Positions 1-64,000 of a stretch of DNA of 64,000 nt are shown here, piece by piece (within the stretch, counting starts at the first letter, position 1; each line of letters starts with the position of its first letter). Under the pieces are notes generated by a model, which made no database searches, was not told where the DNA came from, and saw only the letters and a list, made by a program, of their open reading frames with translations. The stretch covers positions 1-64,000 of the forward strand of contig CACIRV010000002.1 in NCBI GenBank assembly GCA_902589155.1. The letters are read 5' to 3'. Made by a program: the position numbers and the translations under genes. This DNA comes from an uncultured Pelagibacteraceae bacterium (GTDB lineage: Bacteria; Pseudomonadota; Alphaproteobacteria; Pelagibacterales; Pelagibacteraceae).

Positions 1-1100
1 TTATATCAGTATTATCAACTAGAAATTATGTAGAACAAATAAATAAACGATTTCACCCCACAGATAGAGGAAAATTGATATCAGCTTTTCTTGAAAAATT
101 GTTTTCTAAATATGTCGATTATAACTTTACAGCAGACCTAGAAAATCAACTAGATGAAATCACCAGTGGAAAAATTGAATGGGTGGAAGTTTTGAATAAT
201 TTTTGGAAAGATTTCTATGAAAACGTTGGAAGAGTAAAAGAAAAAAGAACACGTGAAGTATTAGATCTATTGAATGAAAGTCTAGGAGCTCTCATATTTG
301 ATAGGGATTCCAACGATTCCATAGATAGGAAATGCAAACTATGTTCTAACGGTGAATTAAGCCTTAAAAATAGTTTTAGAGGAGGAGCGTTTATTGGCTG
401 CTCTAATTACCCTGAATGTAAATTTACAAGACCTCTGTCAAAAGCAAAAGCTGCTGCTCAATATAATTTAGCTGAACCAAAATTATTAGGACAAAATGAT
501 TATGGTAAAGATATATATTTAAAAAATGGAAGATTTGGTCCTTATTTACAATACGAAAAAGAGTTAGAAAAGGTTGAAGAGATTCCAAAAAAAGGAAGAA
601 AAAAGAAGAAAAAAGAAAATGATCATCTTCGAAATGTCTCAATCCCTAAAGGAATTGAAGTTGATAGTGTTAATTTAGAACAAGCAAAATTTCTTTGTTC
701 GCTTCCAAAAGTTTTAGGACAAAATCCAGATACAGGAAAAGATATAACTTTAAATTCTGGAAGATTTGGTCCCTACTTAAAATGTGAAAATAAATCAGCA
801 AGATTAGAAAATGTTGAAGAGATTTTTACGATTGGTATTAATCGAGCTATTACAATGATCGCAGAAGCAAAGCCTGGCCGAATATCTTCGTCAATGATAA
901 AAGATCTAGGAGAACATCCGGAAGACAAAAAGCCTGTTAGAGTAATGAAAGGTCAATTTGGACCTTATATCAAATATAAATCATTAAATGCAACTATTCC
1001 CGAAGAAAAGGATCCAAATGAATTAACAATGGAAGAGGCTTTAATATTAATAGAAAAAAGAAAAGAATATGATAAAACAAAAAAAAGGAAAAAAAAATGA
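1..1100 (+). CDS. topA: DNA topoisomerase I, C-terminal part (5' end outside window)
   Basis: This is the C-terminal part of the type IA topoisomerase that relaxes negative supercoils. The reading frame is already open at base 3 and encodes the end of the catalytic core (a VEQINKRFHPTDRGKL-like stretch), so the TTG at 75 is not a real start. One four-cysteine zinc ribbon follows (CKLC at about 361 bp and CSNYPEC at about 420 bp into the window). After it come three topoisomerase C-terminal repeats, each ending in a G-R/Q-FGPYL/I motif. The protein ends in a lysine-rich tail. Its stop overlaps the next start (ATGA at 1097-1100), which suggests translational coupling. The repeat architecture is that of alphaproteobacterial TopA, so I am confident of the family; only the missing N-terminus limits the description. 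Confidence 0.93.
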   Translation, partial: ISVLSTRNYVEQINKRFHPTDRGKLISAFLEKLFSKYVDYNFTADLENQLDEITSGKIEWVEVLNNFWKDFYENVGRVKEKRTREVLDLLNESLGALIFDRDSNDSIDRKCKLCSNGELSLKNSFRGGAFIGCSNYPECKFTRPLSKAKAAAQYNLAEPKLLGQNDYGKDIYLKNGRFGPYLQYEKELEKVEEIPKKGRKKKKKENDHLRNVSIPKGIEVDSVNLEQAKFLCSLPKVLGQNPDTGKDITLNSGRFGPYLKCENKSARLENVEEIFTIGINRAITMIAEAKPGRISSSMIKDLGEHPEDKKPVRVMKGQFGPYIKYKSLNATIPEEKDPNELTMEEALILIEKRKEYDKTKKRKKK

Positions 1101-1366
1101 AAAAAATACTATTATTTTCAATATTTATAATTTTTACTTTCAATAGCTCAATATCTGCTGATGAATTAAAATGTAAAACATTTGATCTAAAATGCAAAAG
1201 TAAAAAATTTATAAAAGAAACAAAGGATTATCAAATAAAGGGTTTAGACAAAAGTAAGAAACAAATTGATAAAAATAAAAATCAAATTGAAAACTCTATC
1301 GAAAAAAGCAAAAAGAAATTGATCGAAAGACAAAAAAAAATAAAAGAAAAGCAAAAGAAAAAGTAA
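1097..1366 (+). CDS. small exported lysine-rich protein, function unknown
   Basis: An 89-residue protein that I do not recognise. Residues 1-20 form a clear signal peptide (KK, then LLFSIFIIFTFNSS, then SISA before DEL), so export to the periplasm is likely. The mature part has two cysteines close to its N-terminus (KCK and KCK, eight residues apart) and then an almost purely K/Q/E/I-rich, probably helical, basic tail. It overlaps topA by four bases (ATGA) and is followed two bases later by the RidA gene, so it sits inside a tight operon. The composition is partly low complexity, but the signal peptide and the ATGA coupling argue for a real gene. Confidence 0.7.
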   Translation: MKKILLFSIFIIFTFNSSISADELKCKTFDLKCKSKKFIKETKDYQIKGLDKSKKQIDKNKNQIENSIEKSKKKLIERQKKIKEKQKKK

Positions 1367-1368
1367 AA

Positions 1369-1821
1369 TTGAAAAAATTTAAAGAAATAAATATCGAACT
1401 TCCTGCTCCAAAAGATCCTGTTGGTGCTTATGCAGCTAGTAAAATTATTGGAAATTTACTTTATATATCAGGACAGATCTCAACAAATGATAAAGGTCAT
1501 CTAATAAAAGGAAAGATTGGAAAAGATTTAAATGTCGATCAAGGTTATGAAGCCGCAAAAAGATGTGGTTTAGCCATAATCTCACAAGTTAAAAAAGCAT
1601 GTGGTGACGACCTATCAAAAGTCAAATCATGTATAAAATTAACAGGATATGTCAATTCTACTGATGATTTTACAGACCAACCTAAAGTTATAAATGGAGC
1701 CTCAGAAATTATTGCAAAATTTTTTGATAATAAAGGTTTGCATACTAGAGCCGCAATCAGCTCGAATAGTTTGCCGTTAGGTGTAGCTGTTGAAGTTGAT
1801 GCAATATTTGAAATTAATTAA
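1369..1821 (+). CDS. RidA/YjgF/TdcF family protein (enamine/imine deaminase-like)
   Basis: A 150-residue member of the RidA superfamily, which hydrolyses reactive enamine/imine intermediates released by PLP enzymes. The family pattern runs from an N-terminal PAPKDPVGAY and NLLYISGQIS strand to the C-terminal LHTRAAISSNSLPLGVAVEV, where the conserved arginine is present. The length fits the longer, YjgH-like RidA subgroup rather than the 125-residue archetype, so the exact substrate class is uncertain. The start is a TTG only two bases after the preceding stop, with no ATG in a sensible place. The gene ends convergently with ugd, overlapping it by eight bases. Confidence 0.85.
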   Translation: MKKFKEINIELPAPKDPVGAYAASKIIGNLLYISGQISTNDKGHLIKGKIGKDLNVDQGYEAAKRCGLAIISQVKKACGDDLSKVKSCIKLTGYVNSTDDFTDQPKVINGASEIIAKFFDNKGLHTRAAISSNSLPLGVAVEVDAIFEIN

Positions 1822-3121
1822 TATCAGGTCTTCCTACAGAATAATATTTCATCTTTTTATCTTTCATTTGATCTAAATTATATAAATTTCTCAGATCATA
1901 AATTCTCAAATTGCTATTTTTATTTATCTTTTTAAAATCTATTGCTTTAAATTCATCCCATTCAGTGAGTAAAATAATTAAGTCTGCATTTTTGCAGTTA
2001 TCCTTTATATTATTTTCATATTTACAATTTTTAATTTTTGAAAACTCTTTTTTTTTACCTGAAGGATCATAATAGGAAACTTTTGCTCCTCTTTTACAAA
2101 GATAAGGTATCATTTTTAGGCTTGTCGAGTCTCTCATATCATCTGTATTTGGTTTAAATGTGACTCCTAAAAAAGCTATCTTTTTATTTTTGATATTGGA
2201 ACCAACTATTTTATGAATTCTTTTAGTGTGTAAATTTACTCTATTTTGATTAGACCTAATAACTGATTTAACAATTGAAAGATTTATTTTATTTTTATCT
2301 GCAATAGAAACTAAGCCTTTTGTATCTTTTGGAAAACATGAGCCTCCATAAGCTGGTCCTGCTCTTAAAAATCTGCTTCCTATTCTATTGTCAGAACCTA
2401 TACCTAAAGATATATCCTCAACATTAACTCCCGTTTTTTCGCATAAATTTGATATTTCATTTATAAATGTAATTTTTGTAGCCAGAAAAGCGTTTGAAGC
2501 ATACTTAATTAATTCTGCTCCCTTTCTAGATGTTGTAAAAAATTTAGCGCCCTTGCTTATTAAAGGAGTATAGAGAGTTCTCATTTTTTTAAATATCTTT
2601 TTATTATTTGAGCCAACAACTATTCTATCAGGATATCTAAAATCTCTAATCGCATCACCTTCTCTTAAAAATTCAGGGTTAGAAATTACTTCAAAATTTT
2701 TCTTTTTAAGTTTTTTAATTATTTTTTCTATTTCATCGCCTGTTCCAACAGGAACAGTTGATTTTGTTACAATAATTTTCTTGTTTTTTGTTGAAGAAAT
2801 GATTTCTTTAATCGATTTATAAACGTAAGATAAGTCTACTTTAAGAGAGCCTTTTTTGGTTGGAGTGCCAACACAAACAAAAATTATATCTGAAGAATTG
2901 ACAGCTTTTTTTAAATCTGTTGTAAAAATCAGTCTTTTAGCTATATAATTTTTTTTAATTAACTCATTTAAACCAGGTTCATAAATAGGTGAAATACCCA
3001 AATTTAATTTGTTTATTTTTGAAATATCTTTATCAACGCAATATACTTGATTTCCTATATCAGCAAAACACGTGCCGCTTACTAAACCTACATAACCTGT
3101 TCCTATCATACATAATTTCAT
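1814..3121 (-). CDS. ugd: UDP-glucose 6-dehydrogenase
   Basis: Oxidises UDP-glucose to UDP-glucuronate with two NAD+, supplying precursors for surface polysaccharide. The 435-residue protein shows the N-terminal Rossmann motif GTGYVGLVSGTCFADIG, the VCVGTP strand, and the catalytic cysteine in AGPAYGGSCFPKDTKGL (Cys262). The C-terminal UDP-binding domain has GVTFKPNTDDMRDS. All are typical of the UDP-glucose/GDP-mannose dehydrogenase family, and the length is normal. It lies seven bases downstream of galU on the same strand, so the pair converts glucose-1-phosphate plus UTP to UDP-glucuronate. The glycosyltransferases that may use this product lie 35 kb or more away in the window. Confidence 0.93.
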   Translation of the reverse strand: MKLCMIGTGYVGLVSGTCFADIGNQVYCVDKDISKINKLNLGISPIYEPGLNELIKKNYIAKRLIFTTDLKKAVNSSDIIFVCVGTPTKKGSLKVDLSYVYKSIKEIISSTKNKKIIVTKSTVPVGTGDEIEKIIKKLKKKNFEVISNPEFLREGDAIRDFRYPDRIVVGSNNKKIFKKMRTLYTPLISKGAKFFTTSRKGAELIKYASNAFLATKITFINEISNLCEKTGVNVEDISLGIGSDNRIGSRFLRAGPAYGGSCFPKDTKGLVSIADKNKINLSIVKSVIRSNQNRVNLHTKRIHKIVGSNIKNKKIAFLGVTFKPNTDDMRDSTSLKMIPYLCKRGAKVSYYDPSGKKKEFSKIKNCKYENNIKDNCKNADLIILLTEWDEFKAIDFKKINKNSNLRIYDLRNLYNLDQMKDKKMKYYSVGRPDIN

Positions 3122-3128
3122 AATATTA

Positions 3129-3944
3129 TTATAATTTTGAAATTATTAAGTTTGACTTAATGTAGCTCTCAAGAGTTCCTGAGTCCAAATATTTTCCTCT
3201 AAAGATATTTCCATAAAATTTTTCGCCTTTTTCGATTAAGGTTTTGATTGCGTCTGTGATATGTATCTCTCCACCTTTTCCTTTTTTTTGATTTTTTAAA
3301 ACAGAAAGAATTTTTTTAGGTAAAATATATCTTCCAATTATGGCATAATTTGATGGTGCTTCTTTCAATTTAGGCTTTTCAATTACTTCATTAATTGAGA
3401 ATGAATACTTTTTTTTGTCTTTAACCCCTAAGATTCCCCATCTCGAGACTGTTCTTCTTTCTACTTTTCTAGTTGCTATTACAGATCCCTTTGTTTTTTT
3501 ATGTAAAGAAATCATTTCCTTTGAACAATTTTTTTTAACAATTAAATCATCTGCAAGAAGCATCAAAAAATGTTTATCTTTTAAATATTTTTTACATTTC
3601 AAGACAGCGGCTCCTGTTCCATCGGGTTTATTTTGATATACAAATTTTATCATTTTTTGGTACTTCTTAATTCTTTTGAAAATTTCTTTTAATTTTTTGT
3701 CTTTTTTTTTCTTTTTTATTAGTTTTTTATAAAAAATATCATTGAAAAAATAATTTTTTATAGTGGGTCTGTTTTTAGGAACTATAAAAATGAACTGCTT
3801 GATTCCAGCTTCAACGCATTCTTCCATTATGTACTCTAAATTTGGCTTACCATTTAATGGTAGTAACTCTTTTTGAATTACACTAGTTAAAGGCAACAAT
3901 CTTGTTCCTAAACCTGCTAGTGGAATAATTGCTTGTTTTATCAT
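3129..3944 (-). CDS. galU: UTP-glucose-1-phosphate uridylyltransferase
   Basis: Makes UDP-glucose from UTP and glucose-1-phosphate. The 271-residue protein opens with the nucleotidyltransferase signature IPLAGLGTRLLPLT followed by QKELLPLNGKP. It also has NKPDGTGAAVLKC, the metal-binding LLADDLI segment and a VIEKP motif, in the order seen in bacterial GalU. It is slightly shorter than E. coli GalU (about 300). It forms a two-gene operon with ugd. The start ATG at 3944 is 38 bases from the divergent panC start, so both promoters must lie in or beside this short gap. Confidence 0.92.
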   Translation of the reverse strand: MIKQAIIPLAGLGTRLLPLTSVIQKELLPLNGKPNLEYIMEECVEAGIKQFIFIVPKNRPTIKNYFFNDIFYKKLIKKKKKDKKLKEIFKRIKKYQKMIKFVYQNKPDGTGAAVLKCKKYLKDKHFLMLLADDLIVKKNCSKEMISLHKKTKGSVIATRKVERRTVSRWGILGVKDKKKYSFSINEVIEKPKLKEAPSNYAIIGRYILPKKILSVLKNQKKGKGGEIHITDAIKTLIEKGEKFYGNIFRGKYLDSGTLESYIKSNLIISKL

Positions 3945-3982
3945 ATGATTCTCTTAATACTTAATATCACTACAGTAAATAA

Positions 3983-4798
3983 ATGAAAATATTTAAAAGT
4001 AAACATAAATTAAAAAAAGAGATTTCGAATATCAAAAATATATCTTTTGTGCCTACAATGGGTGGTTTACACAAAGGCCATATATCATTAATCAAAAAAT
4101 CACAAAGTTTTGGAGCCAAAACGTTGGTTTCTATATTTGTCAATCCTAAACAGTTTAATGAAAAGAAAGATTTTCTTAACTATCCACGTAATTTAAAAAA
4201 AGATTTAAAAATATTAAAATATTTAAATACTGATTTGGTTTATATTCCACACTTAAAAGATATCTTTTCATTTAAAGTTAAAAATAAGATTTTTTTAGAC
4301 AAATTTTCAAAGAAGCTTTGTGGCAGATCAAGAGAAGGTCATTTTAAAGGAGTGTTAAATATTGTTAATAGATTTTTAGAATTAATTAAACCTAGATATA
4401 TTTTTTTAGGTATCAAAGATTTCCAACAATCATATTTGATTAATAAACATATATTAAAAACAAAAATTAAAACAAAAGTAATTAATTGTAAAACAATAAG
4501 AGAAAAAAATGGTGTAGCCTGCTCTACTAGAAATAATAATTTAAACTTACATCAATATAAAATTGCCTCCAATGTCATTAAGTATCTAAAAAATAAAAAA
4601 AGAATGATCAAAAAAAATCTTTATAATTTTAGACTTGCTGATATCAAAAAAGATTTAATAAAATTAGGAGTTTCAAAAATTGACTATATAGAAGTATATA
4701 ATTTAAAAACTCTAAAAAAACCTAAGCATACAAGAGAAAAATTTAGAATTTTTATTGCTTTTTATCTTAATAAAACCAGGTTAATAGATAATATTTAG
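3983..4798 (+). CDS. panC: pantothenate synthetase
   Basis: Condenses pantoate with beta-alanine using ATP, the last step of vitamin B5 synthesis. The 271-residue protein has the HxGH motif within PTMGGLHKGH (His30 and His33), SIFVNPKQF, the GIKDFQQ substrate site, GRSREGHFKGV, and the C-terminal KMSKS-like VACSTRNNNL. The motifs and spacing match the cytidylyltransferase-fold PanC family. The sequence is very lysine-rich, as expected in this A+T-rich genome. It converges on mgtE, sharing a four-base overlap of stop codons (4795-4798). No panB is visible nearby. Confidence 0.92.
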   Translation: MKIFKSKHKLKKEISNIKNISFVPTMGGLHKGHISLIKKSQSFGAKTLVSIFVNPKQFNEKKDFLNYPRNLKKDLKILKYLNTDLVYIPHLKDIFSFKVKNKIFLDKFSKKLCGRSREGHFKGVLNIVNRFLELIKPRYIFLGIKDFQQSYLINKHILKTKIKTKVINCKTIREKNGVACSTRNNNLNLHQYKIASNVIKYLKNKKRMIKKNLYNFRLADIKKDLIKLGVSKIDYIEVYNLKTLKKPKHTREKFRIFIAFYLNKTRLIDNI

Positions 4799-6174
4799 TT
4801 AAGAAAATAATAAGAACCTAATCCTAAAAAAGATAGAAAACCTATCACATCTGTTATCGTAGTTACAAATACGCTTGAAGCTAAAGCTGGGTCGATGTTC
4901 ATTTTTTTTAAAGATACAGGAACTAGTATTCCAAATAAACCCGCTACAATCATGTTTAAAATCATAGATACACCAATTAATAAAGATAAACTTATTTCCT
5001 TAAACCAAAGATGTACAATTACTGCTGTAATAACGGCAAAAATAATTCCATTTAAAATTCCAATAATAAATTCTTTTCCAACAACTCGATTAAAGTTACT
5101 TGATGATAATTCTTGTTTTGCTATTGCTCTTATAGTTACTGCCAAAGTTTGCATTCCCGCATTTCCACCCATTGATGCTACTATTGGCATTAAAAAAGCC
5201 AAAGCAACCATTTGTTCTATTGAAGCTCCAAAATTACTTATCACCCAAGTTGCTAGTAGTGCTGTAAATAAATTTAATAATAACCAATTGAATCTTCTTT
5301 TTGTTTTAATGAGAACACTATCAGTTATTTCTTCATCACCAACACCAGCTAGCCTTAAAGCATCTTCTTCGGCTTCCTCTTGAACAACAGTAACGACATC
5401 ATCTGCTGTGATCATACCTACTAATTTATTATCCTTATTAACTACACCTGCTGAAACTAAATTGTAACTTTCAAATGTATGTCCAACTTCTTCTTTGTCC
5501 ATATTTACTGAAATTAAAACTGGCATTTCAGCCATGATAGAATTCATTTTTGACTCTCTGGAAGTTCTTAAGACTCTAGAGGAAGGTACCGTTCCTACAG
5601 GTTTGAAATCATTATCAACAATAAAAATTTCCAGAAATTCTTTAGGAAGATCTTTATTCTCTCTTAAATAGTCTATAGTTTGGCCAACACTCCAGTCACT
5701 AGGAACAGCTGTAAACTCTCTTTGCATAATCCTGGCTGCAGAATCTTCTGGATAACTTAAACCTTCTTCCAAGAGAAACTTATCTTTAGGTGGTAATTTT
5801 TCTAAAACTGTTTCCTTTTTATTTTTCTCTAAATTCTCTAATATTTTAATTGAGTCATCAGACTCAAGTCTTTTAATTATATTAATTATTGACTCAGTTG
5901 ATAAAAGTTGAAGAACTTCGCTTTGAATAGACTCGTTTAATTCAATAAAAATGTCTGGATCTATATTAAATTCTTCTAGTTCAATTAACTTAATTCTCGT
6001 CTCATTAGACAAATTTTCTATAAGATTTGCTACATCTGACTCATGCAAATCTTTAAGTGTTTGATTGATAAATTTAATGTCAGAAGACTGAATTTTTTCA
6101 GAAAAAGTATTAATAAATTCTTTATTAAAATCGAGATTGACCTTTTTGTTTCCTGTCGATTTAACTAAAGTCAT
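4795..6174 (-). CDS. mgtE: MgtE-type magnesium transporter
   Basis: An inner-membrane Mg2+ channel gated by cytoplasmic Mg2+. The 459-residue protein has an N-terminal helical MgtE_N superhelix (about 1-130), two CBS domains (about 130-250) and then about five membrane segments. The pore signatures GGNAGMQTLAVTIRA and FVTTITDVIGFLSF are present, including the gating aspartate in TTITD. I chose ATG at 6174 rather than the in-frame GTG six bases upstream, because an AGAGG ribosome-binding site sits at the right distance from the ATG and directly abuts the GTG. It converges with panC and diverges from lipB. Confidence 0.92.
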   Translation of the reverse strand: MTLVKSTGNKKVNLDFNKEFINTFSEKIQSSDIKFINQTLKDLHESDVANLIENLSNETRIKLIELEEFNIDPDIFIELNESIQSEVLQLLSTESIINIIKRLESDDSIKILENLEKNKKETVLEKLPPKDKFLLEEGLSYPEDSAARIMQREFTAVPSDWSVGQTIDYLRENKDLPKEFLEIFIVDNDFKPVGTVPSSRVLRTSRESKMNSIMAEMPVLISVNMDKEEVGHTFESYNLVSAGVVNKDNKLVGMITADDVVTVVQEEAEEDALRLAGVGDEEITDSVLIKTKRRFNWLLLNLFTALLATWVISNFGASIEQMVALAFLMPIVASMGGNAGMQTLAVTIRAIAKQELSSSNFNRVVGKEFIIGILNGIIFAVITAVIVHLWFKEISLSLLIGVSMILNMIVAGLFGILVPVSLKKMNIDPALASSVFVTTITDVIGFLSFLGLGSYYFLN

Positions 6175-6233
6175 AAACACCTCTGATTGTTTTTTGAGAC
6201 TAATAGTCCATAAAATGATAAATTACAAACTAA

Positions 6234-6846
6234 ATGAGCATAGAAGTGAAAATAAGCAAAAGACCTGTTTGCTACAAATTTGCTATGAATTTTCTTCATA
6301 AGCGCGTTGAGCAAGTAAAAGCTAACAAGAAAAGAGAATTGTTATGGATTTTAGAACATCCTACTACTTATACAGCGGGTATAAGGTCAAGTAGCGAAGA
6401 GGTTGTAGATAAAAAGATTAAGATCATTAATACTAACAGAGGAGGAAAAATTACACTACATAATCCTGGCCAAAAAATTATTTATTTTGTTTTGAATTTA
6501 AATAATAGAAAAAAAAGATATTAGAAAATTAATAAGCATAATTGAGAAAAGTATTATTGAATTTTTATGGCTTCATAAAATTAAGGGAAAAAAAGATAAA
6601 AAAAACATAGGTATTTGGGTAAATAAAAAAAAGATTGCTGCTATTGGTTTAAGAGTATCTAAATGGATCGCATATCATGGATGTTCAATAAATATAAGCA
6701 ATAATCTTAAACAATACCTTAAAATTATTCCATGCGGATTAAATAATCAAAAAATAACATCTGTATATAATGAAAACGGAATACTAATTAAAGATATTGA
6801 AAAAAAGTTAAAAAATATTTTTATAAAAAATATAAATAAAATTTAA
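6234..6846 (+). pseudogene. lipB: octanoyl (lipoyl) transferase, frameshifted at an A8 tract
   Basis: LipB moves octanoate from acyl carrier protein to lipoyl domains, the first step of lipoic acid synthesis. The first frame (6234-6524) carries the N-terminal half (LEHPTTYTAG, GGKITLHNPGQKI) and then stops. The other half continues in the next frame from 6517 to the TAA at 6844-6846. It contains the catalytic lysine in KKIAAIGLRVSKW (Lys133 after repair) and the catalytic cysteine in IIPCGL (Cys167). Dropping one A from the run at 6509-6516 restores one 203-residue protein of normal length with every motif intact. It may therefore be a sequencing/assembly error, a fresh mutation, or a gene read by polymerase slippage. 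The repaired stop overlaps the rluC stop by four bases. Confidence 0.85.
6509..6516 (+). other. A8 homopolymer, site of the lipB frameshift
   Basis: Eight consecutive A residues preceded by AATAG and followed by GATATTAG. With seven A residues the two lipB halves read as one frame; with eight the frame hits a stop three codons later. Runs like this are prone both to sequencing indels and to transcriptional slippage. Confidence 0.8.
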
Positions 6847-7751
6847 AATTCTCTTTTTAAAAAATCTTCAAAATTTTTATTGTATTTAGCCTTAAAATTA
6901 TATTGAGTATTATTGATCATAAATTTAATTTTATAAGCATGTAGCATCAAACTCCTACTTTTTATCTTAATTCTACTTAATTTTCTATTTATAAAATATT
7001 TATCATCTCCCACTATAGGATTGCCAATATTATAAAGCTGTTTTCTTAATTGATGTTTTCTTCCAGTAATTGGATTAAGTTCAACGTAAGAATAGTTATC
7101 AGATGACTTCAGAATTTTTAAATGAGAAATTGCTTTTTGTATTATTCTTTTATTATTTTCATATAAAATGAGATCATCTTTTAGTGTAGTTTTTAACTTT
7201 GAAACTTTGCCATGTGTTAATGCTACATACGTTTTGTGTATTTTTCTTATTCTAAAAAGAGAAGTAAACAATTGTGCATACTCTCTTGATTTAGCAACAA
7301 TTAAAATACCAGAAGTTTCTTTGTCTAAACGATGAACAATATAAGGTTTCTGGTTTAAAAAGTATTTTGAATCTTTTAATATATCGATTATATTTTTAAA
7401 TGATTTTGTTCCAGATTGAACAGCAATACCTGCAGGTTTATTTATGATAATAAAGTTTTCATTATTTTCTATAATAAAATCATTGTAAATATTTATTTCT
7501 TTTTTTGATGGTTTATATTTTAATATTTTAGGTCTATTATTTTCTTTAAACTTTGAAATATCATATATTTCAACTATATCGCCGTATTGTACTCTATAAG
7601 AAGATTTTACTTTTTTTTTGTTAATTTTTACTTTGTTTAGTCTAATAATTTTTTCTATTAATGATTGAGGAAGACTAATTATTTTTGCTTTAAACCATTT
7701 ATCAAAACGTGTGTTTTGATAATCTTTTTCTACAGTATATGTTTTTGGCAT
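6843..7751 (-). CDS. rluC: RluA/RluC-family 23S rRNA pseudouridine synthase
   Basis: Converts specific uridines of large-subunit rRNA to pseudouridine. The 302-residue protein has an N-terminal S4-type RNA-binding domain (about 1-75, including QSLIEKIIRLNKVKINKKK). The catalytic RluA domain has the HRLDKETSGILIVAKS motif (catalytic Asp143), ending in the GRKHQLRKQL and SLMLHAYKI motifs. S4 plus RluA and this length fit RluC/RluD; the exact target uridines cannot be read from the sequence, so the symbol is a best guess. It lies 12 bases downstream of rplQ on the same strand and could be the last gene of that transcript. Its 3' end overlaps lipB. Confidence 0.85.
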   Translation of the reverse strand: MPKTYTVEKDYQNTRFDKWFKAKIISLPQSLIEKIIRLNKVKINKKKVKSSYRVQYGDIVEIYDISKFKENNRPKILKYKPSKKEINIYNDFIIENNENFIIINKPAGIAVQSGTKSFKNIIDILKDSKYFLNQKPYIVHRLDKETSGILIVAKSREYAQLFTSLFRIRKIHKTYVALTHGKVSKLKTTLKDDLILYENNKRIIQKAISHLKILKSSDNYSYVELNPITGRKHQLRKQLYNIGNPIVGDDKYFINRKLSRIKIKSRSLMLHAYKIKFMINNTQYNFKAKYNKNFEDFLKREF

Positions 7752-7763
7752 GTAGAGCTAAAA

Positions 7764-8207
7764 CTATTTGCTTGCTACTTTTTGATCTGCTTTTTTTTCG
7801 TTTTCTTTTTTATCAATTTTTTTTGGTTTGTCGACTTTTTTTGCTTCGGGATTTCTATCTACTAATTCAATGACAGCCATTGGAGCATCATCACCAGTTC
7901 TGAATCCTGCTTTTAAAACCCGACAATATCCTCCTTTTCTAGTACTGTATCTTTTTGATAGCTCATCAAAAACTTTAGTGACCGATTGTTTGTTTTGAAG
8001 TTTGGAAAATAGTCTTTTTTTATTACTCAATATATTTTTTTTTCCAATTGTAATTACCTTATCTACTTGAGGTTTCAGTTCTTTTGCTTTTGGCAATGTA
8101 GTAATTATTTGTTCATACTTAATAAGAGAATTAAGCATGTTTTTAAACAAAGCTTTTCTGTGTTCGCTTGTTTTATTCAGCTTTCTATAACCAATACCGT
8201 GTCTCAT
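7764..8207 (-). CDS. rplQ: 50S ribosomal protein L17
   Basis: Large-subunit protein L17, 147 residues. The conserved N-terminus [23 protein letters not shown] appears in full (shown here only in part: RHGIGYRKLNKTSEHR), followed by the RxGDxAPMAVIELVDR-like end of the core domain. Beyond the core there is a charged tail of about 30 residues, rich in K, D and E, which is not needed for the fold. It is the last ribosomal gene of the supercluster and abuts rpoA with a one-base overlap, the standard rpoA-rplQ order. Confidence 0.97.
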   Translation of the reverse strand: MRHGIGYRKLNKTSEHRKALFKNMLNSLIKYEQIITTLPKAKELKPQVDKVITIGKKNILSNKKRLFSKLQNKQSVTKVFDELSKRYSTRKGGYCRVLKAGFRTGDDAPMAVIELVDRNPEAKKVDKPKKIDKKENEKKADQKVASK

Positions 8208-9241
8208 TAGTAATTATTTTCTTCAAGTTTTTTAGATAATTCAGCAATATTATCTGGTGGCCAATTTGGTATTTCCATCCCAAGATATAAAGACATAGTA
8301 TTTAAAACTTCTTTGATTTCATTAAGAGATTTTCTACCAAAATTTGGTGTTCTTAGCATTTCTGGTTCAGTTTTTTGTACTAAATCTCCTATATAGATTA
8401 TGTTATCATTTTTAAGACAGTTCATTGATCTAACTGAAAGTTCAAGTTCTTCGACTCTCTTTAATAAATTTCTATTAAATTCTGGCTCTGAAGATTTAAC
8501 TTCTTTAATAATCTCTTTAGGATCTTCAAAATTTACAAACATTGACAATTGATCTTGAAAAATTCTAGCTGAATAAGCTATTGCATCTTCTGCAGCTATA
8601 GTGCCATTAGTTTCCACTGTCATAACTAATTTATCATAATCAAGAGCGCTTCCAGCTCTGGTATTTTCTACTGAAAATGAAACTTTTTTTACTGGGCTAA
8701 ATAGAGAATCTATTGAAATTAATCCTAATGGGCTTTCCTCGGTTCTATTCTTAGGAGCTGCAACATATCCTTTTCCACTACTAATCATTAATTCCATGTG
8801 AAAATTTGTTTTTTCATCCAAATTGCATATAGTTTGTTCTGGATTTAAAATTTCTACTTCAGGTACAAGTGTAATATCTTTCGCTTTAACCTCTTTAGGT
8901 CCTTTTATATCTAGAATAATTTTCTTTGTACTTGTAGATGAAGATTTTATTGCTAAATTTTTAACATTTAATACAATATCCGTAACATCTTCTCTTACGC
9001 CTTTGATTGAAGAAAATTCATGAAGTACACCATCTATTTGAATAGCACTTACTGCTGCGCCTTGTATAGATGATAATAAAATTCTTCTTAAAGAGTTGCC
9101 AATAGTTTGACCAAATCCTTTTTCCAATGGTTCTGCGATAACTTTTGCAATAGTTTTATCTTCATTACTTGTAATTTCTAATTTATCAGGTTTAATTAAA
9201 GCTTTCCAATTTTTATCTATAACACTTGATGTAGTTTGCAT
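8207..9241 (-). CDS. rpoA: RNA polymerase alpha subunit
   Basis: The alpha subunit, which nucleates RNA polymerase assembly and contacts promoters and activators. The 344-residue protein has the N-terminal dimerisation domain ([32 protein letters not shown]). A flexible linker follows at about 235-255, then a C-terminal helix-hairpin domain with [19 protein letters not shown] and [16 protein letters not shown], the surface that binds UP elements. The length is normal for the alphaproteobacteria. It sits between rpsK (contiguous) and rplQ (one-base overlap) at the end of the alpha operon. Confidence 0.97.
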
Positions 9242-9691
9242 TTATACTCTCCTTCTTTTTGGTGGTCTTGCCCCATTATGTGGCATTGGTGTTGTATCTT
9301 TTATTGATAAAATTTTAAATCCTTTTGATTGCAATGATCTTAATGCTGTTTCACGTCCAGATCCTGGTCCTTTAACTTGAACAGTTAGTGTTCTCAAACC
9401 CTGCTCATAAGCTTTTGCACCTGCATCATCTGCTGCGACTTGAGCGGCATAAGGAGTAGACTTTCTTGATCCTTTAAATCCTTTTGCTCCCGCTGAAGAC
9501 CAAGAAATTACATTTCCACTTTCATCAGCTATAGAAATAATTGTATTGTTAAAGGTTGAATAAACATAAGCTATACCCGAAGATATATTTTTTTTAATTT
9601 TTTTCTTCTTTTTAAAAGTACTTTCTTTTTTAACCGGTTCTACCTTTTTCGCTTCAATTTTTTTGTCTACTTTTTGATCTTTTTTATTCAT
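9242..9691 (-). CDS. rpsK: 30S ribosomal protein S11
   Basis: Small-subunit platform protein S11, 149 residues. The core starts at about residue 35 ([18 protein letters not shown]) and ends in the invariant [13 protein letters not shown]. An N-terminal extension of about 30 lysine- and glutamate-rich residues precedes the core, making it longer than the usual 129. No internal ATG near the core offers a better start, so the extension seems real. It lies between rpsM and rpoA with gaps of 14 and 0 bases. Confidence 0.96.
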
Positions 9692-9705
9692 TTAAATTTG
9701 TAAGT

Positions 9706-10089
9706 CTATTTTTTTAGAGGAGTTAATTTTTTTCCAGCTATTGCTATTGCTTTTCCTTTTCTAGTTCTTGCATTACACTGAGTTCTTTGCCCTCGCACAG
9801 GTAACTTCTTCTTATGTCTTGTTCCTCTGTAACAAGCTAAATCTACTAAACGCTTAATATTTACTGAAACTTCTCTTCTTAAATCACCTTCAACTTTGTG
9901 GTTTGCATCAATAAATTCTCTGATTTTTAATACCTGCTCTTCAGTCAATTCGTTTACTCTTTTTGAGGAAGGTATATTTAGTTTTTCACAAATTTTCTTA
10001 GAAGAAAATGGACCGATTCCATGAATATAGGTTAAAGCTATGCTTACAACTTTATTTTGTGGAATATTGATTCCTGCTATACGAGCCAT
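9706..10089 (-). CDS. rpsM: 30S ribosomal protein S13
   Basis: Small-subunit head protein S13, 127 residues, which contacts the P-site tRNA and the B1 bridge. The sequence shows the family start ARIAGINIP, the HIGP-type helix-two-turn-helix ([10 protein letters not shown]), and the tail [18 protein letters not shown] followed by a basic C-terminus. It opens the alpha operon (rpsM-rpsK-rpoA-rplQ). The 60-base gap to adk upstream is one of the larger gaps in the supercluster, but I see no clear promoter or hairpin in it. L36 (rpmJ), often found just before S13, is not here. Confidence 0.97.
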
Positions 10090-10149
10090 ATTAAAATGAG
10101 TTAAAGTTCCAAAGCCGTATTTATATTGCCTAATTACTTAAAGTCAACT

Positions 10150-10716
10150 CTATATAAGGCCAATAATATCGCTAATTTCTTTATTTATTTGATCTATTGT
10201 CCTCTCCCCGTCAATCACCTTTAATAAATTCAATTTTTTATAAAATTCTATCACTGGTTCAGTAGATTTTTCATAAGTTTTATATCTTTTGATTGCTATT
10301 TCTTCTCTGTCATCAGCTCTTTTTTCTAGAGTCTGTCTTTCTAGAATTCTTTTTTTAACAGTTTCTAATGATACAGATAATTTTAAAACTAGATCAATCT
10401 TTTGATCATATTTATTAAGTAATTCATTTAGAGTTTTGGCCTGAATTAAGTTTCTTGGATAACCATCAAAAATTAATCTATCTTTATACTTGTTATTTGA
10501 AATAAAAAGCTCAACTAATTCTTTTACAATATCGTTTGAGACAAATGACCCTGAATTTATAATGGATGATATTTTTTGTCCTAATTCAGTTTTATTTTTA
10601 ATTTCATTTCTTAGAACTTCTCCTGTTGATAGTTTATATAAATTGAACTTATTTACAATAAAATCGGCTTGGGTACCTTTTCCTGCACCTGGTGGGCCAA
10701 ATATAATTAGATTCAT
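10150..10716 (-). CDS. adk: adenylate kinase
   Basis: Interconverts ATP + AMP and 2 ADP, maintaining the cellular adenylate balance. The 188-residue protein begins with the P-loop GPPGAGKGTQ (residues 7-16) and has the AMP-binding YKLSTGEVLR and the DGYPRN motif. Its LID is short, because RADDR directly follows RQTLEK. It is therefore the short-LID type with no zinc-binding cysteines. It is placed between secY and rpsM, the ancestral position in the spc/alpha region, eight bases after secY. Confidence 0.96.
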   Translation of the reverse strand: MNLIIFGPPGAGKGTQADFIVNKFNLYKLSTGEVLRNEIKNKTELGQKISSIINSGSFVSNDIVKELVELFISNNKYKDRLIFDGYPRNLIQAKTLNELLNKYDQKIDLVLKLSVSLETVKKRILERQTLEKRADDREEIAIKRYKTYEKSTEPVIEFYKKLNLLKVIDGERTIDQINKEISDIIGLI

Positions 10717-10724
10717 AACGCTAA

Positions 10725-12029
10725 TTATTTTCCAAATTTAGTCTTTCTAATTAATGATTCGTATTGTGAACTCATTAATCTTGTTTGTACTTGAGTCACA
10801 GTATCCATAGCGACAACAACAACTATTAAAATAGATGTTCCACCTAAATAAAAAGGAATCGGATATTTAGCAATTAGAAATTCTGGCATTAAACATACAA
10901 AGGTAAGATATAAAGACCCAACAGTTGTTAGTCTTATTAAAATACTTTCAATGTATTCTGCGGTTCTTTCTCCAGGTCTTATTCCAGGTATATACCCGCC
11001 GTACTTTCTTAAATTTTCTGCTGTTTCCTTTGGATTAAAAACAATTGAAGTATAAAAAAATGCAAAAAATATAATACCTGACGCATACAGCAGCATATAC
11101 AGAGGCTGGCCTTGAGTGAACATTGAAGAAATTTTAATAGAGAGATCTGATTCAGCAAGACCAAAGTTTGTAAGAGTAATTGGTAATAATAATAAAGCAG
11201 AAGCAAATATTGCTGGAATAACTCCAGCTGTATTAATTTTTAATGGCAAATGTGACGACTCTCCGCCATACATTTTGTTTCCAACTTGTCTTTTAGGGTA
11301 ATTAATTAAGATCTTTCTCATTGCTCTTTCAAAAAATACTATGAACAATACTGTAAGAATAACTAAAATAAATATTCCTACTATCATTAAAGCTGATAAA
11401 GCACCAGTTCTTCCTAACTCAAATGTTGAGGCTAAAGCTCTGGGGATTTCAGCTACTATTCCAGAAAAAATTATTAATGAAATACCGTTTCCTACACCTC
11501 TTAAAGTTATTTGTTCACCTAACCACATTAAAAAAGTTGTTCCTGCAACTAACGATATTGTAGTAATGATCTTAAACCCTAAGCCTGGTTCAATAACTAA
11601 ATTTCCCGCATTTTCTAACCCGACTGACACGCCATAACCTTGCAAGCAGGCAATTAGAACAGTTCCGTATCTTGTAATTTGTGTAATTTTTTTTCTTCCA
11701 ATTTCTCCTTGATCTTTTAAATTTTTAAAATAATCAGAGACACCTGTTAATAACTGAACTATAATAGATGATGAAATATATGGCATTATACCCAAAGCAA
11801 ATATTGCCATCCTAGTAACTGCACCACCAGAAAACATATTGAACATTCCTAGAAGTCCCTTTTGACTTGATGCCATAATTTCTTTTAATGCCTGTGGATC
11901 TATTCCAGCAAGGGGAACATAGGTGCCTAATCTATAAACAATTAAAAGTAATATGGTAAATAAAATTCTATTTTTTAAATCTTTTGCTTGACTAAAAGCA
12001 CCTGCAGTATTTAAATTTTCACTAGACAT
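10725..12029 (-). CDS. secY: SecY subunit of the Sec translocon
   Basis: The central channel subunit of the SecYEG protein-export complex in the inner membrane. The 434-residue protein has about ten hydrophobic membrane segments and the family blocks RLGTYVPLAGID, LGIMPYISSSIIVQLL, ISLIIFSGIVAEIPRA and FNPKETAENLRKYGGYIPG. The cytoplasmic loop with RQVGNKMYGG that binds the ribosome is retained. It follows rplO by six bases and precedes adk, the usual spc-operon order. Its partner secE lies 23 kb upstream in the same strand-block. Confidence 0.97.
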   Translation of the reverse strand: MSSENLNTAGAFSQAKDLKNRILFTILLLIVYRLGTYVPLAGIDPQALKEIMASSQKGLLGMFNMFSGGAVTRMAIFALGIMPYISSSIIVQLLTGVSDYFKNLKDQGEIGRKKITQITRYGTVLIACLQGYGVSVGLENAGNLVIEPGLGFKIITTISLVAGTTFLMWLGEQITLRGVGNGISLIIFSGIVAEIPRALASTFELGRTGALSALMIVGIFILVILTVLFIVFFERAMRKILINYPKRQVGNKMYGGESSHLPLKINTAGVIPAIFASALLLLPITLTNFGLAESDLSIKISSMFTQGQPLYMLLYASGIIFFAFFYTSIVFNPKETAENLRKYGGYIPGIRPGERTAEYIESILIRLTTVGSLYLTFVCLMPEFLIAKYPIPFYLGGTSILIVVVVAMDTVTQVQTRLMSSQYESLIRKTKFGK

Positions 12030-12035
12030 ATTAAA

Positions 12036-12488
12036 TTATTTTTTAACAATATTTAATTTACCACCTGCTTTAATGATTTTTTCTTGAGCCTGTTTTGATA
12101 CAAAATGAGCAGTAATATCTATTTTTGTTTTAAGTTCCCCTGTGCCTAATATTTTTAATTTTAAGTATTTTTTATTTATAATTTTTTTATCTTTTAAGGA
12201 TTTTAAGTCTAAGGAGTTCTTAAATTCATTTTTATTTTTTTCATAAATATTTTGAATTTTAGATAAATTCAAAATTGCCATATTCTTTTTATTTAACGAT
12301 TTAAAACCTCTCTTTGGTAAACGTCTGTATAAAGGCATTTGACCACCTTCAAAACTTTTAATTGCCACACCTGATCTAGATTTTTGACCCTTATGTCCTC
12401 TTGAAGAAGTTTTTCCTCTACCAGATCCTATACCTCTACCTACTCTTATTTTTTTCTTATTACTTTTAACTAGGCTATTTAATTTCAT
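12036..12488 (-). CDS. rplO: 50S ribosomal protein L15
   Basis: Large-subunit protein L15, 150 residues. The glycine-rich N-terminal tail is typical: [19 protein letters not shown], then HKGQKSRSG and [17 protein letters not shown]. The C-terminal domain carries the LKILGTGEL motif. Its ATG overlaps the rpsE stop by four bases (12485-12488), so nothing separates S5 from L15. In most bacteria rpmD (L30) sits exactly at this junction. Confidence 0.97.
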
Positions 12489-13006
12489 TGTTTAGCCTCT
12501 CTCTTTAAAACAATATCTGATATCTTTTTGCCTCTTATTGTGGATAAAATTTTTGGAGAGTTTTGAGATTTTAATCCGTTAACACATGCTTTTAAAACAT
12601 TGTGAGGGTTAGCTGAACCAAGTGATTTAGCTACTACATCTTGAACGCCCAAAACTTCACAAACCGACCTTATTGCTCCTCCAGCAATTATTCCTGTTCC
12701 AGCGGGCGCTGTTCTCATAAATACTTTTCCAGATCCATTTTTTCCCGTTACATCATGATGAAGAGTTCTTCCTTCTTTAAGAGGAATCTGAATAAGATTT
12801 CTTTTTGCAACTTCTGTAGCTTTTTTTATAGCATCTGGAACTTGTTTAGATTTACCTTGTCCAATTCCAACAGATCCTTTTTGATTTCCAACAACTACTA
12901 GAGCAGCAAAGCCAAATCTTCGACCACCTTTTACTACTTTGGTGATTCTGTTTATAGCAACTAATTTTTCTTTTATATCACTTTCTATTTTTTTATGATC
13001 TGCCAT
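12485..13006 (-). CDS. rpsE: 30S ribosomal protein S5
   Basis: Small-subunit protein S5, 173 residues, involved in translational accuracy and mRNA unwinding. The double-stranded-RNA-binding-like fold is shown by [19 protein letters not shown] and [20 protein letters not shown]. The C-terminal domain has [15 protein letters not shown] and [11 protein letters not shown]-type motifs. It lies two bases after rplR and overlaps rplO by four bases, so it must be tightly coupled to both. Confidence 0.97.
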
Positions 13007-13008
13007 AA

Positions 13009-13362
13009 TTAAAATTTTAACCCATTTTTTCTTAAAGTTTCAGCAAAAACTTTTATTCTGCCATGATATTTATAGCCACCCCTATCGAAGTAAACCTCAT
13101 TTATATTTTTTTCTTTGGCTCTTTTAGCTAAAAGTTCTCCTATTAAACTAGATTTTTCTATTTTTTTTACCTTATTTTTTTTAATTTCTTTTTCAATTGA
13201 AGAAGCAGAAACTAAAGTTTTTTTTTGTTTATCGTCAATTATTTGAACAGAAAAGTTTTTTAATGATTTAGTAACTGAAATTCTATATCTATTAGCATTA
13301 ACATCTTTAAGTTTTTTTCTATTTCTTAATTTTCTTTTAACTTTAATATTAATTTTTCTCAT
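13009..13362 (-). CDS. rplR: 50S ribosomal protein L18
   Basis: Large-subunit protein L18, 117 residues, which carries 5S rRNA into the central protuberance. The family RIRKK-type basic N-terminus is present as [10 protein letters not shown], followed by [20 protein letters not shown]. It ends in [24 protein letters not shown] (quoted in part: [16 protein letters not shown]). It overlaps rplF by one base and is followed two bases later by rpsE. Confidence 0.97.
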
Positions 13363-13904
13363 TATTTTTTCTTACCTTCTTTTCTTAAGACAAATTGACC
13401 TTTTTCTTTAATACCTTTAGCTTTATATGGTTCTACTGGTTTAAGGCTTGTGATATCTGCTGCTATTTTAGAAACTAGATCTTTATCTACTCCATTTATT
13501 TTTATAGTAGTTTGTTTTTCTACGCTTATTTTAATATCTTTTGGAATTTTAAAATTAACATCATGGCTAAACCCAATTTGTAAATTTAGATTTTCACCTT
13601 TAATATTTGCTCTAAAACCTACGCCATTCAGTTCTAATATCTTTTCATGTCCGGTAGAAACTCCCGTAATAGCATTGTTAATTAAACTTCTGTAAGTACC
13701 CCACATAATAGATGTCTTTTTATCAACTTTTTTATTTAAGGGTAATATTTGAAATTCGTTCTCATTTAATTTTGATGAAAATATTTTATCATTTATGCTT
13801 AAAGTCTTAGAACCTTTTGGTCCTTTAATGGTTAAGTTCGATCCTTCTATTTTAATAGAAGACTCTTTTGGTATTATTATATTTTTTTTTCCAATTTTTG
13901 ACAT
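13362..13904 (-). CDS. rplF: 50S ribosomal protein L6
   Basis: Large-subunit protein L6, 180 residues, which binds near the sarcin-ricin loop. Two L6 repeats are visible. The first begins MSKIGKKNIIIP and holds GPKGSKTLSI. The second has LNGVGFRANIKGENLNLQIGFSH (quoted in part) and ends KPVEPYKAKGIKEKG, the conserved C-terminal signature PYKAKGI. One-base overlaps join it to rpsH upstream and rplR downstream. Confidence 0.97.
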   Translation of the reverse strand: MSKIGKKNIIIPKESSIKIEGSNLTIKGPKGSKTLSINDKIFSSKLNENEFQILPLNKKVDKKTSIMWGTYRSLINNAITGVSTGHEKILELNGVGFRANIKGENLNLQIGFSHDVNFKIPKDIKISVEKQTTIKINGVDKDLVSKIAADITSLKPVEPYKAKGIKEKGQFVLRKEGKKK

Positions 13905-14302
13905 TAAAATACTCTACAAATTATTTCCCCGCCTATATTATTCTTTCGAGCTTCGGTGTCGCTCATTACTCCCTTTGGCGTTGAAAGTATTGCGAGTCCT
14001 AATCCATTCATAACTCTAGGAATGCTATTTGCTCTAGAATAAACTCTTCTCCCTGGTTTAGAAATTCTTTTTATTTCTTTTATTACTGGATCACCTTCAT
14101 AATATTTGAGGTTAATTTTTAAATTAATCTTATTATTTTCAGATTTTTCGATGTAGTAATCTTTTATATATCCTTCGTCTTTTAATATTTTTAAAATGTT
14201 TTTTCTAAAATTAGACGAGGGTATATTTATTGAATTAAGTAACCTCATTTGACCGTTTCTAATTCTTGAAAACATATCACCTATTGGATCTGTTAATGTC
14301 AT
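13904..14302 (-). CDS. rpsH: 30S ribosomal protein S8
   Basis: Small-subunit protein S8, 132 residues. It is a primary 16S rRNA binder and, in many bacteria, a translational repressor of the spc operon. The N-terminal DPIGDMFSRIRNGQMR and the C-terminal GLGLAILSTPKGVMSD and ICRVF motifs are clear. The gap to rpsN is seven bases. I could not recognise an S8-binding mimic around rplE by eye. Confidence 0.97.
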   Translation of the reverse strand: MTLTDPIGDMFSRIRNGQMRLLNSINIPSSNFRKNILKILKDEGYIKDYYIEKSENNKINLKINLKYYEGDPVIKEIKRISKPGRRVYSRANSIPRVMNGLGLAILSTPKGVMSDTEARKNNIGGEIICRVF

Positions 14303-14309
14303 AATTCTC

Positions 14310-14615
14310 CTACCAGCTTGATTTAGTTATTCCGGGAATTTTACCAGAAGAGGCCATATCTCTGAGAGCTATTCTCGATATTTTTAGCTTTCTGTAAACT
14401 CCGTGGGGTCTACCTGAAACTTCGCAACGATTTCTTATTCTGATCTTTGCAGAATTTTTAGGTAATTTATTTAATTTCAATTGAGCAGCGAATCTTTCTG
14501 ATAATTCTAATTTTTTATTTTTGATTATCTTTTTTAAAGCTGCTCTTTTATTTGCATACTTTTTTACTAATTTTATTCTTTTTAAATTTTTTTGTATTGC
14601 GCTTGTTTTAGCCAT
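14310..14615 (-). CDS. rpsN: 30S ribosomal protein S14
   Basis: Small-subunit protein S14, 101 residues. It is the long, zinc-free form: the [19 protein letters not shown] block has only one cysteine, where the short zinc form has a CxxC pair. The final [11 protein letters not shown] is conserved. It is placed between rplE and rpsH with gaps of seven bases on each side, the normal spc order. Confidence 0.97.
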
Positions 14616-14622
14616 ATATACC

Positions 14623-15174
14623 TCAATTTTTTTTATTATTTAATGGAAAATTAAACTCTTTAAGTAATTCTAAAGTTCCTTCTTTTGTCTTGCTGCTTGT
14701 CACAATCGTTATATCTAAACCCCTTATCTTATCAACTTTATCGAAGTTTATTTCTGGGAATATAATATGTTCTTTTATTCCAAATGAATAATTACAAGAG
14801 TTATCTATACCTTTGGCTGTAAGTCCTCTAAAATCTTTTATTCTTGGAAGAGCAATATTCACCAATCTATCAATAAACTCATACATTTTATAGGATCTTA
14901 ATGTCACTTTTATACCAGCGTTAGAGCCTTTTCTTGTTTTAAAATTAGATATAGATTTCTTAAATTTTGTTATTATAGGTTTTTGACCAGCTATTAGTCC
15001 CATATCTTCAACACAAGATTTCAATTTTTTTCCGTCCGAAGCATCTTCGCCAAGTCCCATGTTTAGTATTATTTTATTAATTTTTGGAACTTCATGCTTG
15101 TTTTTAAAATTAAGTTTACTCATTAATTTGGTAATGATTTCTTTCTCGTATGTTATTTTTAATCTTGGGATCAT
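14623..15174 (-). CDS. rplE: 50S ribosomal protein L5
   Basis: Large-subunit protein L5, 183 residues, which binds 5S rRNA and touches P-site tRNA. The sequence shows [41 protein letters not shown] and the C-terminal [19 protein letters not shown] (each quoted within family blocks). Its ATG overlaps the rplX stop by four bases (15171-15174), indicating translational coupling. Confidence 0.97.
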
Positions 15175-15422
15175 TTTTTACCTGCTATTTTTTTTTCTTT
15201 TTTATTTTGATCTAAATTTTTAACATTCGATCTGTCAATAAAACTTTCTTTAGAAACTATTCCACCTTTATTTTCTTTAGTTGGTTTCAAATGTTTTTTT
15301 ATCATATTGATTGATTTAACTTTAATTTTATTTAATTTTTTATTTATCTCTAAAATCTCTCCAGTTTTTCCCTTGTCTTTACCCGAAATAATTTTTACTT
15401 GTATTCCTTTTTTCAAAATCAT
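15171..15422 (-). CDS. rplX: 50S ribosomal protein L24
   Basis: Large-subunit assembly initiator L24, 83 residues from the chosen start. A KOW motif is present in VKIISGKDKGKTGEILEI, followed by INMIKKHLKPTKENKGGI. An in-frame start at 15443 would lie inside rplN. I prefer the ATG at 15422 because a perfect GGAGG lies eight bases before it, inside the last codons of rplN, and because the family starts with a MxLKKGxxVKIISGK pattern. It therefore begins one base after the rplN stop. Confidence 0.95.
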   Translation of the reverse strand: MILKKGIQVKIISGKDKGKTGEILEINKKLNKIKVKSINMIKKHLKPTKENKGGIVSKESFIDRSNVKNLDQNKKEKKIAGKK

Positions 15423-15423
15423 C

Positions 15424-15792
15424 TTAAAGTACCTCCGGGGCAAGAGAAATGATTTTTGTATGACCTCTAGTCCTTAATTCTCTTGTAACTGGTCCAAAAA
15501 TTCTAGTTCCAATAGGTTCGCCTTTTTCATCTGTTAATACAACTGCATTAGCATCGAATTGAACTTTGGAACCGTCATCTCTATAAATTCCTTTTCTTGT
15601 TCTTACTACAACAGCTTTATGAACTGTTCCTTTTTTAACTTTTCCTTTTGGTATAGCGTCTTTAACACTTATTACTATTAAATCGCCAACGGAAGCATAT
15701 CTTCGTTTTGATCCACCCAAAACTTTAATACACTCGACTCTTCTAGCTCCTGTATTGTCCGCCACCATTAATTCTGTCTGTACTTGAATCAT
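15424..15792 (-). CDS. rplN: 50S ribosomal protein L14
   Basis: Large-subunit protein L14, 122 residues, at the subunit interface. The family start [19 protein letters not shown] is complete, and the end [10 protein letters not shown] is conserved. The central block [20 protein letters not shown] is normal. Its last codons contain the GGAGG ribosome-binding site used by rplX. It overlaps rpsQ by one base. Confidence 0.97.
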
Positions 15793-16019
15793 TATTTTAA
15801 TACCTGCCAGGTTTTTTTTTTGGAAACTGGTTTACACTCTATTATCGACACTTTTTCCCCTTCTTTAAACTTATTATTTTCATCATGTGCATGATATTTT
15901 TTTGATCTTTTAATTATCTTTTCATAAAAAGGATGTTTAAACTTTCTAGTCACTTCAACAACAATGGTCTTGTTGTTTTTTGCACTTGTTACTATTCCTT
16001 TTAAAACTTTTTTTGTCAT
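15792..16019 (-). CDS. rpsQ: 30S ribosomal protein S17
   Basis: Small-subunit protein S17, 75 residues, an early 16S rRNA binder. The OB-fold sequence is recognisable from [20 protein letters not shown], followed by [20 protein letters not shown] and the closing [17 protein letters not shown]. It overlaps rpmC by four bases and rplN by one base. Confidence 0.96.
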
Positions 16020-16201
16020 TTTGAGCTCTTAATAGTTGTGTATAATCTAGCTATACTTTTCTTAATCTCATTATATTGTGCAGGATTTTCAATTTGATTA
16101 TTGATTTTTTTAAACCTAATATTAAACAAATCTTTTTTTAAAGTTTGAATTTTTTTTTGAGCTTGATCTTTTGTTAGTTTTTTATCTACTTTTTTTCCCA
16201 T
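16016..16201 (-). CDS. rpmC: 50S ribosomal protein L29
   Basis: Large-subunit protein L29, 61 residues, located near the polypeptide exit. It is a two-helix protein; [20 protein letters not shown] and [13 protein letters not shown] match the family. It lies between rplP (four-base gap) and rpsQ (four-base overlap), the invariant S10-operon position, which makes the call safe despite its small size. Confidence 0.95.
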
Positions 16202-16205
16202 AAAA

Positions 16206-16610
16206 TTATCTTTTTATAAATTTGGTCTTAATAGGTAATTTTGCTGATGCTTTATAAAGTGCTATTTTTGCCACTTCTTCTGTTACTCCATCAACTTCAA
16301 AAATTATTCTTCCTGGCTTTACTCTACACGCGTAATATTCTGGTGAGCCTTTACCTTTGCCCATCCTTACTTCCGTTGGTTTTTTTGATACAGGTATATT
16401 AGGAAATATTCTAGTCCATACCTTACCGGTTCTTTTCATATATCTAGTTAAAGCAACTCTTGCTGACTCGATTTGTTTTCCAATTATCCTCTCTGGCTCC
16501 ATAGCTTTAAGGCCAAATTGTCCATAATTTAGTTTTATAGCTCTTGAAGCTTTTCCATGAATTCTTCCTTTAAATGCTTTTCTGTATTTAGTTCTTACTG
16601 GTTGTAGCAT
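16206..16610 (-). CDS. rplP: 50S ribosomal protein L16
   Basis: Large-subunit protein L16, 134 residues, near the peptidyl-transferase centre and the A site. The family start [19 protein letters not shown] is complete, with [24 protein letters not shown] and [17 protein letters not shown] motifs. The canonical start lies inside rpsC, giving a 23-base overlap, which is the longest overlap between two genes in this ribosomal block. Confidence 0.97.
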
Positions 16611-17274
16611 TTTTAACCCTTTCTTTTTTTTCTTTTTCTATGTCCTTGGCCATTAACTCACCTTTATAAATCCAAACTTTAACACCGATGATTCCATAAG
16701 TAGTTAAAGCTTCAGCAAAACCATAATCAATATCTGCTCTTAATGTATGGGACGGTATACTACCTTCTCGTAGCCATTCTGTTCTTGCTATTTCATTTCC
16801 TGCCAATCTACCACTTAACATAACTTTAATTCCTTTTGCATTTAATCTCATTGCTGATTGCATAGCCCTTTTCATTGCCCTTCTATATGCGATTCTTTTA
16901 ACTAGTTGCTGAGCAATATTTTCTGCAACTAAATTAGAATTTAGCTCGGGTTTTTTAATCTCCTTAATATTTACATTGACATCACCACCAGTAATTTTTG
17001 TTATGTTTTTTTTAATTTTCTCAATGTCAGCTCCTTTTTTTCCAATAACAAAACCTGGTCTAGAAGTGTGAATTGAAACAGTGCATTTTTTTGATGATCT
17101 TTCTATTATAATTTCAGAAACACCCGAGTTAACTATATTTTTTTTGATATAATTTCTTATTTTAAAGTCTTCAATTAAATATCTACCAAAATCTTTTTTC
17201 TTAGCAAACCAAGTTGAATCCCATCCTCTATTAATTCCTAGCCTTAAACCTATTGGATTTATCTTTTGTCCCAT
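16588..17274 (-). CDS. rpsC: 30S ribosomal protein S3
   Basis: Small-subunit protein S3, 228 residues, at the mRNA entry site with helicase activity. The N-terminus [20 protein letters not shown] is conserved. The KH domain GxxG loop is visible in [19 protein letters not shown]. The C-terminal domain has [20 protein letters not shown] and the [10 protein letters not shown] strand. It overlaps rplV by one base and rplP by 23 bases. Confidence 0.97.
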
Positions 17275-17642
17275 TATTTAGACCCCTTTTTCTCTTTTTT
17301 CTCTTCAAGTATAATTGTTATTCTACTAAATGGTTTTTTAATTGGGCTGGCTCTTCCTTTGGCTCTTGGTCTAAATCGTTTCATTACAAGTGATTTTCCA
17401 ACATAAGCTTCCCTAACAAATAAATTATCAATATCATATTGATGGTTGTTTTCTGCGTTTGAAATCGCTGACTTCACAGTTTTGCTAACCTCTTTAGCTA
17501 TTCTTTTTCTAGTAAATTCTAAATCTCTTAAAGCTAAATCGGCTTTTTTCCCTTTAATATAATTTAGTACTAAAGCCAGCTTTCTTGGGCTAGATCTAAC
17601 ATTTTTATTAATTGCCTTAACTGTTGTATTATTTTTTTGCAT
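17274..17642 (-). CDS. rplV: 50S ribosomal protein L22
   Basis: Large-subunit protein L22, 122 residues, which lines the exit tunnel. The block [20 protein letters not shown] and the tunnel hairpin [20 protein letters not shown] are clear. An upstream in-frame ATG would add about 43 residues of out-of-frame rpsS sequence rich in Q and L. The ATG at 17642 is much better: a GGAGGAG ribosome-binding site stands directly before it and the product has normal family length. It overlaps the end of rpsS by 14 bases. Confidence 0.95.
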
Positions 17643-17970
17643 TATCTCCTCCGGCCTTAGCTGGTTCAGATTTAGTTGTAGTTGATGCAGCTGTTGCAGC
17701 AGCTTTTTTATCTGCTGGAGTATGACCTTTAAAGGTTCTAGTTGGCGCAAATTCACCCAGTTTATGTCCAACCATTTCTTCAGAAATTGTTATAGGTATA
17801 AAAGATTTACCATTATGTATCATAAAACTGTGTCCTACAAAGTCGGGAATAATTGTAGAATTTCTCGACCAAGTTTTAATTGGTTTTTTATTTGGAACAT
17901 CTTTTAATTTATCAATCTTTTTTAATAAACTTGGATGTACAAAAGGTCCTTTCCAAACAGCTCTAGTCAT
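17629..17970 (-). CDS. rpsS: 30S ribosomal protein S19
   Basis: Small-subunit head protein S19, 113 residues. The family blocks [37 protein letters not shown] and [17 protein letters not shown] are present. After the core comes an alanine-, threonine- and lysine-rich tail of about 25 residues ([18 protein letters not shown]), longer than in E. coli. The tail codons also carry the ribosome-binding site and start of rplV. Confidence 0.97.
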
Positions 17971-17971
17971 A

Positions 17972-18802
17972 TTATTTTCTTTTCTTTCTTCTTGTAATTA
18001 TCAATTTATCACTTCTTTTTGGCCTTCTTGTTTTTAAACCCTTAGCAGATTGACCCCAAGGCGATACTGGACTTCGTCCTCCAGAAGTTTTACCTTCTCC
18101 CCCACCATGCGGGTGATCAACAGGGTTCATTGCTACTCCTCTTGTCTGAGGTCTTTTGCCTCTCCATCTATTTCTTCCAGCTTTACCAATTTTAATATTT
18201 TTTTGGTCTGGATTCGAAACAACTCCTATAGTAGCTGTACAAGAACTATTGACTTTTCTTGTTTCACCAGATGACAATTTTATTATTGCATAATCCCCAT
18301 CGTAACCTGATAATGTTATCGAGGAACCTGCGGATCTAGCAAGTTTACCACCGTTTCCGGGTATTAATTCCACATTGTGCATAGATGTTCCAGGAGGAAT
18401 ATCTTTTAATTCTAGAGAATTTCCTATTTTGATTTCTGCATTTTTTCCAGACTCAATCTTATCTCCTTGTTTTAATCCCTGAGGACAAATTATGTACGAT
18501 TTTTCTTTATCCTCATAAGTTATTAGAGCTATATAAGCAGTTCTGTTAGGATCATACTCAATTCTATCAACGATAGCTGAAATATTTTTCTTTTTTCTAA
18601 AAAAATCAATAACTCTGAATTTATGTTTAGAACCACCGCCCATATGTCGAGAAGTAATTCGACCGTTATTGTTTCTCCCTCCAGTAAAATTTTGTCCTCG
18701 TGTTAGAGGTTTGTAAGGAGACCCTTTCCATAATGCACTTTTATCTACGACTACTGTCCCTCTAGTTGATTTTGTATAAGGTTTAAAAGTTTTTAATGCC
18801 AT
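17972..18802 (-). CDS. rplB: 50S ribosomal protein L2
   Basis: Large-subunit protein L2, 276 residues, needed for subunit joining and peptidyl transfer. The sequence includes [20 protein letters not shown], the OB domain RYIICPxG-like segment [16 protein letters not shown], and the invariant [19 protein letters not shown], whose histidine lies near the catalytic centre. The basic end [10 protein letters not shown] is normal. It is one base from rpsS and two from rplW. Confidence 0.97.
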
Positions 18803-18804
18803 AT

Positions 18805-19098
18805 TTAAATTCCGGTTGTTAGATCTATACTTTGACCCTTTTTCAAAGTTATAATTGCTTTTTTATAACCACTTTTGTAAGATTTTTTTCCTTGCTTCAT
18901 TTTAAGTTTTGCTTTTCGGTTAATAATATTGATTTTAACAACGTTAACTTTGAACAGCTTTTCAATATTCTTTTTAATAGTTTTTTTATTAGCTTTTGAA
19001 TGAACTTTAAAAACAGTTTTATTTTGATCAGATAAAATTGTTGCTTTTTCTGTAATGATTGGATTTCTAATAGAGTCTATATGATTAATTTTTCTCAT
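18805..19098 (-). CDS. rplW: 50S ribosomal protein L23
   Basis: Large-subunit protein L23, 97 residues, at the tunnel exit where signal recognition particle and trigger factor dock. The pattern IRNPIITEKATILSDQNKTV and VHSKANKKTIKKNIEKLFKV is that of the family, and it ends in the AIITLKKGQSIDL strand. Its start codon lies within the last codons of rplD, a 14-base overlap. Confidence 0.96.
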   Translation of the reverse strand: MRKINHIDSIRNPIITEKATILSDQNKTVFKVHSKANKKTIKKNIEKLFKVNVVKINIINRKAKLKMKQGKKSYKSGYKKAIITLKKGQSIDLTTGI

Positions 19099-19720
19099 TT
19101 AAAATTCTTTCTTGTAATTTTTTAACTGATGAAGACGTCATGATTACATTTTTATACTTAAATAAATCATAGATATTAGCACCTTCTTGATTAATTAACT
19201 TTATGTTTTTAATATTTCTTGCTGATTTACTTATATTTTTTAAAGAGTCATTATCGGATATTATTAATGCGTTTTCTAAATTATTTTTTTCTAAAAATTT
19301 ATTGAATTCTTTAGTCTTTTTAATTTCTTTTTTAATATCTGCCAAAATATGTAAGTTTTTATCTGAATTTTTTTTTGACAATGTCTGAGCTAAGGCTAAT
19401 TTTCTTACTTTCTTATTAATTTTTTTAACTTTATAGACTCTTCCTTTTGGTCCATGAGCAATACCGCCTCCAATGAATAATGGGGCTTTTCTGCTTGCGT
19501 GACGGGCCCCTCCACTTCCTTTTTGTGCAACAATTTTTACAGTAGAACCTCTAATTTGATTTCTTTGTTTTGTTTTAGCAGTTCTTGGTTTAGCATGATT
19601 TAATTGCCAATCAATTACAAACTTAATCAACTTATGATTCACTTTTAATTTTATTATCTTATCTGACACTTCAATTGACTGTGATTTTGTTCCATCTATA
19701 TTTAACAAAGGAAGTTTCAT
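19085..19720 (-). CDS. rplD: 50S ribosomal protein L4
   Basis: Large-subunit protein L4, 211 residues, part of the exit tunnel and in some bacteria an S10-operon regulator. The extended loop GSGGARHASRKAPLFIGGG and FGPKGRxYxxK-like HGPKGRVYKVKKINKKVR are present, as is the C-terminal YDLFKYKNVIMTSSSVKKL. It follows rplC by two bases. Confidence 0.96.
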   Translation of the reverse strand: MKLPLLNIDGTKSQSIEVSDKIIKLKVNHKLIKFVIDWQLNHAKPRTAKTKQRNQIRGSTVKIVAQKGSGGARHASRKAPLFIGGGIAHGPKGRVYKVKKINKKVRKLALAQTLSKKNSDKNLHILADIKKEIKKTKEFNKFLEKNNLENALIISDNDSLKNISKSARNIKNIKLINQEGANIYDLFKYKNVIMTSSSVKKLQERILNEKN

Positions 19721-19722
19721 AA

Positions 19723-20427
19723 TTATTTTTTACCTTTCTTTGCTTCAGCCATCTTTAATTTAGCTTCGTATTTTTCTACTATTGTTTTCTTTGTAACATT
19801 TTTAACAGACTCTCTTAAAAAAACTCTTGTGTTTTTAGATCCTGGGATTGATCCTCTTAAATATAATAAATCATTCTCTAGATCGGATTTAATAATTTCT
19901 AAATTTAACATAGTTCTAATTTTATCTCCCATATGGCCTGCCATTTTTTTTCCTTTAAAAACTTTTCCTGGGTCCTGTCTTTGACCTGTTGAACCATGAG
20001 ATCTATGAGAAACAGAGACACCGTGTGAAGCTCTTAAGCCACCAAAATTCCATCTTTTCATGACTCCTGCAAAACCTTTTCCAATAGTTTTTGATCTCAC
20101 ATCTAAAAATTTTTTATCTTTAAATATTTCCAGACCAAGCTCATTTCCTTCTTTAAATTGATCATTATTTTCTACTCTAAATTCTTTTAATATTTTTTTC
20201 GGTTCAGTATTTTTTTTAGCAAAATAACCTTTCATTTGTTTAGTGAGCTTAGAATTTTTTATTTTAAAAAAACCAACTTTAACAGCGCTGTAGCCTCTTT
20301 TTTCTTTAGTAATTACATCTAAAACTCTACCTTTTTCAATTTTGATAACTGTTACAGGTACAGATTGGCCGCTCTTCATAAATTCACGGGTCATTCCTAT
20401 TTTTGTTCCTATTAATCCTATACTCAT
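19723..20427 (-). CDS. rplC: 50S ribosomal protein L3
   Basis: Large-subunit protein L3, 234 residues, an early assembly protein reaching the peptidyl-transferase centre. The N-terminus IGLIGTKIGMTREF and the extended loop HGSTGQRQDPGKVFKGKKM, which holds the glutamine methylated by PrmB in other bacteria, are present. A K/A-rich tail of about 20 residues makes it longer than the 209-residue E. coli protein. It is contiguous with rpsJ. Confidence 0.97.
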   Translation of the reverse strand: MSIGLIGTKIGMTREFMKSGQSVPVTVIKIEKGRVLDVITKEKRGYSAVKVGFFKIKNSKLTKQMKGYFAKKNTEPKKILKEFRVENNDQFKEGNELGLEIFKDKKFLDVRSKTIGKGFAGVMKRWNFGGLRASHGVSVSHRSHGSTGQRQDPGKVFKGKKMAGHMGDKIRTMLNLEIIKSDLENDLLYLRGSIPGSKNTRVFLRESVKNVTKKTIVEKYEAKLKMAEAKKGKK

Positions 20428-20736
20428 TTATATTTTTATCTCTATATCTACCCCAGAAGCCAAATCTAACTTCATCAATGCTTCAACCGTTTGAGGTGTT
20501 GGTTCAATTATATCTATTAGTCTTTTATGAGTTCTCGACTCAAATTGTTCTCTACTTTTTTTATCAATATGAGGAGATCTTAAAACGGTATATCTTTCTA
20601 TTCTAGTTGGTAAAGGTATCGGTCCTTTAACCTGAGCTCCTGTTCTTTTAGCAGTATTCACAATTTCCTCTGTAGAAAGATCGAGGATCTTATTGTCATA
20701 TGCCTTTAAATGTATTCTTATATTTTGATTTTCCAT
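20428..20736 (-). CDS. rpsJ: 30S ribosomal protein S10
   Basis: Small-subunit protein S10, 102 residues, also the NusE partner in antitermination. The family motifs [39 protein letters not shown] and [12 protein letters not shown] are complete. In many alphaproteobacteria tuf lies between fusA and rpsJ; here rpsJ follows fusA after only two bases, with no tuf copy between. Confidence 0.97.
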
Positions 20737-20738
20737 AA

Positions 20739-22814
20739 TTAAGCTAATTTTTTGGTTACTTCGTCTTGAACATTTTGAGGGACTTTGTCGTAATGACTGA
20801 ATTGCATAGTATATTGAGCTCTACCTTGAGTAGATGATCTCAAGTTATTTATATATCCGAACATATTCGCTAAAGGGACTGTAGCATTTATAACTGTAGC
20901 ATTACCTCTTGCTTCAGTTGAACCTACTTGTCCTCTTCTACTATTTAAATCACCAATCACATCTCCCATAAAATCTTCTGGAGTTACTACTTCAACTTTC
21001 ATCATTGGTTCAAGAAGTTTTAATGATGCTTTTGTACAAGCTTCTCTAAAACACATTCTTGAAGCTATTTCGAAAGCCAAAACACTTGAGTCAACATCAT
21101 GATGTAAGCCATCTAAAATTGTGACTTTATAATCTATCACAGGGAAACCAGCTAGGATTCCGCTATCTGCTACACTTAAAACACCTTTTTCTACACCTGG
21201 AATAAATTCTTTTGGTATAGAGCCACCTTTAATTTTATTTTCCACTTCTCTTCCTTTTCCAGGCTCTAAAGGTTCAACACTAAGAGTAACTTTTGCAAAT
21301 TGTCCTGATCCACCGCTTTGTTTTTTATGTATGTAGGTAACTTCAGTAGAACCTAAGATTGTTTCTCTATAAGCAACCTGAGGGGCGCCAATGTTGGCTT
21401 CAACTTTAAATTCTCTTTTCATTCTATCAACAATAATATCTAAATGTAATTCACCCATTCCTTTAATAATTGTTTGACCAGATTCTTCATCTGAAGTGAC
21501 TCTAAAAGAAGGATCTTCTTTTGCTAATCTTCCTAGTGCTTCACCCATTTTTTCTTGGTCAGCTTTTGTTTTTGGTTCAACAGCAATTTCGATAACTGGA
21601 TCAGGAAATTCCATCGGTTCTAGTAAGATAGGTTGTTTCTCATCGCATAAAGTATGTCCTGTAATAGTATGTTTTAAACCAGCAAGAGCTACTATGTCTC
21701 CAGTTGTAGCTTCTTTTATATCTTCTCTACTATTTGCATGCATTAAAAGCATTCTTCCAACTCTTTCTGATTTTTCTTTTGATGAATTATAAACTGATGT
21801 GCCCGCTTGAAGTTTTCCTGAGTAAATTCGTATAAATGTCAATGAACCTACAAATGGATCATTTGCTACTTTAAACGCCAACGCTGAGAAAGGTTCATTA
21901 TCTGCAAATTTCATTTCAACTTTGTCTTCAGAACCTAATTTAGTACCTTCAATTGAGCCTAGATCTTTTGGACTAGGAAGATAATCAATTACTGCGTCTA
22001 ATAGTGGTTGAACTCCTTTGTTTTTAAAAGCTGATCCTGTAGTAATAGGAACAAAATTAAAACCTAAAGTTCCTTTTCTTATACATTTAATTAAATCAGA
22101 TTCAGATGGTTCTTTTCCTTCTAAGTAAGCTTCCATTAGTTTTTCATCCTCTTCAACAGCTGACTCGACTAATTCTTTTCTATACTTGTTGGCTTTGTCT
22201 TTAAGATCTGCTGGTATATCCACGTAATCAAACTTTGCTCCTAAATCTTCATTTTGCCATACAACACCTTTCATTTTAACTAGATCTACTATCCCTTTCA
22301 AATCTGCTTCAGAACCTATTGGTAATTGTAAAACTAAGGGTTTACAGCCTAATCTATCTTTAATCATCTCAACACATCTATAAAAATCAGCTCCTGTTCT
22401 ATCAAGTTTATTAATAAAACAAATTCTAGGAACTTTATATTTATCTGCTTGTCTCCAAACTGTTTCTGATTGAGGTTCTACACCAGCTACACCATCAAAA
22501 ACAGCCACTGCTCCATCTAAAACTTTTAATGATCTTTCTACTTCAATTGTAAAATCTACGTGACCGGGAGTATCAATAATATTAATTCTATGGTCTCTCC
22601 AAAAACATGTTGTGGCCGCTGAAGTTATTGTAATACCTCTTTCTTGTTCTTGTTCCATCCAATCCATCGTAGCGGCCCCATCGTGGACTTCACCTATCTT
22701 ATGACTTTTTCCAGTATAATATAAAACTCTTTCTGTTGTAGTAGTTTTACCAGCATCTATATGGGCCATGATGCCAATGTTTCTGTATTTGTCTAATGAA
22801 TATTTATTTGCCAT
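20739..22814 (-). CDS. fusA: elongation factor G
   Basis: GTPase that drives ribosomal translocation and, with RRF, ribosome recycling. The 691-residue protein has the P-loop [15 protein letters not shown] (about 16-30), switch [12 protein letters not shown], switch [10 protein letters not shown] and [10 protein letters not shown] for guanine recognition. The domain IV stretch ends in [16 protein letters not shown]. The length and order of domains are normal. It lies six bases after rpsG in the str operon. Confidence 0.97.
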
Positions 22815-22820
22815 ATTTTT

Positions 22821-23291
22821 TTACCATCTAAAATGAGCAAAAGCTTTATTAGATTCTGCCATCTTGTGAGTGTCTTCCCTTTTCTTAATTGCTGACCCTT
22901 TATTTTGAGATGCATCCATTATTTCTGCATATAATTTGTCTGCCATAGTTTTATTTTTTCTTTTTCTGGTAGCATCCATTAACCATCTTAAAGCTAAAGC
23001 TTGTGCTCTTTTTGATTTTACTTCAACGGGGACTTGGTAAGTTGCTCCGCCAACTCTTCTAGATCTACATTCTAAATTAGGCTTTACGTTAGTAATTGCT
23101 GTATTAAAAACTTTTAAAGGATCATCGTTATTTTTTGATTTAATTTTATCTAAAGCATCATACAAAATTTTTTCTGCAGTAGATCTTTTACCATCATACA
23201 TGATTGAGTTAATAAATTTAGAAACAATTTCAGAATGAAATTTGGGATCTGGATAAACTTTTCTAACAGGTGCTTTTCTTTTTCGAGACAT
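22821..23291 (-). CDS. rpsG: 30S ribosomal protein S7
   Basis: Small-subunit head protein S7, 156 residues, a primary assembly protein and, in E. coli, repressor of the str operon. [40 protein letters not shown] and [20 protein letters not shown] are the family blocks (the last two each within 20 residues). It sits four bases after rpsL. Confidence 0.97.
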
Positions 23292-23295
23292 AAAT

Positions 23296-23667
23296 TTATT
23301 TTGGCTTTTTTGTTCCGTATAAAGATCTTCTTTTCTTACGATTTGCTACACCTTGTGTATCTAAATTACCTCTTAAGATATGATAACGAACGCCTGGTAA
23401 ATCTTTAACCCTTCCACCTCTCAATAAAACAACTGAGTGCTCTTGTAAATTATGCCCCTCACCTGGAATATAAGCTGTAACTTCAAAACCATTTGACAAT
23501 CTAACTCTTGCAACTTTTCTTAATGCTGAATTTGGTTTTTTAGGAGTTGTTGTATAAACTTTTACGCAAACACCACGTTTTAAAGGTTGACGCTCTAGAG
23601 CAGGAACTTTATTCCGAGCAATTGGTTTAATTCTACTTTTTTTAATCAACTGATTAATTGTTGGCAT
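23296..23667 (-). CDS. rpsL: 30S ribosomal protein S12
   Basis: Small-subunit decoding-centre protein S12, 123 residues. The motifs [10 protein letters not shown], the lysine-containing [20 protein letters not shown] and [16 protein letters not shown] are present. The two lysines that are mutated in streptomycin-resistant strains (in [10 protein letters not shown] and VKDLPG) are both wild type. It is the first gene of the str operon and has the largest upstream gap of the supercluster (162 bases to rpoC). Confidence 0.97.
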
Positions 23668-23767
23668 AATAGTATTTTGAAATGAAAGTAGGGACAGCCC
23701 AATAGTGCTTGTAAGTTAGTGTTTAAGGCTACAAAGTACCTTACTTCTAACATTCAAAATGTGCCGT

Positions 23768-23795
23768 AAACTAGCATCGGAATGGTAAAAGTCAA
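23768..23795 (-). promoter_or_regulatory. probable promoter of the rpsL-rpsG-fusA (str/S10) transcript
   Basis: On the minus strand TTGACT (23790-23795) is followed after 16 bases by TAGTTT (23768-23773), about 100 bases before the rpsL start. The -35 matches the consensus in five of six positions; the -10 is weaker. It lies in the only sizeable gap of the 29-kb block, where the rif genes end and the str genes begin. Confidence 0.5.
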
Positions 23796-23829
23796 CGTTT
23801 AATGAGTATTTTATTTGGTTTTTGTATAG

Positions 23830-26800
23830 CTATTCTCCAGCTATTGGCGCGGCTTCTAGCTCTTGTTTTTTAAGTTCTTCTAACCTAACCTTATCTTGTT
23901 TTCTAGCCTCTTTATCCCAGTCAATTTTTGTAAGACCTGTGCCAGCTGGAACTAATCTTCCTACAATTACATTCTCTTTTAATCCTTCTAAAGTATCTGT
24001 TTTACCTTTAATTGAAGCATCTGTGAGCACTCTAGTTGTTTCTTGAAATGAAGCAGCAGATATAAATGAATTTGTTTGTAAAGATGCTTTGGTAATACCC
24101 AATAAAACTCTTTCAAAAACAGCAGGCTTCTTTTTATCTTTTCTTAACTCATCGTTAATTTTATTTATGTCAAGTAAGTCTATTACTTCTCCAGACAATA
24201 GCTCCGAATCTCCTGGGTCTTTAATTTCTACCCTTTTTAACATTTGTCTTACTATTGTTTCGATATGTTTGTCATTAATAACAACTCCTTGTAGCCTATA
24301 AACCTCTTGTACCTCGCTAACAAAGTATTCTGTCAATTTTTCAACACCCAAAATTCTTAAAATATCATGTGGAGCTGGACTTCCATCTAATAAATACTCT
24401 CCTTTTTTAATCTTTTCTCCTTGATTAAAGTTAACATGTTTACCTTTTGGTATTAAATAATTTGAAGTTTCACCGCTTGCAGCAACTATAGAAATTTTTT
24501 GCTTTCCTCGCACTTCTTTTCCAAACTCTATAACACCATCATTCTCAGCAATAATTGCACTGTCTTTAGGTCTTCTTGCTTCAAATAGTTCAGCAACTCT
24601 AGGTAGACCTCCAGTTATATCTTTTGTTTTTGAAGTTTCTTTAGGTAATCTTGCAAGTACATCTCCAGCAGAAATTTTTTGACCATCTTTCACTGATAAA
24701 ATTGTATCTGGAACTAAATAATATCTCGCTTCATTTCCATCTGCTTTTTTAATGATCTCACCTTTATCATCTCTTAAAGTTATACGTGGTTTTAATTCGG
24801 AATTTTTTGATAATGATTTCCAATCAGTGACTGATTTAGATGATAAACCTGTTGCATCATCCAAAGTTTCTGTTAATGAACTTCCTTCTGTTAAATCCAT
24901 ATAGTTAACGATACCAGAAGTTTCTGCAATTACTGGTAAAGTATATGGATCCCACTCAGCTATTTTTTTTCCTTTGTCTATCATACTGCCATCTTTGAAA
25001 AATAATTTTGAACCATAATTAACCTTGTATATTGCTAATTGTCTTCCACTGTCATCTTCAATACTTAACTGAGTATTTCTGCCCATAACGATTATATTTT
25101 TCTTAGAGTCTTCTATAAGATTCTTATTAATTATATTTAATTTACCTTTTGTTTGAGAGATTATTTGTGACTCTTCTTTGATCTGAGCTGTTCCGCCAAC
25201 GTGAAAAGTTCTCATTGTTAACTGTGTTCCTGGTTCTCCGATAGATTGAGCCGCAATCATTCCAACTGCTTCACCGATACTAACTAGTTTACCTCTAGCA
25301 AGATCTCTTCCATAACAAATTTGGCAAACACCTCTTGTTGATGCACATGTAATTACAGAATAAACATTTACCGATTTAACTCCAGCAGCATCAATTTTTT
25401 CACAATCAAACTCATCTATTAATTTATTTTTTTTTATAATTATTTCACCTGTAATTGGATTTTTTATATCTTCTGCTATAACTCTACCAAGAACTCTTTC
25501 TGATAAACTCACTAAAATATTTCCACCTTCGATAATTTCAGAAATAGTTACTGATGATCTCTTTTTAGGATCACATTCTGCTTTAGTTACTTGTACATCT
25601 TGAGCTACATCGCATAACCTTCTTGTAAGATATCCTGAGTTAGCAGTTTTTAAAGCAGTATCTGCTAAACCTTTTCTTGCTCCATGTGTTGAATTAAAAT
25701 ATTCTAATACGGACAATCCTTCTTTAAAATTAGAAATTATAGGAGTTTCGATAATTTCACCTGATGGTTTGGCAATTAATCCTCGCATACCAGCTAATTG
25801 CTTCATCTGAGCTTGCGAGCCTCTAGCACCAGAGTCAGCCATCATGTATACAGAATTAGTCTCTATTCTATCATTTTCATAAATTTTTTCTGCTGAAGAA
25901 ATTTCTTTCATCATTTCGTTAGCAACAGTATCAGTGCATTTAGACCAAACATCTACCACTTTATTATACTTTTCACCTCTGGTGATTAAACCATCAGAGT
26001 ACTGTTTTTCATACTCTTCTATTTTTTTCTTAGTGTTATTAATTAATTCTTCTTTAGTTTTAGGTATCAACAAATCATCTTTACCAAAAGAAATACCTGC
26101 TTTAAAAGCATGTTTAAATCCAAGAGATTTAATTCTATCACAAAAAATTACTGTTTCTTTTTGTCCACAAAATCTAAAGATAGTATCTATAACCTCTGAA
26201 ACATTTTTTTTAGTCAATAATCTATTGATTAAGCTAAATTTAATATTATGGTTAGAAGGCAAAACATTTGCTAATAAAAATCTACCCGCGGTGCTAGTAT
26301 ATTTCTCAACTTTAGTTGAACCATTCTCATCTACTGTTTTGAAAGTGGAGATAATTTTTGAATGTAAACTAATTGATTTGCTTTCTAGTGCTTGTTCAAT
26401 TTCCTCTACTCCAGAAAAAATGCCCTTTGGTTTTTTGTCCTCTTTGTCTGCTTGAGATAAATAATATATTCCTAAAACAATATCCTGACTTGGTACAATA
26501 ATTGGTTTTCCATTTGATGGGCTTAAAATATTGTTTGTCGACATCATTAAAACTCTTGCTTCTAATTGAGCTTCCAAACTCAATGGAATATGAACTGCCA
26601 TTTGATCGCCGTCAAAGTCTGCATTAAAAGCTGCGCAAACTAAAGGATGTAACTCAATTGCATTTCCTTCTATAAGTTTTGCTTCGAACGCCTGAACACC
26701 AAGTCTGTGTAAAGTTGGAGCTCTGTTTAGTAAAATAGGATGCTCTCTTATTATATGCTCTAGTGAGTCCCATACTTCACTTTTTTCTTTTTCTACTAAT

Positions 26801-28008
26801 CTTTTTGCTTGTTTAATTGTTGTTGCTAATCCTAATTTATCTAATCTAGCGTACAAAAATGGCTTGAATAGTTCTAAGGCCATTTTTTTTGGCAAACCAC
26901 ATTGGTGCAGTTTCAGCTCCGGTCCAACTACAATTACTGATCTTCCCGAGTAATCAACTCTTTTTCCTAATAAATTTTGTCTAAATCTACCTTGTTTACC
27001 TTTAAGCATTTCTGCTAGAGATTTAAGAGGTCTTTTACCTGTTCCTGTGATTACTCTTCCTCTTCTTCCGTTATCAAATAATGCATCTACTGACTCTTGG
27101 AGCATTCTTTTTTCGTTTCTTACAATAATATCGGGTGCTTTAAGATCTAAAAGTCTTTTTAAACGATTATTTCTATTTATAACTCGTCTGTATAAATCAT
27201 TTAAATCTGATGTAGCAAATCTACCTCCATCTAACGGGACTAACGGTCTTAATTCTGGAGGTATCACAGGAACAGATGTTAAAATCATCCATTCAGGTTT
27301 GTTTCCTGATGATACAAATGACTCGATTAATTTTAATCTTTTAATTGTTCTTTCTTCAGTAACTTTAGATTTAATTTCTGATAATGAATCTCTTAATTTT
27401 TTCTGCTCTTTCTTAAGATCTAAATTTACTAAGATCTCCCTTACAGCTTCCGCTCCGATTCCAGCCGTAAAAGCATCTTCACCAAATTCATCTTGAGCTT
27501 TAATTAATGACTCTTCTGATAGTAATTGGCCTTTTTTTAATGTAGTTAATCCAGGTTCTATTACAATAAAACTTTCAAAATATAAAACTTTTTCAACTTC
27601 TTTAAGTTTCATATCGATTGCTAAAGATATTCTGCTTGGTAGTGACTTTAAAAACCAAATATGGGCAACTGGACAAGCAAGATCTATATGACCCATTCTT
27701 TCTCTTCTTACGTTTGATTTGGTTACTTCCACTCCACATTTCTCACAAATAATACCTCTAAACTTCATACGTTTGTATTTTCCGCAAAGGCATTCGTAGT
27801 CTTTTACTGGACCAAATATCCTTGAGCAAAATAAACCATCCTTTTCTGGTCTAAATGTTCTATAATTTATAGTTTCAGGTTTTTTTATCTCACCATAAGA
27901 CCAAGATTTAATTTTTTCTGGACTTGCTAAAGTAATTTTAATGCTATCAAAATTGTTTTCAGGAACTAAATTTTGATTATCGAAATTTTTTGTTAAATTC
28001 TTTTCCAT
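23830..28008 (-). CDS. rpoC: RNA polymerase beta' subunit
   Basis: The 1392-residue beta' subunit. The N-terminal zinc ribbon is formed by [20 protein letters not shown], near residues 70-90. The catalytic magnesium loop NADFDGD is at residues 462-468. The second zinc site includes [13 protein letters not shown], and the trigger-loop region has [20 protein letters not shown]. The C-terminus ends in a short acidic/alanine tail ([10 protein letters not shown]). Length and architecture are proteobacterial. It is contiguous with rpoB (one-base gap). Confidence 0.98.
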
Positions 28009-28009
28009 A

Positions 28010-31000
28010 TTAATTTAATTCAATATTTAAACCTAGGGCTCTAATTTCTTTAACCAAAACATTAAAGGACTCTGGCACACCCGACTCAAAATTGTTATTT
28101 CCTTTTACAATTGTTTCATAAACTTTAGTTCTACCAGCAACATCATCTGATTTAACTGTAAGGATTTCTTGCAATGTATAAGATGCACCGTATGCTTCTA
28201 AAGCCCAAACTTCCATTTCACCAAATCTTTGTCCTCCAAGTTGAGCTTTCCCTCCTAAAGGTTGTTGAGTAACTAAACTATAAGGTCCAGTTGATCTCGC
28301 ATGTATTTTATCTTCAACTAAATGATTAAGTTTTAGCATGTAGATTATGCCAACTGTGATAGGTCTATCAAATTTTTCACCCGTTTGGCCATTCCATAAG
28401 TTTGTCTGACCAGAATTTGGAAGTTTTGCTAAATCTAACATTTTTGTAATATCTTGAGTACTGGCACCATCAAATACAGGTGTAGAAATAGGGACACCAT
28501 TTGAAATATTTTCTACTAATTCCGCTATTTCTTTTTTTGTTAGTTTTGAAATAACTTCTTCATAATATTCTTTTCCATAAATATTTTTTAATTCATTTTT
28601 TATTTTCTCAATTTGAGATTCGAAATCTTTTAAATAAGTCTTAATTTTTTCTCCAAGTTCAGAACATGACCATCCTAAATGAGTCTCAAGGATTTGACCC
28701 ACATTCATTCTGCTCGGGACCCCTAGAGGATTCAATACTATATCTACAGGTTTACCATTGCTCATATAAGGCATATCCTCTACTGGAACTATTTTACTCA
28801 CAACACCTTTGTTACCATGTCTTCCAGCCATCTTATCACCAGGCATTAACCTTCTTTTTACAGCTACAAAAACTTTTACAACCTTCATAACTGTTGGCAA
28901 TAGATCATCACCTTGTTGGATTTTTCCAACTTTGTCTTCAAATCTAATTTTTATATCATCTGAAGCGTTATCAAATTGATTTTTTAATTTTTCTAAATTT
29001 TTGTTTAATTCGTCTTTTTCAAAAGATATTTTCCAAAGATCTTTCAAAGTTAAATTTTCAAAATCGTTCTTATTCAGGGTAGTTCCAGGCTTAAGTTCTT
29101 TGTATTGCTTATTAATACTTTGATTGTTTAGTAAATCTATTGCTCTAAGTTTAATATTTCTATTTAATATTTCTTCTTCAACTTTTTTGTCTTCTTGTAC
29201 TGACTCAATTTCTGCTCTTTCTATAGCGACTGACCTTTCGTCTTTTTCAATTCCATGTCTGTTGAAAACTCTTACATCTATAACAACACCAGTACTACCA
29301 GATGGTAATTTCAGAGAAGAATCTCTTACATCAGTGGCTTTTTCACCAAAAATTGATCTTAACAATTTTTCCTCAGGACTTGAAGAAGTTTCACTTTTAG
29401 GAGTAACTTTTCCAACTAATATATCTCCAGGTTTAACCTCTGCTCCAACATAGACTATTCCTGACTCATCTAAATTTCTCAAACTTTCTTCGCTAACATT
29501 TGGAATATCTCTTGTAATTTCTTCTGCTCCTAATTTGGTATCTCGTGCCATAGACTCGTATTCTTCAATATGAACAGATGTAAATACATCGTCTGTTACA
29601 CATCTTTCTGAAATTAATATTGAGTCTTCAAAATTGTAACCTTGCCAAGGCATAAAAGCTACAGTTACATTTTTACCAAGTGCTAGTTCACCAAGTTTAG
29701 TTGCTGGGCCGTCAGCTATTATATCTCCTTTTTTTATTTGATCGCCAACCTTAACTAATGGTTTTTGGTTAATACAAGTATTTTGGTTTGATCTTTGAAA
29801 TTTAGAAAGATTATAAATATCCACTGCAGATTGAGATAAATCGGTGACGTCGGTTGCTTTAACAACTATTCTTTTTCCATCTATCTTGTCAACTAGTCCA
29901 TTTCTTTTTGCAACAATTGTGACACCTGAGTCTAAAGCAACATCTGACTCAATTCCTGTTCCCACTAATGGAGACTCTGGTTTAAGCAAAGGAACGGCTT
30001 GCCTCATCATGTTTGATCCCATTAATGCTCTATTTGCATCATCGTTTTCTAAAAAAGGAATTAAAGCTGCAGCAACAGAAACTAATTGTTTAGGAGATAC
30101 ATCAATAAAATCAATATTATCTCTGTTTGATAGTTCAAAATTAAGATTTTTTCTACAAGCAACTAGTTCTTCTTCAAATGATCCGTTGCTTTTAATTGGT
30201 GAGTTAGCCTGTGCTATTGTATATTTTTCTTCTTCGATTGCTGATAGGTATTTAATTTCAGATGTAACTTTTCCACTTACAACTTTTTTGTAAGGACTTT
30301 CTATATATCCAAATTTATTTACTCTGCAGTATGTAGCTAAACTATTAATCAGTCCTATATTTGGTCCTTCAGGAGTTTCAATTGGACAAATTCTTCCATA
30401 ATGTGTTGGGTGAACGTCTCTTACTTCAAAGCCTGCTCTTTCACGTGTTAATCCTCCTGGACCCAACGCAGAAACTCTTCTTTTGTGAGTTATTTCAGAT
30501 AATGGATTTGTTTGATCCATAAACTGAGAAAGCTGTGAAGTTGCAAAAAAATCTTTTAAAGAAGTAGTTATAGGTTTTGCATTTATTAAATCTTGAGGCA
30601 TAGCAGACTCTATTTCAAGAAAGGTTGACATTTTTTCTTTAACAGTTCTTTCCATTCTTAAAAGACCTATTCTAAATTGATTCTCAACAAGTTCCCCGAC
30701 AGATCTAACTCTTCTATTTCCAAGGTGATCTATATCATCAACATCACCTTTGCCATCTCTTAAGTTAAGCATAAATTGAATAATAGCCGTTATATCGTCT
30801 GTACTTAATATTGTTTTCTTATTGCTAATTTTTAAATTTAACTTTGAATTAAGTTTTACTCTACCAACTTCAGAAAGATCATAACGTTCTTTCTTGAAGT
30901 AAAGATTATTAAAAATTTCTTCAGCAACCTCAAGCGAAGGAGCTTCACCTGGTCTTAAAACTTTATAGATGTCGTTTAGGGCCTCTGTCTTGTTAGAATT

Positions 31001-32101
31001 TTTGTCTATCTTAAGTGTTTCTAATAAATAAGGGCCTTTGTTTATTGGATCTATGTTTACTATATCAAGAGTCTTCACATCTGTATTTATTAAACTCGCC
31101 AATATTTCCTCAGTTATATCAAAACCTGCTTTGATTATATCTTCTCCGTTTTTATCTTTAATAGTATTAGAAATATATTTTCCAACTAATTGATCATTAG
31201 AAATTAAAATTGATTGCAAACCTTTCTCTTGAAGTTTTTTTGCTATTATAAAATTAAGTTTCTCTCCTTTTAAAAGTATTTTTTTATTGTTTTTTGAGTC
31301 AACTAAATCATGGGATAATTTAATTGGTCGTTTATAATTTTCTGGATTAAAATTTGTAATCCACATTTTATTAGCAGAATTAAACGTATGCTTACTTGTA
31401 GAATAAAATGTATTAATAATTTTTTCTTTAGTAAAACCTAACGCAAATAAAATTGAAGTAATTGGTAATTTTTTTTTTCTATCAATTCTAAAAAATAAAA
31501 TATCTTTAGGGTCAAACTCAAAATCAAGCCAAGATCCTCTTCCCGGTATAATTCTACAATTAAATAAAAATTTTCCACTCGCATGAGTTTTTCCTTTATC
31601 ATGATCAAAGAAAACTCCAGGGCTTCTATGCATTTGATTGACGACAACTCTTTCTACGCCATTTGTTATAAAAGTTGCACTAGGAGTCATTAATGGTAAG
31701 TCACCAATAAAAACCTCTTGTTCCTTTGCCGAAAGAATTTGTTTTGTATTATTTTCAGGATCAATTTCATAAACAACTAATCTTAATGTTGCTTTAAGTG
31801 CTGCAGAGTAAGAGAGACTTCTTTGTTTGCATTCTATTACATCAAATTTTGGTTTTTCTAGTTTATAGGAAAGATATTCAAGAGTAGATCTTTCAGTTCC
31901 ATCTTCTATAGGAAAAATACTTTTAAAAACTTTATCGATACCTTTTGATAATTCGCTAAGTTGATCCTCTAGGGTCTTAGACTCTAAAAATTCATTATAA
32001 GAGTTCTTTTGTACTTCTATTAAATTAGGAATTGATAAACCTTCAACAAGTTTACCAAAGTTTTTTCTTATATTTTTCTTTTGAGTAAAAGATAATTGCA
32101 T
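28010..32101 (-). CDS. rpoB: RNA polymerase beta subunit
   Basis: The 1363-residue beta subunit. The rifampicin-binding cluster [20 protein letters not shown] starts near residue 527 and reads as the sensitive wild type. [20 protein letters not shown], the [17 protein letters not shown] active-site block and the C-terminal [20 protein letters not shown] clamp motif are intact. Spacing to rplL is 61 bases, with no convincing promoter or attenuator seen there by eye. Confidence 0.98.
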
Positions 32102-32162
32102 TAATAATAAAAAATTTCACTGAACTTTTTAAGGCACAGTAAAATCTAGTCTTAAATTTTAT

Positions 32163-32534
32163 TTACTTTAATTCTACTTTAGCTCCAGCCGCTTCAAGTT
32201 TTTTCTTGAATTCTTCAGCTTCTTTTTTCGCCACACCGCCTTTAATCTCTTTAGGTGCGCCTTCCACTAAATCTTTTGCTTCTTTAAGTCCTAAGCCTGT
32301 TATTGCTCTTACTTCTTTAATAACATTAATTTTTTTGTCTCCTGCTGCTGCTAAGAATAGTGAAAATTCTGATTTCTCTTCACCTGCGGGTGCTGCTGCC
32401 CCTCCAGCTGGTGCTGCTGCAACTGGTGCCGCTGCTGTTACTCCCCATTTTTCTTCTAATTGTTTCGAAAGTTCAGCTGCTTCAACAACTGTTAAAGTTG
32501 ATAAATCTTCTATAATTTTATTTAAATCTGCCAT
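32163..32534 (-). CDS. rplL: 50S ribosomal protein L7/L12
   Basis: Stalk protein L7/L12, 123 residues, which recruits translational GTPases. The N-terminal dimerisation domain ([20 protein letters not shown]) is followed by an alanine-, proline- and glycine-rich hinge (about 36-52). The C-terminal domain has [20 protein letters not shown] and ends AAGAKVELK. The hinge is locally G+C-rich and stands out against its surroundings, but this is the usual coding of the Ala/Pro hinge. It lies 15 bases after rplJ. Confidence 0.97.
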
Positions 32535-32549
32535 GTCGGATCCTATGAA

Positions 32550-33062
32550 TTAATTTTTTAAACTCTTTGCGCGCGCTAAATTAGCAATTTTTGAGCCAGG
32601 TGCAAGCAAAATACTCACTAATTTTTGTGCCGGAGTAGCTAAAATTCCAACAATATTGGCCCTAGCCTCCTCAAGGGAAGGTAGTGTGGCGATTATAGCC
32701 ACTTCTTTTTGGTCTAAAACCTTACCATCCATAAAACCGGCTACAATTTTTAACTTATTATGGGATTTAGCAAATTTAGTTAAAATTTTTGCTGTTGAAA
32801 TTGGATCGGAAGATATTGCTGCTGCGGTCGGACCAGTAAAGTATTTTTCTAAGTCTTTTACCGGAGTTTCTTTAATTGCAATTTTAGTAATTCTATTTTT
32901 AGTTATCTTAAAAAGAATACCTTTTTCTCGAAGTTGTTTTCTTAGTTCGTCTAACTCATTAACATTTAACCCCTGATATTGAGCTATCATAACTGACTCA
33001 TTAGATGAAAAATTTTTTTTCATCTCTTCCACATAATTTTTCTTAGCTGTCTTATCCATCAT
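32550..33062 (-). CDS. rplJ: 50S ribosomal protein L10
   Basis: Stalk base protein L10, 170 residues, which anchors L7/L12 dimers on 23S rRNA. The sequence includes VMIAQYQGLNVNELDELRKQ, FKITKNRITKIAIKET and FTGPTAAAISSDPISTAKIL (family block FxGPxAxAxS.D). The C-terminal helix IVGILATPAQKLVSILLAPG binds L12. It begins two bases after rplA, so there is no space for a separate L10 leader of the E. coli kind. Confidence 0.96.
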   Translation of the reverse strand: MMDKTAKKNYVEEMKKNFSSNESVMIAQYQGLNVNELDELRKQLREKGILFKITKNRITKIAIKETPVKDLEKYFTGPTAAAISSDPISTAKILTKFAKSHNKLKIVAGFMDGKVLDQKEVAIIATLPSLEEARANIVGILATPAQKLVSILLAPGSKIANLARAKSLKN

Positions 33063-33064
33063 AA

Positions 33065-33751
33065 TTATTTTGCTTTAATTTTGTAAGAATTACCCATAGT
33101 CGAGGTTATAAAAATATTTTTTATAAATTCTCCTTTGATTGTATCAGGTTTTTCTTTTTTAACTGTATCAATAAAATGTTTGTAATTTTCTAATAATTTA
33201 TCGTTCGAAAAACTTTTTCTTCCAATAGTAGAAGCTAAATTACCATCTTTATCATTTCTTATTTCAACTAACCCTGTCTTAATATCCTTAACTGCCTTGG
33301 TAATATTATTTGTAACAGTTCCTAATTTAGGGTTAGGCATTAATCCTTTAGGACCTAAAACTTTACCATGTTTACCAATTTTACCCATCATAGCGGGAGT
33401 GGATATTAAGTTTGTAAAATTAAATTTGCCTGAACTAATTATTTCAAGAAGATCGTCTGACCCAACAACTTCAGCTCCACTTTTTTTTGCTTCTTCAACT
33501 TTATCTGGTTCACATAAGACGGCAACTGTACTTTTTTTTCCTGATCCATTAGGTAATTTTATTACAGTTCTTAGACTAAGGTCTCCGCCTTTTGATTGCT
33601 TTAAATTTATTCTTAATGATACATCTATGGACTCTTCAAATTTTGTTGTTGCATTTTTTTTTACTAAATCAATTATTTCTTTTAACTCAAATTTTTTATT
33701 TTTTTCATCCGTTTTAAAAAGTGCTTTGTATCTTTTAGATCTTTTTTTCAT
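33065..33751 (-). CDS. rplA: 50S ribosomal protein L1
   Basis: L1 stalk protein, 228 residues, which helps move deacylated tRNA and in many bacteria represses its own operon. The block MGKIGKHGKVLGPKGLMPNP followed by KLGTVT is the family signature, with FEESIDVSLRINLKQSK near the N-terminus. It overlaps rplK by one base and precedes rplJ by two bases. Confidence 0.97.
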   Translation of the reverse strand: MKKRSKRYKALFKTDEKNKKFELKEIIDLVKKNATTKFEESIDVSLRINLKQSKGGDLSLRTVIKLPNGSGKKSTVAVLCEPDKVEEAKKSGAEVVGSDDLLEIISSGKFNFTNLISTPAMMGKIGKHGKVLGPKGLMPNPKLGTVTNNITKAVKDIKTGLVEIRNDKDGNLASTIGRKSFSNDKLLENYKHFIDTVKKEKPDTIKGEFIKNIFITSTMGNSYKIKAK

Positions 33752-34176
33752 TATTCTTTTACCTCTATACCCATTGATCTAGCCGAACCACAAATTATTT
33801 TTGTTGCTTCTTTAATATCAAAGGCATTCAAATCTTTCATTTTTTCTTTAGCAATTGCCTCAGCCTGTTTCATTGTTATTGAACCTGCAACAACTCTTCC
33901 TGGTTCACTAGAACCACTTTTTAACTTTGCGGCTTCTCTGATAAAATGAGAAGCTGGTGGGGATTTAATTATAAAATCAAATTTTTTATCTTTATATACT
34001 GTAATTACAACGGGAACAGGTTTGCCCATAAAAGCTTTGGTTTTTTCATTAAAAGCTTTACAGAACTCCATAATATTAATTCCTCTTTGCCCTAAAGCTG
34101 GACCAACTGGAGGAGCTGGATTTGCTTGACCTCCTTTAATTTGCAATTTTACATAGCCTGTTATTTCCTTAGCCAT
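33751..34176 (-). CDS. rplK: 50S ribosomal protein L11
   Basis: L11, 141 residues, part of the GTPase-associated centre. [20 protein letters not shown] is the conserved N-terminal proline-rich block and IMEFCKAFN follows. The C-terminal domain has the [14 protein letters not shown] end. It is contiguous with nusG and overlaps rplA by one base, in the order nusG-rplK-rplA seen in most bacteria. Confidence 0.97.
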
Positions 34177-34701
34177 CTAATTTTTCTCCACTTGATTAAA
34201 TTCTAAATCTACTGGTGTAGCCCTACCAAATATAGAAACTGAGACTTTAAGTCTAGATTTTTCTTCATCTATTTCTTCAATTAAACCGTTAAAAGATGCA
34301 AATGGACCATCACAAACTTTAACTTTTTCACCAATTTCAAAAGTTATACCTATTTTTTGATTAACAGCACTTTCAGAAACTTGGCCTAGTATACGTTTAA
34401 TTTCATTATCTGATATTGGGGTAGGTTTATCTGAAGAACCCAAAAATCCACTAACTTTTTGAAGATTCTTTATTAAATGATAAATTTGCTTAGTTAATTC
34501 AACTTTTACTAACACATAACCTGGAAAATATTTTTTTTCCTTTTTGGTTCTTTTTCCTTTTTTTACTTCAGTAACTTGGTGGGTAGGAACTAATATTTCT
34601 CCTAGATTTTCTTCTAGTTTGTGTTTTTTTAATTCCTCTTTAATTAAATCAACAACTTTTTTTTCAAACCCAGAATATGCTTGAACGATATACCAATTCA
34701 T
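34177..34701 (-). CDS. nusG: transcription elongation/antitermination factor NusG
   Basis: Binds RNA polymerase and links it to Rho or to S10 on the ribosome. The 174-residue protein has an NGN domain (NWYIVQAYSGFEKKV, KYFPGYVLVKVE, VSGFLGS) and a C-terminal KOW domain (FEIGEKVKVCDGPFASFNG). It is the normal two-domain form without insertions. It is preceded by secE with a three-base gap, the classic secE-nusG pair. Confidence 0.97.
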   Translation of the reverse strand: MNWYIVQAYSGFEKKVVDLIKEELKKHKLEENLGEILVPTHQVTEVKKGKRTKKEKKYFPGYVLVKVELTKQIYHLIKNLQKVSGFLGSSDKPTPISDNEIKRILGQVSESAVNQKIGITFEIGEKVKVCDGPFASFNGLIEEIDEEKSRLKVSVSIFGRATPVDLEFNQVEKN

Positions 34702-34704
34702 AAA

Positions 34705-34896
34705 TTAAAAATTTACAGTTAAAACTAAGTTTAATAAAAATCTTAAGATTTGATCTAAAAAGAGAAAAAAAATTGCTGCTATAGAAGCTAAAGCAAAAAC
34801 CATAATAGCGCCCATCATAGTATCTTTTTTTGTAGGCCATGTTATTCTGAAAGTTTCTTGCTTAACCTCTTGAATAAATTTTAATGGATTTTTCAT
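34705..34896 (-). CDS. secE: SecE subunit of the Sec translocon
   Basis: A 63-residue SecE with a single membrane segment near its C-terminus (MVFALASIAAIFFLFLDQIL). The cytoplasmic amphipathic helix carries the conserved QEVKQETFRITWPTKKDT, whose VxWPxxxE/D-type motif braces SecY. The short single-span form is usual outside enterobacteria. Its start is 13 bases from the 3' end of tRNA-Trp, so the message probably begins at the tRNA processing site. Confidence 0.95.
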   Translation of the reverse strand: MKNPLKFIQEVKQETFRITWPTKKDTMMGAIMVFALASIAAIFFLFLDQILRFLLNLVLTVNF

Positions 34897-34909
34897 AACT
34901 TTTTTATTT

Positions 34910-34985
34910 TGGCAGGAGCGGAGGGACTCGAACCCACAACCTCCGGTTTTGGAGACCGGCGCTCTACCAATTGAACTACGCTCCT
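34910..34985 (-). tRNA. tRNA-Trp (anticodon CCA)
   Basis: Read on the minus strand, a 76-base cloverleaf starts with acceptor AGGAGCG and closes with CGCTCCT, discriminator G and an encoded CCA. The anticodon loop is CTCCAAA with anticodon CCA, and GGTTCGAGTCC forms the T arm. It sits between tuf (six-base gap) and secE (13-base gap), the widespread tuf-trnW-secE arrangement. Confidence 0.96.
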
Positions 34986-34991
34986 AAGCTT

Positions 34992-36191
34992 TTATTTAAT
35001 AATCTTAGTTACTACTCCAGCTCCAACTGTTTTACCACCTTCTCTAATAGCGAAGTTTAAATTGTCATTCATCGCAATAGGGGTGATTAATTTAACTGAA
35101 AATTTTCCATCATCTCCTGGCATAACCATTTCTGTGCCGGAAGGTAAAGTTACTTCTCCAGTTACATCTGTTGTTCTGAAATAAAATTGAGGTCTATATT
35201 TAGTAAAGAAAGGAGTGTGTCTTCCACCCTCTTCTTTTTTCAAAATATAAGCCTGACACTCAAACTCAGTATGTGGTGTTATAGAACCTGGTTTGCAAAG
35301 AACTTGACCTCTTTGAACATCGTCCCTTTCAACACCTCTTAAAAGTGCACCAATGTTATCACCAGCTTCTCCACTATCTAAAAGTTTTCTAAACATTTCA
35401 ACTCCTGTACAAACTGATTTTTTTGTGTCCGTAATACCAACTATCTCAATTTCTTCTCCAACTTTAATTACACCTGCTTCTACTCTTCCTGTTACAACTG
35501 TACCTCTTCCTGAAATTGAAAAAACATCTTCAACAGGCATTAAGAAAGGTTTATCTTTTGGTCTATCAGGTTGAGGGATAGTCTCGTCGACAGCTTTCAT
35601 TAATTCCATAATTGCATTTTTACCTGTTGCTTCATCTTTTCCTTCAACAGCATTTAATGCTGATCCTTTAACAATTGGAATTTTATCTCCAGGAAATTTA
35701 TAAGAAGTTAATAGTTCTCTAATTTCTTCTTCAACAAGATCAACTAGCTCTTTATCTTTAACTGTATCAATCTTATTTAAAAATACTACTATTGCAGGAA
35801 CTCCTACTTGACGAGCTAAAAGAATATGCTCTCGAGTTTGAGGCATAGGTCCGTCTGCAGCGTTTACAACTAAAATTGCTCCGTCCATTTGAGCGGCACC
35901 TGTTATCATGTTTTTAACGTAATCGGCGTGACCTGGACAATCTACGTGAGCGTAATGTCTTTTCTCAGTTTCATATTCAACGTGTGCAGTTGAAATTGTA
36001 ATTCCTCTTTCTTTTTCTTCTGGTGCTTTGTCTATTTGATCATAAGCTACAAAATTTGCACTAGATGATCCACCTGCTTCAGATAATACTTTCGTAATAG
36101 CTGCAGTTAATGTTGTTTTACCATGGTCGACGTGTCCGATTGTACCTATATTACAATGCGGTTTGTTTCGCTGAAACTTTTCTTTTGACAT
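34992..36191 (-). CDS. tuf: elongation factor Tu
   Basis: Delivers aminoacyl-tRNA to the ribosomal A site as a GTP complex. The 399-residue protein has the P-loop GHVDHGKT (residues 19-26), switch [25 protein letters not shown] and NKID. Domains 2 and 3 are complete, ending in [17 protein letters not shown]. It is the only tuf in the window and stands in the tRNA-secE context rather than in the str operon; whether another copy exists elsewhere cannot be told from here. Confidence 0.97.
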
Positions 36192-36229
36192 TTTATTTTA
36201 TCCTCACTTTATATTTTAATTTTTAACTT

Positions 36230-36303
36230 TGGAGCGGGTAAAGGGAATCGAACCCTTACATCCAGCTTGGAAGGCTAGCGTTCTACCATTGAACTACACC
36301 CGC
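36230..36303 (-). tRNA. tRNA-Gly (anticodon UCC)
   Basis: A 74-base cloverleaf on the minus strand with acceptor GCGGGTG pairing with TACCCGC (one G-U), discriminator T and an encoded CCA. The anticodon loop CTTCCAA gives UCC, which reads GGA/GGG glycine codons. It lies 38 bases before tuf, downstream of tRNA-Tyr. Confidence 0.96.
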
Positions 36304-36348
36304 AATATCCAAACTTAACACGCTCTTATATCATTAAATACCTTAATT

Positions 36349-36434
36349 TGGTGGAGGGGGAAAGATTCGAACTTTCGAAGACCGAAGTCAACGGGTTTAC
36401 AGCCCGCCCCATTTGACCGCTTTGGTACCCCTCC
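36349..36434 (-). tRNA. tRNA-Tyr (anticodon GUA)
   Basis: An 86-base class II tRNA on the minus strand: acceptor GGAGGGG/CCCCTCC, discriminator A, encoded CCA. The anticodon loop is CTGTAAA (anticodon GUA), and the long variable arm is built on TTGACTTCGGTC. It is the first gene of the minus-strand supercluster; the tyr-gly-tuf order resembles the E. coli tyrU-glyT-thrT-tufB operon. Confidence 0.96.
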
Positions 36435-36489
36435 TAAATTTAACTACTAGGGATACCCCCTAACTTAAAAAGTATTTAACAACAAGCGT

Positions 36490-36517
36490 TTTATAAGCAT
36501 TTGTATAATAAATGCAA
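36490..36517 (-). promoter_or_regulatory. possible promoter of the tRNA-Tyr/tRNA-Gly/tuf operon
   Basis: On the minus strand TTGCAT (36512-36517) and TATAAA (36490-36495) are 16 bases apart, about 50 bases before the tRNA-Tyr 5' end. The -10 is good and the -35 is weak. It overlaps the candidate -10 box of the divergent rlmB gene. Confidence 0.35.
36504..36509 (+). promoter_or_regulatory. possible -10 box for rlmB
   Basis: An exact TATAAT on the plus strand, 62 bases before the preferred rlmB ATG. No convincing -35 box stands at the right distance, so this rests on the -10 alone. Confidence 0.35.
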
Positions 36518-36570
36518 TCAATCATTTTTCCTTGAAATATGCTAATTATTTAAAAAAATTAGTTAAAATT

Positions 36571-37314
36571 ATGAGAAAAACCACATTTTTGATAGTTGGC
36601 AAGCACGCTGTTGTAGAGGCTTTGAAAAACCCTTCTAGAAAAATAGAAAGGGTGTTTTTAACAGAAGATGCTCAAAAAAAGTTAAATCGAGAAAATCAAT
36701 CATTTAATTTATTAAAAAATTTAAATATTTTTTATAAATCTCGAAAAGAACTAGATAATTTATGTGGCAGAGATGAAACAGCACATCAAGGCCTAGTAGC
36801 AGAAGTCGAGCAATTAGAAGAGGTTACGTTAAAGGAATTTGTTTTAAATAAAAAAAATAAAAATATTAACTTAATTGCATTAGAAGAAGTAACAGATCCA
36901 AGAAATATAGGTTCAATAATAAGAAGTGCTACTGCTTTCAATATTGATGGATTAATTGTTAAAGAAAGATCTTTTCCATCAAAAAGCAAATTACTTTACA
37001 AAAGTGCTAGTGGTGGGACTGAGCATTTAAAAATTTTTAAAGTTTCTAACATAAATACCTCATTAAAATTCTTAAAAACTAAAGAATTTTGGATTAGTGC
37101 GTTTGATGTTTCAGCAACCAAAGATTTTACTACCAATAATTGGAAAGGCAAAAATGTGCTTTTATTCGGTTCAGAAGGTTTTGGTTTGAAATCAAAAACT
37201 TTAATGCACTCAGATTTTAGATTTAAAGTAAAAATGAATAACAATATGGAGAGTTTGAATATTTCAAATACCGTTTCTGTGGTTTGTCATCATATTTATC
37301 AATCAATAAAATAA
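36571..37314 (+). CDS. rlmB: SPOUT-family 23S rRNA 2'-O-ribose methyltransferase (RlmB/TrmH type)
   Basis: Methylates a ribose 2'-hydroxyl of 23S rRNA (G2251 in E. coli RlmB). The 247-residue protein has an N-terminal substrate-binding domain (VGKHAVVEALKNPSRKIERV) and the three SPOUT knot motifs: VTDPRNIGSIIRSA, LFGSEGFGL and NMESLNISNTVSV. A TTG at 36532 would add 13 residues that the family lacks, so I prefer the ATG at 36571. The gene is monocistronic between divergent tRNA-Tyr and downstream tRNA-Thr. TrmH-like enzymes share these motifs, so the exact nucleotide target is inferred. Confidence 0.87.
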   Translation: MRKTTFLIVGKHAVVEALKNPSRKIERVFLTEDAQKKLNRENQSFNLLKNLNIFYKSRKELDNLCGRDETAHQGLVAEVEQLEEVTLKEFVLNKKNKNINLIALEEVTDPRNIGSIIRSATAFNIDGLIVKERSFPSKSKLLYKSASGGTEHLKIFKVSNINTSLKFLKTKEFWISAFDVSATKDFTTNNWKGKNVLLFGSEGFGLKSKTLMHSDFRFKVKMNNNMESLNISNTVSVVCHHIYQSIK

Positions 37315-37341
37315 AAATAGCAGTTTATTTATATTGAGTTT

Positions 37342-37347
37342 TATAAT
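37342..37347 (+). promoter_or_regulatory. possible -10 box for tRNA-Thr
   Basis: An exact TATAAT on the plus strand, 25 bases before the tRNA-Thr 5' end and just after the rlmB stop. The -35 region is unremarkable. The position fits a tRNA promoter. Confidence 0.4.
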
Positions 37348-37371
37348 ATTTTGCCTTAAAGAAATCACCAA

Positions 37372-37447
37372 GCCCTCATAGCTCAATTGGTAGAGCAATT
37401 GATTTGTAATCAATAGGTTCGCGGTTCGAGTCCGTGTGAGGGCACCA
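37372..37447 (+). tRNA. tRNA-Thr (anticodon UGU), target of a small integrated element
   Basis: A 76-base cloverleaf: acceptor GCCCTCA/TGAGGGC, discriminator A and an encoded CCA. The anticodon loop TTTGTAA gives UGU, which reads ACA/ACG threonine codons. Its last 43 bases before the discriminator (37401-37443) recur exactly at 38289-38331, as expected when an integrase-type element inserts at a tRNA 3' half and rebuilds it. Confidence 0.96.
37401..37443 (+). repeat. att-like direct repeat, left copy (inside tRNA-Thr)
   Basis: A 43-base segment covering the anticodon arm (from the middle of its 5' strand), the variable loop, the T arm and the 3' acceptor strand. It is identical to 38289-38331. 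After it the left copy continues ACCACCA, giving discriminator and CCA. Confidence 0.85.
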
Positions 37448-37534
37448 CCAACTAAGTAAATCCTAAACTTTTAAATTTATAAAAAAATTATCTTACAGAA
37501 CAACAGTGATACAAGTGATGAAAATGTATTTCGT

Positions 37535-37579
37535 TGTGGTGTCTATGTGGTGTCCGAGATTAAACTTCTTGACCAATGA
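37535..37579 (+). repeat. inner direct repeat, left copy, with paired TGGTGTC boxes
   Basis: A 45-base segment that matches 38189-38233 in 40 positions. It contains two TGGTGTC boxes starting at 37537 and 37548, 11 bases apart (one helical turn), and then a shared AAACTTCTTGACC. It lies about 90 bases inside the left att-like repeat. Its right end is 17 bases from the stop of the cargo gene. The pair of boxes is what an integrase arm-type binding site might look like; that role is inferred. Confidence 0.7.
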
Positions 37580-37596
37580 ATTTTGAAAATACGTAT

Positions 37597-38163
37597 TCAC
37601 TTTACTAATTGGAATCTTACAAGTTCACTGTTAAGTAAAGCAATTTCACCTCTATCTGAATAATTAAGTCTTTTATCTATCTTTGTGCACCATATTCTTA
37701 CAGCACCCTCATTTGAAGGAAAGAAATAATCATTGGAATATGCCTTAGAATTTTTCATATCTTTAGATTTATATTTAGTAATTACTTCTTCTCTAAACTT
37801 AGCTTTGGGTAAAACAATACTTAAATCCTTAATTGCATCCTTTTTCCATTTAATACATTTGTTAAATTGATCTTTAAAAATTATTGTGCCTTTAATTCCT
37901 TGTATAATATATTTTTTATCATTTTTTTTTAAGGTAAATCCTATTTGAGAGTATTCACCACTATTCACATTCACAAAAACCATATAGAAATCACTTCCTT
38001 CATAATAGTTTTTTTGAAAATTTAAAATTTGTTTTTCTCCATAAAAATTCAACAAGCTATCACCTATGCTCATTCCCTCTATCTGAAAGTCTCTAATATC
38101 GTCTGCCTGTGATGGAAATATCAAGCATATTTTTAGAATAATTATAGCTAAAATCTTTTTCAT
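37597..38163 (-). CDS. putative exported protein, cargo of the tRNA-Thr element
   Basis: A 188-residue protein of unknown function. The N-terminus (KKILAIIILKICLIFPSQADD) reads as a cleavable signal peptide ending near residue 20, so it is probably periplasmic. The mature part begins IRDFQIEGMSIGDSLLNFYG, contains several aromatic and lysine-rich stretches, and has two cysteines well apart (KCIKWK and WCTKID). No known domain is evident. It is the only gene between the two pairs of direct repeats. A TAGACA/TATAAT promoter ends right at its start codon, so the message would be leaderless. I cannot say what it does; the IEGMSIGDS segment is the best handle for a homology search. Confidence 0.75.
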   Translation of the reverse strand: MKKILAIIILKICLIFPSQADDIRDFQIEGMSIGDSLLNFYGEKQILNFQKNYYEGSDFYMVFVNVNSGEYSQIGFTLKKNDKKYIIQGIKGTIIFKDQFNKCIKWKKDAIKDLSIVLPKAKFREEVITKYKSKDMKNSKAYSNDYFFPSNEGAVRIWCTKIDKRLNYSDRGEIALLNSELVRFQLVK

Positions 38164-38170
38164 TTAAATT

Positions 38171-38199
38171 ATTATAAAAAATAAAATTTGTGGTGTCTA
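38171..38199 (-). promoter_or_regulatory. promoter of the cargo gene, -35 inside the inner repeat
   Basis: On the minus strand TAGACA (38194-38199) is followed after 17 bases by an exact TATAAT (38171-38176). The expected start of transcription is at or next to the ATG at 38163. The -35 hexamer is the complement of part of a TGGTGTC box. The left copy of the repeat also offers TAGACA but has no -10 at the proper distance. Confidence 0.55.
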
Positions 38200-38233
38200 T
38201 ATGGTGTCCGAATATAAACTTCTTGACCGATGA
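38189..38233 (+). repeat. inner direct repeat, right copy, with paired TGGTGTC boxes
   Basis: The partner of 37535-37579 in the same orientation, with five mismatches in 45. Its TGGTGTC boxes start at 38191 and 38202, again 11 bases apart. It begins 26 bases upstream of the cargo start codon and ends 55 bases before the right att-like repeat. Confidence 0.7.
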
Positions 38234-38288
38234 CTCCACTATCCTTTGTTATCAATGATACAAGAAAGAATAATGTACCTTGCTTGAA

Positions 38289-38331
38289 GATTTGTAATCA
38301 ATAGGTTCGCGGTTCGAGTCCGTGTGAGGGC
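38289..38331 (+). repeat. att-like direct repeat, right copy (tRNA-Thr 3' fragment)
   Basis: An exact copy of 37401-37443. It holds no 5' half, so it is not a tRNA gene. The next bases are GCTATC, so discriminator A and CCA are missing. It lies five bases from the stop codon of the GT61-like gene on the opposite strand. Confidence 0.85.
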
Positions 38332-38335
38332 GCTA

Positions 38336-39469
38336 TCAAATATCTTTTAAACCTAAGAATTTAAGTTCTTTTTTGATTTTATCAATTGGACATAATAATA
38401 ATCCATTTTGTAATATTCGAGATTTGACAAGAGGTTTTAAAATTATTTGTCTATGTTTTAAGTTATTTAATTTTGAAATATTCTTAAATTCCATTCCACC
38501 ACCAATAGGTTTAAATTCTAAAACTTTTGTTTTTTTCTTGCAAAAAGCTAGCATCATCATTGCTGCACCATATAAACCTACAACATATTTTGCGCTTGAA
38601 AACATTTTTAATTGATCTGAAAAAGAATACTCTTCAGGTTTAATAGTTATAAAACCAATTGAGGTTAAATAACTTTTTATTTCATTCTCATTAACTAAAA
38701 CTCGATATTCAGAATACTTCTTTAAATTATTTTTATCTATTAATTTAAATTGATCACGATTAATAAATATTTTTTCATATTTTTTTAAGTTAGATCTCTT
38801 TTTATAAATTTTATTTAAGTATTTGATTGACCATTTTTTAACCATAGTTGGTTTGTGAAAGCATGGATGAGTTGTAGCGTATATCTTATTAGCCTCAATG
38901 TGTTTATATTTTTCAGATGAAATTACATTGCTTTGATTGATGCCAAAATATGACAATGACTCTCTTTGAAACTTATATTTTATACTTGGTACATAAAATT
39001 TATCTATTTTTTTTAAATTAAATTTTTCCTGATAAATCTTAATTCTTGGTATAATATCTGTAAACCAGTGAGTAAAATTATCTCTTGCTGCCCCACCAGA
39101 AAGCAAACTTAATAAGTTTCCGTTGATTTTTTTTTTAAATTTAGGAGTTCCTTTTGATAAAACTTCATTTTTAGAAAATTTTTGCATTTTGCTATTAATA
39201 AAATCAAACTTTTTATACTGAAGCGATGCCTCTGAAATATTATTATTTTTTGATATATATGCAGTGGTGTCGTTTCCATCTGTAAAAATTCTTCCTCCTG
39301 TAAACTCAAACAACTTATATAAATTTTTATCAAGTTTTATATCAATAATTTTTTCTGAAAAATCTTTTTTTTTAAGTCTAAGCTTAGGTTTTTTATATAA
39401 AAAAAGAAATGTAACTTCGATTATCTTTTTATAAGTAAATTTTACTTTTTTTTTTAAAAAACTAAACAT
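38336..39469 (-). CDS. glycosyltransferase family 61-like (DUF563) protein
   Basis: A 377-residue protein resembling GT61 capsular or EPS glycosyltransferases. The evidence is the central GGAARDNFTHWFTDIIPRI (the family NxxHWxxDxLPR motif) and the C-terminal YVVGLYGAAMMMLAFCKKKT followed by KVLEFKP (family VxGxHGAxxxNxxF and VLE). The N-terminal 35 residues are very basic and hydrophobic and may attach to the membrane; no cleaved signal is seen. The sugar and acceptor are unknown. It lies three bases downstream of nadK on the same strand and ends at the right border of the tRNA-Thr element. Confidence 0.7.
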   Translation of the reverse strand: MFSFLKKKVKFTYKKIIEVTFLFLYKKPKLRLKKKDFSEKIIDIKLDKNLYKLFEFTGGRIFTDGNDTTAYISKNNNISEASLQYKKFDFINSKMQKFSKNEVLSKGTPKFKKKINGNLLSLLSGGAARDNFTHWFTDIIPRIKIYQEKFNLKKIDKFYVPSIKYKFQRESLSYFGINQSNVISSEKYKHIEANKIYATTHPCFHKPTMVKKWSIKYLNKIYKKRSNLKKYEKIFINRDQFKLIDKNNLKKYSEYRVLVNENEIKSYLTSIGFITIKPEEYSFSDQLKMFSSAKYVVGLYGAAMMMLAFCKKKTKVLEFKPIGGGMEFKNISKLNNLKHRQIILKPLVKSRILQNGLLLCPIDKIKKELKFLGLKDI

Positions 39470-39472
39470 TTA

Positions 39473-40237
39473 CTAAATTTCTTTTTTCAATTGTTCTAGT
39501 TTTATTTTTTTTTGTAAACTTCTATTTTTGTCGTACAAAATTTTGAATTTTATTTTTTGATTTATTTGAACATTTATAGATTTTGCATTTCTTACTTCAA
39601 TATTATCTGCAACAGCACTAATAGGCCTTTTAACAGGATTAAGATTTTTAATTACTATTTTTGATTGATCGCTAACAATCTTTCCTTTCCAGCGTCTAGG
39701 TCTAAATGGACTAATGGGTGCTATAGAAATCTTTTTAGAATTTAAACTAAGTATTGGGCCATGTACTGACATGTTGTAGGCAGTGCTACCTGCTGGTGTG
39801 GAAACTAGAACTCCATCTGAAATTAATTTTTTAATAATAAATTTTGAACCACCCTTTATTGAGACTGAAGCCGCTTGTCTGCTTTGTCTCAATATAGAAA
39901 CTTCGTTAATGGCTAAATATTTTCTTGTCTTTTGTTTATTAAAAACTTTCATTTCCAATGGAGAAATTGTTGTAACTTTCGATCTTTTTAAATTTTTAAT
40001 GAGATTTTTTTTGGAGAATGTATTCATCAAAAAACCATAATTTCCAGAATTTATACCGTAATACAAGTTAGATAATTTTTTATTTTTTTTTAAGGTCTGT
40101 AACATAAAGCCATCTCCACCAATAACAATTACAAGGTTTGCTCTGACAAAGTTTTTATCTTGGATGCTTTTTTTAACAAATCTTTTAATTTTTAAAGATT
40201 TATTGTTTTTATCAGAAATAATTATTGGTCTATTCAT
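39473..40237 (-). CDS. nadK: NAD kinase
   Basis: Phosphorylates NAD+ to NADP+. The 254-residue protein carries the diagnostic GGDGFML motif (family GGDGT/FML), YGINSGNYGFLMN and the NAD-binding SDGVLVSTPAGSTAYNMS, followed by the ISPFRPR region. All are in the right order and the length is normal for a proteobacterial enzyme. This essential gene lies between surface-polysaccharide-type genes and shares their strand and tight spacing (five bases to the methyltransferase gene, three to the GT61-like gene). Confidence 0.92.
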   Translation of the reverse strand: MNRPIIISDKNNKSLKIKRFVKKSIQDKNFVRANLVIVIGGDGFMLQTLKKNKKLSNLYYGINSGNYGFLMNTFSKKNLIKNLKRSKVTTISPLEMKVFNKQKTRKYLAINEVSILRQSRQAASVSIKGGSKFIIKKLISDGVLVSTPAGSTAYNMSVHGPILSLNSKKISIAPISPFRPRRWKGKIVSDQSKIVIKNLNPVKRPISAVADNIEVRNAKSINVQINQKIKFKILYDKNRSLQKKIKLEQLKKEI

Positions 40238-40242
40238 TAAAT

Positions 40243-41160
40243 TTACTTCATTCCATTCAAAATTAATATTGGGCCATTTTTTTTAACCTCAAAAGAATTT
40301 AGTCCAACTTTTTTAACAATTTTTTTAAGTTCATCTAAACTTAATGGGTTGTCATACTTAGCGCCTAATGCATCATAGGTATCCATAATTGCCCATTCTA
40401 TTAATTTCTTCTTATCTTGTGGAACATTTTTTGTGTTAGTATAGTTAACACATGGTATTGGTATAGAAAACCTTACAAATTTGCTAATTATTGAGGGAAG
40501 TTTTATTTTAATAAAAGTATCTATATTAAAATAATAGGGAATATAAAAATTAACAATTTTAAATAATGTTTTAGGATCTAGTCTTTTAGTAATTGGTCTC
40601 CAAATACTCTTACTAGTTGGATGATATGTTTTAGCATAGTGATCAATTGAAATTTTACCACCCTTTTTCCCAAGTTCAAAACAAGATTTATAAGTATCTA
40701 GTAAATTTGGTGTGTGTTGTGCAACTCCGTAACAAAGAACATAGTCAAATAAATTGTTTAAAAACTCTAAATTATTTAATGACGATTTTATAAAAATTAT
40801 ATTGTCTGATTTATTGTTGATTGCATTAACGTATATTGCATTTGACATTTCAACAGAAAATACATAACAACCTGCAGCTAGTAATATCTCTGTGAACCTT
40901 CCTGCTCCACTTCCTAGTTCAATAACTACTTTATTTTTCATATCATTTACATTCCATTTACTAGAATCAAATAATCTATTTTTTGTTAAAGGAAGTCCGG
41001 TGTGAGAATCAAATTGTGTTAAGGGAAATTTGTTCCATTGCAATCCAAAATTACCGGAATAATCCTTAGTTCTATTATCAACATAAACATTTTTTTCTTT
41101 GGTAAAGAATTCATTATTGTCTAAAATTTTTTTTATATTGAAAAAGTTATCTTTGTTCAT
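40243..41160 (-). CDS. class I SAM-dependent methyltransferase
   Basis: A 305-residue protein with a Rossmann methyltransferase core. Motif I reads VIELGSGAGRFTEILLAAG, motif II is VFSVEMS and a motif IV-like YVLCYGVAQHTP follows. The region before the core (WNKFPLTQFDSHTGLPLTKN) is seen in sugar- or lipid-modifying methyltransferases of surface gene clusters. The substrate cannot be named. Its ATG is only five bases from the 3' end of tRNA-Leu on the same strand, so processing of the tRNA would leave this message nearly leaderless. Confidence 0.8.
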   Translation of the reverse strand: MNKDNFFNIKKILDNNEFFTKEKNVYVDNRTKDYSGNFGLQWNKFPLTQFDSHTGLPLTKNRLFDSSKWNVNDMKNKVVIELGSGAGRFTEILLAAGCYVFSVEMSNAIYVNAINNKSDNIIFIKSSLNNLEFLNNLFDYVLCYGVAQHTPNLLDTYKSCFELGKKGGKISIDHYAKTYHPTSKSIWRPITKRLDPKTLFKIVNFYIPYYFNIDTFIKIKLPSIISKFVRFSIPIPCVNYTNTKNVPQDKKKLIEWAIMDTYDALGAKYDNPLSLDELKKIVKKVGLNSFEVKKNGPILILNGMK

Positions 41161-41165
41161 TTATT

Positions 41166-41251
41166 TGGTGCCCTCGGCCAGACTCGAACTGGCACTCCCA
41201 AAAGGGCAAGGATTTTAAGTCCTTTGTGTCTACCAATTTCACCACGAGGGC
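41166..41251 (-). tRNA. tRNA-Leu (anticodon UAA)
   Basis: An 86-base class II tRNA on the minus strand: acceptor GCCCTCG/CGAGGGC, discriminator A and encoded CCA. The anticodon loop CTTAAAA gives UAA, which reads UUA/UUG. The long variable arm is formed by GCCCTTTTGGGAG-type pairing. It is followed after five bases by a methyltransferase start codon. Confidence 0.96.
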
Positions 41252-41278
41252 ACGTCGTTCTTTTTGTTGTTATTGTTA

Positions 41279-41284
41279 GTATAT
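41279..41284 (-). promoter_or_regulatory. possible -10 box for tRNA-Leu
   Basis: TATACT on the minus strand, about 28 bases before the tRNA-Leu 5' end. No good -35 stands upstream. The 155-base gap (41252-41406) between this tRNA and the autotransporter shows nothing else that I can name. Confidence 0.3.
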
Positions 41285-41406
41285 TAATACACAAGTGTTT
41301 TAAAGAAGTAAAAAACAATTATTTTCCGTTTCTATCTCCTAGTCTACTCCTAGTTCTTCTATATTTTATAGGATCAAATTACTTAAAATTTATTTAATAG
41401 ATTTTT

Positions 41407-43212
41407 TTAAAACGATTGAGAGTATTTTAAATTAGCTTGAATTCCACTTGTATCTTGAGTTGTATGTAGTCCGTCAAGTGCAACTGAAAATTTACTATTT
41501 TCAGAAAAATTGTAATCGTAGTTTAAACCTGCGGATACACTAAGTTCAGTCTTTAAATCATTATTCTGAGAATAAGATCCTTTTGTTCCATTTACATAAA
41601 AAATTTGAACATTATCATATATTATTGTTCTGGCATCAGCTATCCAAGACAAATAAAGACTCTTTTTATCATCTTTTAAAATTTGATATTCGTTACTTAA
41701 AGCTATGGATCCATTATAAACATCTCTATCTTCCCATTTGTAATATTTGCTTTCCTCATGAGACGGCGTATGTGAGTAACCAAAATTAAAACTTAGATCA
41801 GGTAGTAAGCTATTAAAGATTATCTTTTTTCCAATTAAAGCTTCATAACTCAAATATTCATCAGATATATCCAGTAATCCAGTTGATGTAGTATTAGTTA
41901 AAATGTTTCTGTCGCTTTTATTAAAGCTAGCTCCACCTAAAAGATATATCTCTGAATTTATCCCTTCGCTGATTTCAATTTTATCAAAATTCATTCCTGT
42001 TAAAAAACTAAACTTATCAATATCATGGTTTTTAGAAATATTTTGCAAACTGGTCTCAAAAGAAAAAATTAAAGTTTTATTATTTGAAATGGGCTCAAAG
42101 ATGTTTGCCCCTATACCTATTTTTTCATTATCGAGTGCTAAAGTACTTTTATCTCCATCTCTTTTTAAGAAAGAAGTTGTGATTTCACCCCATCCCTTTT
42201 CCATTTCAACATATTCATCACTTTGTTGATATCTTACAAGAGAATTTCTTACACTTAATGATTTATATCCTAGTTCCTCATCTACCATTTCATTTCCGCC
42301 TTGACCAACAGATCCTGCTGAACCTTTCACAACTGGATTACCGTCTAAATCCTGCAAAGTGTAAGTTCCATTTCCGGTAATAACATAGTAATACCCTTGC
42401 CCAGCACCATGTTGTAACCTTATAGTATGACCTGAATCAGCTACATTAATTTTACCAATTACTTTTCCTGAATCTTTTAGAGTTACAGTCACTCCACTTC
42501 CAGCTATTCCAATTGCCCAATTTTCTGGACCTGCTTTATTTTCTATTTTTCCACTGTTAGTCAAAGTTGCGGTGTCCTCGGAAGCAATAAAAACCGTTGC
42601 TTGTTGTAAAGCAGTTGCGGAGGAATTATTATTATATATATGACCCCCAACATTATTTATAAGAGTCATATTATTAGTATCGTCTTCAGATTTAACTGCA
42701 TTATTATTAGTTGTGCCTGAGCTAACAGCTTCGGAAAAGATCTGTCCTGAGTTATTAATTGTTACATTATCACCCGTTCCTGAATTTTCTGTAAGAGTAA
42801 CAGTGTTAGTGTTACTTTTTATTATTCCTCCAGAATTATTTGTTACAGTAGAGTTCTGAGCATTTAATAAATTAATTGCTTTCGAACCACCAGAACTAAT
42901 AGTTCCTGAATTAGTAACAGTTAATCCATCCTGGTCTTTTCCTTGAACTGTATTATGAGAAGTAGCCGTAATAGAAGAGCCAGAGTTAATTGTTAGAGTT
43001 GCGTCACCTTGTTCATTAATATTGACTGGTGCTTGTCCAGATCTTGACAGAGTTGCAGAATCCGTAATTGTTAATGACGTATCATCTGCATTATAAACTT
43101 GTTGAGTTGTTGAATCGCTACTTATAGTGTTTGATCCCGTTATATTTGCAGCATTAACTTGCCTTAACGAAATCAAATAAATTAGAATTAAAAACAGCTT
43201 TAAAAATCTCAT
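41407..43212 (-). CDS. autotransporter-like adhesin (type V secretion)
   Basis: A 601-residue protein built like a small autotransporter. Residues 1-22 are a signal peptide ending QVNAA. From about 23 to 320 the sequence is a repetitive N/S/T/G-rich passenger, predicted beta-helix, with many short NSG and TxTxSG units (TLTNSGKIENK, TNSGTISSGG). From about 330 onward an alternating aromatic/polar pattern begins with WGEITTSFLKRDGD and ends NLKYSQSF, with the C-terminal phenylalanine typical of outer-membrane barrels. No cysteine-rich or enzymatic motif is seen. The likely role is surface adhesion or display. The passenger differs strongly in composition from the neighbouring lysine-rich proteins. 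Confidence 0.75.
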   Translation of the reverse strand: MRFLKLFLILIYLISLRQVNAANITGSNTISSDSTTQQVYNADDTSLTITDSATLSRSGQAPVNINEQGDATLTINSGSSITATSHNTVQGKDQDGLTVTNSGTISSGGSKAINLLNAQNSTVTNNSGGIIKSNTNTVTLTENSGTGDNVTINNSGQIFSEAVSSGTTNNNAVKSEDDTNNMTLINNVGGHIYNNNSSATALQQATVFIASEDTATLTNSGKIENKAGPENWAIGIAGSGVTVTLKDSGKVIGKINVADSGHTIRLQHGAGQGYYYVITGNGTYTLQDLDGNPVVKGSAGSVGQGGNEMVDEELGYKSLSVRNSLVRYQQSDEYVEMEKGWGEITTSFLKRDGDKSTLALDNEKIGIGANIFEPISNNKTLIFSFETSLQNISKNHDIDKFSFLTGMNFDKIEISEGINSEIYLLGGASFNKSDRNILTNTTSTGLLDISDEYLSYEALIGKKIIFNSLLPDLSFNFGYSHTPSHEESKYYKWEDRDVYNGSIALSNEYQILKDDKKSLYLSWIADARTIIYDNVQIFYVNGTKGSYSQNNDLKTELSVSAGLNYDYNFSENSKFSVALDGLHTTQDTSGIQANLKYSQSF

Positions 43213-43272
43213 GTTGTCTTTTTTTAGCTTTTAGAAATAATTTAGTCTACTCAAATTTTTCGTATAATTAGG

Positions 43273-44046
43273 CTACTTCCATATTTCTCTTATTGTAATA
43301 TTATCTTTATTTATCAGTGTAGCTTTGTAATTATTATCTTCTAACAATTTATTGATAGATTCTATTGAGATGTGCTTTGGTATCATTGTTGGATGTTTTT
43401 CTAACATAATCTTAGGTTTAAAATTTTTCAAAGTCTCTTTCATACCTTCTAGCACGTCATGCTCAGCACCTTCTGTATCAATTTTAATAAACTTTGGCTG
43501 TAGAGACATGCTTTTAACTAAACTATCTATTGTTGTAGAATTTATTTTTACCTTATCTTTTAGATCATCTTTATTAACTTTATCTATATCTAAAAAACAA
43601 GGATGTCCCCATTCATCGTGTGCTATCACAACTTCTTTTCCATTATTAATAGGATTCGTTATCACTGAGTATTTATTATACTTAAAAAGTTTTTTTAAAA
43701 TAGATAGATTATCATATAATTCATTATGAGCTGTATGATCAGGTTCACAACTAATAAAATTAGCAGAATTATTTGCTTTAGGAGATAATAGAAAAGAATA
43801 AAAACCTGTAAATGATCCAACATCAATCATATCGCCTCCATTATAATTTTCATAAGCAAAATTAGCTTCTTCAAGTAAAGATTTGCTCTTCCAAGTTTTT
43901 ATCATTTTGTGGATTCGTAAATTCACATTATAATTTTTTTCATCCCATAATGTAGTTTTTATTGGTATTTTATTAGTCAAATTTTTTTGAAATCGATAGA
44001 AATTTGGGAATAATTTTTTAATTGCAAAAGACTTTTTATTTTTCAT
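43273..44046 (-). CDS. FkbM-family methyltransferase
   Basis: A 257-residue methyltransferase of the FkbM type, which O-methylates sugars or polyketides. Motif I is DMIDVGSFTGFYSFLLS, a following acidic loop reads ISCEPDHTAHNELYDNL, and the family signature FIKIDTEGAEHDVLEGM is complete, ending KPKIMLEKHP. The N-terminal 60 residues are basic and not conserved. It is 60 bases upstream of the adhesin gene on the same strand and diverges from the membrane-protein gene at 44169. The likely role is methyl decoration of a surface glycan. Confidence 0.82.
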   Translation of the reverse strand: MKNKKSFAIKKLFPNFYRFQKNLTNKIPIKTTLWDEKNYNVNLRIHKMIKTWKSKSLLEEANFAYENYNGGDMIDVGSFTGFYSFLLSPKANNSANFISCEPDHTAHNELYDNLSILKKLFKYNKYSVITNPINNGKEVVIAHDEWGHPCFLDIDKVNKDDLKDKVKINSTTIDSLVKSMSLQPKFIKIDTEGAEHDVLEGMKETLKNFKPKIMLEKHPTMIPKHISIESINKLLEDNNYKATLINKDNITIREIWK

Positions 44047-44168
44047 TTAGTGATCTTATCAAATTAATTTCTATATGTATTTACTCAATTTAAGTGTTTT
44101 GTATATATTAATTTTAATATAAGAGCATTGAATAAATAGTTTATTCATATTAAAAATAATCAAATTCA

Positions 44169-45986
44169 ATGAACTATAAAATTAAAAATTTAATTTTTGT
44201 TTTAAGCATTCTCCTAAGTTTTATTATCTCTATTTTATTTTGGAAAAATTTTGCTTTAGAATATAGCAATATAGGAAATGTGATAGGTTTCTACTCAGAA
44301 AATACGATCAGTGAACGAAATAATCTAATACACTTTATTTTCTTTACAGGTTTCCCAATTATAGTCTTTTTTATTTTAATCAAAGAATTTTTTTACAAAA
44401 ACATAAGTTTGACGAATTTATTTTGTATAAGCGTAGATGAAAAACAAGATAAAAATACTTTTTTATTAATTGTTTTATTTATTTCTATATTAATTGTAAC
44501 AATAAACTACTTAGCAACAGATTTATTTGTAAATTCTTTAGATTATTTTCATGAGGGCTTAACACTCAGTATGGCTTTTAACTATTATAAAACTGGCCTG
44601 ATTTGGGAGGGTTCTTATTTATCTAATAGTATATTTAGTGACATATATACTGCAATTATTCCGTGGAAAATTTTTGATAGTATCACAATTGGATCTTATA
44701 AAGTTTTTCATTATTTTTTAAGATATTTAACTGAAATTTTTCTTGTACTTTTTATTTATAAATTTTCATTTATTTTTAATTTTAAAAAAAATACTCAAAT
44801 AATTTTTTTTGCAATAATTACTTTAATCTTGTTAAAACTAAACAGAGATTTAACAGAAATATTTTATCCTTTTAGATATCGAGATATACCAATTTTTATT
44901 TTACTTTATTTAGCTATTGATTTTATTAAATTTGAACATCGAAAAATATTTACTCCACTTTTCTTAGGATTTTTTTCTACCCTTGCTATGTTTTGGAGTC
45001 TTGATAGAGGGATTTATTATCTTATTAGTTTGGTGATCTTGCTATCTCTAGCAATGATAAGAAAAAGATATTTAGCAAGCTCTTTACTAACAGCAGGAAT
45101 ATTTTTGTCTTTTTTATCTTCCTATATCTTTTTTGGTCCCTCAGAGATTAGGAGTTTCATTTATAATTCAATGAACATTCTTAAAGATTTTGATCTTTTT
45201 GCTGGTTCACCTTATCCAACGCTATTTGATTTTGAGAACAAACATTCATCAAGAGGAACTATAAATTTATTTGTCATTATATTTAACGGATTTTTGATTT
45301 CTTTAATTTTATTAAGCAACAAATTTAAATTAACAAATAATTCAAAACAATATTTATTTTTCTTTTTTATTGTTTCATGCTTAATTTATAAAAGTGCTTT
45401 AAGTGTACCAGATGGATATCATATGAAACAATCTATCTTTTTTAGCAAAAGTCTTTTAATTTCTTTATTATTTTTTTATCTTGTTCAAAAAAACTATTTT
45501 GATAATTTAAAAAAATTAAGATTAGTTACATATATATTGTTAGTTTTATTTGTGTTAAAAGATTTAATAACTATTAATTACTCAAATATCCTATCTTTTA
45601 AAGAAAGAAACATTAATGTTGTTAAAAAAGAAGACGATTTTTTTTTAGAAAAAAAATATATAGATTTAAAAAATTTTGTTTCAAAAAATTACAATCTAAC
45701 TTGTGTTCAATTGTTCTCTTACGACGTAATATTGCCGTACTTGTTGAAAAAGGAAAATTGTACAAAGTTTAATTTTTTATATGTAGTTTCTTCAAATACA
45801 ATACAAAATAAAATGATTAGTGAGCTGAAAGAAAAAATGCCAAACTTTATTTTTTTTAATAAAAAATATGATTTTTTAAATTTAAAACCAGTTGAGTATA
45901 GATTTCAAAAAGTAGCTCTTTTTATTAATGAAAATTATATAATTGATAAAAAAATAGATAATTGGAGTGTATATAAGAAGAAGTAA
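44169..45986 (+). CDS. large multi-spanning membrane protein, function unknown (GT-C-like?)
   Basis: A 605-residue integral membrane protein. About 11-12 hydrophobic spans can be seen between residues 5 and 460, beginning NLIFVLSILLSFIISILFW. A C-terminal soluble part of about 140 residues contains LTCVQLFSYDVILPYLL. A loop after the third span reads NSLDYFHEGLTLSMAFNYYK, whose DYFHEG acidic/histidine patch resembles the first external loop of GT-C glycosyltransferases. That similarity is only suggestive. The context (FkbM, GT2, GT9) favours glycan assembly or transport. It stands alone on its strand and ends one base before the convergent GT2 gene. Confidence 0.65.
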   Translation: MNYKIKNLIFVLSILLSFIISILFWKNFALEYSNIGNVIGFYSENTISERNNLIHFIFFTGFPIIVFFILIKEFFYKNISLTNLFCISVDEKQDKNTFLLIVLFISILIVTINYLATDLFVNSLDYFHEGLTLSMAFNYYKTGLIWEGSYLSNSIFSDIYTAIIPWKIFDSITIGSYKVFHYFLRYLTEIFLVLFIYKFSFIFNFKKNTQIIFFAIITLILLKLNRDLTEIFYPFRYRDIPIFILLYLAIDFIKFEHRKIFTPLFLGFFSTLAMFWSLDRGIYYLISLVILLSLAMIRKRYLASSLLTAGIFLSFLSSYIFFGPSEIRSFIYNSMNILKDFDLFAGSPYPTLFDFENKHSSRGTINLFVIIFNGFLISLILLSNKFKLTNNSKQYLFFFFIVSCLIYKSALSVPDGYHMKQSIFFSKSLLISLLFFYLVQKNYFDNLKKLRLVTYILLVLFVLKDLITINYSNILSFKERNINVVKKEDDFFLEKKYIDLKNFVSKNYNLTCVQLFSYDVILPYLLKKENCTKFNFLYVVSSNTIQNKMISELKEKMPNFIFFNKKYDFLNLKPVEYRFQKVALFINENYIIDKKIDNWSVYKKK

Positions 45987-45987
45987 G

Positions 45988-46701
45988 TTATCGCTTTAAT
46001 TTATTTTTCAATTTATAAATTTTATATAAACCTACCAGGGATTTAAAAATTTCTTTAAAAGTGACTGAACTTTCTCCTCTCGTCCTATTAACAAAAGTAG
46101 ACTCAATTTCTTTAACATTGAAGTTATTATAATAAAGTTGAACTAGTATTTCTGAAAGAATAATAAAACCATCTCCTACTTTTCCACAATTAGTAGTTAC
46201 ATGTTTTGCCGCTTTATTTGAATAAATTCTAAAACCATTAGTGTAATCAGTAATAGGAACTTTTAAAATATTTTTAGCTAAATTATTTGCAAAAAAAGAA
46301 AGTAATTTTCTTTGTAGAGGCCAATTTATAATCTTACTTTTCATCAAATATCTACTAGAGATCAACAAATCAATATCTTCATTCAAAAAATAATTTAAAT
46401 TACTAATTATCTCATTCGGTTCATGAGATAAATCTGCATCCATTTCTATTAAATATCTACAACTAAAATTTTTTAAGGCATAATTCATGCCTACTATTAC
46501 TGCTGAACCTCTTCCACTTTTTTTATCTCTATGTATATAGTGAACATTTTTATACTGACGTATAATTTCTTTAATATCTTGATCGGGTGAGTCATCTACT
46601 ATTATAATCTTGATATTGTTTGATAGCTTAAAAATTTTTTCTAATAACAGTCCTATATTATTTTTTTCATTAAAAGTAGGTATTATAATATTTAGTTCCA
46701 T
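45988..46701 (-). CDS. GT2 family glycosyltransferase (dolichol-phosphate mannosyltransferase-like)
   Basis: A 237-residue inverting glycosyltransferase of the GT-A fold. It opens NIIIPTFNEKNNIGLLLEKI, has the IIVDDSPD loop and the metal-binding EMDADLSHEPNEI (DAD), then DYTNGFRIYS and the FVNRTRGESSVTF motif typical of DPM1/polyprenyl-phosphate sugar transferases. There is no long C-terminal membrane anchor, only a short hydrophobic stretch near SLVGLYKIYK. The likely role is loading a sugar onto a polyprenyl phosphate, which GT-C membrane enzymes then use; two such candidates lie at 44169 and 55970. Confidence 0.85.
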   Translation of the reverse strand: MELNIIIPTFNEKNNIGLLLEKIFKLSNNIKIIIVDDSPDQDIKEIIRQYKNVHYIHRDKKSGRGSAVIVGMNYALKNFSCRYLIEMDADLSHEPNEIISNLNYFLNEDIDLLISSRYLMKSKIINWPLQRKLLSFFANNLAKNILKVPITDYTNGFRIYSNKAAKHVTTNCGKVGDGFIILSEILVQLYYNNFNVKEIESTFVNRTRGESSVTFKEIFKSLVGLYKIYKLKNKLKR

Positions 46702-46781
46702 ATAATTAATTTACTAAGTAATTGTACAAACTTACAAATATATATATTTTTATTACATAACTTATACAATATAAACTTCAT

Positions 46782-47735
46782 ATGAAAAAAATTTTATTTT
46801 ATAACTCTGGTGGAGGTCTTGGAGACTCAATTCAATTATTCACATTAATACTGAGCCTTAAAAATCACTTTAAAGAATCGGAATTTTATTACCTTGGAGC
46901 TCATGAGAATCACTTTCAGGGAAAACTAAAAGAGTTTAACATTGGTATTAAAACTTTAGATCTGGGTTTAAAATATTTTGGTTTTAGATGGTGGCACTTT
47001 CTTGCAGCTAAAAGAAAATTTATTAATCAAAATTTAGAAAAAATAGATCTGATAGTCGACTTACAATCTAAATTAAGAAATACAATAATTTTAAATAAAA
47101 TACCACATGAACATTTCTATTCATCAACTTATGGTTTTAAGTTTTGCACGAGAAAAGCAGAATATACTTCAAAAGATCACCTTGAAAACATAAGTAATTT
47201 TCTAAACACTAATATTAAAATCTTAAAATTTAATAAAAATAATTTAGACGAAAAATATAAATCTGAGGCAAAAAGATTGTTGCCAGATAATAACTATATA
47301 GGATTTTCATTAACTCAAGGTAATGTATATAGAAAAAAAAGTTGGCCTATTAATAAATTTATGGATCTTGCTACCAAGATTTCTGAAAAAAATAAAATAC
47401 CTGTTTTTTTTATAGAAAAAAATGAAACTGAATTAATTGAAAAAATAAAATTTAAAATACCAAAAGCATTATTCCCTGAGTATCACTCAAATATTTCATG
47501 CCCTGCTCTGGTGACAGCATTATCTTCTAGATTAAGTTTAGCTATATCAATTGACAATGGAATTATGCACATGATGAGTTTAGCTAATGTTCCTATGATT
47601 GTTTTATTTGGTCCTACAGATTCAGAAAAATTTGCACCAAAAATTGATAAAATTAAAATTGTAGATAGTAAGAAAATCTATAAATCTAATAACATCAACA
47701 CAATAACAGTACATGATGTTTATAGATTGATTTAA
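46782..47735 (+). CDS. glycosyltransferase family 9 (heptosyltransferase-like)
   Basis: A 317-residue GT-B protein of the ADP-heptose:LPS heptosyltransferase family. It opens LFYNSGGGLGDSIQLF, has the central GFSLTQGNVYRKKSWPINKF (family GxxxxxKxWPxxxF), and the C-terminal AISIDNGIMHMMSLANVPMI and LFGPTDSEKFAP motifs that hold the nucleotide sugar. It probably adds a core sugar to lipopolysaccharide or another glycan; the donor is not certain. It diverges from the GT2 gene 80 bases away and ends with a four-base overlap with the convergent CinA-type gene. Confidence 0.83.
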   Translation: MKKILFYNSGGGLGDSIQLFTLILSLKNHFKESEFYYLGAHENHFQGKLKEFNIGIKTLDLGLKYFGFRWWHFLAAKRKFINQNLEKIDLIVDLQSKLRNTIILNKIPHEHFYSSTYGFKFCTRKAEYTSKDHLENISNFLNTNIKILKFNKNNLDEKYKSEAKRLLPDNNYIGFSLTQGNVYRKKSWPINKFMDLATKISEKNKIPVFFIEKNETELIEKIKFKIPKALFPEYHSNISCPALVTALSSRLSLAISIDNGIMHMMSLANVPMIVLFGPTDSEKFAPKIDKIKIVDSKKIYKSNNINTITVHDVYRLI

Positions 47736-48490
47736 ATTTTCAATATTTCAATTTTTTTTAATCTAACCAGCTTAATTAAATCCTTGTTAACACTTTGTAA
47801 CTTTATTTTTGAAGTAGATCTACTTACAATTGAAACTCCTATTTTTCCTAATCTAAAAAAAGGATAGCTACCTATATCTACAAATTTTTTATATTTTTTT
47901 TGAATGAGACCTAATTTTTTTGAAATATTACTCTCAACTGTAAAAAGATTTAATGTTTTACTATGTACCTTTGAGCCCTTAATTAGGTATCGCTTACAAT
48001 TTTCAATCATTGAATTCAAAATAGAAGGTACACCAGGTAAAGAAATAATATTTTTAACAATAAACCCTGGGGCAGCACTTGAAGGATTATAAATTAAATT
48101 TGCTCCTCTTGGCATTTTAGCCATTTTTTTTCTACCATCATTAAATTTTGATTTACCGTAATAGTTTTCTAAAATTTTAAAAGCTTCTTTATGATACTCA
48201 TATTTTACTTTAAAAGCCCTCGAAATTGACTTTGCAGTTATATCATCATGTGTTGGGCCTATCCCTCCAGTTGTAAAAACGTAGTTAAAATTTTTTGATA
48301 GTTCTAATATGTTTCTAACTATTACTCTCTCTAAGTCGGGAATGATTCTTACCTCATTTACTGAGATTCCACATTTTGAATTCAACCAACTTGATATAAA
48401 TGAAACATTTTTATCTTGTGTTCTTCCTGATAGTATTTCATTGCCTATAACTAAAATTGCAGCATTTACTTTTTTGTTTTTTTTCTTCAT
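47732..48490 (-). CDS. CinA N-terminal-type (COG1058, MoCF-fold) protein
   Basis: A 252-residue protein with the molybdopterin-binding fold of MoaB/MogA/CinA. The core reads NAAILVIGNEILSGRTQDKN and TTGGIGPTHDDITAKSISRA, then PGAAPGF-like SSAAPGFIVKNIISLPGVP. It lacks the C-terminal nicotinamide-nucleotide amidase domain of full CinA. It may act as an ADP-ribose pyrophosphatase or have another nucleotide-related role; no molybdenum genes are nearby. The start at 48490 (KKKNKKVNAAIL) is preferred over an upstream in-frame start at 48556, which would run into sfsA. Only 16 bases separate it from the divergent sfsA start. Confidence 0.8.
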   Translation of the reverse strand: MKKKNKKVNAAILVIGNEILSGRTQDKNVSFISSWLNSKCGISVNEVRIIPDLERVIVRNILELSKNFNYVFTTGGIGPTHDDITAKSISRAFKVKYEYHKEAFKILENYYGKSKFNDGRKKMAKMPRGANLIYNPSSAAPGFIVKNIISLPGVPSILNSMIENCKRYLIKGSKVHSKTLNLFTVESNISKKLGLIQKKYKKFVDIGSYPFFRLGKIGVSIVSRSTSKIKLQSVNKDLIKLVRLKKIEILKI

Positions 48491-48506
48491 AGATTGATAA
48501 TTATAT

Positions 48507-49202
48507 ATGTACTTTGAGAATAAATTAATATCAGGAATTTTTGTAAAGAGATACAAGCGTTTTTTTGTAGATGTGCTGATTGGAAAAAAAATTATAACTG
48601 CTCATTGCCCAAATACAGGGTCAATGCAAGGTCTTTTAATAAAAGGAAATAAAGTCTGGTTAAGTAAATCAAATAATCCAAATAGAAAGTTGAAATATAC
48701 ACTTCAGATTATTGAAGACGATAATTCAAAAGTTGGGGTAAATACTCATCAAACAAATAAAATTTTCTTAGATGCGCTGGAAAATAATCGGATAAAAGAA
48801 TTTAATAAAAACATTAAAATTAAACCAGAAGTAAAATTTGGTGAAAATACTAGATTTGATTTTTTGATTACTGATAAAAATTATAAGGCTTTTATAGAAG
48901 TAAAAAACGTAACTTTAGTAAGAAAACCTAAAATAGCAGAATTTCCTGATGCTATAACATCTAGAGGAACTAAACATATTCATGAATTGGTCAAAGCTAG
49001 TAAAAAGGGTTACGAAATTTATATTGCATTTATTGTACAACGTGAAGACTGCGATCAACTTAGTATTGCAAAAGATATAGATCCAGAATATTCAGAAATA
49101 CTATCTAAATCTGTTAAAAAAAAACTAAACATACTCTGCTATGATTGTAAATTTTCAACAAAAGGAATAAAACTAAATAAAAAAATAAAATTTAGATTAT
49201 AA
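48507..49202 (+). CDS. sfsA: SfsA family protein
   Basis: A 231-residue SfsA protein, known as a sugar-fermentation-stimulation factor and probably a nuclease-fold nucleic-acid-binding protein. Family blocks are GIFVKRYKRFFVDVLI, TAHCPNTGSMQGLL, the nuclease-like TRFDFLITDKNYKAFIEVKN with the following VTLV, and FPDAITSRGTKHIHEL. The length is normal. Its stop overlaps the map start (TAATG), so the two are coupled. Confidence 0.9.
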   Translation: MYFENKLISGIFVKRYKRFFVDVLIGKKIITAHCPNTGSMQGLLIKGNKVWLSKSNNPNRKLKYTLQIIEDDNSKVGVNTHQTNKIFLDALENNRIKEFNKNIKIKPEVKFGENTRFDFLITDKNYKAFIEVKNVTLVRKPKIAEFPDAITSRGTKHIHELVKASKKGYEIYIAFIVQREDCDQLSIAKDIDPEYSEILSKSVKKKLNILCYDCKFSTKGIKLNKKIKFRL

Positions 49203-49957
49203 TGAATGTAGATATAAAAGAGTCTTTTGAAAAAACTAGGGTAGCTGGGTCAATTGCAGCGGGTGCACTTGACGAAGTAGTTAAGATAATTAAGCCAGGT
49301 ATTACTACAAGTAAAATTAATGATTTATGTTATGAGTTTATAAATGACCATCATGCCTACTCTGCACCATTATTTTATAGGGGCTTTCCTAAATCATGTT
49401 GTACTTCTGCAAATCATGTTGTGTGCCATGGTATTCCATCGAATAAAATTTTAAAGGAAGGAGATATACTTAATGTAGATGTAACTGTTTATAAAGATGG
49501 TTGGCATGGAGATACAAGTAGAATGTTTGAAGTTGGAAAAGTATCAGTAAAAGCAAAAAAGTTGATAGAGACAACTTACGAGTCAATGATGAATGCAATT
49601 AAAATATTAAAAGAAAATGTTCAATTGGGAGATATTGGCGCTACTATACAAGAACATGTAGAGGCAAACGGATGTTCAGTTGTTCAAGATTTTTGTGGAC
49701 ACGGTATTGGAAAAAAATTTCATGAAGAACCTACTGTTTTACATTATGGCAAAAAAGGAACTGGAGAAAAAATAAAAGCTGGCATGATTTTTACTATTGA
49801 ACCCATGATAAACCTAGGAAATTATGAAACAAAAATATTAAATGACGGATGGACTGCAGTTACAAAAGATAAATCTTTATCAGCACAATTTGAACATACT
49901 GTTGGTATAACTAAAGATGGATACGAAATTTTTACTCAGTCAAAAAAATTTAGTTAA
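49202..49957 (+). CDS. map: methionine aminopeptidase, type I
   Basis: Removes the initiator methionine from nascent proteins. The 251-residue enzyme has the pita-bread fold with all five metal ligands: Asp in NVDVTVYKDGWHGDTSRMF (two aspartates), His in DFCGHGIGKKFHEEP, Glu in TIEPMINLG and Glu in SAQFEHTVG. There is no N-terminal extension (type Ia). It follows sfsA with a one-base overlap and precedes purB by nine bases, so it may be transcribed with the purine genes. Confidence 0.95.
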   Translation: MNVDIKESFEKTRVAGSIAAGALDEVVKIIKPGITTSKINDLCYEFINDHHAYSAPLFYRGFPKSCCTSANHVVCHGIPSNKILKEGDILNVDVTVYKDGWHGDTSRMFEVGKVSVKAKKLIETTYESMMNAIKILKENVQLGDIGATIQEHVEANGCSVVQDFCGHGIGKKFHEEPTVLHYGKKGTGEKIKAGMIFTIEPMINLGNYETKILNDGWTAVTKDKSLSAQFEHTVGITKDGYEIFTQSKKFS

Positions 49958-49966
49958 TCTATTAAA

Positions 49967-51262
49967 ATGATTGAAAGATATTCTAGAAAAGAACTGAAAG
50001 CAATTTGGGAAGATTATAACAAATATACTATCTGGCTTGATATAGAATTAGCTGCTGCAGAAGCAATGGAAAAGCTTAACATTATTCCAAGAGGAGTTGT
50101 TAAAAAAGTTAAATCAAAAGCAAAAATTAACGTTAAAAGAATTTTAGACATTGAAGATAAAGTAAAGCACGATGTTATTGCGTTCTTAACTTCTATTTCT
50201 GAAAAATCTGGTAAAGAGGCAAGATATCTCCACAAAGGCATGACGTCTTCTGATGTGTTAGACACTTGCTTCAATTTGCAATTAAAACAATCAGGTGAAA
50301 TTTTATTAAAAGATATTGATGAGTTATTAAGATCTATAAAAAAACAAGCGATCAAACACAAATTCACTTTATGTATTGGGAGAAGCCATGGGATACATGC
50401 TGAGCCAATTACTTTTGGTTTGAAGATGTTAACTTTTTATCAAGAATTCTTGAGAAATAAGAAAAGATTAGAAAACTCAATTAAAGAAATATCTACTTGT
50501 GCAATTTCTGGTGCAGTTGGAACATTTGCAAATGTAGATCCTAGAGTAGAAAATTATGTTGCTAAAAAATTAAAACTAAATATAGAGCCTGTCTCAACAC
50601 AAATTATTCCAAGAGATAGACACGCACAATTTTTTTCAACACTAGGTATTATTGCAAGTTCAATAGAAAGATTTGCAATAGAAATTAGACACCTTCAAAG
50701 AACGGAGGTTCTTGAAGTAGAAGAATTTTTTGGAAAAAAACAAAAAGGTTCTTCAGCAATGCCACATAAAAAAAATCCAATATTAAGTGAAAATTTAACC
50801 GGTCTTGCAAGGTTAATAAGATCGAGTGTAGTTCCAGCATTAGAAAATGTTGCTTTATGGCATGAAAGAGATATTTCGCATTCAGCTGTAGAAAGAAACA
50901 TTGGCCCAGACTCAACAATAGCTTTAGATTTTGCTCTTTATAGATTAAGCAATGTTGTAAAAAATTTAAATATTTATCCTAAAAATATGTTGAAAAACCT
51001 TAATATTTCAAATGGTATTTTTTTCTCGCAAAGAGTTTTAATAGAATTAACCAGTGTTGGATTTACTAGAGAAGAGGCTTATAAAATAGTCCAAAAAAAC
51101 GCTATGAAATCTTGGAATGACAATTCTCCTTTTTATGAAAACATTGTTAATGATAAAAAAATTACAAATAAAATACCTGTTAATAAGCTTAAAAAATTAT
51201 TTAATTTTAGTTATCATACTAAAAAAATTAATATAATTTTCAAAAGAAGTTTAAAAAGATAA
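49967..51262 (+). CDS. purB: adenylosuccinate lyase
   Basis: Catalyses two fumarate-releasing steps of purine synthesis (SAICAR to AICAR and adenylosuccinate to AMP). The 431-residue protein has RYSRKELKAIWEDYNKYTIW at its start, HKGMTSSDVLDT, GRSHGIHAEPITFG and the superfamily signature GSSAMPHKKNP near residues 260-271, whose serine is the catalytic base. It starts a five-gene purine cluster in which all junctions are eight bases or shorter. Confidence 0.95.
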   Translation: MIERYSRKELKAIWEDYNKYTIWLDIELAAAEAMEKLNIIPRGVVKKVKSKAKINVKRILDIEDKVKHDVIAFLTSISEKSGKEARYLHKGMTSSDVLDTCFNLQLKQSGEILLKDIDELLRSIKKQAIKHKFTLCIGRSHGIHAEPITFGLKMLTFYQEFLRNKKRLENSIKEISTCAISGAVGTFANVDPRVENYVAKKLKLNIEPVSTQIIPRDRHAQFFSTLGIIASSIERFAIEIRHLQRTEVLEVEEFFGKKQKGSSAMPHKKNPILSENLTGLARLIRSSVVPALENVALWHERDISHSAVERNIGPDSTIALDFALYRLSNVVKNLNIYPKNMLKNLNISNGIFFSQRVLIELTSVGFTREEAYKIVQKNAMKSWNDNSPFYENIVNDKKITNKIPVNKLKKLFNFSYHTKKINIIFKRSLKR

Positions 51263-51269
51263 ATCAAAT

Positions 51270-52061
51270 ATGAATAAAAAAAATAAACTGTACGAAGGTA
51301 AAGCAAAGATTATCTACGAGACAAAAGATAAAGATTTAGTAATTCAGCATTTTAAAGATGACGCGACTGCTTTTAATAATTTAAAAAAGTCAAAAGTTGA
51401 AGGCAAAGGGGTTTTAAACAATAGAATCTCAGAATATATTTTAACAAATCTAGGCCAATGTGGAATAAAAACACACTTAGTTAAACGACTTAATATGAGA
51501 GAACAACTAATAAGAAAAGCTGAAATATTTCCTATAGAATTTATAGTAAGAAATATTGCAACTGGTTCTTTAACTAAAAGATTAGATATTTCAGAAGGAA
51601 CTGTATTGGAGAAACCATTATTAGAATATTGCTATAAAAAAGATGAGCTTCAAGATCCTCTTATTTCTAAAGAACATATTTATTCTTTTGGTTGGGCAAC
51701 TGAAAATGAAATACAAGAAATAGATAAAATAACATTAAGAATTAATGACTTATTACTTGGAATGTTCAGAGGTATAGGAATTAAATTAGTAGATTTTAAG
51801 ATTGAATACGGAAAGATTTGGAATAAAGACACGGAAGAAAAAGAAATTGTCCTTGCCGATGAAATTAGCCCTGATACTTGCAGGCTATGGGATGTAAAAA
51901 CTGAAAAAAAATTAGATAAAGATAGATTTAGAAAAGATTTGGGAAATATTATTCAAGGATATCAAGAGGTGGCTAGAAGATTAGGTATAATGCCAGAAGA
52001 AACAAATATCAGTGAAGTTAATTTTGGCAAAACAACCTCAATTAAATTTAAAAAAAAATAA
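51270..52061 (+). CDS. purC: SAICAR synthetase
   Basis: Joins CAIR and aspartate using ATP in purine synthesis. The 263-residue protein has LYEGKAKIIYETKDKDLVIQ, EFIVRNIATGSLTKRL and the signatures LVDFKIEYGK and LADEISPDTCRLWD. The length is slightly above E. coli PurC (237), with the extra residues at the C-terminus. It lies seven bases after purB and one base before the TTG start of purS. Confidence 0.95.
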   Translation: MNKKNKLYEGKAKIIYETKDKDLVIQHFKDDATAFNNLKKSKVEGKGVLNNRISEYILTNLGQCGIKTHLVKRLNMREQLIRKAEIFPIEFIVRNIATGSLTKRLDISEGTVLEKPLLEYCYKKDELQDPLISKEHIYSFGWATENEIQEIDKITLRINDLLLGMFRGIGIKLVDFKIEYGKIWNKDTEEKEIVLADEISPDTCRLWDVKTEKKLDKDRFRKDLGNIIQGYQEVARRLGIMPEETNISEVNFGKTTSIKFKKK

Positions 52062-52062
52062 A

Positions 52063-52302
52063 TTGAAATTTTCAGTTACAGTTACATTAAAAGAAAATGT
52101 GCTAGATCCTCAAGGAAAAGTTGTACAAAACACTTTGCAAAACCTTGGAGTGGAAAATTTAAAACGCATCAGACAAGGAAAATACTTTGAAATAGAGTTA
52201 AATGACAATGATCCACAAAAAGCAGAAAAAAAAGTTGATGATATGTGTAAAAAACTTTTAGCTAATTTAATCATAGAAGACTACAAAGTAAATAAGATTT
52301 AA
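52063..52302 (+). CDS. purS: phosphoribosylformylglycinamidine synthase, PurS subunit
   Basis: The small structural subunit of the three-part FGAM synthase. It is 79 residues: KFSVTVTLKENVLDPQGKVV, NTLQNLGVENLKRIRQGKYF and IEDYKVNKI match the family. The only upstream ATG lies inside purC and would add 17 unrelated residues. The TTG at 52063, one base after the purC stop, gives the exact family N-terminus, so I use it. Its stop overlaps the purQ ATG (TAATG). Confidence 0.92.
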   Translation: MKFSVTVTLKENVLDPQGKVVQNTLQNLGVENLKRIRQGKYFEIELNDNDPQKAEKKVDDMCKKLLANLIIEDYKVNKI

Positions 52303-52979
52303 TGAATTCTTCAGTTATTGTTTTTCCTGGCTCAAATTGCGACAGAGATATAGCAGTCGCTTTAGAAAAAATGCAGTTTAAAAACCAAATGGTTTGGCAT
52401 AAAGAAACTAAACTTCCCAAATCAGATTTAATCGTTGTTCCAGGTGGTTTCTCTTATGGTGATTATTTAAGATCAGGTGCTATTGCAGGTAAATCTCTAA
52501 TAATTAATGAAGTTATAAAGTCAGCTAACGAAGGTTGTTTGGTTCTTGGAATTTGCAATGGATTTCAAATATTAACAGAAACAGGAATGCTGAAAGGTGT
52601 TCTATTGAGAAATAAAAACTTAAAGTTTATTAATAAAGATGTAAACATTAAAGTAATTAATAATGATACTAAGTTCTCTAATAAATATAAAAACAATCAA
52701 GTGCTAAAAATTAACATTGCACATAATGAAGGTAATTATTTTACAAACCCCAATCATTTAAAGGAGCTAAACGATGAAAACCTAATAGCATTTAAATACT
52801 GCGACAATAATGGGATCATAAATAAAAGCTCTAACCCTAATGGTTCTTTAGAAAACATTGCTGGAATATTTAATTCAAAAAAAAATATTTTAGGTATGAT
52901 GCCCCATCCTGAGAGAATGGTTGACAACTTAATTTCTAACACAGATGGTGTTAATCTATTTTCAAGTTTACTTAATTAA
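52302..52979 (+). CDS. purQ: phosphoribosylformylglycinamidine synthase, glutaminase subunit
   Basis: The class I glutamine amidotransferase subunit that feeds ammonia to PurL. The 225-residue protein starts [18 protein letters not shown], has the oxyanion [17 protein letters not shown] and the nucleophile Cys85 in [12 protein letters not shown]. It ends with the catalytic His and Glu in MMPHPERM. It overlaps purS by one base and lies five bases from purL. Confidence 0.95.
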
Positions 52980-52984
52980 AAAAA

Positions 52985-55165
52985 ATGAAAATTACTGATC
53001 AAGTTGTAGAAAACCATGGTTTAAAAATAGAAGAATACACTAATATTAAAAAAATCCTAAAAAGAGAACCTAACTTGTTAGAACTAGGAATTTTTTCTGC
53101 TATGTGGAATGAACACTGCTCTTACAAATCCTCAAGAAAACATTTAAAAAATTTACCTACTAAAGGGAAACATGTTATCCAAGGTCCTGGTGAAAATGCA
53201 GGGGTTATCGATATTGGTGATGATGATGCAATTGTTTTTAAAATAGAAAGTCACAATCACCCTTCTTATATTGAACCGTATCAAGGAGCAGCAACCGGTG
53301 TTGGTGGAATATTGAGAGATGTGTTTACAATGGGTGCGAGACCTATAGCGCTTTTAAATTCTATACATTTTGGGTCACCAGATCATTTTAAAACAAAAAG
53401 TTTGTTACATGGTGTTGTCTCAGGTATTGGAGGATATGGAAATTGTATTGGAATACCGACTGTTGCTGGAGAAACAAAATTTAATAGCACATATAACGAG
53501 AATATTCTTGTTAATGCCATGGCTGTTGGGCACGCAAAAAAAGATAAAATTTTTTATTCTAAAGCAAAAGGTTTAAACAAATCTGTAGTTTATGTTGGAT
53601 CTAAAACAGGCCGTGACGGAATTCATGGGGCTTCGATGGCTTCTGCTGAGTTTGATGAAAACTCTGAAGAAAAAAAACCCACTGTTCAGGTTGGAGATCC
53701 TTTTACAGAAAAATTATTAATGGAAGCCTGTTTGGAGTTAATGAAAGATAATTCTATTATTTCTATTCAGGATATGGGTGCAGCTGGGCTTACTTCTTCT
53801 AGCGTTGAGATGGCTTCAAAGGGTGAATTAGGAATTGAAATAAATCTTGATAAAGTTCCTTGCAGAGAGGAAAATATGACTCCTTACGAAATGATGTTGT
53901 CAGAAAGTCAAGAAAGAATGTTAATAATTCTTGAAGATGGGAAAGAAAAACATGCAAAAGAAATATTTAAAAAATGGGATTTGGATTTTGTTATAATTGG
54001 AAAAACTACAAATACAAACAAGCTAGTTCTTAAATATGATAATATTATCAAAGGAGAAATTCCAATAAACGCGTTAGCATCCAAAGCGCCTATTTATGAT
54101 AGAAAATGGATTAAGAAAAAACTAACTAAAAGTAAAGTAGACATTAAAAAATTAAAAAAAATTAAAATTGAAGAAGCTTTAATTAAAATTCTATCTTCAG
54201 CAAATCATTCAAATAAAACATGGATCACAAGTCAGTATGATCAAATGGTTATGTGTGATACTGCTCAAAAATCCGGCTCTGATGCAGCGATTATAAGAAT
54301 ACATGGAAAAGAAAAGGCTATAGCAGTTTCTGTAGATTCTTCAGCTAATTATTGTAAAGCTCACCCAAAAAGTGGAGGTAAACAAATTGTTTGTGAAAAT
54401 TGGAGAAATTTGATTTCTGTAGGAGCGCGACCAATTGCGATAACCAATTGTTTAAATTTTGGTAATCCTGAAAATCCAGAAGTCATGGGTGAATTTGCTG
54501 AGTGCTTATTAGGTATAAAAGAGTCATGTGAATTCTTAAATTACCCAGTAGTATCAGGAAATGTATCATTTTATAATGGAACTAATAGAAAAAATATTTA
54601 TCCCACTCCAGTAATTGGTGGGGTTGGGTTAATATCAAAATTTAAAAAGCCAATTAGCCATCAATTTAAAAAAAATGATAGTAATATACTTTTAATAGGA
54701 AAAACTTTTGGTCATTTAGAGCGAAGCACTTTACTTGAAGAAATTTACTTAATTTCAGATGGTCAACCTCCAGAAATAAACTTAGTTAATGAGAAAAATA
54801 ATGGAGAAAGTATTCTAGGAATAATAAAAGATAATTTGGTAAATTCTGTGCATGATGTGTCAAATGGAGGTTTAATCATTGCTTTAGCGGAAATGTGTAT
54901 GGGTTCTATTTATGGTGCTAAAATTAATAAACCAAAAAAACTAACAAATTTATTAAAATATTTTTTTGGTGAAGATCAAGGTAGATACATATTAGAAATT
55001 GACAAAGGCAATTTAGAAAAGGTAGAAAAAATATTAAAGAATAACAATATATTTTATGAAAATATAGGATCTACACAAAAAGATTATTTTGAGATTCAGG
55101 GAGAATTAAAAATAAATATTAAAGAATTATATAAAATTAATAATCAATGGTACAATAACTATTAA
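52985..55165 (+). CDS. purL: phosphoribosylformylglycinamidine synthase, PurL subunit
   Basis: The ATP-dependent synthetase subunit (small PurL type, 726 residues) that works with PurS and PurQ. Family blocks include [57 protein letters not shown] and [15 protein letters not shown]. The size is that of the stand-alone subunit, in contrast to the 1300-residue fused enzyme of gammaproteobacteria. Its stop overlaps the next ATG (TAATG). Confidence 0.96.
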
Positions 55166-55395
55166 TGGCTTTACCAATAGAAGAAATAAAAAAACTAATA
55201 ATTTCATCAATCCCTGATGCAACGATCGAAATTAAAGATCTCATGGGTGACAATAATCATTATTCAGCTAATATTAAATCTAAAATGTTTAATGGTTTAA
55301 CTAGAATTGAGCAACATAAACTAGTATATAAATCTTTAAAAGGTAAAATGGGAAATGAATTACACGCACTTTCAATTACTACAGAGGAGAAATAA
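55165..55395 (+). CDS. BolA-family protein
   Basis: A 76-residue BolA/IbaG-like protein. The fold is indicated by IPDATIEIKDLMGDNNHYSA, FNGLTRIEQHKLVYKSLKG and GNELHALSITT, which includes the conserved C-terminal histidine. BolA proteins bind [2Fe-2S] clusters together with monothiol glutaredoxins, and the next gene is exactly such a glutaredoxin, with a one-base overlap. The role is therefore probably in iron-sulfur trafficking or iron sensing. Confidence 0.9.
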   Translation: MALPIEEIKKLIISSIPDATIEIKDLMGDNNHYSANIKSKMFNGLTRIEQHKLVYKSLKGKMGNELHALSITTEEK

Positions 55396-55712
55396 TGGAA
55401 ATTAAAGAAAAAATTAAAAACTTAATTGATACTAACGATGTATGTTTGTTTATGAAAGGTACACCTGAGTCACCTCAATGCGGTTTCTCTATGGCTGTTT
55501 CAAATGTACTTAAACATTTAAAAGTAAATTTTAAAGGCATCAATGTTTTAGAAGATGAGAGTTTAAGAAATGGAATAAAAGAATTTAGTGATTGGCCTAC
55601 TATACCTCAATTATATATCAAAAGTGAATTCATTGGCGGTTGTGACATAGTAAAGGAAATGTTTGAGAAAGGTGAACTTAAAACTAAACTTGAGGAAAAA
55701 AAAATTATTTAA
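55395..55712 (+). CDS. grxD: monothiol glutaredoxin (Grx4/GrxD type)
   Basis: A 105-residue CGFS glutaredoxin. VCLFMKGTPESPQCGFSMAV contains the active-site Cys29 in CGFS, followed by DWPTIPQLYIKSEFIGGCDI with the glutathione-binding TIPQ and GGCD elements. Such proteins carry a [2Fe-2S] cluster shared between a dimer or with BolA, whose gene directly precedes it. The purL-bolA-grxD order is common in alphaproteobacteria. Confidence 0.94.
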   Translation: MEIKEKIKNLIDTNDVCLFMKGTPESPQCGFSMAVSNVLKHLKVNFKGINVLEDESLRNGIKEFSDWPTIPQLYIKSEFIGGCDIVKEMFEKGELKTKLEEKKII

Positions 55713-55973
55713 ATGCGTGAGTATATTTACAAAATTGTAATATTTGCTGTTGCAATAATTGTAGTTTTTGAATTCACAATTGGAAAAGAAATTTCTCAAA
55801 TTAATGAAAAAGTGAATTACTTCACCTCATCTGATGGCAGAAAAGAAATCATAGTTTCTTTAAAAGAAGAAATAAGAAAAGCTAATAAGAAAGAGAACTA
55901 TTTAGATGAAGATGAAAGAGTATTAATTAGGGATTTTATTTTGAAAATTAAAAAAGAGCTGGACCTAAATTAA
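55713..55973 (+). CDS. small single-span membrane protein, function unknown
   Basis: An 86-residue protein that I do not recognise. Residues 5-25 (YIYKIVIFAVAIIVVFEFTI) form one membrane span with no cleavage site. The rest is a charged, probably helical domain with the sequence DGRKEIIVSLKEEIRKANKK and a YLDEDERVLIRDFILKIKKE end. The start codon follows the grxD stop without a gap, so it is likely co-translated with the iron-sulfur pair. It converges on the membrane-protein gene at 55970 with a four-base overlap. Confidence 0.7.
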   Translation: MREYIYKIVIFAVAIIVVFEFTIGKEISQINEKVNYFTSSDGRKEIIVSLKEEIRKANKKENYLDEDERVLIRDFILKIKKELDLN

Positions 55974-57550
55974 TCACATTTAAAAATCTTAGCCATAATT
56001 AAACTTTCTTTAGAAAAATTAATTTGTATTCTTTCATTATGGATATTCTTGCAATTATTAGGTAATCCTTTGTTTGTGCTTCTCTCCGACAATGCTACAT
56101 AAAAAGGCCTAGTATTCTTTTTATGTAAATCCTGAAAAGGTAAAAAACAAATATCTTTATTTTCAATAAAGTCTTTAATTCCTCGATTTCTGTTAGAAAT
56201 AATACATTCATTTGATTTTATATTTTTGAAGTTAAAAAAATAAGCAATTTTTTTTGATGATACTCCCCAATAATCCAGTTCAAATTTATTATTCACTTTT
56301 GTAAAGTGTGTTAGATTATTCAACCATACATAATTATAAGGAAATATTTTTACATTCTGAAATAAAAAAAATATTATAAAAAGTCCTATAAAAGAATAAG
56401 AAATTTTTTTTGGTAAAATAAATATAGATGTCAATGAAATAATAAAAATTAAAGGTACAAGAAACATTACTTGTCTTATCTCATCATATAAATTCACATT
56501 AAATAAAATTAATAAGAAAACTATCAATAAAATTGAACTTAGTATTGAGCCAATAATTATTCCATTAAGAGTAGATTTAAAAAAAGATTTTTCATTAAGT
56601 ATTAAATAAATAAGTCCAAAAAGAATAAGAACTGGTAGTTTAAAGAATAACCAAATAGGTAAGTAAGATGATGGTAAATTTTGTGCTTTCATACATTCAC
56701 CCAGAGTTACTGTGCAAGCTGTTTGTATATGTTGACTCATCATCATAATTGCATTTATTACCTTTAAAGGATCACTCCAATAAGATGGGCTTAAAAAATA
56801 AAATAGACTTAAAGTTAAAAGAAAGAACAAGATTATTTTTTTGTAGAACAATTTAAAGAAACTAAAATAATTAGATTTAGATATGTTTATCGTTAAAATA
56901 AAAAATATCAAATACTCTACAAAAATCAAAACACCTGTGATTCTAATTGACAATAAATAAGCACTTAAAATAGCTAAAATGATAAAATATTTATCTTTTA
57001 TTTTTTTTTCTTCATAAAAATTTCTAGCAATATTAACTATATAGAATGTGCAAATTAACCAAACAGACAAAAAAGGTATGTCTTTAATATTAAAAAAACT
57101 ATGCCCCAACAGATACGGATAAGTTAAATATAGAACAGTACATAAAGATGAGTAATTTTTATTATTAGTAATAATGAAAATAATTTTTCTAAAATAAATA
57201 CCTGATAAAGCAAAGAAAATAAATACTGAAGGGTGTTTTAACAATATTGGTTTTGACTCTAAAGATACATAGTCGAAAGTAAAAAAAATTTTTAAAATAT
57301 AATCTACTGGTAATGATAAAAGATGAAAACCGGAACCGTAATATAGATTAAGTCCTTCAAGTGGATTTAATTGATAATCCGTACCAAAAAAAATATCTAG
57401 AATTTTTTTCTTATTAGATTCACCTACAAAGAAATTATGATACTCATCATGTGTAATACCAACGTTTAAAGATAAAAAAATTCCACCAATACTATAAAGG
57501 AATAGAAAATAGTAAAAAAAATTTTTTTTAAAATTTAAAATTTGACTCAC
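55970..57550 (-). CDS. multi-spanning membrane protein, GT-C (GT39/ArnT-like) candidate
   Basis: A 526-residue membrane protein with about 10-12 spans. The first periplasmic loop reads LNVGITHDEYHNFFVGE; an acidic pair here (D-E after a hydrophobic N-terminal span) is what GT39/ArnT-type transferases use to bind polyprenyl-phosphate sugars. A C-terminal soluble part of about 120 residues has scattered cysteines (ECIISN, DICFLPF, NCKNI, IFKCD). No specific donor can be named. The start is GTG at 57550. It is a lone gene between core genes and may partner with the GT2 enzyme at 45988. Confidence 0.65.
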   Translation of the reverse strand: MSQILNFKKNFFYYFLFLYSIGGIFLSLNVGITHDEYHNFFVGESNKKKILDIFFGTDYQLNPLEGLNLYYGSGFHLLSLPVDYILKIFFTFDYVSLESKPILLKHPSVFIFFALSGIYFRKIIFIITNNKNYSSLCTVLYLTYPYLLGHSFFNIKDIPFLSVWLICTFYIVNIARNFYEEKKIKDKYFIILAILSAYLLSIRITGVLIFVEYLIFFILTINISKSNYFSFFKLFYKKIILFFLLTLSLFYFLSPSYWSDPLKVINAIMMMSQHIQTACTVTLGECMKAQNLPSSYLPIWLFFKLPVLILFGLIYLILNEKSFFKSTLNGIIIGSILSSILLIVFLLILFNVNLYDEIRQVMFLVPLIFIISLTSIFILPKKISYSFIGLFIIFFLFQNVKIFPYNYVWLNNLTHFTKVNNKFELDYWGVSSKKIAYFFNFKNIKSNECIISNRNRGIKDFIENKDICFLPFQDLHKKNTRPFYVALSERSTNKGLPNNCKNIHNERIQINFSKESLIMAKIFKCD

Positions 57551-57587
57551 TTTTTAATTATATACGAAAAGAATTTCTTTTTATATT

Positions 57588-58205
57588 TTATCTAGAATAG
57601 TATTCTATAACAAGATTTGGTTCCATTATAACGGGATAAGGCACTTCTGAAAATTTTGGCACTCTAACTAACTTTGCTGTCTTATTTTTGTCATCCAGTT
57701 GAATATACTCTGGCACATCCCTTTCTTTGCTTTGGAGAGCGCCATCTATAAAAGTTAGTTTTTTAGATTTTTCTCTAACCTCAATTAAATCAGTATCTTT
57801 AACCAAATAACTTGAGATATTAACTTTTTTTTTGTTAACTCTAATATGACCATGGTTAATCATTTGCCGAGCAGAAAAAACAGTTGTGGCAAACTTGGCT
57901 CTATAGATTACAGTGTCTAATCTGCTTTCAAGTAATGCAACCAAGTTTTCAGTAGTATCGCCCCTCTTTGCTAATGCTCTTCTGTAAATATTTCTAAACT
58001 GTCTTTCATTTATATTTCCATAATAAGCCTTAAGCTTTTGTTTAGCTTGTAATTGAATTCCATAATCTGTTGGTTTTCCTTTCTTGCTCTGCCCGTGCTG
58101 CCCGGGAGGATATGCTCTTGAGTTGAAAGGACTCTTTGGTCTACCCCATAGATTTGCTTTTAACCTACGGTCAACTTTATGTTTTGATTTAAGTCTTTTA
58201 GTCAT
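57588..58205 (-). CDS. rpsD: 30S ribosomal protein S4
   Basis: Small-subunit assembly initiator S4, 205 residues, lying outside the main ribosomal cluster as in other alphaproteobacteria. It begins [20 protein letters not shown], has [20 protein letters not shown], and the S4 RNA-binding domain [20 protein letters not shown] and [15 protein letters not shown]. No zinc cysteines are present. A consensus -35 box stands just upstream, so it has its own promoter. Confidence 0.97.
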
Positions 58206-58219
58206 ATTTAAATGATGAG

Positions 58220-58249
58220 TGTTTACAAGATTTCAGGGGGTATTGTCAA
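58220..58249 (-). promoter_or_regulatory. promoter of rpsD, -35 box overlapping the trmJ stop codon
   Basis: On the minus strand an exact TTGACA (58244-58249) is followed after 18 bases by TAAACA (58220-58225), with a start of transcription expected about eight bases before the rpsD ATG. The TGA within TTGACA is the stop codon of trmJ. The -10 is weak, so the spacing could also be read one base shorter. Confidence 0.5.
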
Positions 58250-58974
58250 TTATGGTGAATATTTTTTTTACTTAGAGAACTAATAATACTGGCTAAAATC
58301 CTTAATTCTTTGTCGTTAGGTTCTAATCTATAAATTAGATTGTTAATATTCATTAACATAGAGTGTTTTTTTTCGGGAGGTACAAAAAAACCTTTTTTTT
58401 CAAGCAATCCTTTAAGATGAGATAAAAGTGATGAAATTTTATTTTTAGAAGAAATTTTAATATTTTTACTGCCTTTTCCAAACTGCTTGAAATTAATAAG
58501 TTTAAAAAGTTCATAACATATTATCGTTAAAGAATGTGACAAGTTTAATGATTTAAATTTTTTTGAAGTTGGAATTTTTAATACGAAATTTGATAAAGAT
58601 AAATCTTCGTTTGATAAACCAGATGCTTCAGGACCAAACATAAGCCCAAATCGTGCATTAGTTTTTGATTTTATCATTTTTAAAAATTGGTCGATAGAAA
58701 TATGTTTCTTATTGATATCTCTTTGTCTTGCACTTAATGATACAACTATATCAAAATCACTTATTGCATCAGAAGTTTTATCAAAAATTTTAGCTTTTTT
58801 AATTATATCATATGCTCCAACAGATGTAGCTTTCGCTCTATTGTTGGGCCAGGATTGTTTCGGTGAAATTATATGAAGTTTTGAAAATCCAAAGTTTTTT
58901 AAAGATCTTGCGCATGCTCCAATATTCTCACCGATTTGCGGTTTTACTAAAATAAAACCAATCTTATTTTTCAT
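58246..58974 (-). CDS. trmJ: SPOUT RNA methyltransferase, TrmJ type
   Basis: A 242-residue SpoU-family 2'-O-methyltransferase. GFILVKPQIGENIGACARSL is motif 1, LMFGPEASGLSNEDLSLSN is motif 2 and the SLNLSHSLTIICYELF knot is motif 3. A C-terminal helical extension (LLSHLKGLLEKKGFFVPPEK) is characteristic of TrmJ, which methylates position 32 of tRNA. The target is inferred from the family. It overlaps the cimA end by 11 bases. Confidence 0.85.
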   Translation of the reverse strand: MKNKIGFILVKPQIGENIGACARSLKNFGFSKLHIISPKQSWPNNRAKATSVGAYDIIKKAKIFDKTSDAISDFDIVVSLSARQRDINKKHISIDQFLKMIKSKTNARFGLMFGPEASGLSNEDLSLSNFVLKIPTSKKFKSLNLSHSLTIICYELFKLINFKQFGKGSKNIKISSKNKISSLLSHLKGLLEKKGFFVPPEKKHSMLMNINNLIYRLEPNDKELRILASIISSLSKKNIHHN

Positions 58975-60568
58975 TTAGATTTGCTGGGGCTTTTTCTTTG
59001 TATAGTTTATAGTCTAGACTATCTATTAACGCTTTAAATGAGGCTTCAATAATATTTGGAGAAACTCCAACAGTAAACCAACTAACTCCTGTTTTGTCTG
59101 TGCTTTCAATTAAAACTCTAGTAGTCGCTTCTGTTCCAGTATTTAAAATTCTTACTTTATAATCTAATAATTTTAAATCAGAAAAAAAATTGTAATATTT
59201 TTCAACTTTTTTAAAATTTGATCTGATGGCATTATCTAGTGCGTTAACTGGACCATTCCCCTCACCATTACATTCAATATTTTTTCCATCAATTAAAAAA
59301 ACAACATTTGCTTTAGTTTTAATTGTATCTGTTTTAGCAACACTGACATTATAGCTTTTAACTTTAAGATATTCAGGAACCTTTCCTAAAAGTCTATTAG
59401 CTAGAAGTTCAAAGGAAGCGTCTGCTCCATCATAAGAATATCCACTAAATTCCCTATCCTTTACTTCATCTAAAATTTTTTGGACCTTAGGATCTTGTGA
59501 GTCTATTTTTACTCCATATTTTTCTAATCTAGATAAAATATTTGATCTTCCAGCTTGATTTGAGACGATAATGTTTCTGTGATTACCTACCATTTTAGGG
59601 TCAACATGTTCATAAGTCTTAGGATCTTTTTTTACAGCTGAAACGTGCAAACCACCTTTGTGTGAAAAAGCAGAGGCTCCAACATAAGCCATATTTTTAT
59701 TTGGCTTTCTATTCAGAATTTCGTCTAAAAGTCTTGAGCATTCTGTTAACGAAGATAACTTTTCTTTTTTAATCCCAATTTCAAACTTATCTTTAAATGA
59801 TTTTTTTAAAAATAATGTAGGAATTATTGACATTAAATTGGCATTACCACATCTTTCGCCTAAACCATTTATGGTACCTTGAATGTGTCTTGCGCCTGCC
59901 TCGACAGCTGCCAAAGAATTTGCTACTGCATTTTCTGTATCATTGTGAGCATGAATACCAAGATTTTTCCCTGGAATTTCTTTTGATACTTTAGATACAA
60001 TTTCTTTTATCTCGTTTGGCAAAGTTCCTCCATTGGTGTCACAAAGAACCAACCACCTAGCTCCAGAGTCGTATGCTTGTTTTAAGCAACTTAATGCATA
60101 ATTTGGATTAGCTTTATATCCATCAAAAAAATGTTCGGCATCAAATAAAAATTCTTTTTTATTTTTAACAAAATGTTTAGCTGTTTCCTTAATATTTTCT
60201 AAATTTTCTTCATTTTTAATACCTAGTGCTACTTTCACATGAAAATCCCATGTCTTGCCAACAACGCATACTGCTGGAGAATTTGCGTTCATTAATGATG
60301 CTAAGCCCGGATCATTGTCAGCGCTTCTGCCTGTCTTTTTTGTCATACCAAAAGCAGTAAAAATACTTTTTTTTAACTGAGGGGGGTTAGAAAAAAATTT
60401 AGTATCATTAGGATTGGCTCCAGGCCAGCCTCCTTCAATATAATCTACACCGATATCCGATAAAACATTTGCAATTTTATTTTTATCTTCTATAGAAAAA
60501 TCTACACCCTCAGTTTGAGCCCCATCTCTAAGAGTAGTATCAAATATATAAATTTTTTCTTTGTTCAT
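58964..60568 (-). CDS. cimA: (R)-citramalate synthase
   Basis: Condenses pyruvate and acetyl-CoA to citramalate, the entry to a threonine-independent isoleucine route. The 534-residue protein has the DRE-TIM signature IFDTTLRDGAQTEGVDFSIE, the GGWPGANPND loop of CimA (isopropylmalate synthases read differently), WLVLCDTNGGTLPNEI and HAHNDTENAVANSLAAVEAG. A C-terminal regulatory LeuA-like domain with TGTEATTRVLIES is present. I place the start at ATG 60568, overlapping the cysS stop by four bases, rather than at 60580. Confidence 0.9.
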   Translation of the reverse strand: MNKEKIYIFDTTLRDGAQTEGVDFSIEDKNKIANVLSDIGVDYIEGGWPGANPNDTKFFSNPPQLKKSIFTAFGMTKKTGRSADNDPGLASLMNANSPAVCVVGKTWDFHVKVALGIKNEENLENIKETAKHFVKNKKEFLFDAEHFFDGYKANPNYALSCLKQAYDSGARWLVLCDTNGGTLPNEIKEIVSKVSKEIPGKNLGIHAHNDTENAVANSLAAVEAGARHIQGTINGLGERCGNANLMSIIPTLFLKKSFKDKFEIGIKKEKLSSLTECSRLLDEILNRKPNKNMAYVGASAFSHKGGLHVSAVKKDPKTYEHVDPKMVGNHRNIIVSNQAGRSNILSRLEKYGVKIDSQDPKVQKILDEVKDREFSGYSYDGADASFELLANRLLGKVPEYLKVKSYNVSVAKTDTIKTKANVVFLIDGKNIECNGEGNGPVNALDNAIRSNFKKVEKYYNFFSDLKLLDYKVRILNTGTEATTRVLIESTDKTGVSWFTVGVSPNIIEASFKALIDSLDYKLYKEKAPANLNEK

Positions 60569-61914
60569 TTTAATTTCCAAACTGTTTTATCTTTTTGATC
60601 TTCTATTAAAATACCTTTATCCAATAAATCTTTTCTTATTTGATCTGCTAAAGTAAAATTTTTATCTTTTTTTGCTTTAGTTCTCTCAGTTATTTTCTTT
60701 AGGATGTAATCCTCTGAAACTTTAATATTAGACTTCTTTATATTTTCCCATTTTTCTTTACTAGTATTAAATAAGCCTATTAATTTACAAGCATTATTAA
60801 ATAATGATTTGCTTTTTTTATCTCCATTGTTAGCATTATTATATAGTTCATGTATTTTAGCTATAAAACCTGGTGTATTTAAATCATCTAATAATGTTTC
60901 TGAAATATCTAAAATATCTTCATCTTTTGTTTCTTCGTAAAGATTGTACCATTTATCAATTGTATTCTTTTGATTTTGTAAAAGTTCATCATTCCAATCT
61001 AAAGGCTGACTATAATGAGCGCTTAATAAAGCTAACCTTACAACTTCCCCTGAATATTTTTTCACGGCTTGAGAAATTGTAATTATATTACCTAAAGATT
61101 TAGACATCTTTTCTTTATTAAATGTAACAAATCCATTATGAACCCAATAATTTGCAAAACTATCACTAGAATTGTTGCTACAGGACTGAGCAATTTCATT
61201 TTCATGATGAGGAAAAATTAAATCTAAACCTCCGCCATGAATATCAAAATTTTTTCCTAGGTATTTTTCACTCATAACTGAACATTCTAAATGCCAGCCA
61301 GGTCTACCTCTTCCCCACGGTGAATCCCATCCTGGATCGTCATTATCGGAGGGTTTCCATAAAACAAAATCCATTGGGTTTTTTTTAAGATCTGAAACTT
61401 CTACTCTACTTCCGGCTTTTAATTCCTCTAAATTTTTGTTTGATAATTTTCCGTAATTTTTAAATGAATTTACTGAAAAATACACGTGACCTTTATTTTC
61501 ATAAGCAAAACCCTTAGAAATTAAAGAGGAAGACATTTCTATCATTTCTTTAATGTGCTCAGTGGCTTTAGGTTCCACAGTAGGTTTCAAACAATTTAAA
61601 CTTTTACAATTTTCATGAAAAACTTTTGTAACATCGCTTGTGATTTCGTTGATATCTTTTTTATTTCTTTTAGAAGCTTCGATTATTTTATCATCAACAT
61701 CAGTTATATTTCTTACATAGTTTACATTTGGTCCATAGATTGTTTTCAACACTCTAAACAAAACATCAAATACCACAAGACTACGAGCATTACCTACATG
61801 AGGGTTATCATAAACTGTGGGGCCACAAGCATATAAAGAAACCTTTTTTGGGTTAATGGGTTTAAAAACTTCCTTTTTTCTTGATAAAGAATTAGTTAGT
61901 TGGAGACTACTCAT
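60565..61914 (-). CDS. cysS: cysteinyl-tRNA synthetase
   Basis: Charges tRNA-Cys. The 449-residue class I synthetase has zinc ligand Cys30 in YACGPTVYDNPHVGN, with the HIGH motif as HVGN at residues 39-42. Further zinc-site residues lie in PGWHLECSVM and HHENEIAQS, and the KMSKS motif is in FNKEKMSKSLGNIIT. It ends in the short C-terminal domain KNFTLADQIRKDLLDKGI. It overlaps nadE by eight bases and cimA by four. Confidence 0.96.
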   Translation of the reverse strand: MSSLQLTNSLSRKKEVFKPINPKKVSLYACGPTVYDNPHVGNARSLVVFDVLFRVLKTIYGPNVNYVRNITDVDDKIIEASKRNKKDINEITSDVTKVFHENCKSLNCLKPTVEPKATEHIKEMIEMSSSLISKGFAYENKGHVYFSVNSFKNYGKLSNKNLEELKAGSRVEVSDLKKNPMDFVLWKPSDNDDPGWDSPWGRGRPGWHLECSVMSEKYLGKNFDIHGGGLDLIFPHHENEIAQSCSNNSSDSFANYWVHNGFVTFNKEKMSKSLGNIITISQAVKKYSGEVVRLALLSAHYSQPLDWNDELLQNQKNTIDKWYNLYEETKDEDILDISETLLDDLNTPGFIAKIHELYNNANNGDKKSKSLFNNACKLIGLFNTSKEKWENIKKSNIKVSEDYILKKITERTKAKKDKNFTLADQIRKDLLDKGILIEDQKDKTVWKLK

Positions 61915-62644
61915 TAAATTTGCAAACTGGTATTGGATTCATTTTGTGTAAATTTTTTTCTCTTATTTCTAAATATTTTTTATAATTAGGATCATTTTTA
62001 TCTTCCATAGCTTTTTCAAGATCCTCATAACTCATTCCAAGTTGCTGAACATCGTTTCTTCCATCATCCCACAAACCGTCTGTTGGTGGAGTATTTATTA
62101 TATCATCTGATATACCAAGATGTCTTCCGAGTTCCCAAACTTGTGTTTTAGTACAATCAGCTATTGGGGAAATATCAACTCCTCCATCACCGTATTTAGT
62201 ATAAAAACCGACGCCAAAATCTTCAACTTTATTTCCTGTCCCTACAACTATTCCATTGTTAGCAGCAGCTACTTGATACAAAGTCGCCATTCTCAATCTT
62301 GCTCTAGAATTTGCGTATCCATGTTCATTGTCAAATTTATTTAAAACTTGAGAAAAGGAAGTAAAAATTTTATCCATTTCTATTAAATGGTGTTCAACAT
62401 TTTTGTATTTTTCTTTTAACCATTTAGCGTGAGATATGCTTAAGTCATGTTGAGATTTTATTTGCTTGATTGGCATCGTTAACACAATTGTTTTACGTCC
62501 AGTATTTGCACATAATGTACTAACTACAGAAGAGTCGATTCCTCCAGAAATTCCAACAATTAAAGTCTTTGGTTTATAAGATTGAGAGTCACAATAATTA
62601 TTGATCCAATCTGAGATAATTTTTGCTCTTTTTTTTACATCCAT
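61907..62644 (-). CDS. nadE: NAD synthase, ammonia-dependent type
   Basis: Converts nicotinate adenine dinucleotide to NAD+. The 245-residue protein has the ATP-pyrophosphatase loop GISGGIDSS (residues 31-39), RARLRMATLYQVAAANNGIV, GTGNKVEDFGVGFYTKYGDG and PTDGLWDDGRNDVQQLGM. No glutaminase domain is attached, so ammonia or a separate donor must be used. It overlaps cysS by eight bases and lies 52 bases after the DAHP synthase gene. Confidence 0.93.
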   Translation of the reverse strand: MDVKKRAKIISDWINNYCDSQSYKPKTLIVGISGGIDSSVVSTLCANTGRKTIVLTMPIKQIKSQHDLSISHAKWLKEKYKNVEHHLIEMDKIFTSFSQVLNKFDNEHGYANSRARLRMATLYQVAAANNGIVVGTGNKVEDFGVGFYTKYGDGGVDISPIADCTKTQVWELGRHLGISDDIINTPPTDGLWDDGRNDVQQLGMSYEDLEKAMEDKNDPNYKKYLEIREKNLHKMNPIPVCKFNE

Positions 62645-62696
62645 AACTAGTATCTACCTCTCTTTTAAGGTCTGCTCTTAATAATTTCAATAATTA

Positions 62697-64000
62697 TTAA
62701 GACGCTGCTTTAATAATATTTTTTGAATATTTAGAATTTTTCTTTATTTCTTCAGAAATTAAGAAAGCTAGCTCTAAAGCTTGTGATGCGTTTAATCTAG
62801 GATCACAATGAGTTCTATATCTATTGGATAAATCGCTATCAGATATTTTTTGAGCTCCGCCAGTACATTCTGTGACATCTTGGCCAGTCATTTCAACATG
62901 TAAACCTCCTGCATAAGTGCCTTCGGCTTGATGGATGCCAAATACATTTTTTACTTCTTTTAAGACATTATCAAAAGGTCTTGTTTTCAATCCACTAGTT
63001 GCTTTTACGGTGTTGCCGTGCATTGGGTCACATGACCAAATTACATTTAATCCTTCTTTTTTAACTGCTTTAATTAATTTTGGTAAAAACTCTTCAGCTT
63101 TGTTTGCTCCAAATCTAGAAATTAAAGTAATTCTTCCAGCTTCATTATCAGGATTTAAAATATTACAAAGTTTTATTAGTTCCTCAGGCTTAAGAGATGG
63201 TCCACATTTTAACCCTATAGGATTTTTAATACCTCTACAAAATTCAACATGTGCTCCATCTGGTTGTCTTGTTCTATCTCCAATCCAAACAAAATGTGCA
63301 GATGTATCGTGATATTCCCCAGTTGTTGAGTCAACTCTTGTCATAGCCTCTTCAAAAGGAAGTAAAAGGGCTTCGTGTGATGTATAAAAATTAACTGTTC
63401 TTAATCTTCTATTATTTTCAGGAGTAATTCCACAAGCTTCCATAAAAGATAAAGCATCACTAATCTTATCTTCTATTTCTTTATATTTCCCTTTTGTTTT
63501 TTTGTTAATGAAACCTAAGTTCCACAAATGCACCTGTCTTAAATCTGCAAATCCTCCTTGTGAAAATGCTCTAATTAAATTTAGTGTAGATGCTGACTGA
63601 GCATAAGCTCTAAATAATCTTTTTGCATCTGGAATTCTTGCTTTTTCAGAAAATTCCATTCCATTAATATTATCACCTAAATAACTAGGTAGTTCTTTAC
63701 CATCTTTTTTTTCGACCGGAGAGCTTCTTGGTTTTGAAAATTGACCAGCAATTCTTCCGACTTTAATAACTGGCATTGATGCTGAATGAGTCAAAACTAG
63801 AGACATTTGAAGAATAGCTTTAAATGTATCTCTTATATTATCAGGATTAAACTCTTCGAAACTTTCAGCACAATCTCCTCCTTGTAATAAGAAAGCTTTA
63901 CCCTTAACAACTTCTGCTAAAGATTCTTTCAAAGATCTTGTTTCTCCGGCAAAAACTAATGGTGGATATTTTTTTACTTTACTTAATACTAAATCCAATT
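62697..64000 (-). CDS. class II (plant-type) DAHP synthase, N-terminus outside window
   Basis: Catalyses the first step of the shikimate pathway. The frame is open to the end of the window; the first residues seen ([20 protein letters not shown]) correspond to about residue 30-50 of the class II family, so the true start lies beyond base 64000. Family blocks are [55 protein letters not shown] and [19 protein letters not shown], with the metal-ligand cysteine in QGGDCAE. No chorismate mutase domain is present. It is the first seen gene of a minus-strand run towards nadE-cysS-cimA-trmJ. Confidence 0.93.

Follow-up and report, generated by a model that had tools for sequence, protein, structure and literature searches.

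In the passages of the literature drawn on here, integrative elements without an integrase of their own appear under several names. CIMEs are defined as islands that have decayed from integrative elements, keeping attL and attR and lacking the integrase (PMC5704250), and 15 islands at ssrA in Dehalococcoides are described without integration modules (PMC3146451). CALINs and MITEs are presented as helper-dependent (PMC11389934), and PICMI as carrying int, alpA and a primase (PMC10803314). In Methylopumilus, another streamlined group, the additive islands of fGI-2 range from 330 bp to 42 kb and are preceded by repeats that copy the final 20 nt of tRNA-Lys; tycheposons span 4-200 kb with a tyrosine recombinase (PMC10872708). 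For Pelagibacterales, tyrosine recombinases and tRNA genes have been noted beside one operon (PMC12416821), and the main text of a SAR11 study mentions neither integrase nor cassette nor direct repeat (PMC7318151).

The locus analysed here lies in a 64,000-nucleotide stretch (the window), part of contig C2 (162,803 bases) of a 778-kb Pelagibacteraceae genome in 20 contigs that is 70% complete. Its integration target is a tRNA-Thr (TGT) gene at 37372-37447 on the plus strand (ARAGORN), within which lies the left core (attL side, 37401-37443, plus); an exact copy forms the right core (attR side, 38289-38331, plus). The two are identical over 43 nt, lie 888 nt apart start to start and derive from the 3' half of the tRNA gene. 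Alignment of the ends places the left end of the unit (P' side) at 37444-37560 and the right end (P side) at 38186-38288, both on the plus strand. A single gene stands between the cores, at 37597-38163 on the minus strand, with a translation of 188 aa whose N terminus resembles a signal peptide by eye. Just outside the unit, a glycosyltransferase family 61 (GT61) gene (38336-39469, minus; Pfam PF04577, 9.8e-25) separates the tRNA-Thr locus from the NAD-kinase gene. An HMM built from eight integrases, that of an element in genome G300 among them, matched 1 of 201 ORFs from 56 tRNA-Thr units, namely G300's own (G300_u1), and thus found no integrase in the window unit. Both observations of the first-pass annotation, an exact 43-base duplication of the tRNA-Thr 3' half around one gene and a lone cargo gene with no integrase, therefore hold; judged from the comparisons below, they are real and understated, a small case of what appears to be a broad system. 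We consider it probable that the window unit is a minimal non-autonomous cassette, integrated in trans by the integrase of a satellite or phage.

Inside the cores lies a further pair of repeats which that annotation overlooked, 46 nt long at 37534-37579 and 38188-38233 and 89% identical. It holds GTGGTGTC in tandem, in two copies with an 11-bp period: the left arm-type direct repeat, GTGGTGTC-TAT-GTGGTGTC (37536-37554, plus), starts 93 bp after the left core, and the right one, GTGGTGTC-TAT-ATGGTGTC (38190-38208, plus), starts 99 bp ahead of the right core. At a tolerance of two mismatches, the pattern GTGGTGTC-N3-RTGGTGTC matches the 64 kb twice, both times exactly and inside the unit; 100 shuffles gave a mean of 0.00 matches. 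Of 169 genus genomes, 6 carry the exact window arm pattern, at nine places that all lie at tRNA-Thr loci. A second repeat pair 93-99 bp inward of the cores is, as read from the DNA, the layout of integrase arm sites, and the locus has what an attachment site should have, a core with arm-type repeats on both sides, seen in the arm pairs here and in the covariation described below. In a circularised unit, a single core would have the two arm pairs around it, their starts 235 bp apart. A viral contig of high G+C (L108) has GTGGTGTC pairs at a distance of 233 bp and, near them, an integrase with an Arm-DNA-bind_3 domain; this observation from outside SAR11 supports reading GTGGTGTC pairs as integrase arm sites. 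The arms are predicted targets of an integrase's arm-binding domain, a domain (PF13356) present in the G300 integrase.

The exact genus core and arm patterns were found in 0 viral contigs, and a looser arm pattern in at least 120 viral stretches. Most of the 80 such loci examined look like chance. In three of the 80 (L068, L108 and L123) a second arm lies 60-400 bp away, and all three have an integrase match within 700 bp, a link that is partly circular in that L068 and L108 belong to the HMM, Pfam confirming both as integrases. Integrases occurred within 600 bp of 5/80 viral arm loci versus 104/4000 random positions, a comparison that is weak alone.

The right end also carries a promoter-like sequence. 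A motif scan placed TAGACA-17-TATAAT (11/12 positions; 38171-38199, minus) so that it reads into the cargo, with its -35 element within the right arm repeat; it is the best of eight such sites in its region, where 5.9 are expected. A match of at least 10/12 in the same region and direction is present in 13 of the 56 units, against 2.3 expected from shuffles and two units in each of three control scans. In 50/56 units an antisense ORF with an ATG start has its beginning no more than 400 bp from the right core; in 21 of them the distance is 93-95 bp. The right end thus looks like an arm site combined with a promoter.

Both ends of the window unit (~190 bp on the left including the tRNA, ~140 bp on the right) recur around other cargo in G054, G098 and G092. 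In G054 they enclose one different secreted protein, in G098 a complete type I restriction system, HsdM/S/R (Pfam, PADLOC), and in G092 a 12-kb set whose arms each have one repeat rather than two; with the window unit, this makes four cargos between both conserved ends, with an integrase match in none. The left end including the tRNA is 95% identical at the DNA level in G054 (query 1-183) and in G064 (1-188) and 91% in G098 (1-182), and it is partial in G092 and G079, while the right end with its core is 90-97% identical in G054, G098, G109, G144, G025 and G092. Not every carrier is complete: the right core of G054 is damaged, the contig of G064 stops after the left end, and G079 has a truncated right arm and has lost the right core. 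The right end only is present in G109, G144_u1 and G025. Since it is all that they have in common with the window, G109 and G144_u1 may be composite. G109 has four arm pairs over 14 kb and only two detectable cores, no inner core being found at up to nine mismatches, and G144_u1 encodes a 289-aa and a 1612-aa protein. A second unit follows in tandem in G144, with a 1033-aa restriction-like helicase and other arms (TGTATTGTT), and G100 holds a second type I system with the arm pair TGTACTGTTC. In G025 (L043, 9169-9310) the right end, core and arm, is inverted relative to tRNA-Thr, either an amplification chimera or a second element. In G064 (L039) the NAD-kinase match lies upstream, not downstream, of the tRNA-Thr that bears the window's left end, on a contig that is rearranged or chimeric.

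Empty sites exist as well. The window flanks joined by script (1522 nt) match 4 of the 73 loci in the BLAST set, and these four have tRNA-Thr and GT61 without the unit. They align in full to G101 (82%, 1530 columns), G121 (72%) and G096 (69%), and to G010 at 77% from query position 120; in these four unit-free relatives the GT61 gene directly follows tRNA-Thr. In 33 of 74 oriented loci (75 were supplied, one having no tRNA match by script), the NAD-kinase match starts 11-17 bp past the core. The first-pass annotation had called for empty tRNA-Thr sites and for other cargo between the same repeats, and had named as its counter-case a segment fixed everywhere, with neither empty nor alternative sites; the four relatives and the 33 NAD-kinase-adjoining loci supply the former, G054, G098 and G092 the latter, so that both kinds of site exist.

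Beyond the immediate relatives, the 43-nt core pattern has at least one exact match in 268 of 397 family genomes and two or more in 40, with none for a reversed-pattern control. Core positions were taken in 44 genomes picked for two matches, of which 42 belong to the large genus g4. Tandem arrays are present, for instance in G400 (four cores) and in G200, G290, G302 and G398 (three each), at spacings from ~0.6 kb; G200 and G207 are single-contig genomes (99% complete). We assembled 56 tRNA-Thr units bounded by two cores, a chosen rather than random set, with 541 to 13,851 nt between cores (median 1747), 39 of them under 2.5 kb and 10 under 1 kb. Units of the first set could deviate from the core by up to 10 mismatches and the remaining units by up to 8; the damaged right core of G054 was placed by hand, and the array-like G109 was entered as one unit. 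The set excludes G064, whose contig stops too early, G025, with its inverted right end, G079, which has no right core any more, G030, whose tRNA the script did not match, and G402, in which the cores are split over two contigs. It also excludes the tRNA-Thr regions of G288, G311, G314 and G335 and fetched loci lacking a second core. Among the 55 units with a 100-aa ORF, the longest ORF runs antisense to the tRNA in 51. One locus in G341 (L378, 0-7.1 kb after tRNA-Thr) is a unit with ten pilin-like genes whose N termini are near-identical (FTLIELLVVVAIIGILAAVGVVAYNGYT).

Across the 56 units, left and right arms tend to match each other. True pairs average 15.05 in their best ungapped left-right arm score, and mismatched pairs 9.00; the observed sum is reached by 0 of 20,000 permutations. 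With eight window-genus genomes removed, the 47 remaining units score 14.09 versus 9.01 (0 of 5000 permutations), and in a control using segments further inward, 52 units score 8.49 versus 8.52, with 2812 of 5000 permutations at or above. The ranks speak against a simple reading: for 21 units the true partner scores highest among the 56, and for 29 it is one of the top three, the other 27 falling outside them; lower ranks arise because related units have arms in common, and in some units, for example those of G207 and G209, no matched arms are visible. Arm sequences that vary between units and tend to match within a unit look like addresses.

What might read such addresses is suggested by two integrase-bearing elements. 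At tRNA-Thr in G300 sits a 7.7-kb element. Its integrase, of 451 aa, combines PF13356 Arm-DNA-bind_3 with PF00589 Phage_integrase; a small protein matches HTH_17 weakly, and a protein of 768 aa contains DUF5906 and is, in our reading, primase-like. The arms of the element, TGTAGTCAA, lie at positions similar to those of cassette arms, the most similar cassette arms being those of G363 and G352_u1. Integrases of the G300 type occur in 6 of 397 family genomes, G300 included; four others lie three near tRNA-Lys, -Arg and -Pro and one near no tRNA. The Phage_integrase profile was searched in 169, 46 and 80 genomes, with few candidates scored per genome, so that genes could be missed; among its matches, compared by eye, only that of G300 falls inside a fetched unit. 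G338 and G331 were considered as carriers of integrase-bearing units and rejected, their integrase matches lying near tRNA-Thr with no second core. In G331 (L482), tRNA-Tyr and tRNA-Thr are ~9 kb apart with a Phage_integrase match between them, compared with ~1 kb in the window, perhaps another integration event just upstream of tRNA-Thr. Eleven regions around other window-genus integrases, chosen as larger than or unlike the common 309-325-aa matches, contain no tRNA-Thr, and 10 of the 11 have another tRNA.

The second element comes from the viral collection, in which a wider tRNA-Thr pattern matched 77 stretches. We chose L463, an 8.9-kb contig, for having the lowest G+C (0.30); it is absent from the list given by a five-integrase HMM. 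Its genes include an integrase, a terminase small subunit and an AAA_25 ATPase whose PHROG matches are helicase/primase-like. It also contains a tRNA-Thr core at which ARAGORN calls no tRNA gene, with arms on either side, making this a free attP. No terminal repeat was found in it, and from its gene content it is probably a phage satellite. Over 22 nt its P arm is identical to the left arm of an integrase-less cassette, G373_u1, the next cassette scoring 13; the arm spacing differs, at about -88/+99 in L463 (counted by hand) and -77/+71 in G373_u1. A search that reaches close relatives only returned no other viral relatives of the L463 integrase. On the 77 stretches, the five-integrase HMM matched 10 ORFs in 10 contigs of G+C 0.46-0.61 (L394, L407, L414, L420, L432, L436, L438, L440, L445 and L464), each combining a tRNA-Thr 3'-half match with an integrase match and possibly representing tRNA-Thr-targeting phages of other hosts. 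A search of the phage collection matched 201 records, none covering over 80% of the query, and the 20 matches listed fall in its tRNA part. The integrase with a matching att site that the first-pass annotation had called for is thus found in part: G300 and the L463 attP have the same core, and the search of SAR11 genomes and viral contigs turned up no integrase element whose arms are the GTGGTGTC type of the window.

The cargo itself belongs to a variable family whose N terminus is best conserved. Export of the 188-aa protein would fit this N terminus, and the protein has no Pfam match at E<=1 and one weak PHROGs match (E 0.0047), annotated as of unknown function. Its structure model is of good confidence (pLDDT 87.7); Foldseek gave a best E of 5e-3, and VIA-align pointed to DcrB (3.8 A over 111 residues) and SciW (4.3 A over 107 residues), both at Z 7.0, in the range that the tool calls common, and so to no decisive structural neighbour. 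By eye, family members are present in units of G000, G054, G064, G079, G092 and G109, and paralogues also lie on contig C3 of the same genome. There, seven cargo-family genes (by eye) stand in tandem (L322, C3:65000-84500, at 3875-8698), a local expansion away from tRNA-Thr. At ~26-29.6 kb on C3 (L321) lies a permuted tmRNA gene, called by ARAGORN only, with no Rfam RF00023 match there. A 25-nt piece of it, GGCACCTGGCAACAGAACGCCCCTT, is repeated downstream, whole at +718 and partially at about +2500 and +2941, with the secreted-protein family of the cargo between the copies and no matched arms seen; this tmRNA site is a possible second cassette hot spot.

Set against the described systems, the units share with CIMEs and the Dehalococcoides ssrA islands attL and attR at an RNA gene, the lack of an integrase and a tandem arrangement that would fit accretion, as far as those accounts go. 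The window unit retains both attachment sites at its target (exact cores, arms, an empty site) and has no integration or transfer genes, its single gene being the cargo; no ICE or IME parent was seen, and its integrase-bearing relatives look satellite-like. Unlike in CIMEs, the two ends form a conserved module that encloses several cargos, the arms covary within units, and 39/56 units stay below 2.5 kb. Integron cassettes and CALINs are likewise small tandem cassettes relying on an integrase encoded elsewhere (PMC11389934), but the boundary layout would set the present units apart: a tRNA-derived core with arm repeats where integron cassettes have attC hairpins recognised by IntI, and a promoter-like cassette end. 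PICI, P4-like elements and PICMI also integrate site-specifically, here at a tRNA, and are autonomous in doing so, whereas the window unit lacks the genes of these phage satellites and would need a satellite or phage even to integrate; an integrase of its own with regulator or replication genes is absent from it and partly present in L463 and G300. Tycheposons and additive islands are, similarly, cargo islands at tRNA genes of marine or freshwater streamlined bacteria; the window unit is tRNA-bounded as they are and has no tyrosine recombinase, and arm sites and trans helpers are absent from the description given in the part of PMC10872708 cited here. MITEs, too, are tiny non-autonomous elements using a helper enzyme (PMC11389934), but have transposase inverted repeats where these units have tyrosine-integrase-type attachment ends at one target. 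In the open literature searched, we found no description of address-coded arms, a shared promoter end or integrase-less SAR11 tRNA cassettes. The cassette would be a variant within the known non-autonomous integrative elements, like a CIME or a MITE-like hitcher, with mobilisation in trans likely.

The nearest rival holds that the unit is a decayed island, a CIME produced by deletion: what is left of a once autonomous tRNA-Thr element, shrunken and deprived of its integrase, and by now either fixed or mobile only in cis together with a neighbour. It fits the CIME definition (PMC5704250), and the integrase-less Dehalococcoides islands have been read in the same way (PMC3146451), as far as these sources were drawn on. 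Deletion would leave arm-bearing ends, and the four arm pairs with two cores of G109, the truncated right arm of G079 and the several units without an arm match are the kind of wear it would predict. We nevertheless think it unlikely, since four cargos lie between both conserved ends with an integrase match in none, 10/56 units are under 1 kb and the integrase HMM matches 1/56, and the regular placing of the cargo start codon, which in 21 units falls 93-95 bp away from the right core, is not what random deletion would produce. The first-pass annotation had offered both branches, a last remnant or a borrower of an integrase; borrowing fits best, as an inferred process, and the remnant less well.

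Cargo could instead be swapped by DNA uptake and homologous recombination through the tRNA-Thr and right-end flanks, with no site-specific step. The common ends of 140-190 bp could give the homology, and such exchange could yield units with only the right end in common, yet insertion is precise and core-bounded at the tRNA 3' half and has empty sites; the tandem arrays, the arm covariation within units, and the G300 integrase element and L463 free attP of similar layout also speak against it, all of these being marks of integrase attachment sites, and we rate it very improbable. Least credible of all is an artefact of assembly or amplification in single-cell or metagenome assemblies. At least five carriers bear single-cell-type isolate names, presumably amplified single cells, and the inverted right end of G025 is what a chimera might look like, but at least two exact cores are present in 40/397 genomes, the single-contig G200 and G207 included, with 0 for the reversed control.

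For a cassette integrated in trans, the circular form would have an attP in which an arm-type direct repeat (GTGGTGTC, 11-bp period) lies on each side of the 43-nt core from the tRNA-Thr 3' half. A tyrosine integrase would come in trans from a co-resident or infecting phage satellite or phage and recombine this attP with the intact tRNA-Thr 3' half, regenerating the tRNA gene, and the arm sequence would serve as the address that sets which integrase moves which cassette. The promoter-like right end could provide expression of any cargo placed there, and an integrase bound at the right arm could repress it. Of these steps, integrase action in trans is likely; excision, transfer in phage particles, and promoter function and control we infer from sequence features. 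Whether this extends to an integron-like but integron-free form of gene exchange in SAR11, in which promoter-ended, address-coded satellites of satellites are loaded serially at tRNA-Thr by the matching phage-satellite integrase, we regard as an even chance.

SAR11 bacteria are among the most abundant cell lineages and have small genomes, and to our knowledge few mobile elements have been recognised in them. How they gain variable genes is an open question, for which address-coded, integrase-less cassettes would supply a mechanism, one that would escape island finders that look for an integrase. A code open to testing would follow, linking arm sequence to the arm domain of the integrase. If the reading is true, the lower size limit of an integrative element would be a single gene between two attachment ends, with a promoter built into them, and restriction systems and a fast-diversifying secreted family would circulate at almost no genome cost, a cheap form of gene swapping for streamlined genomes.
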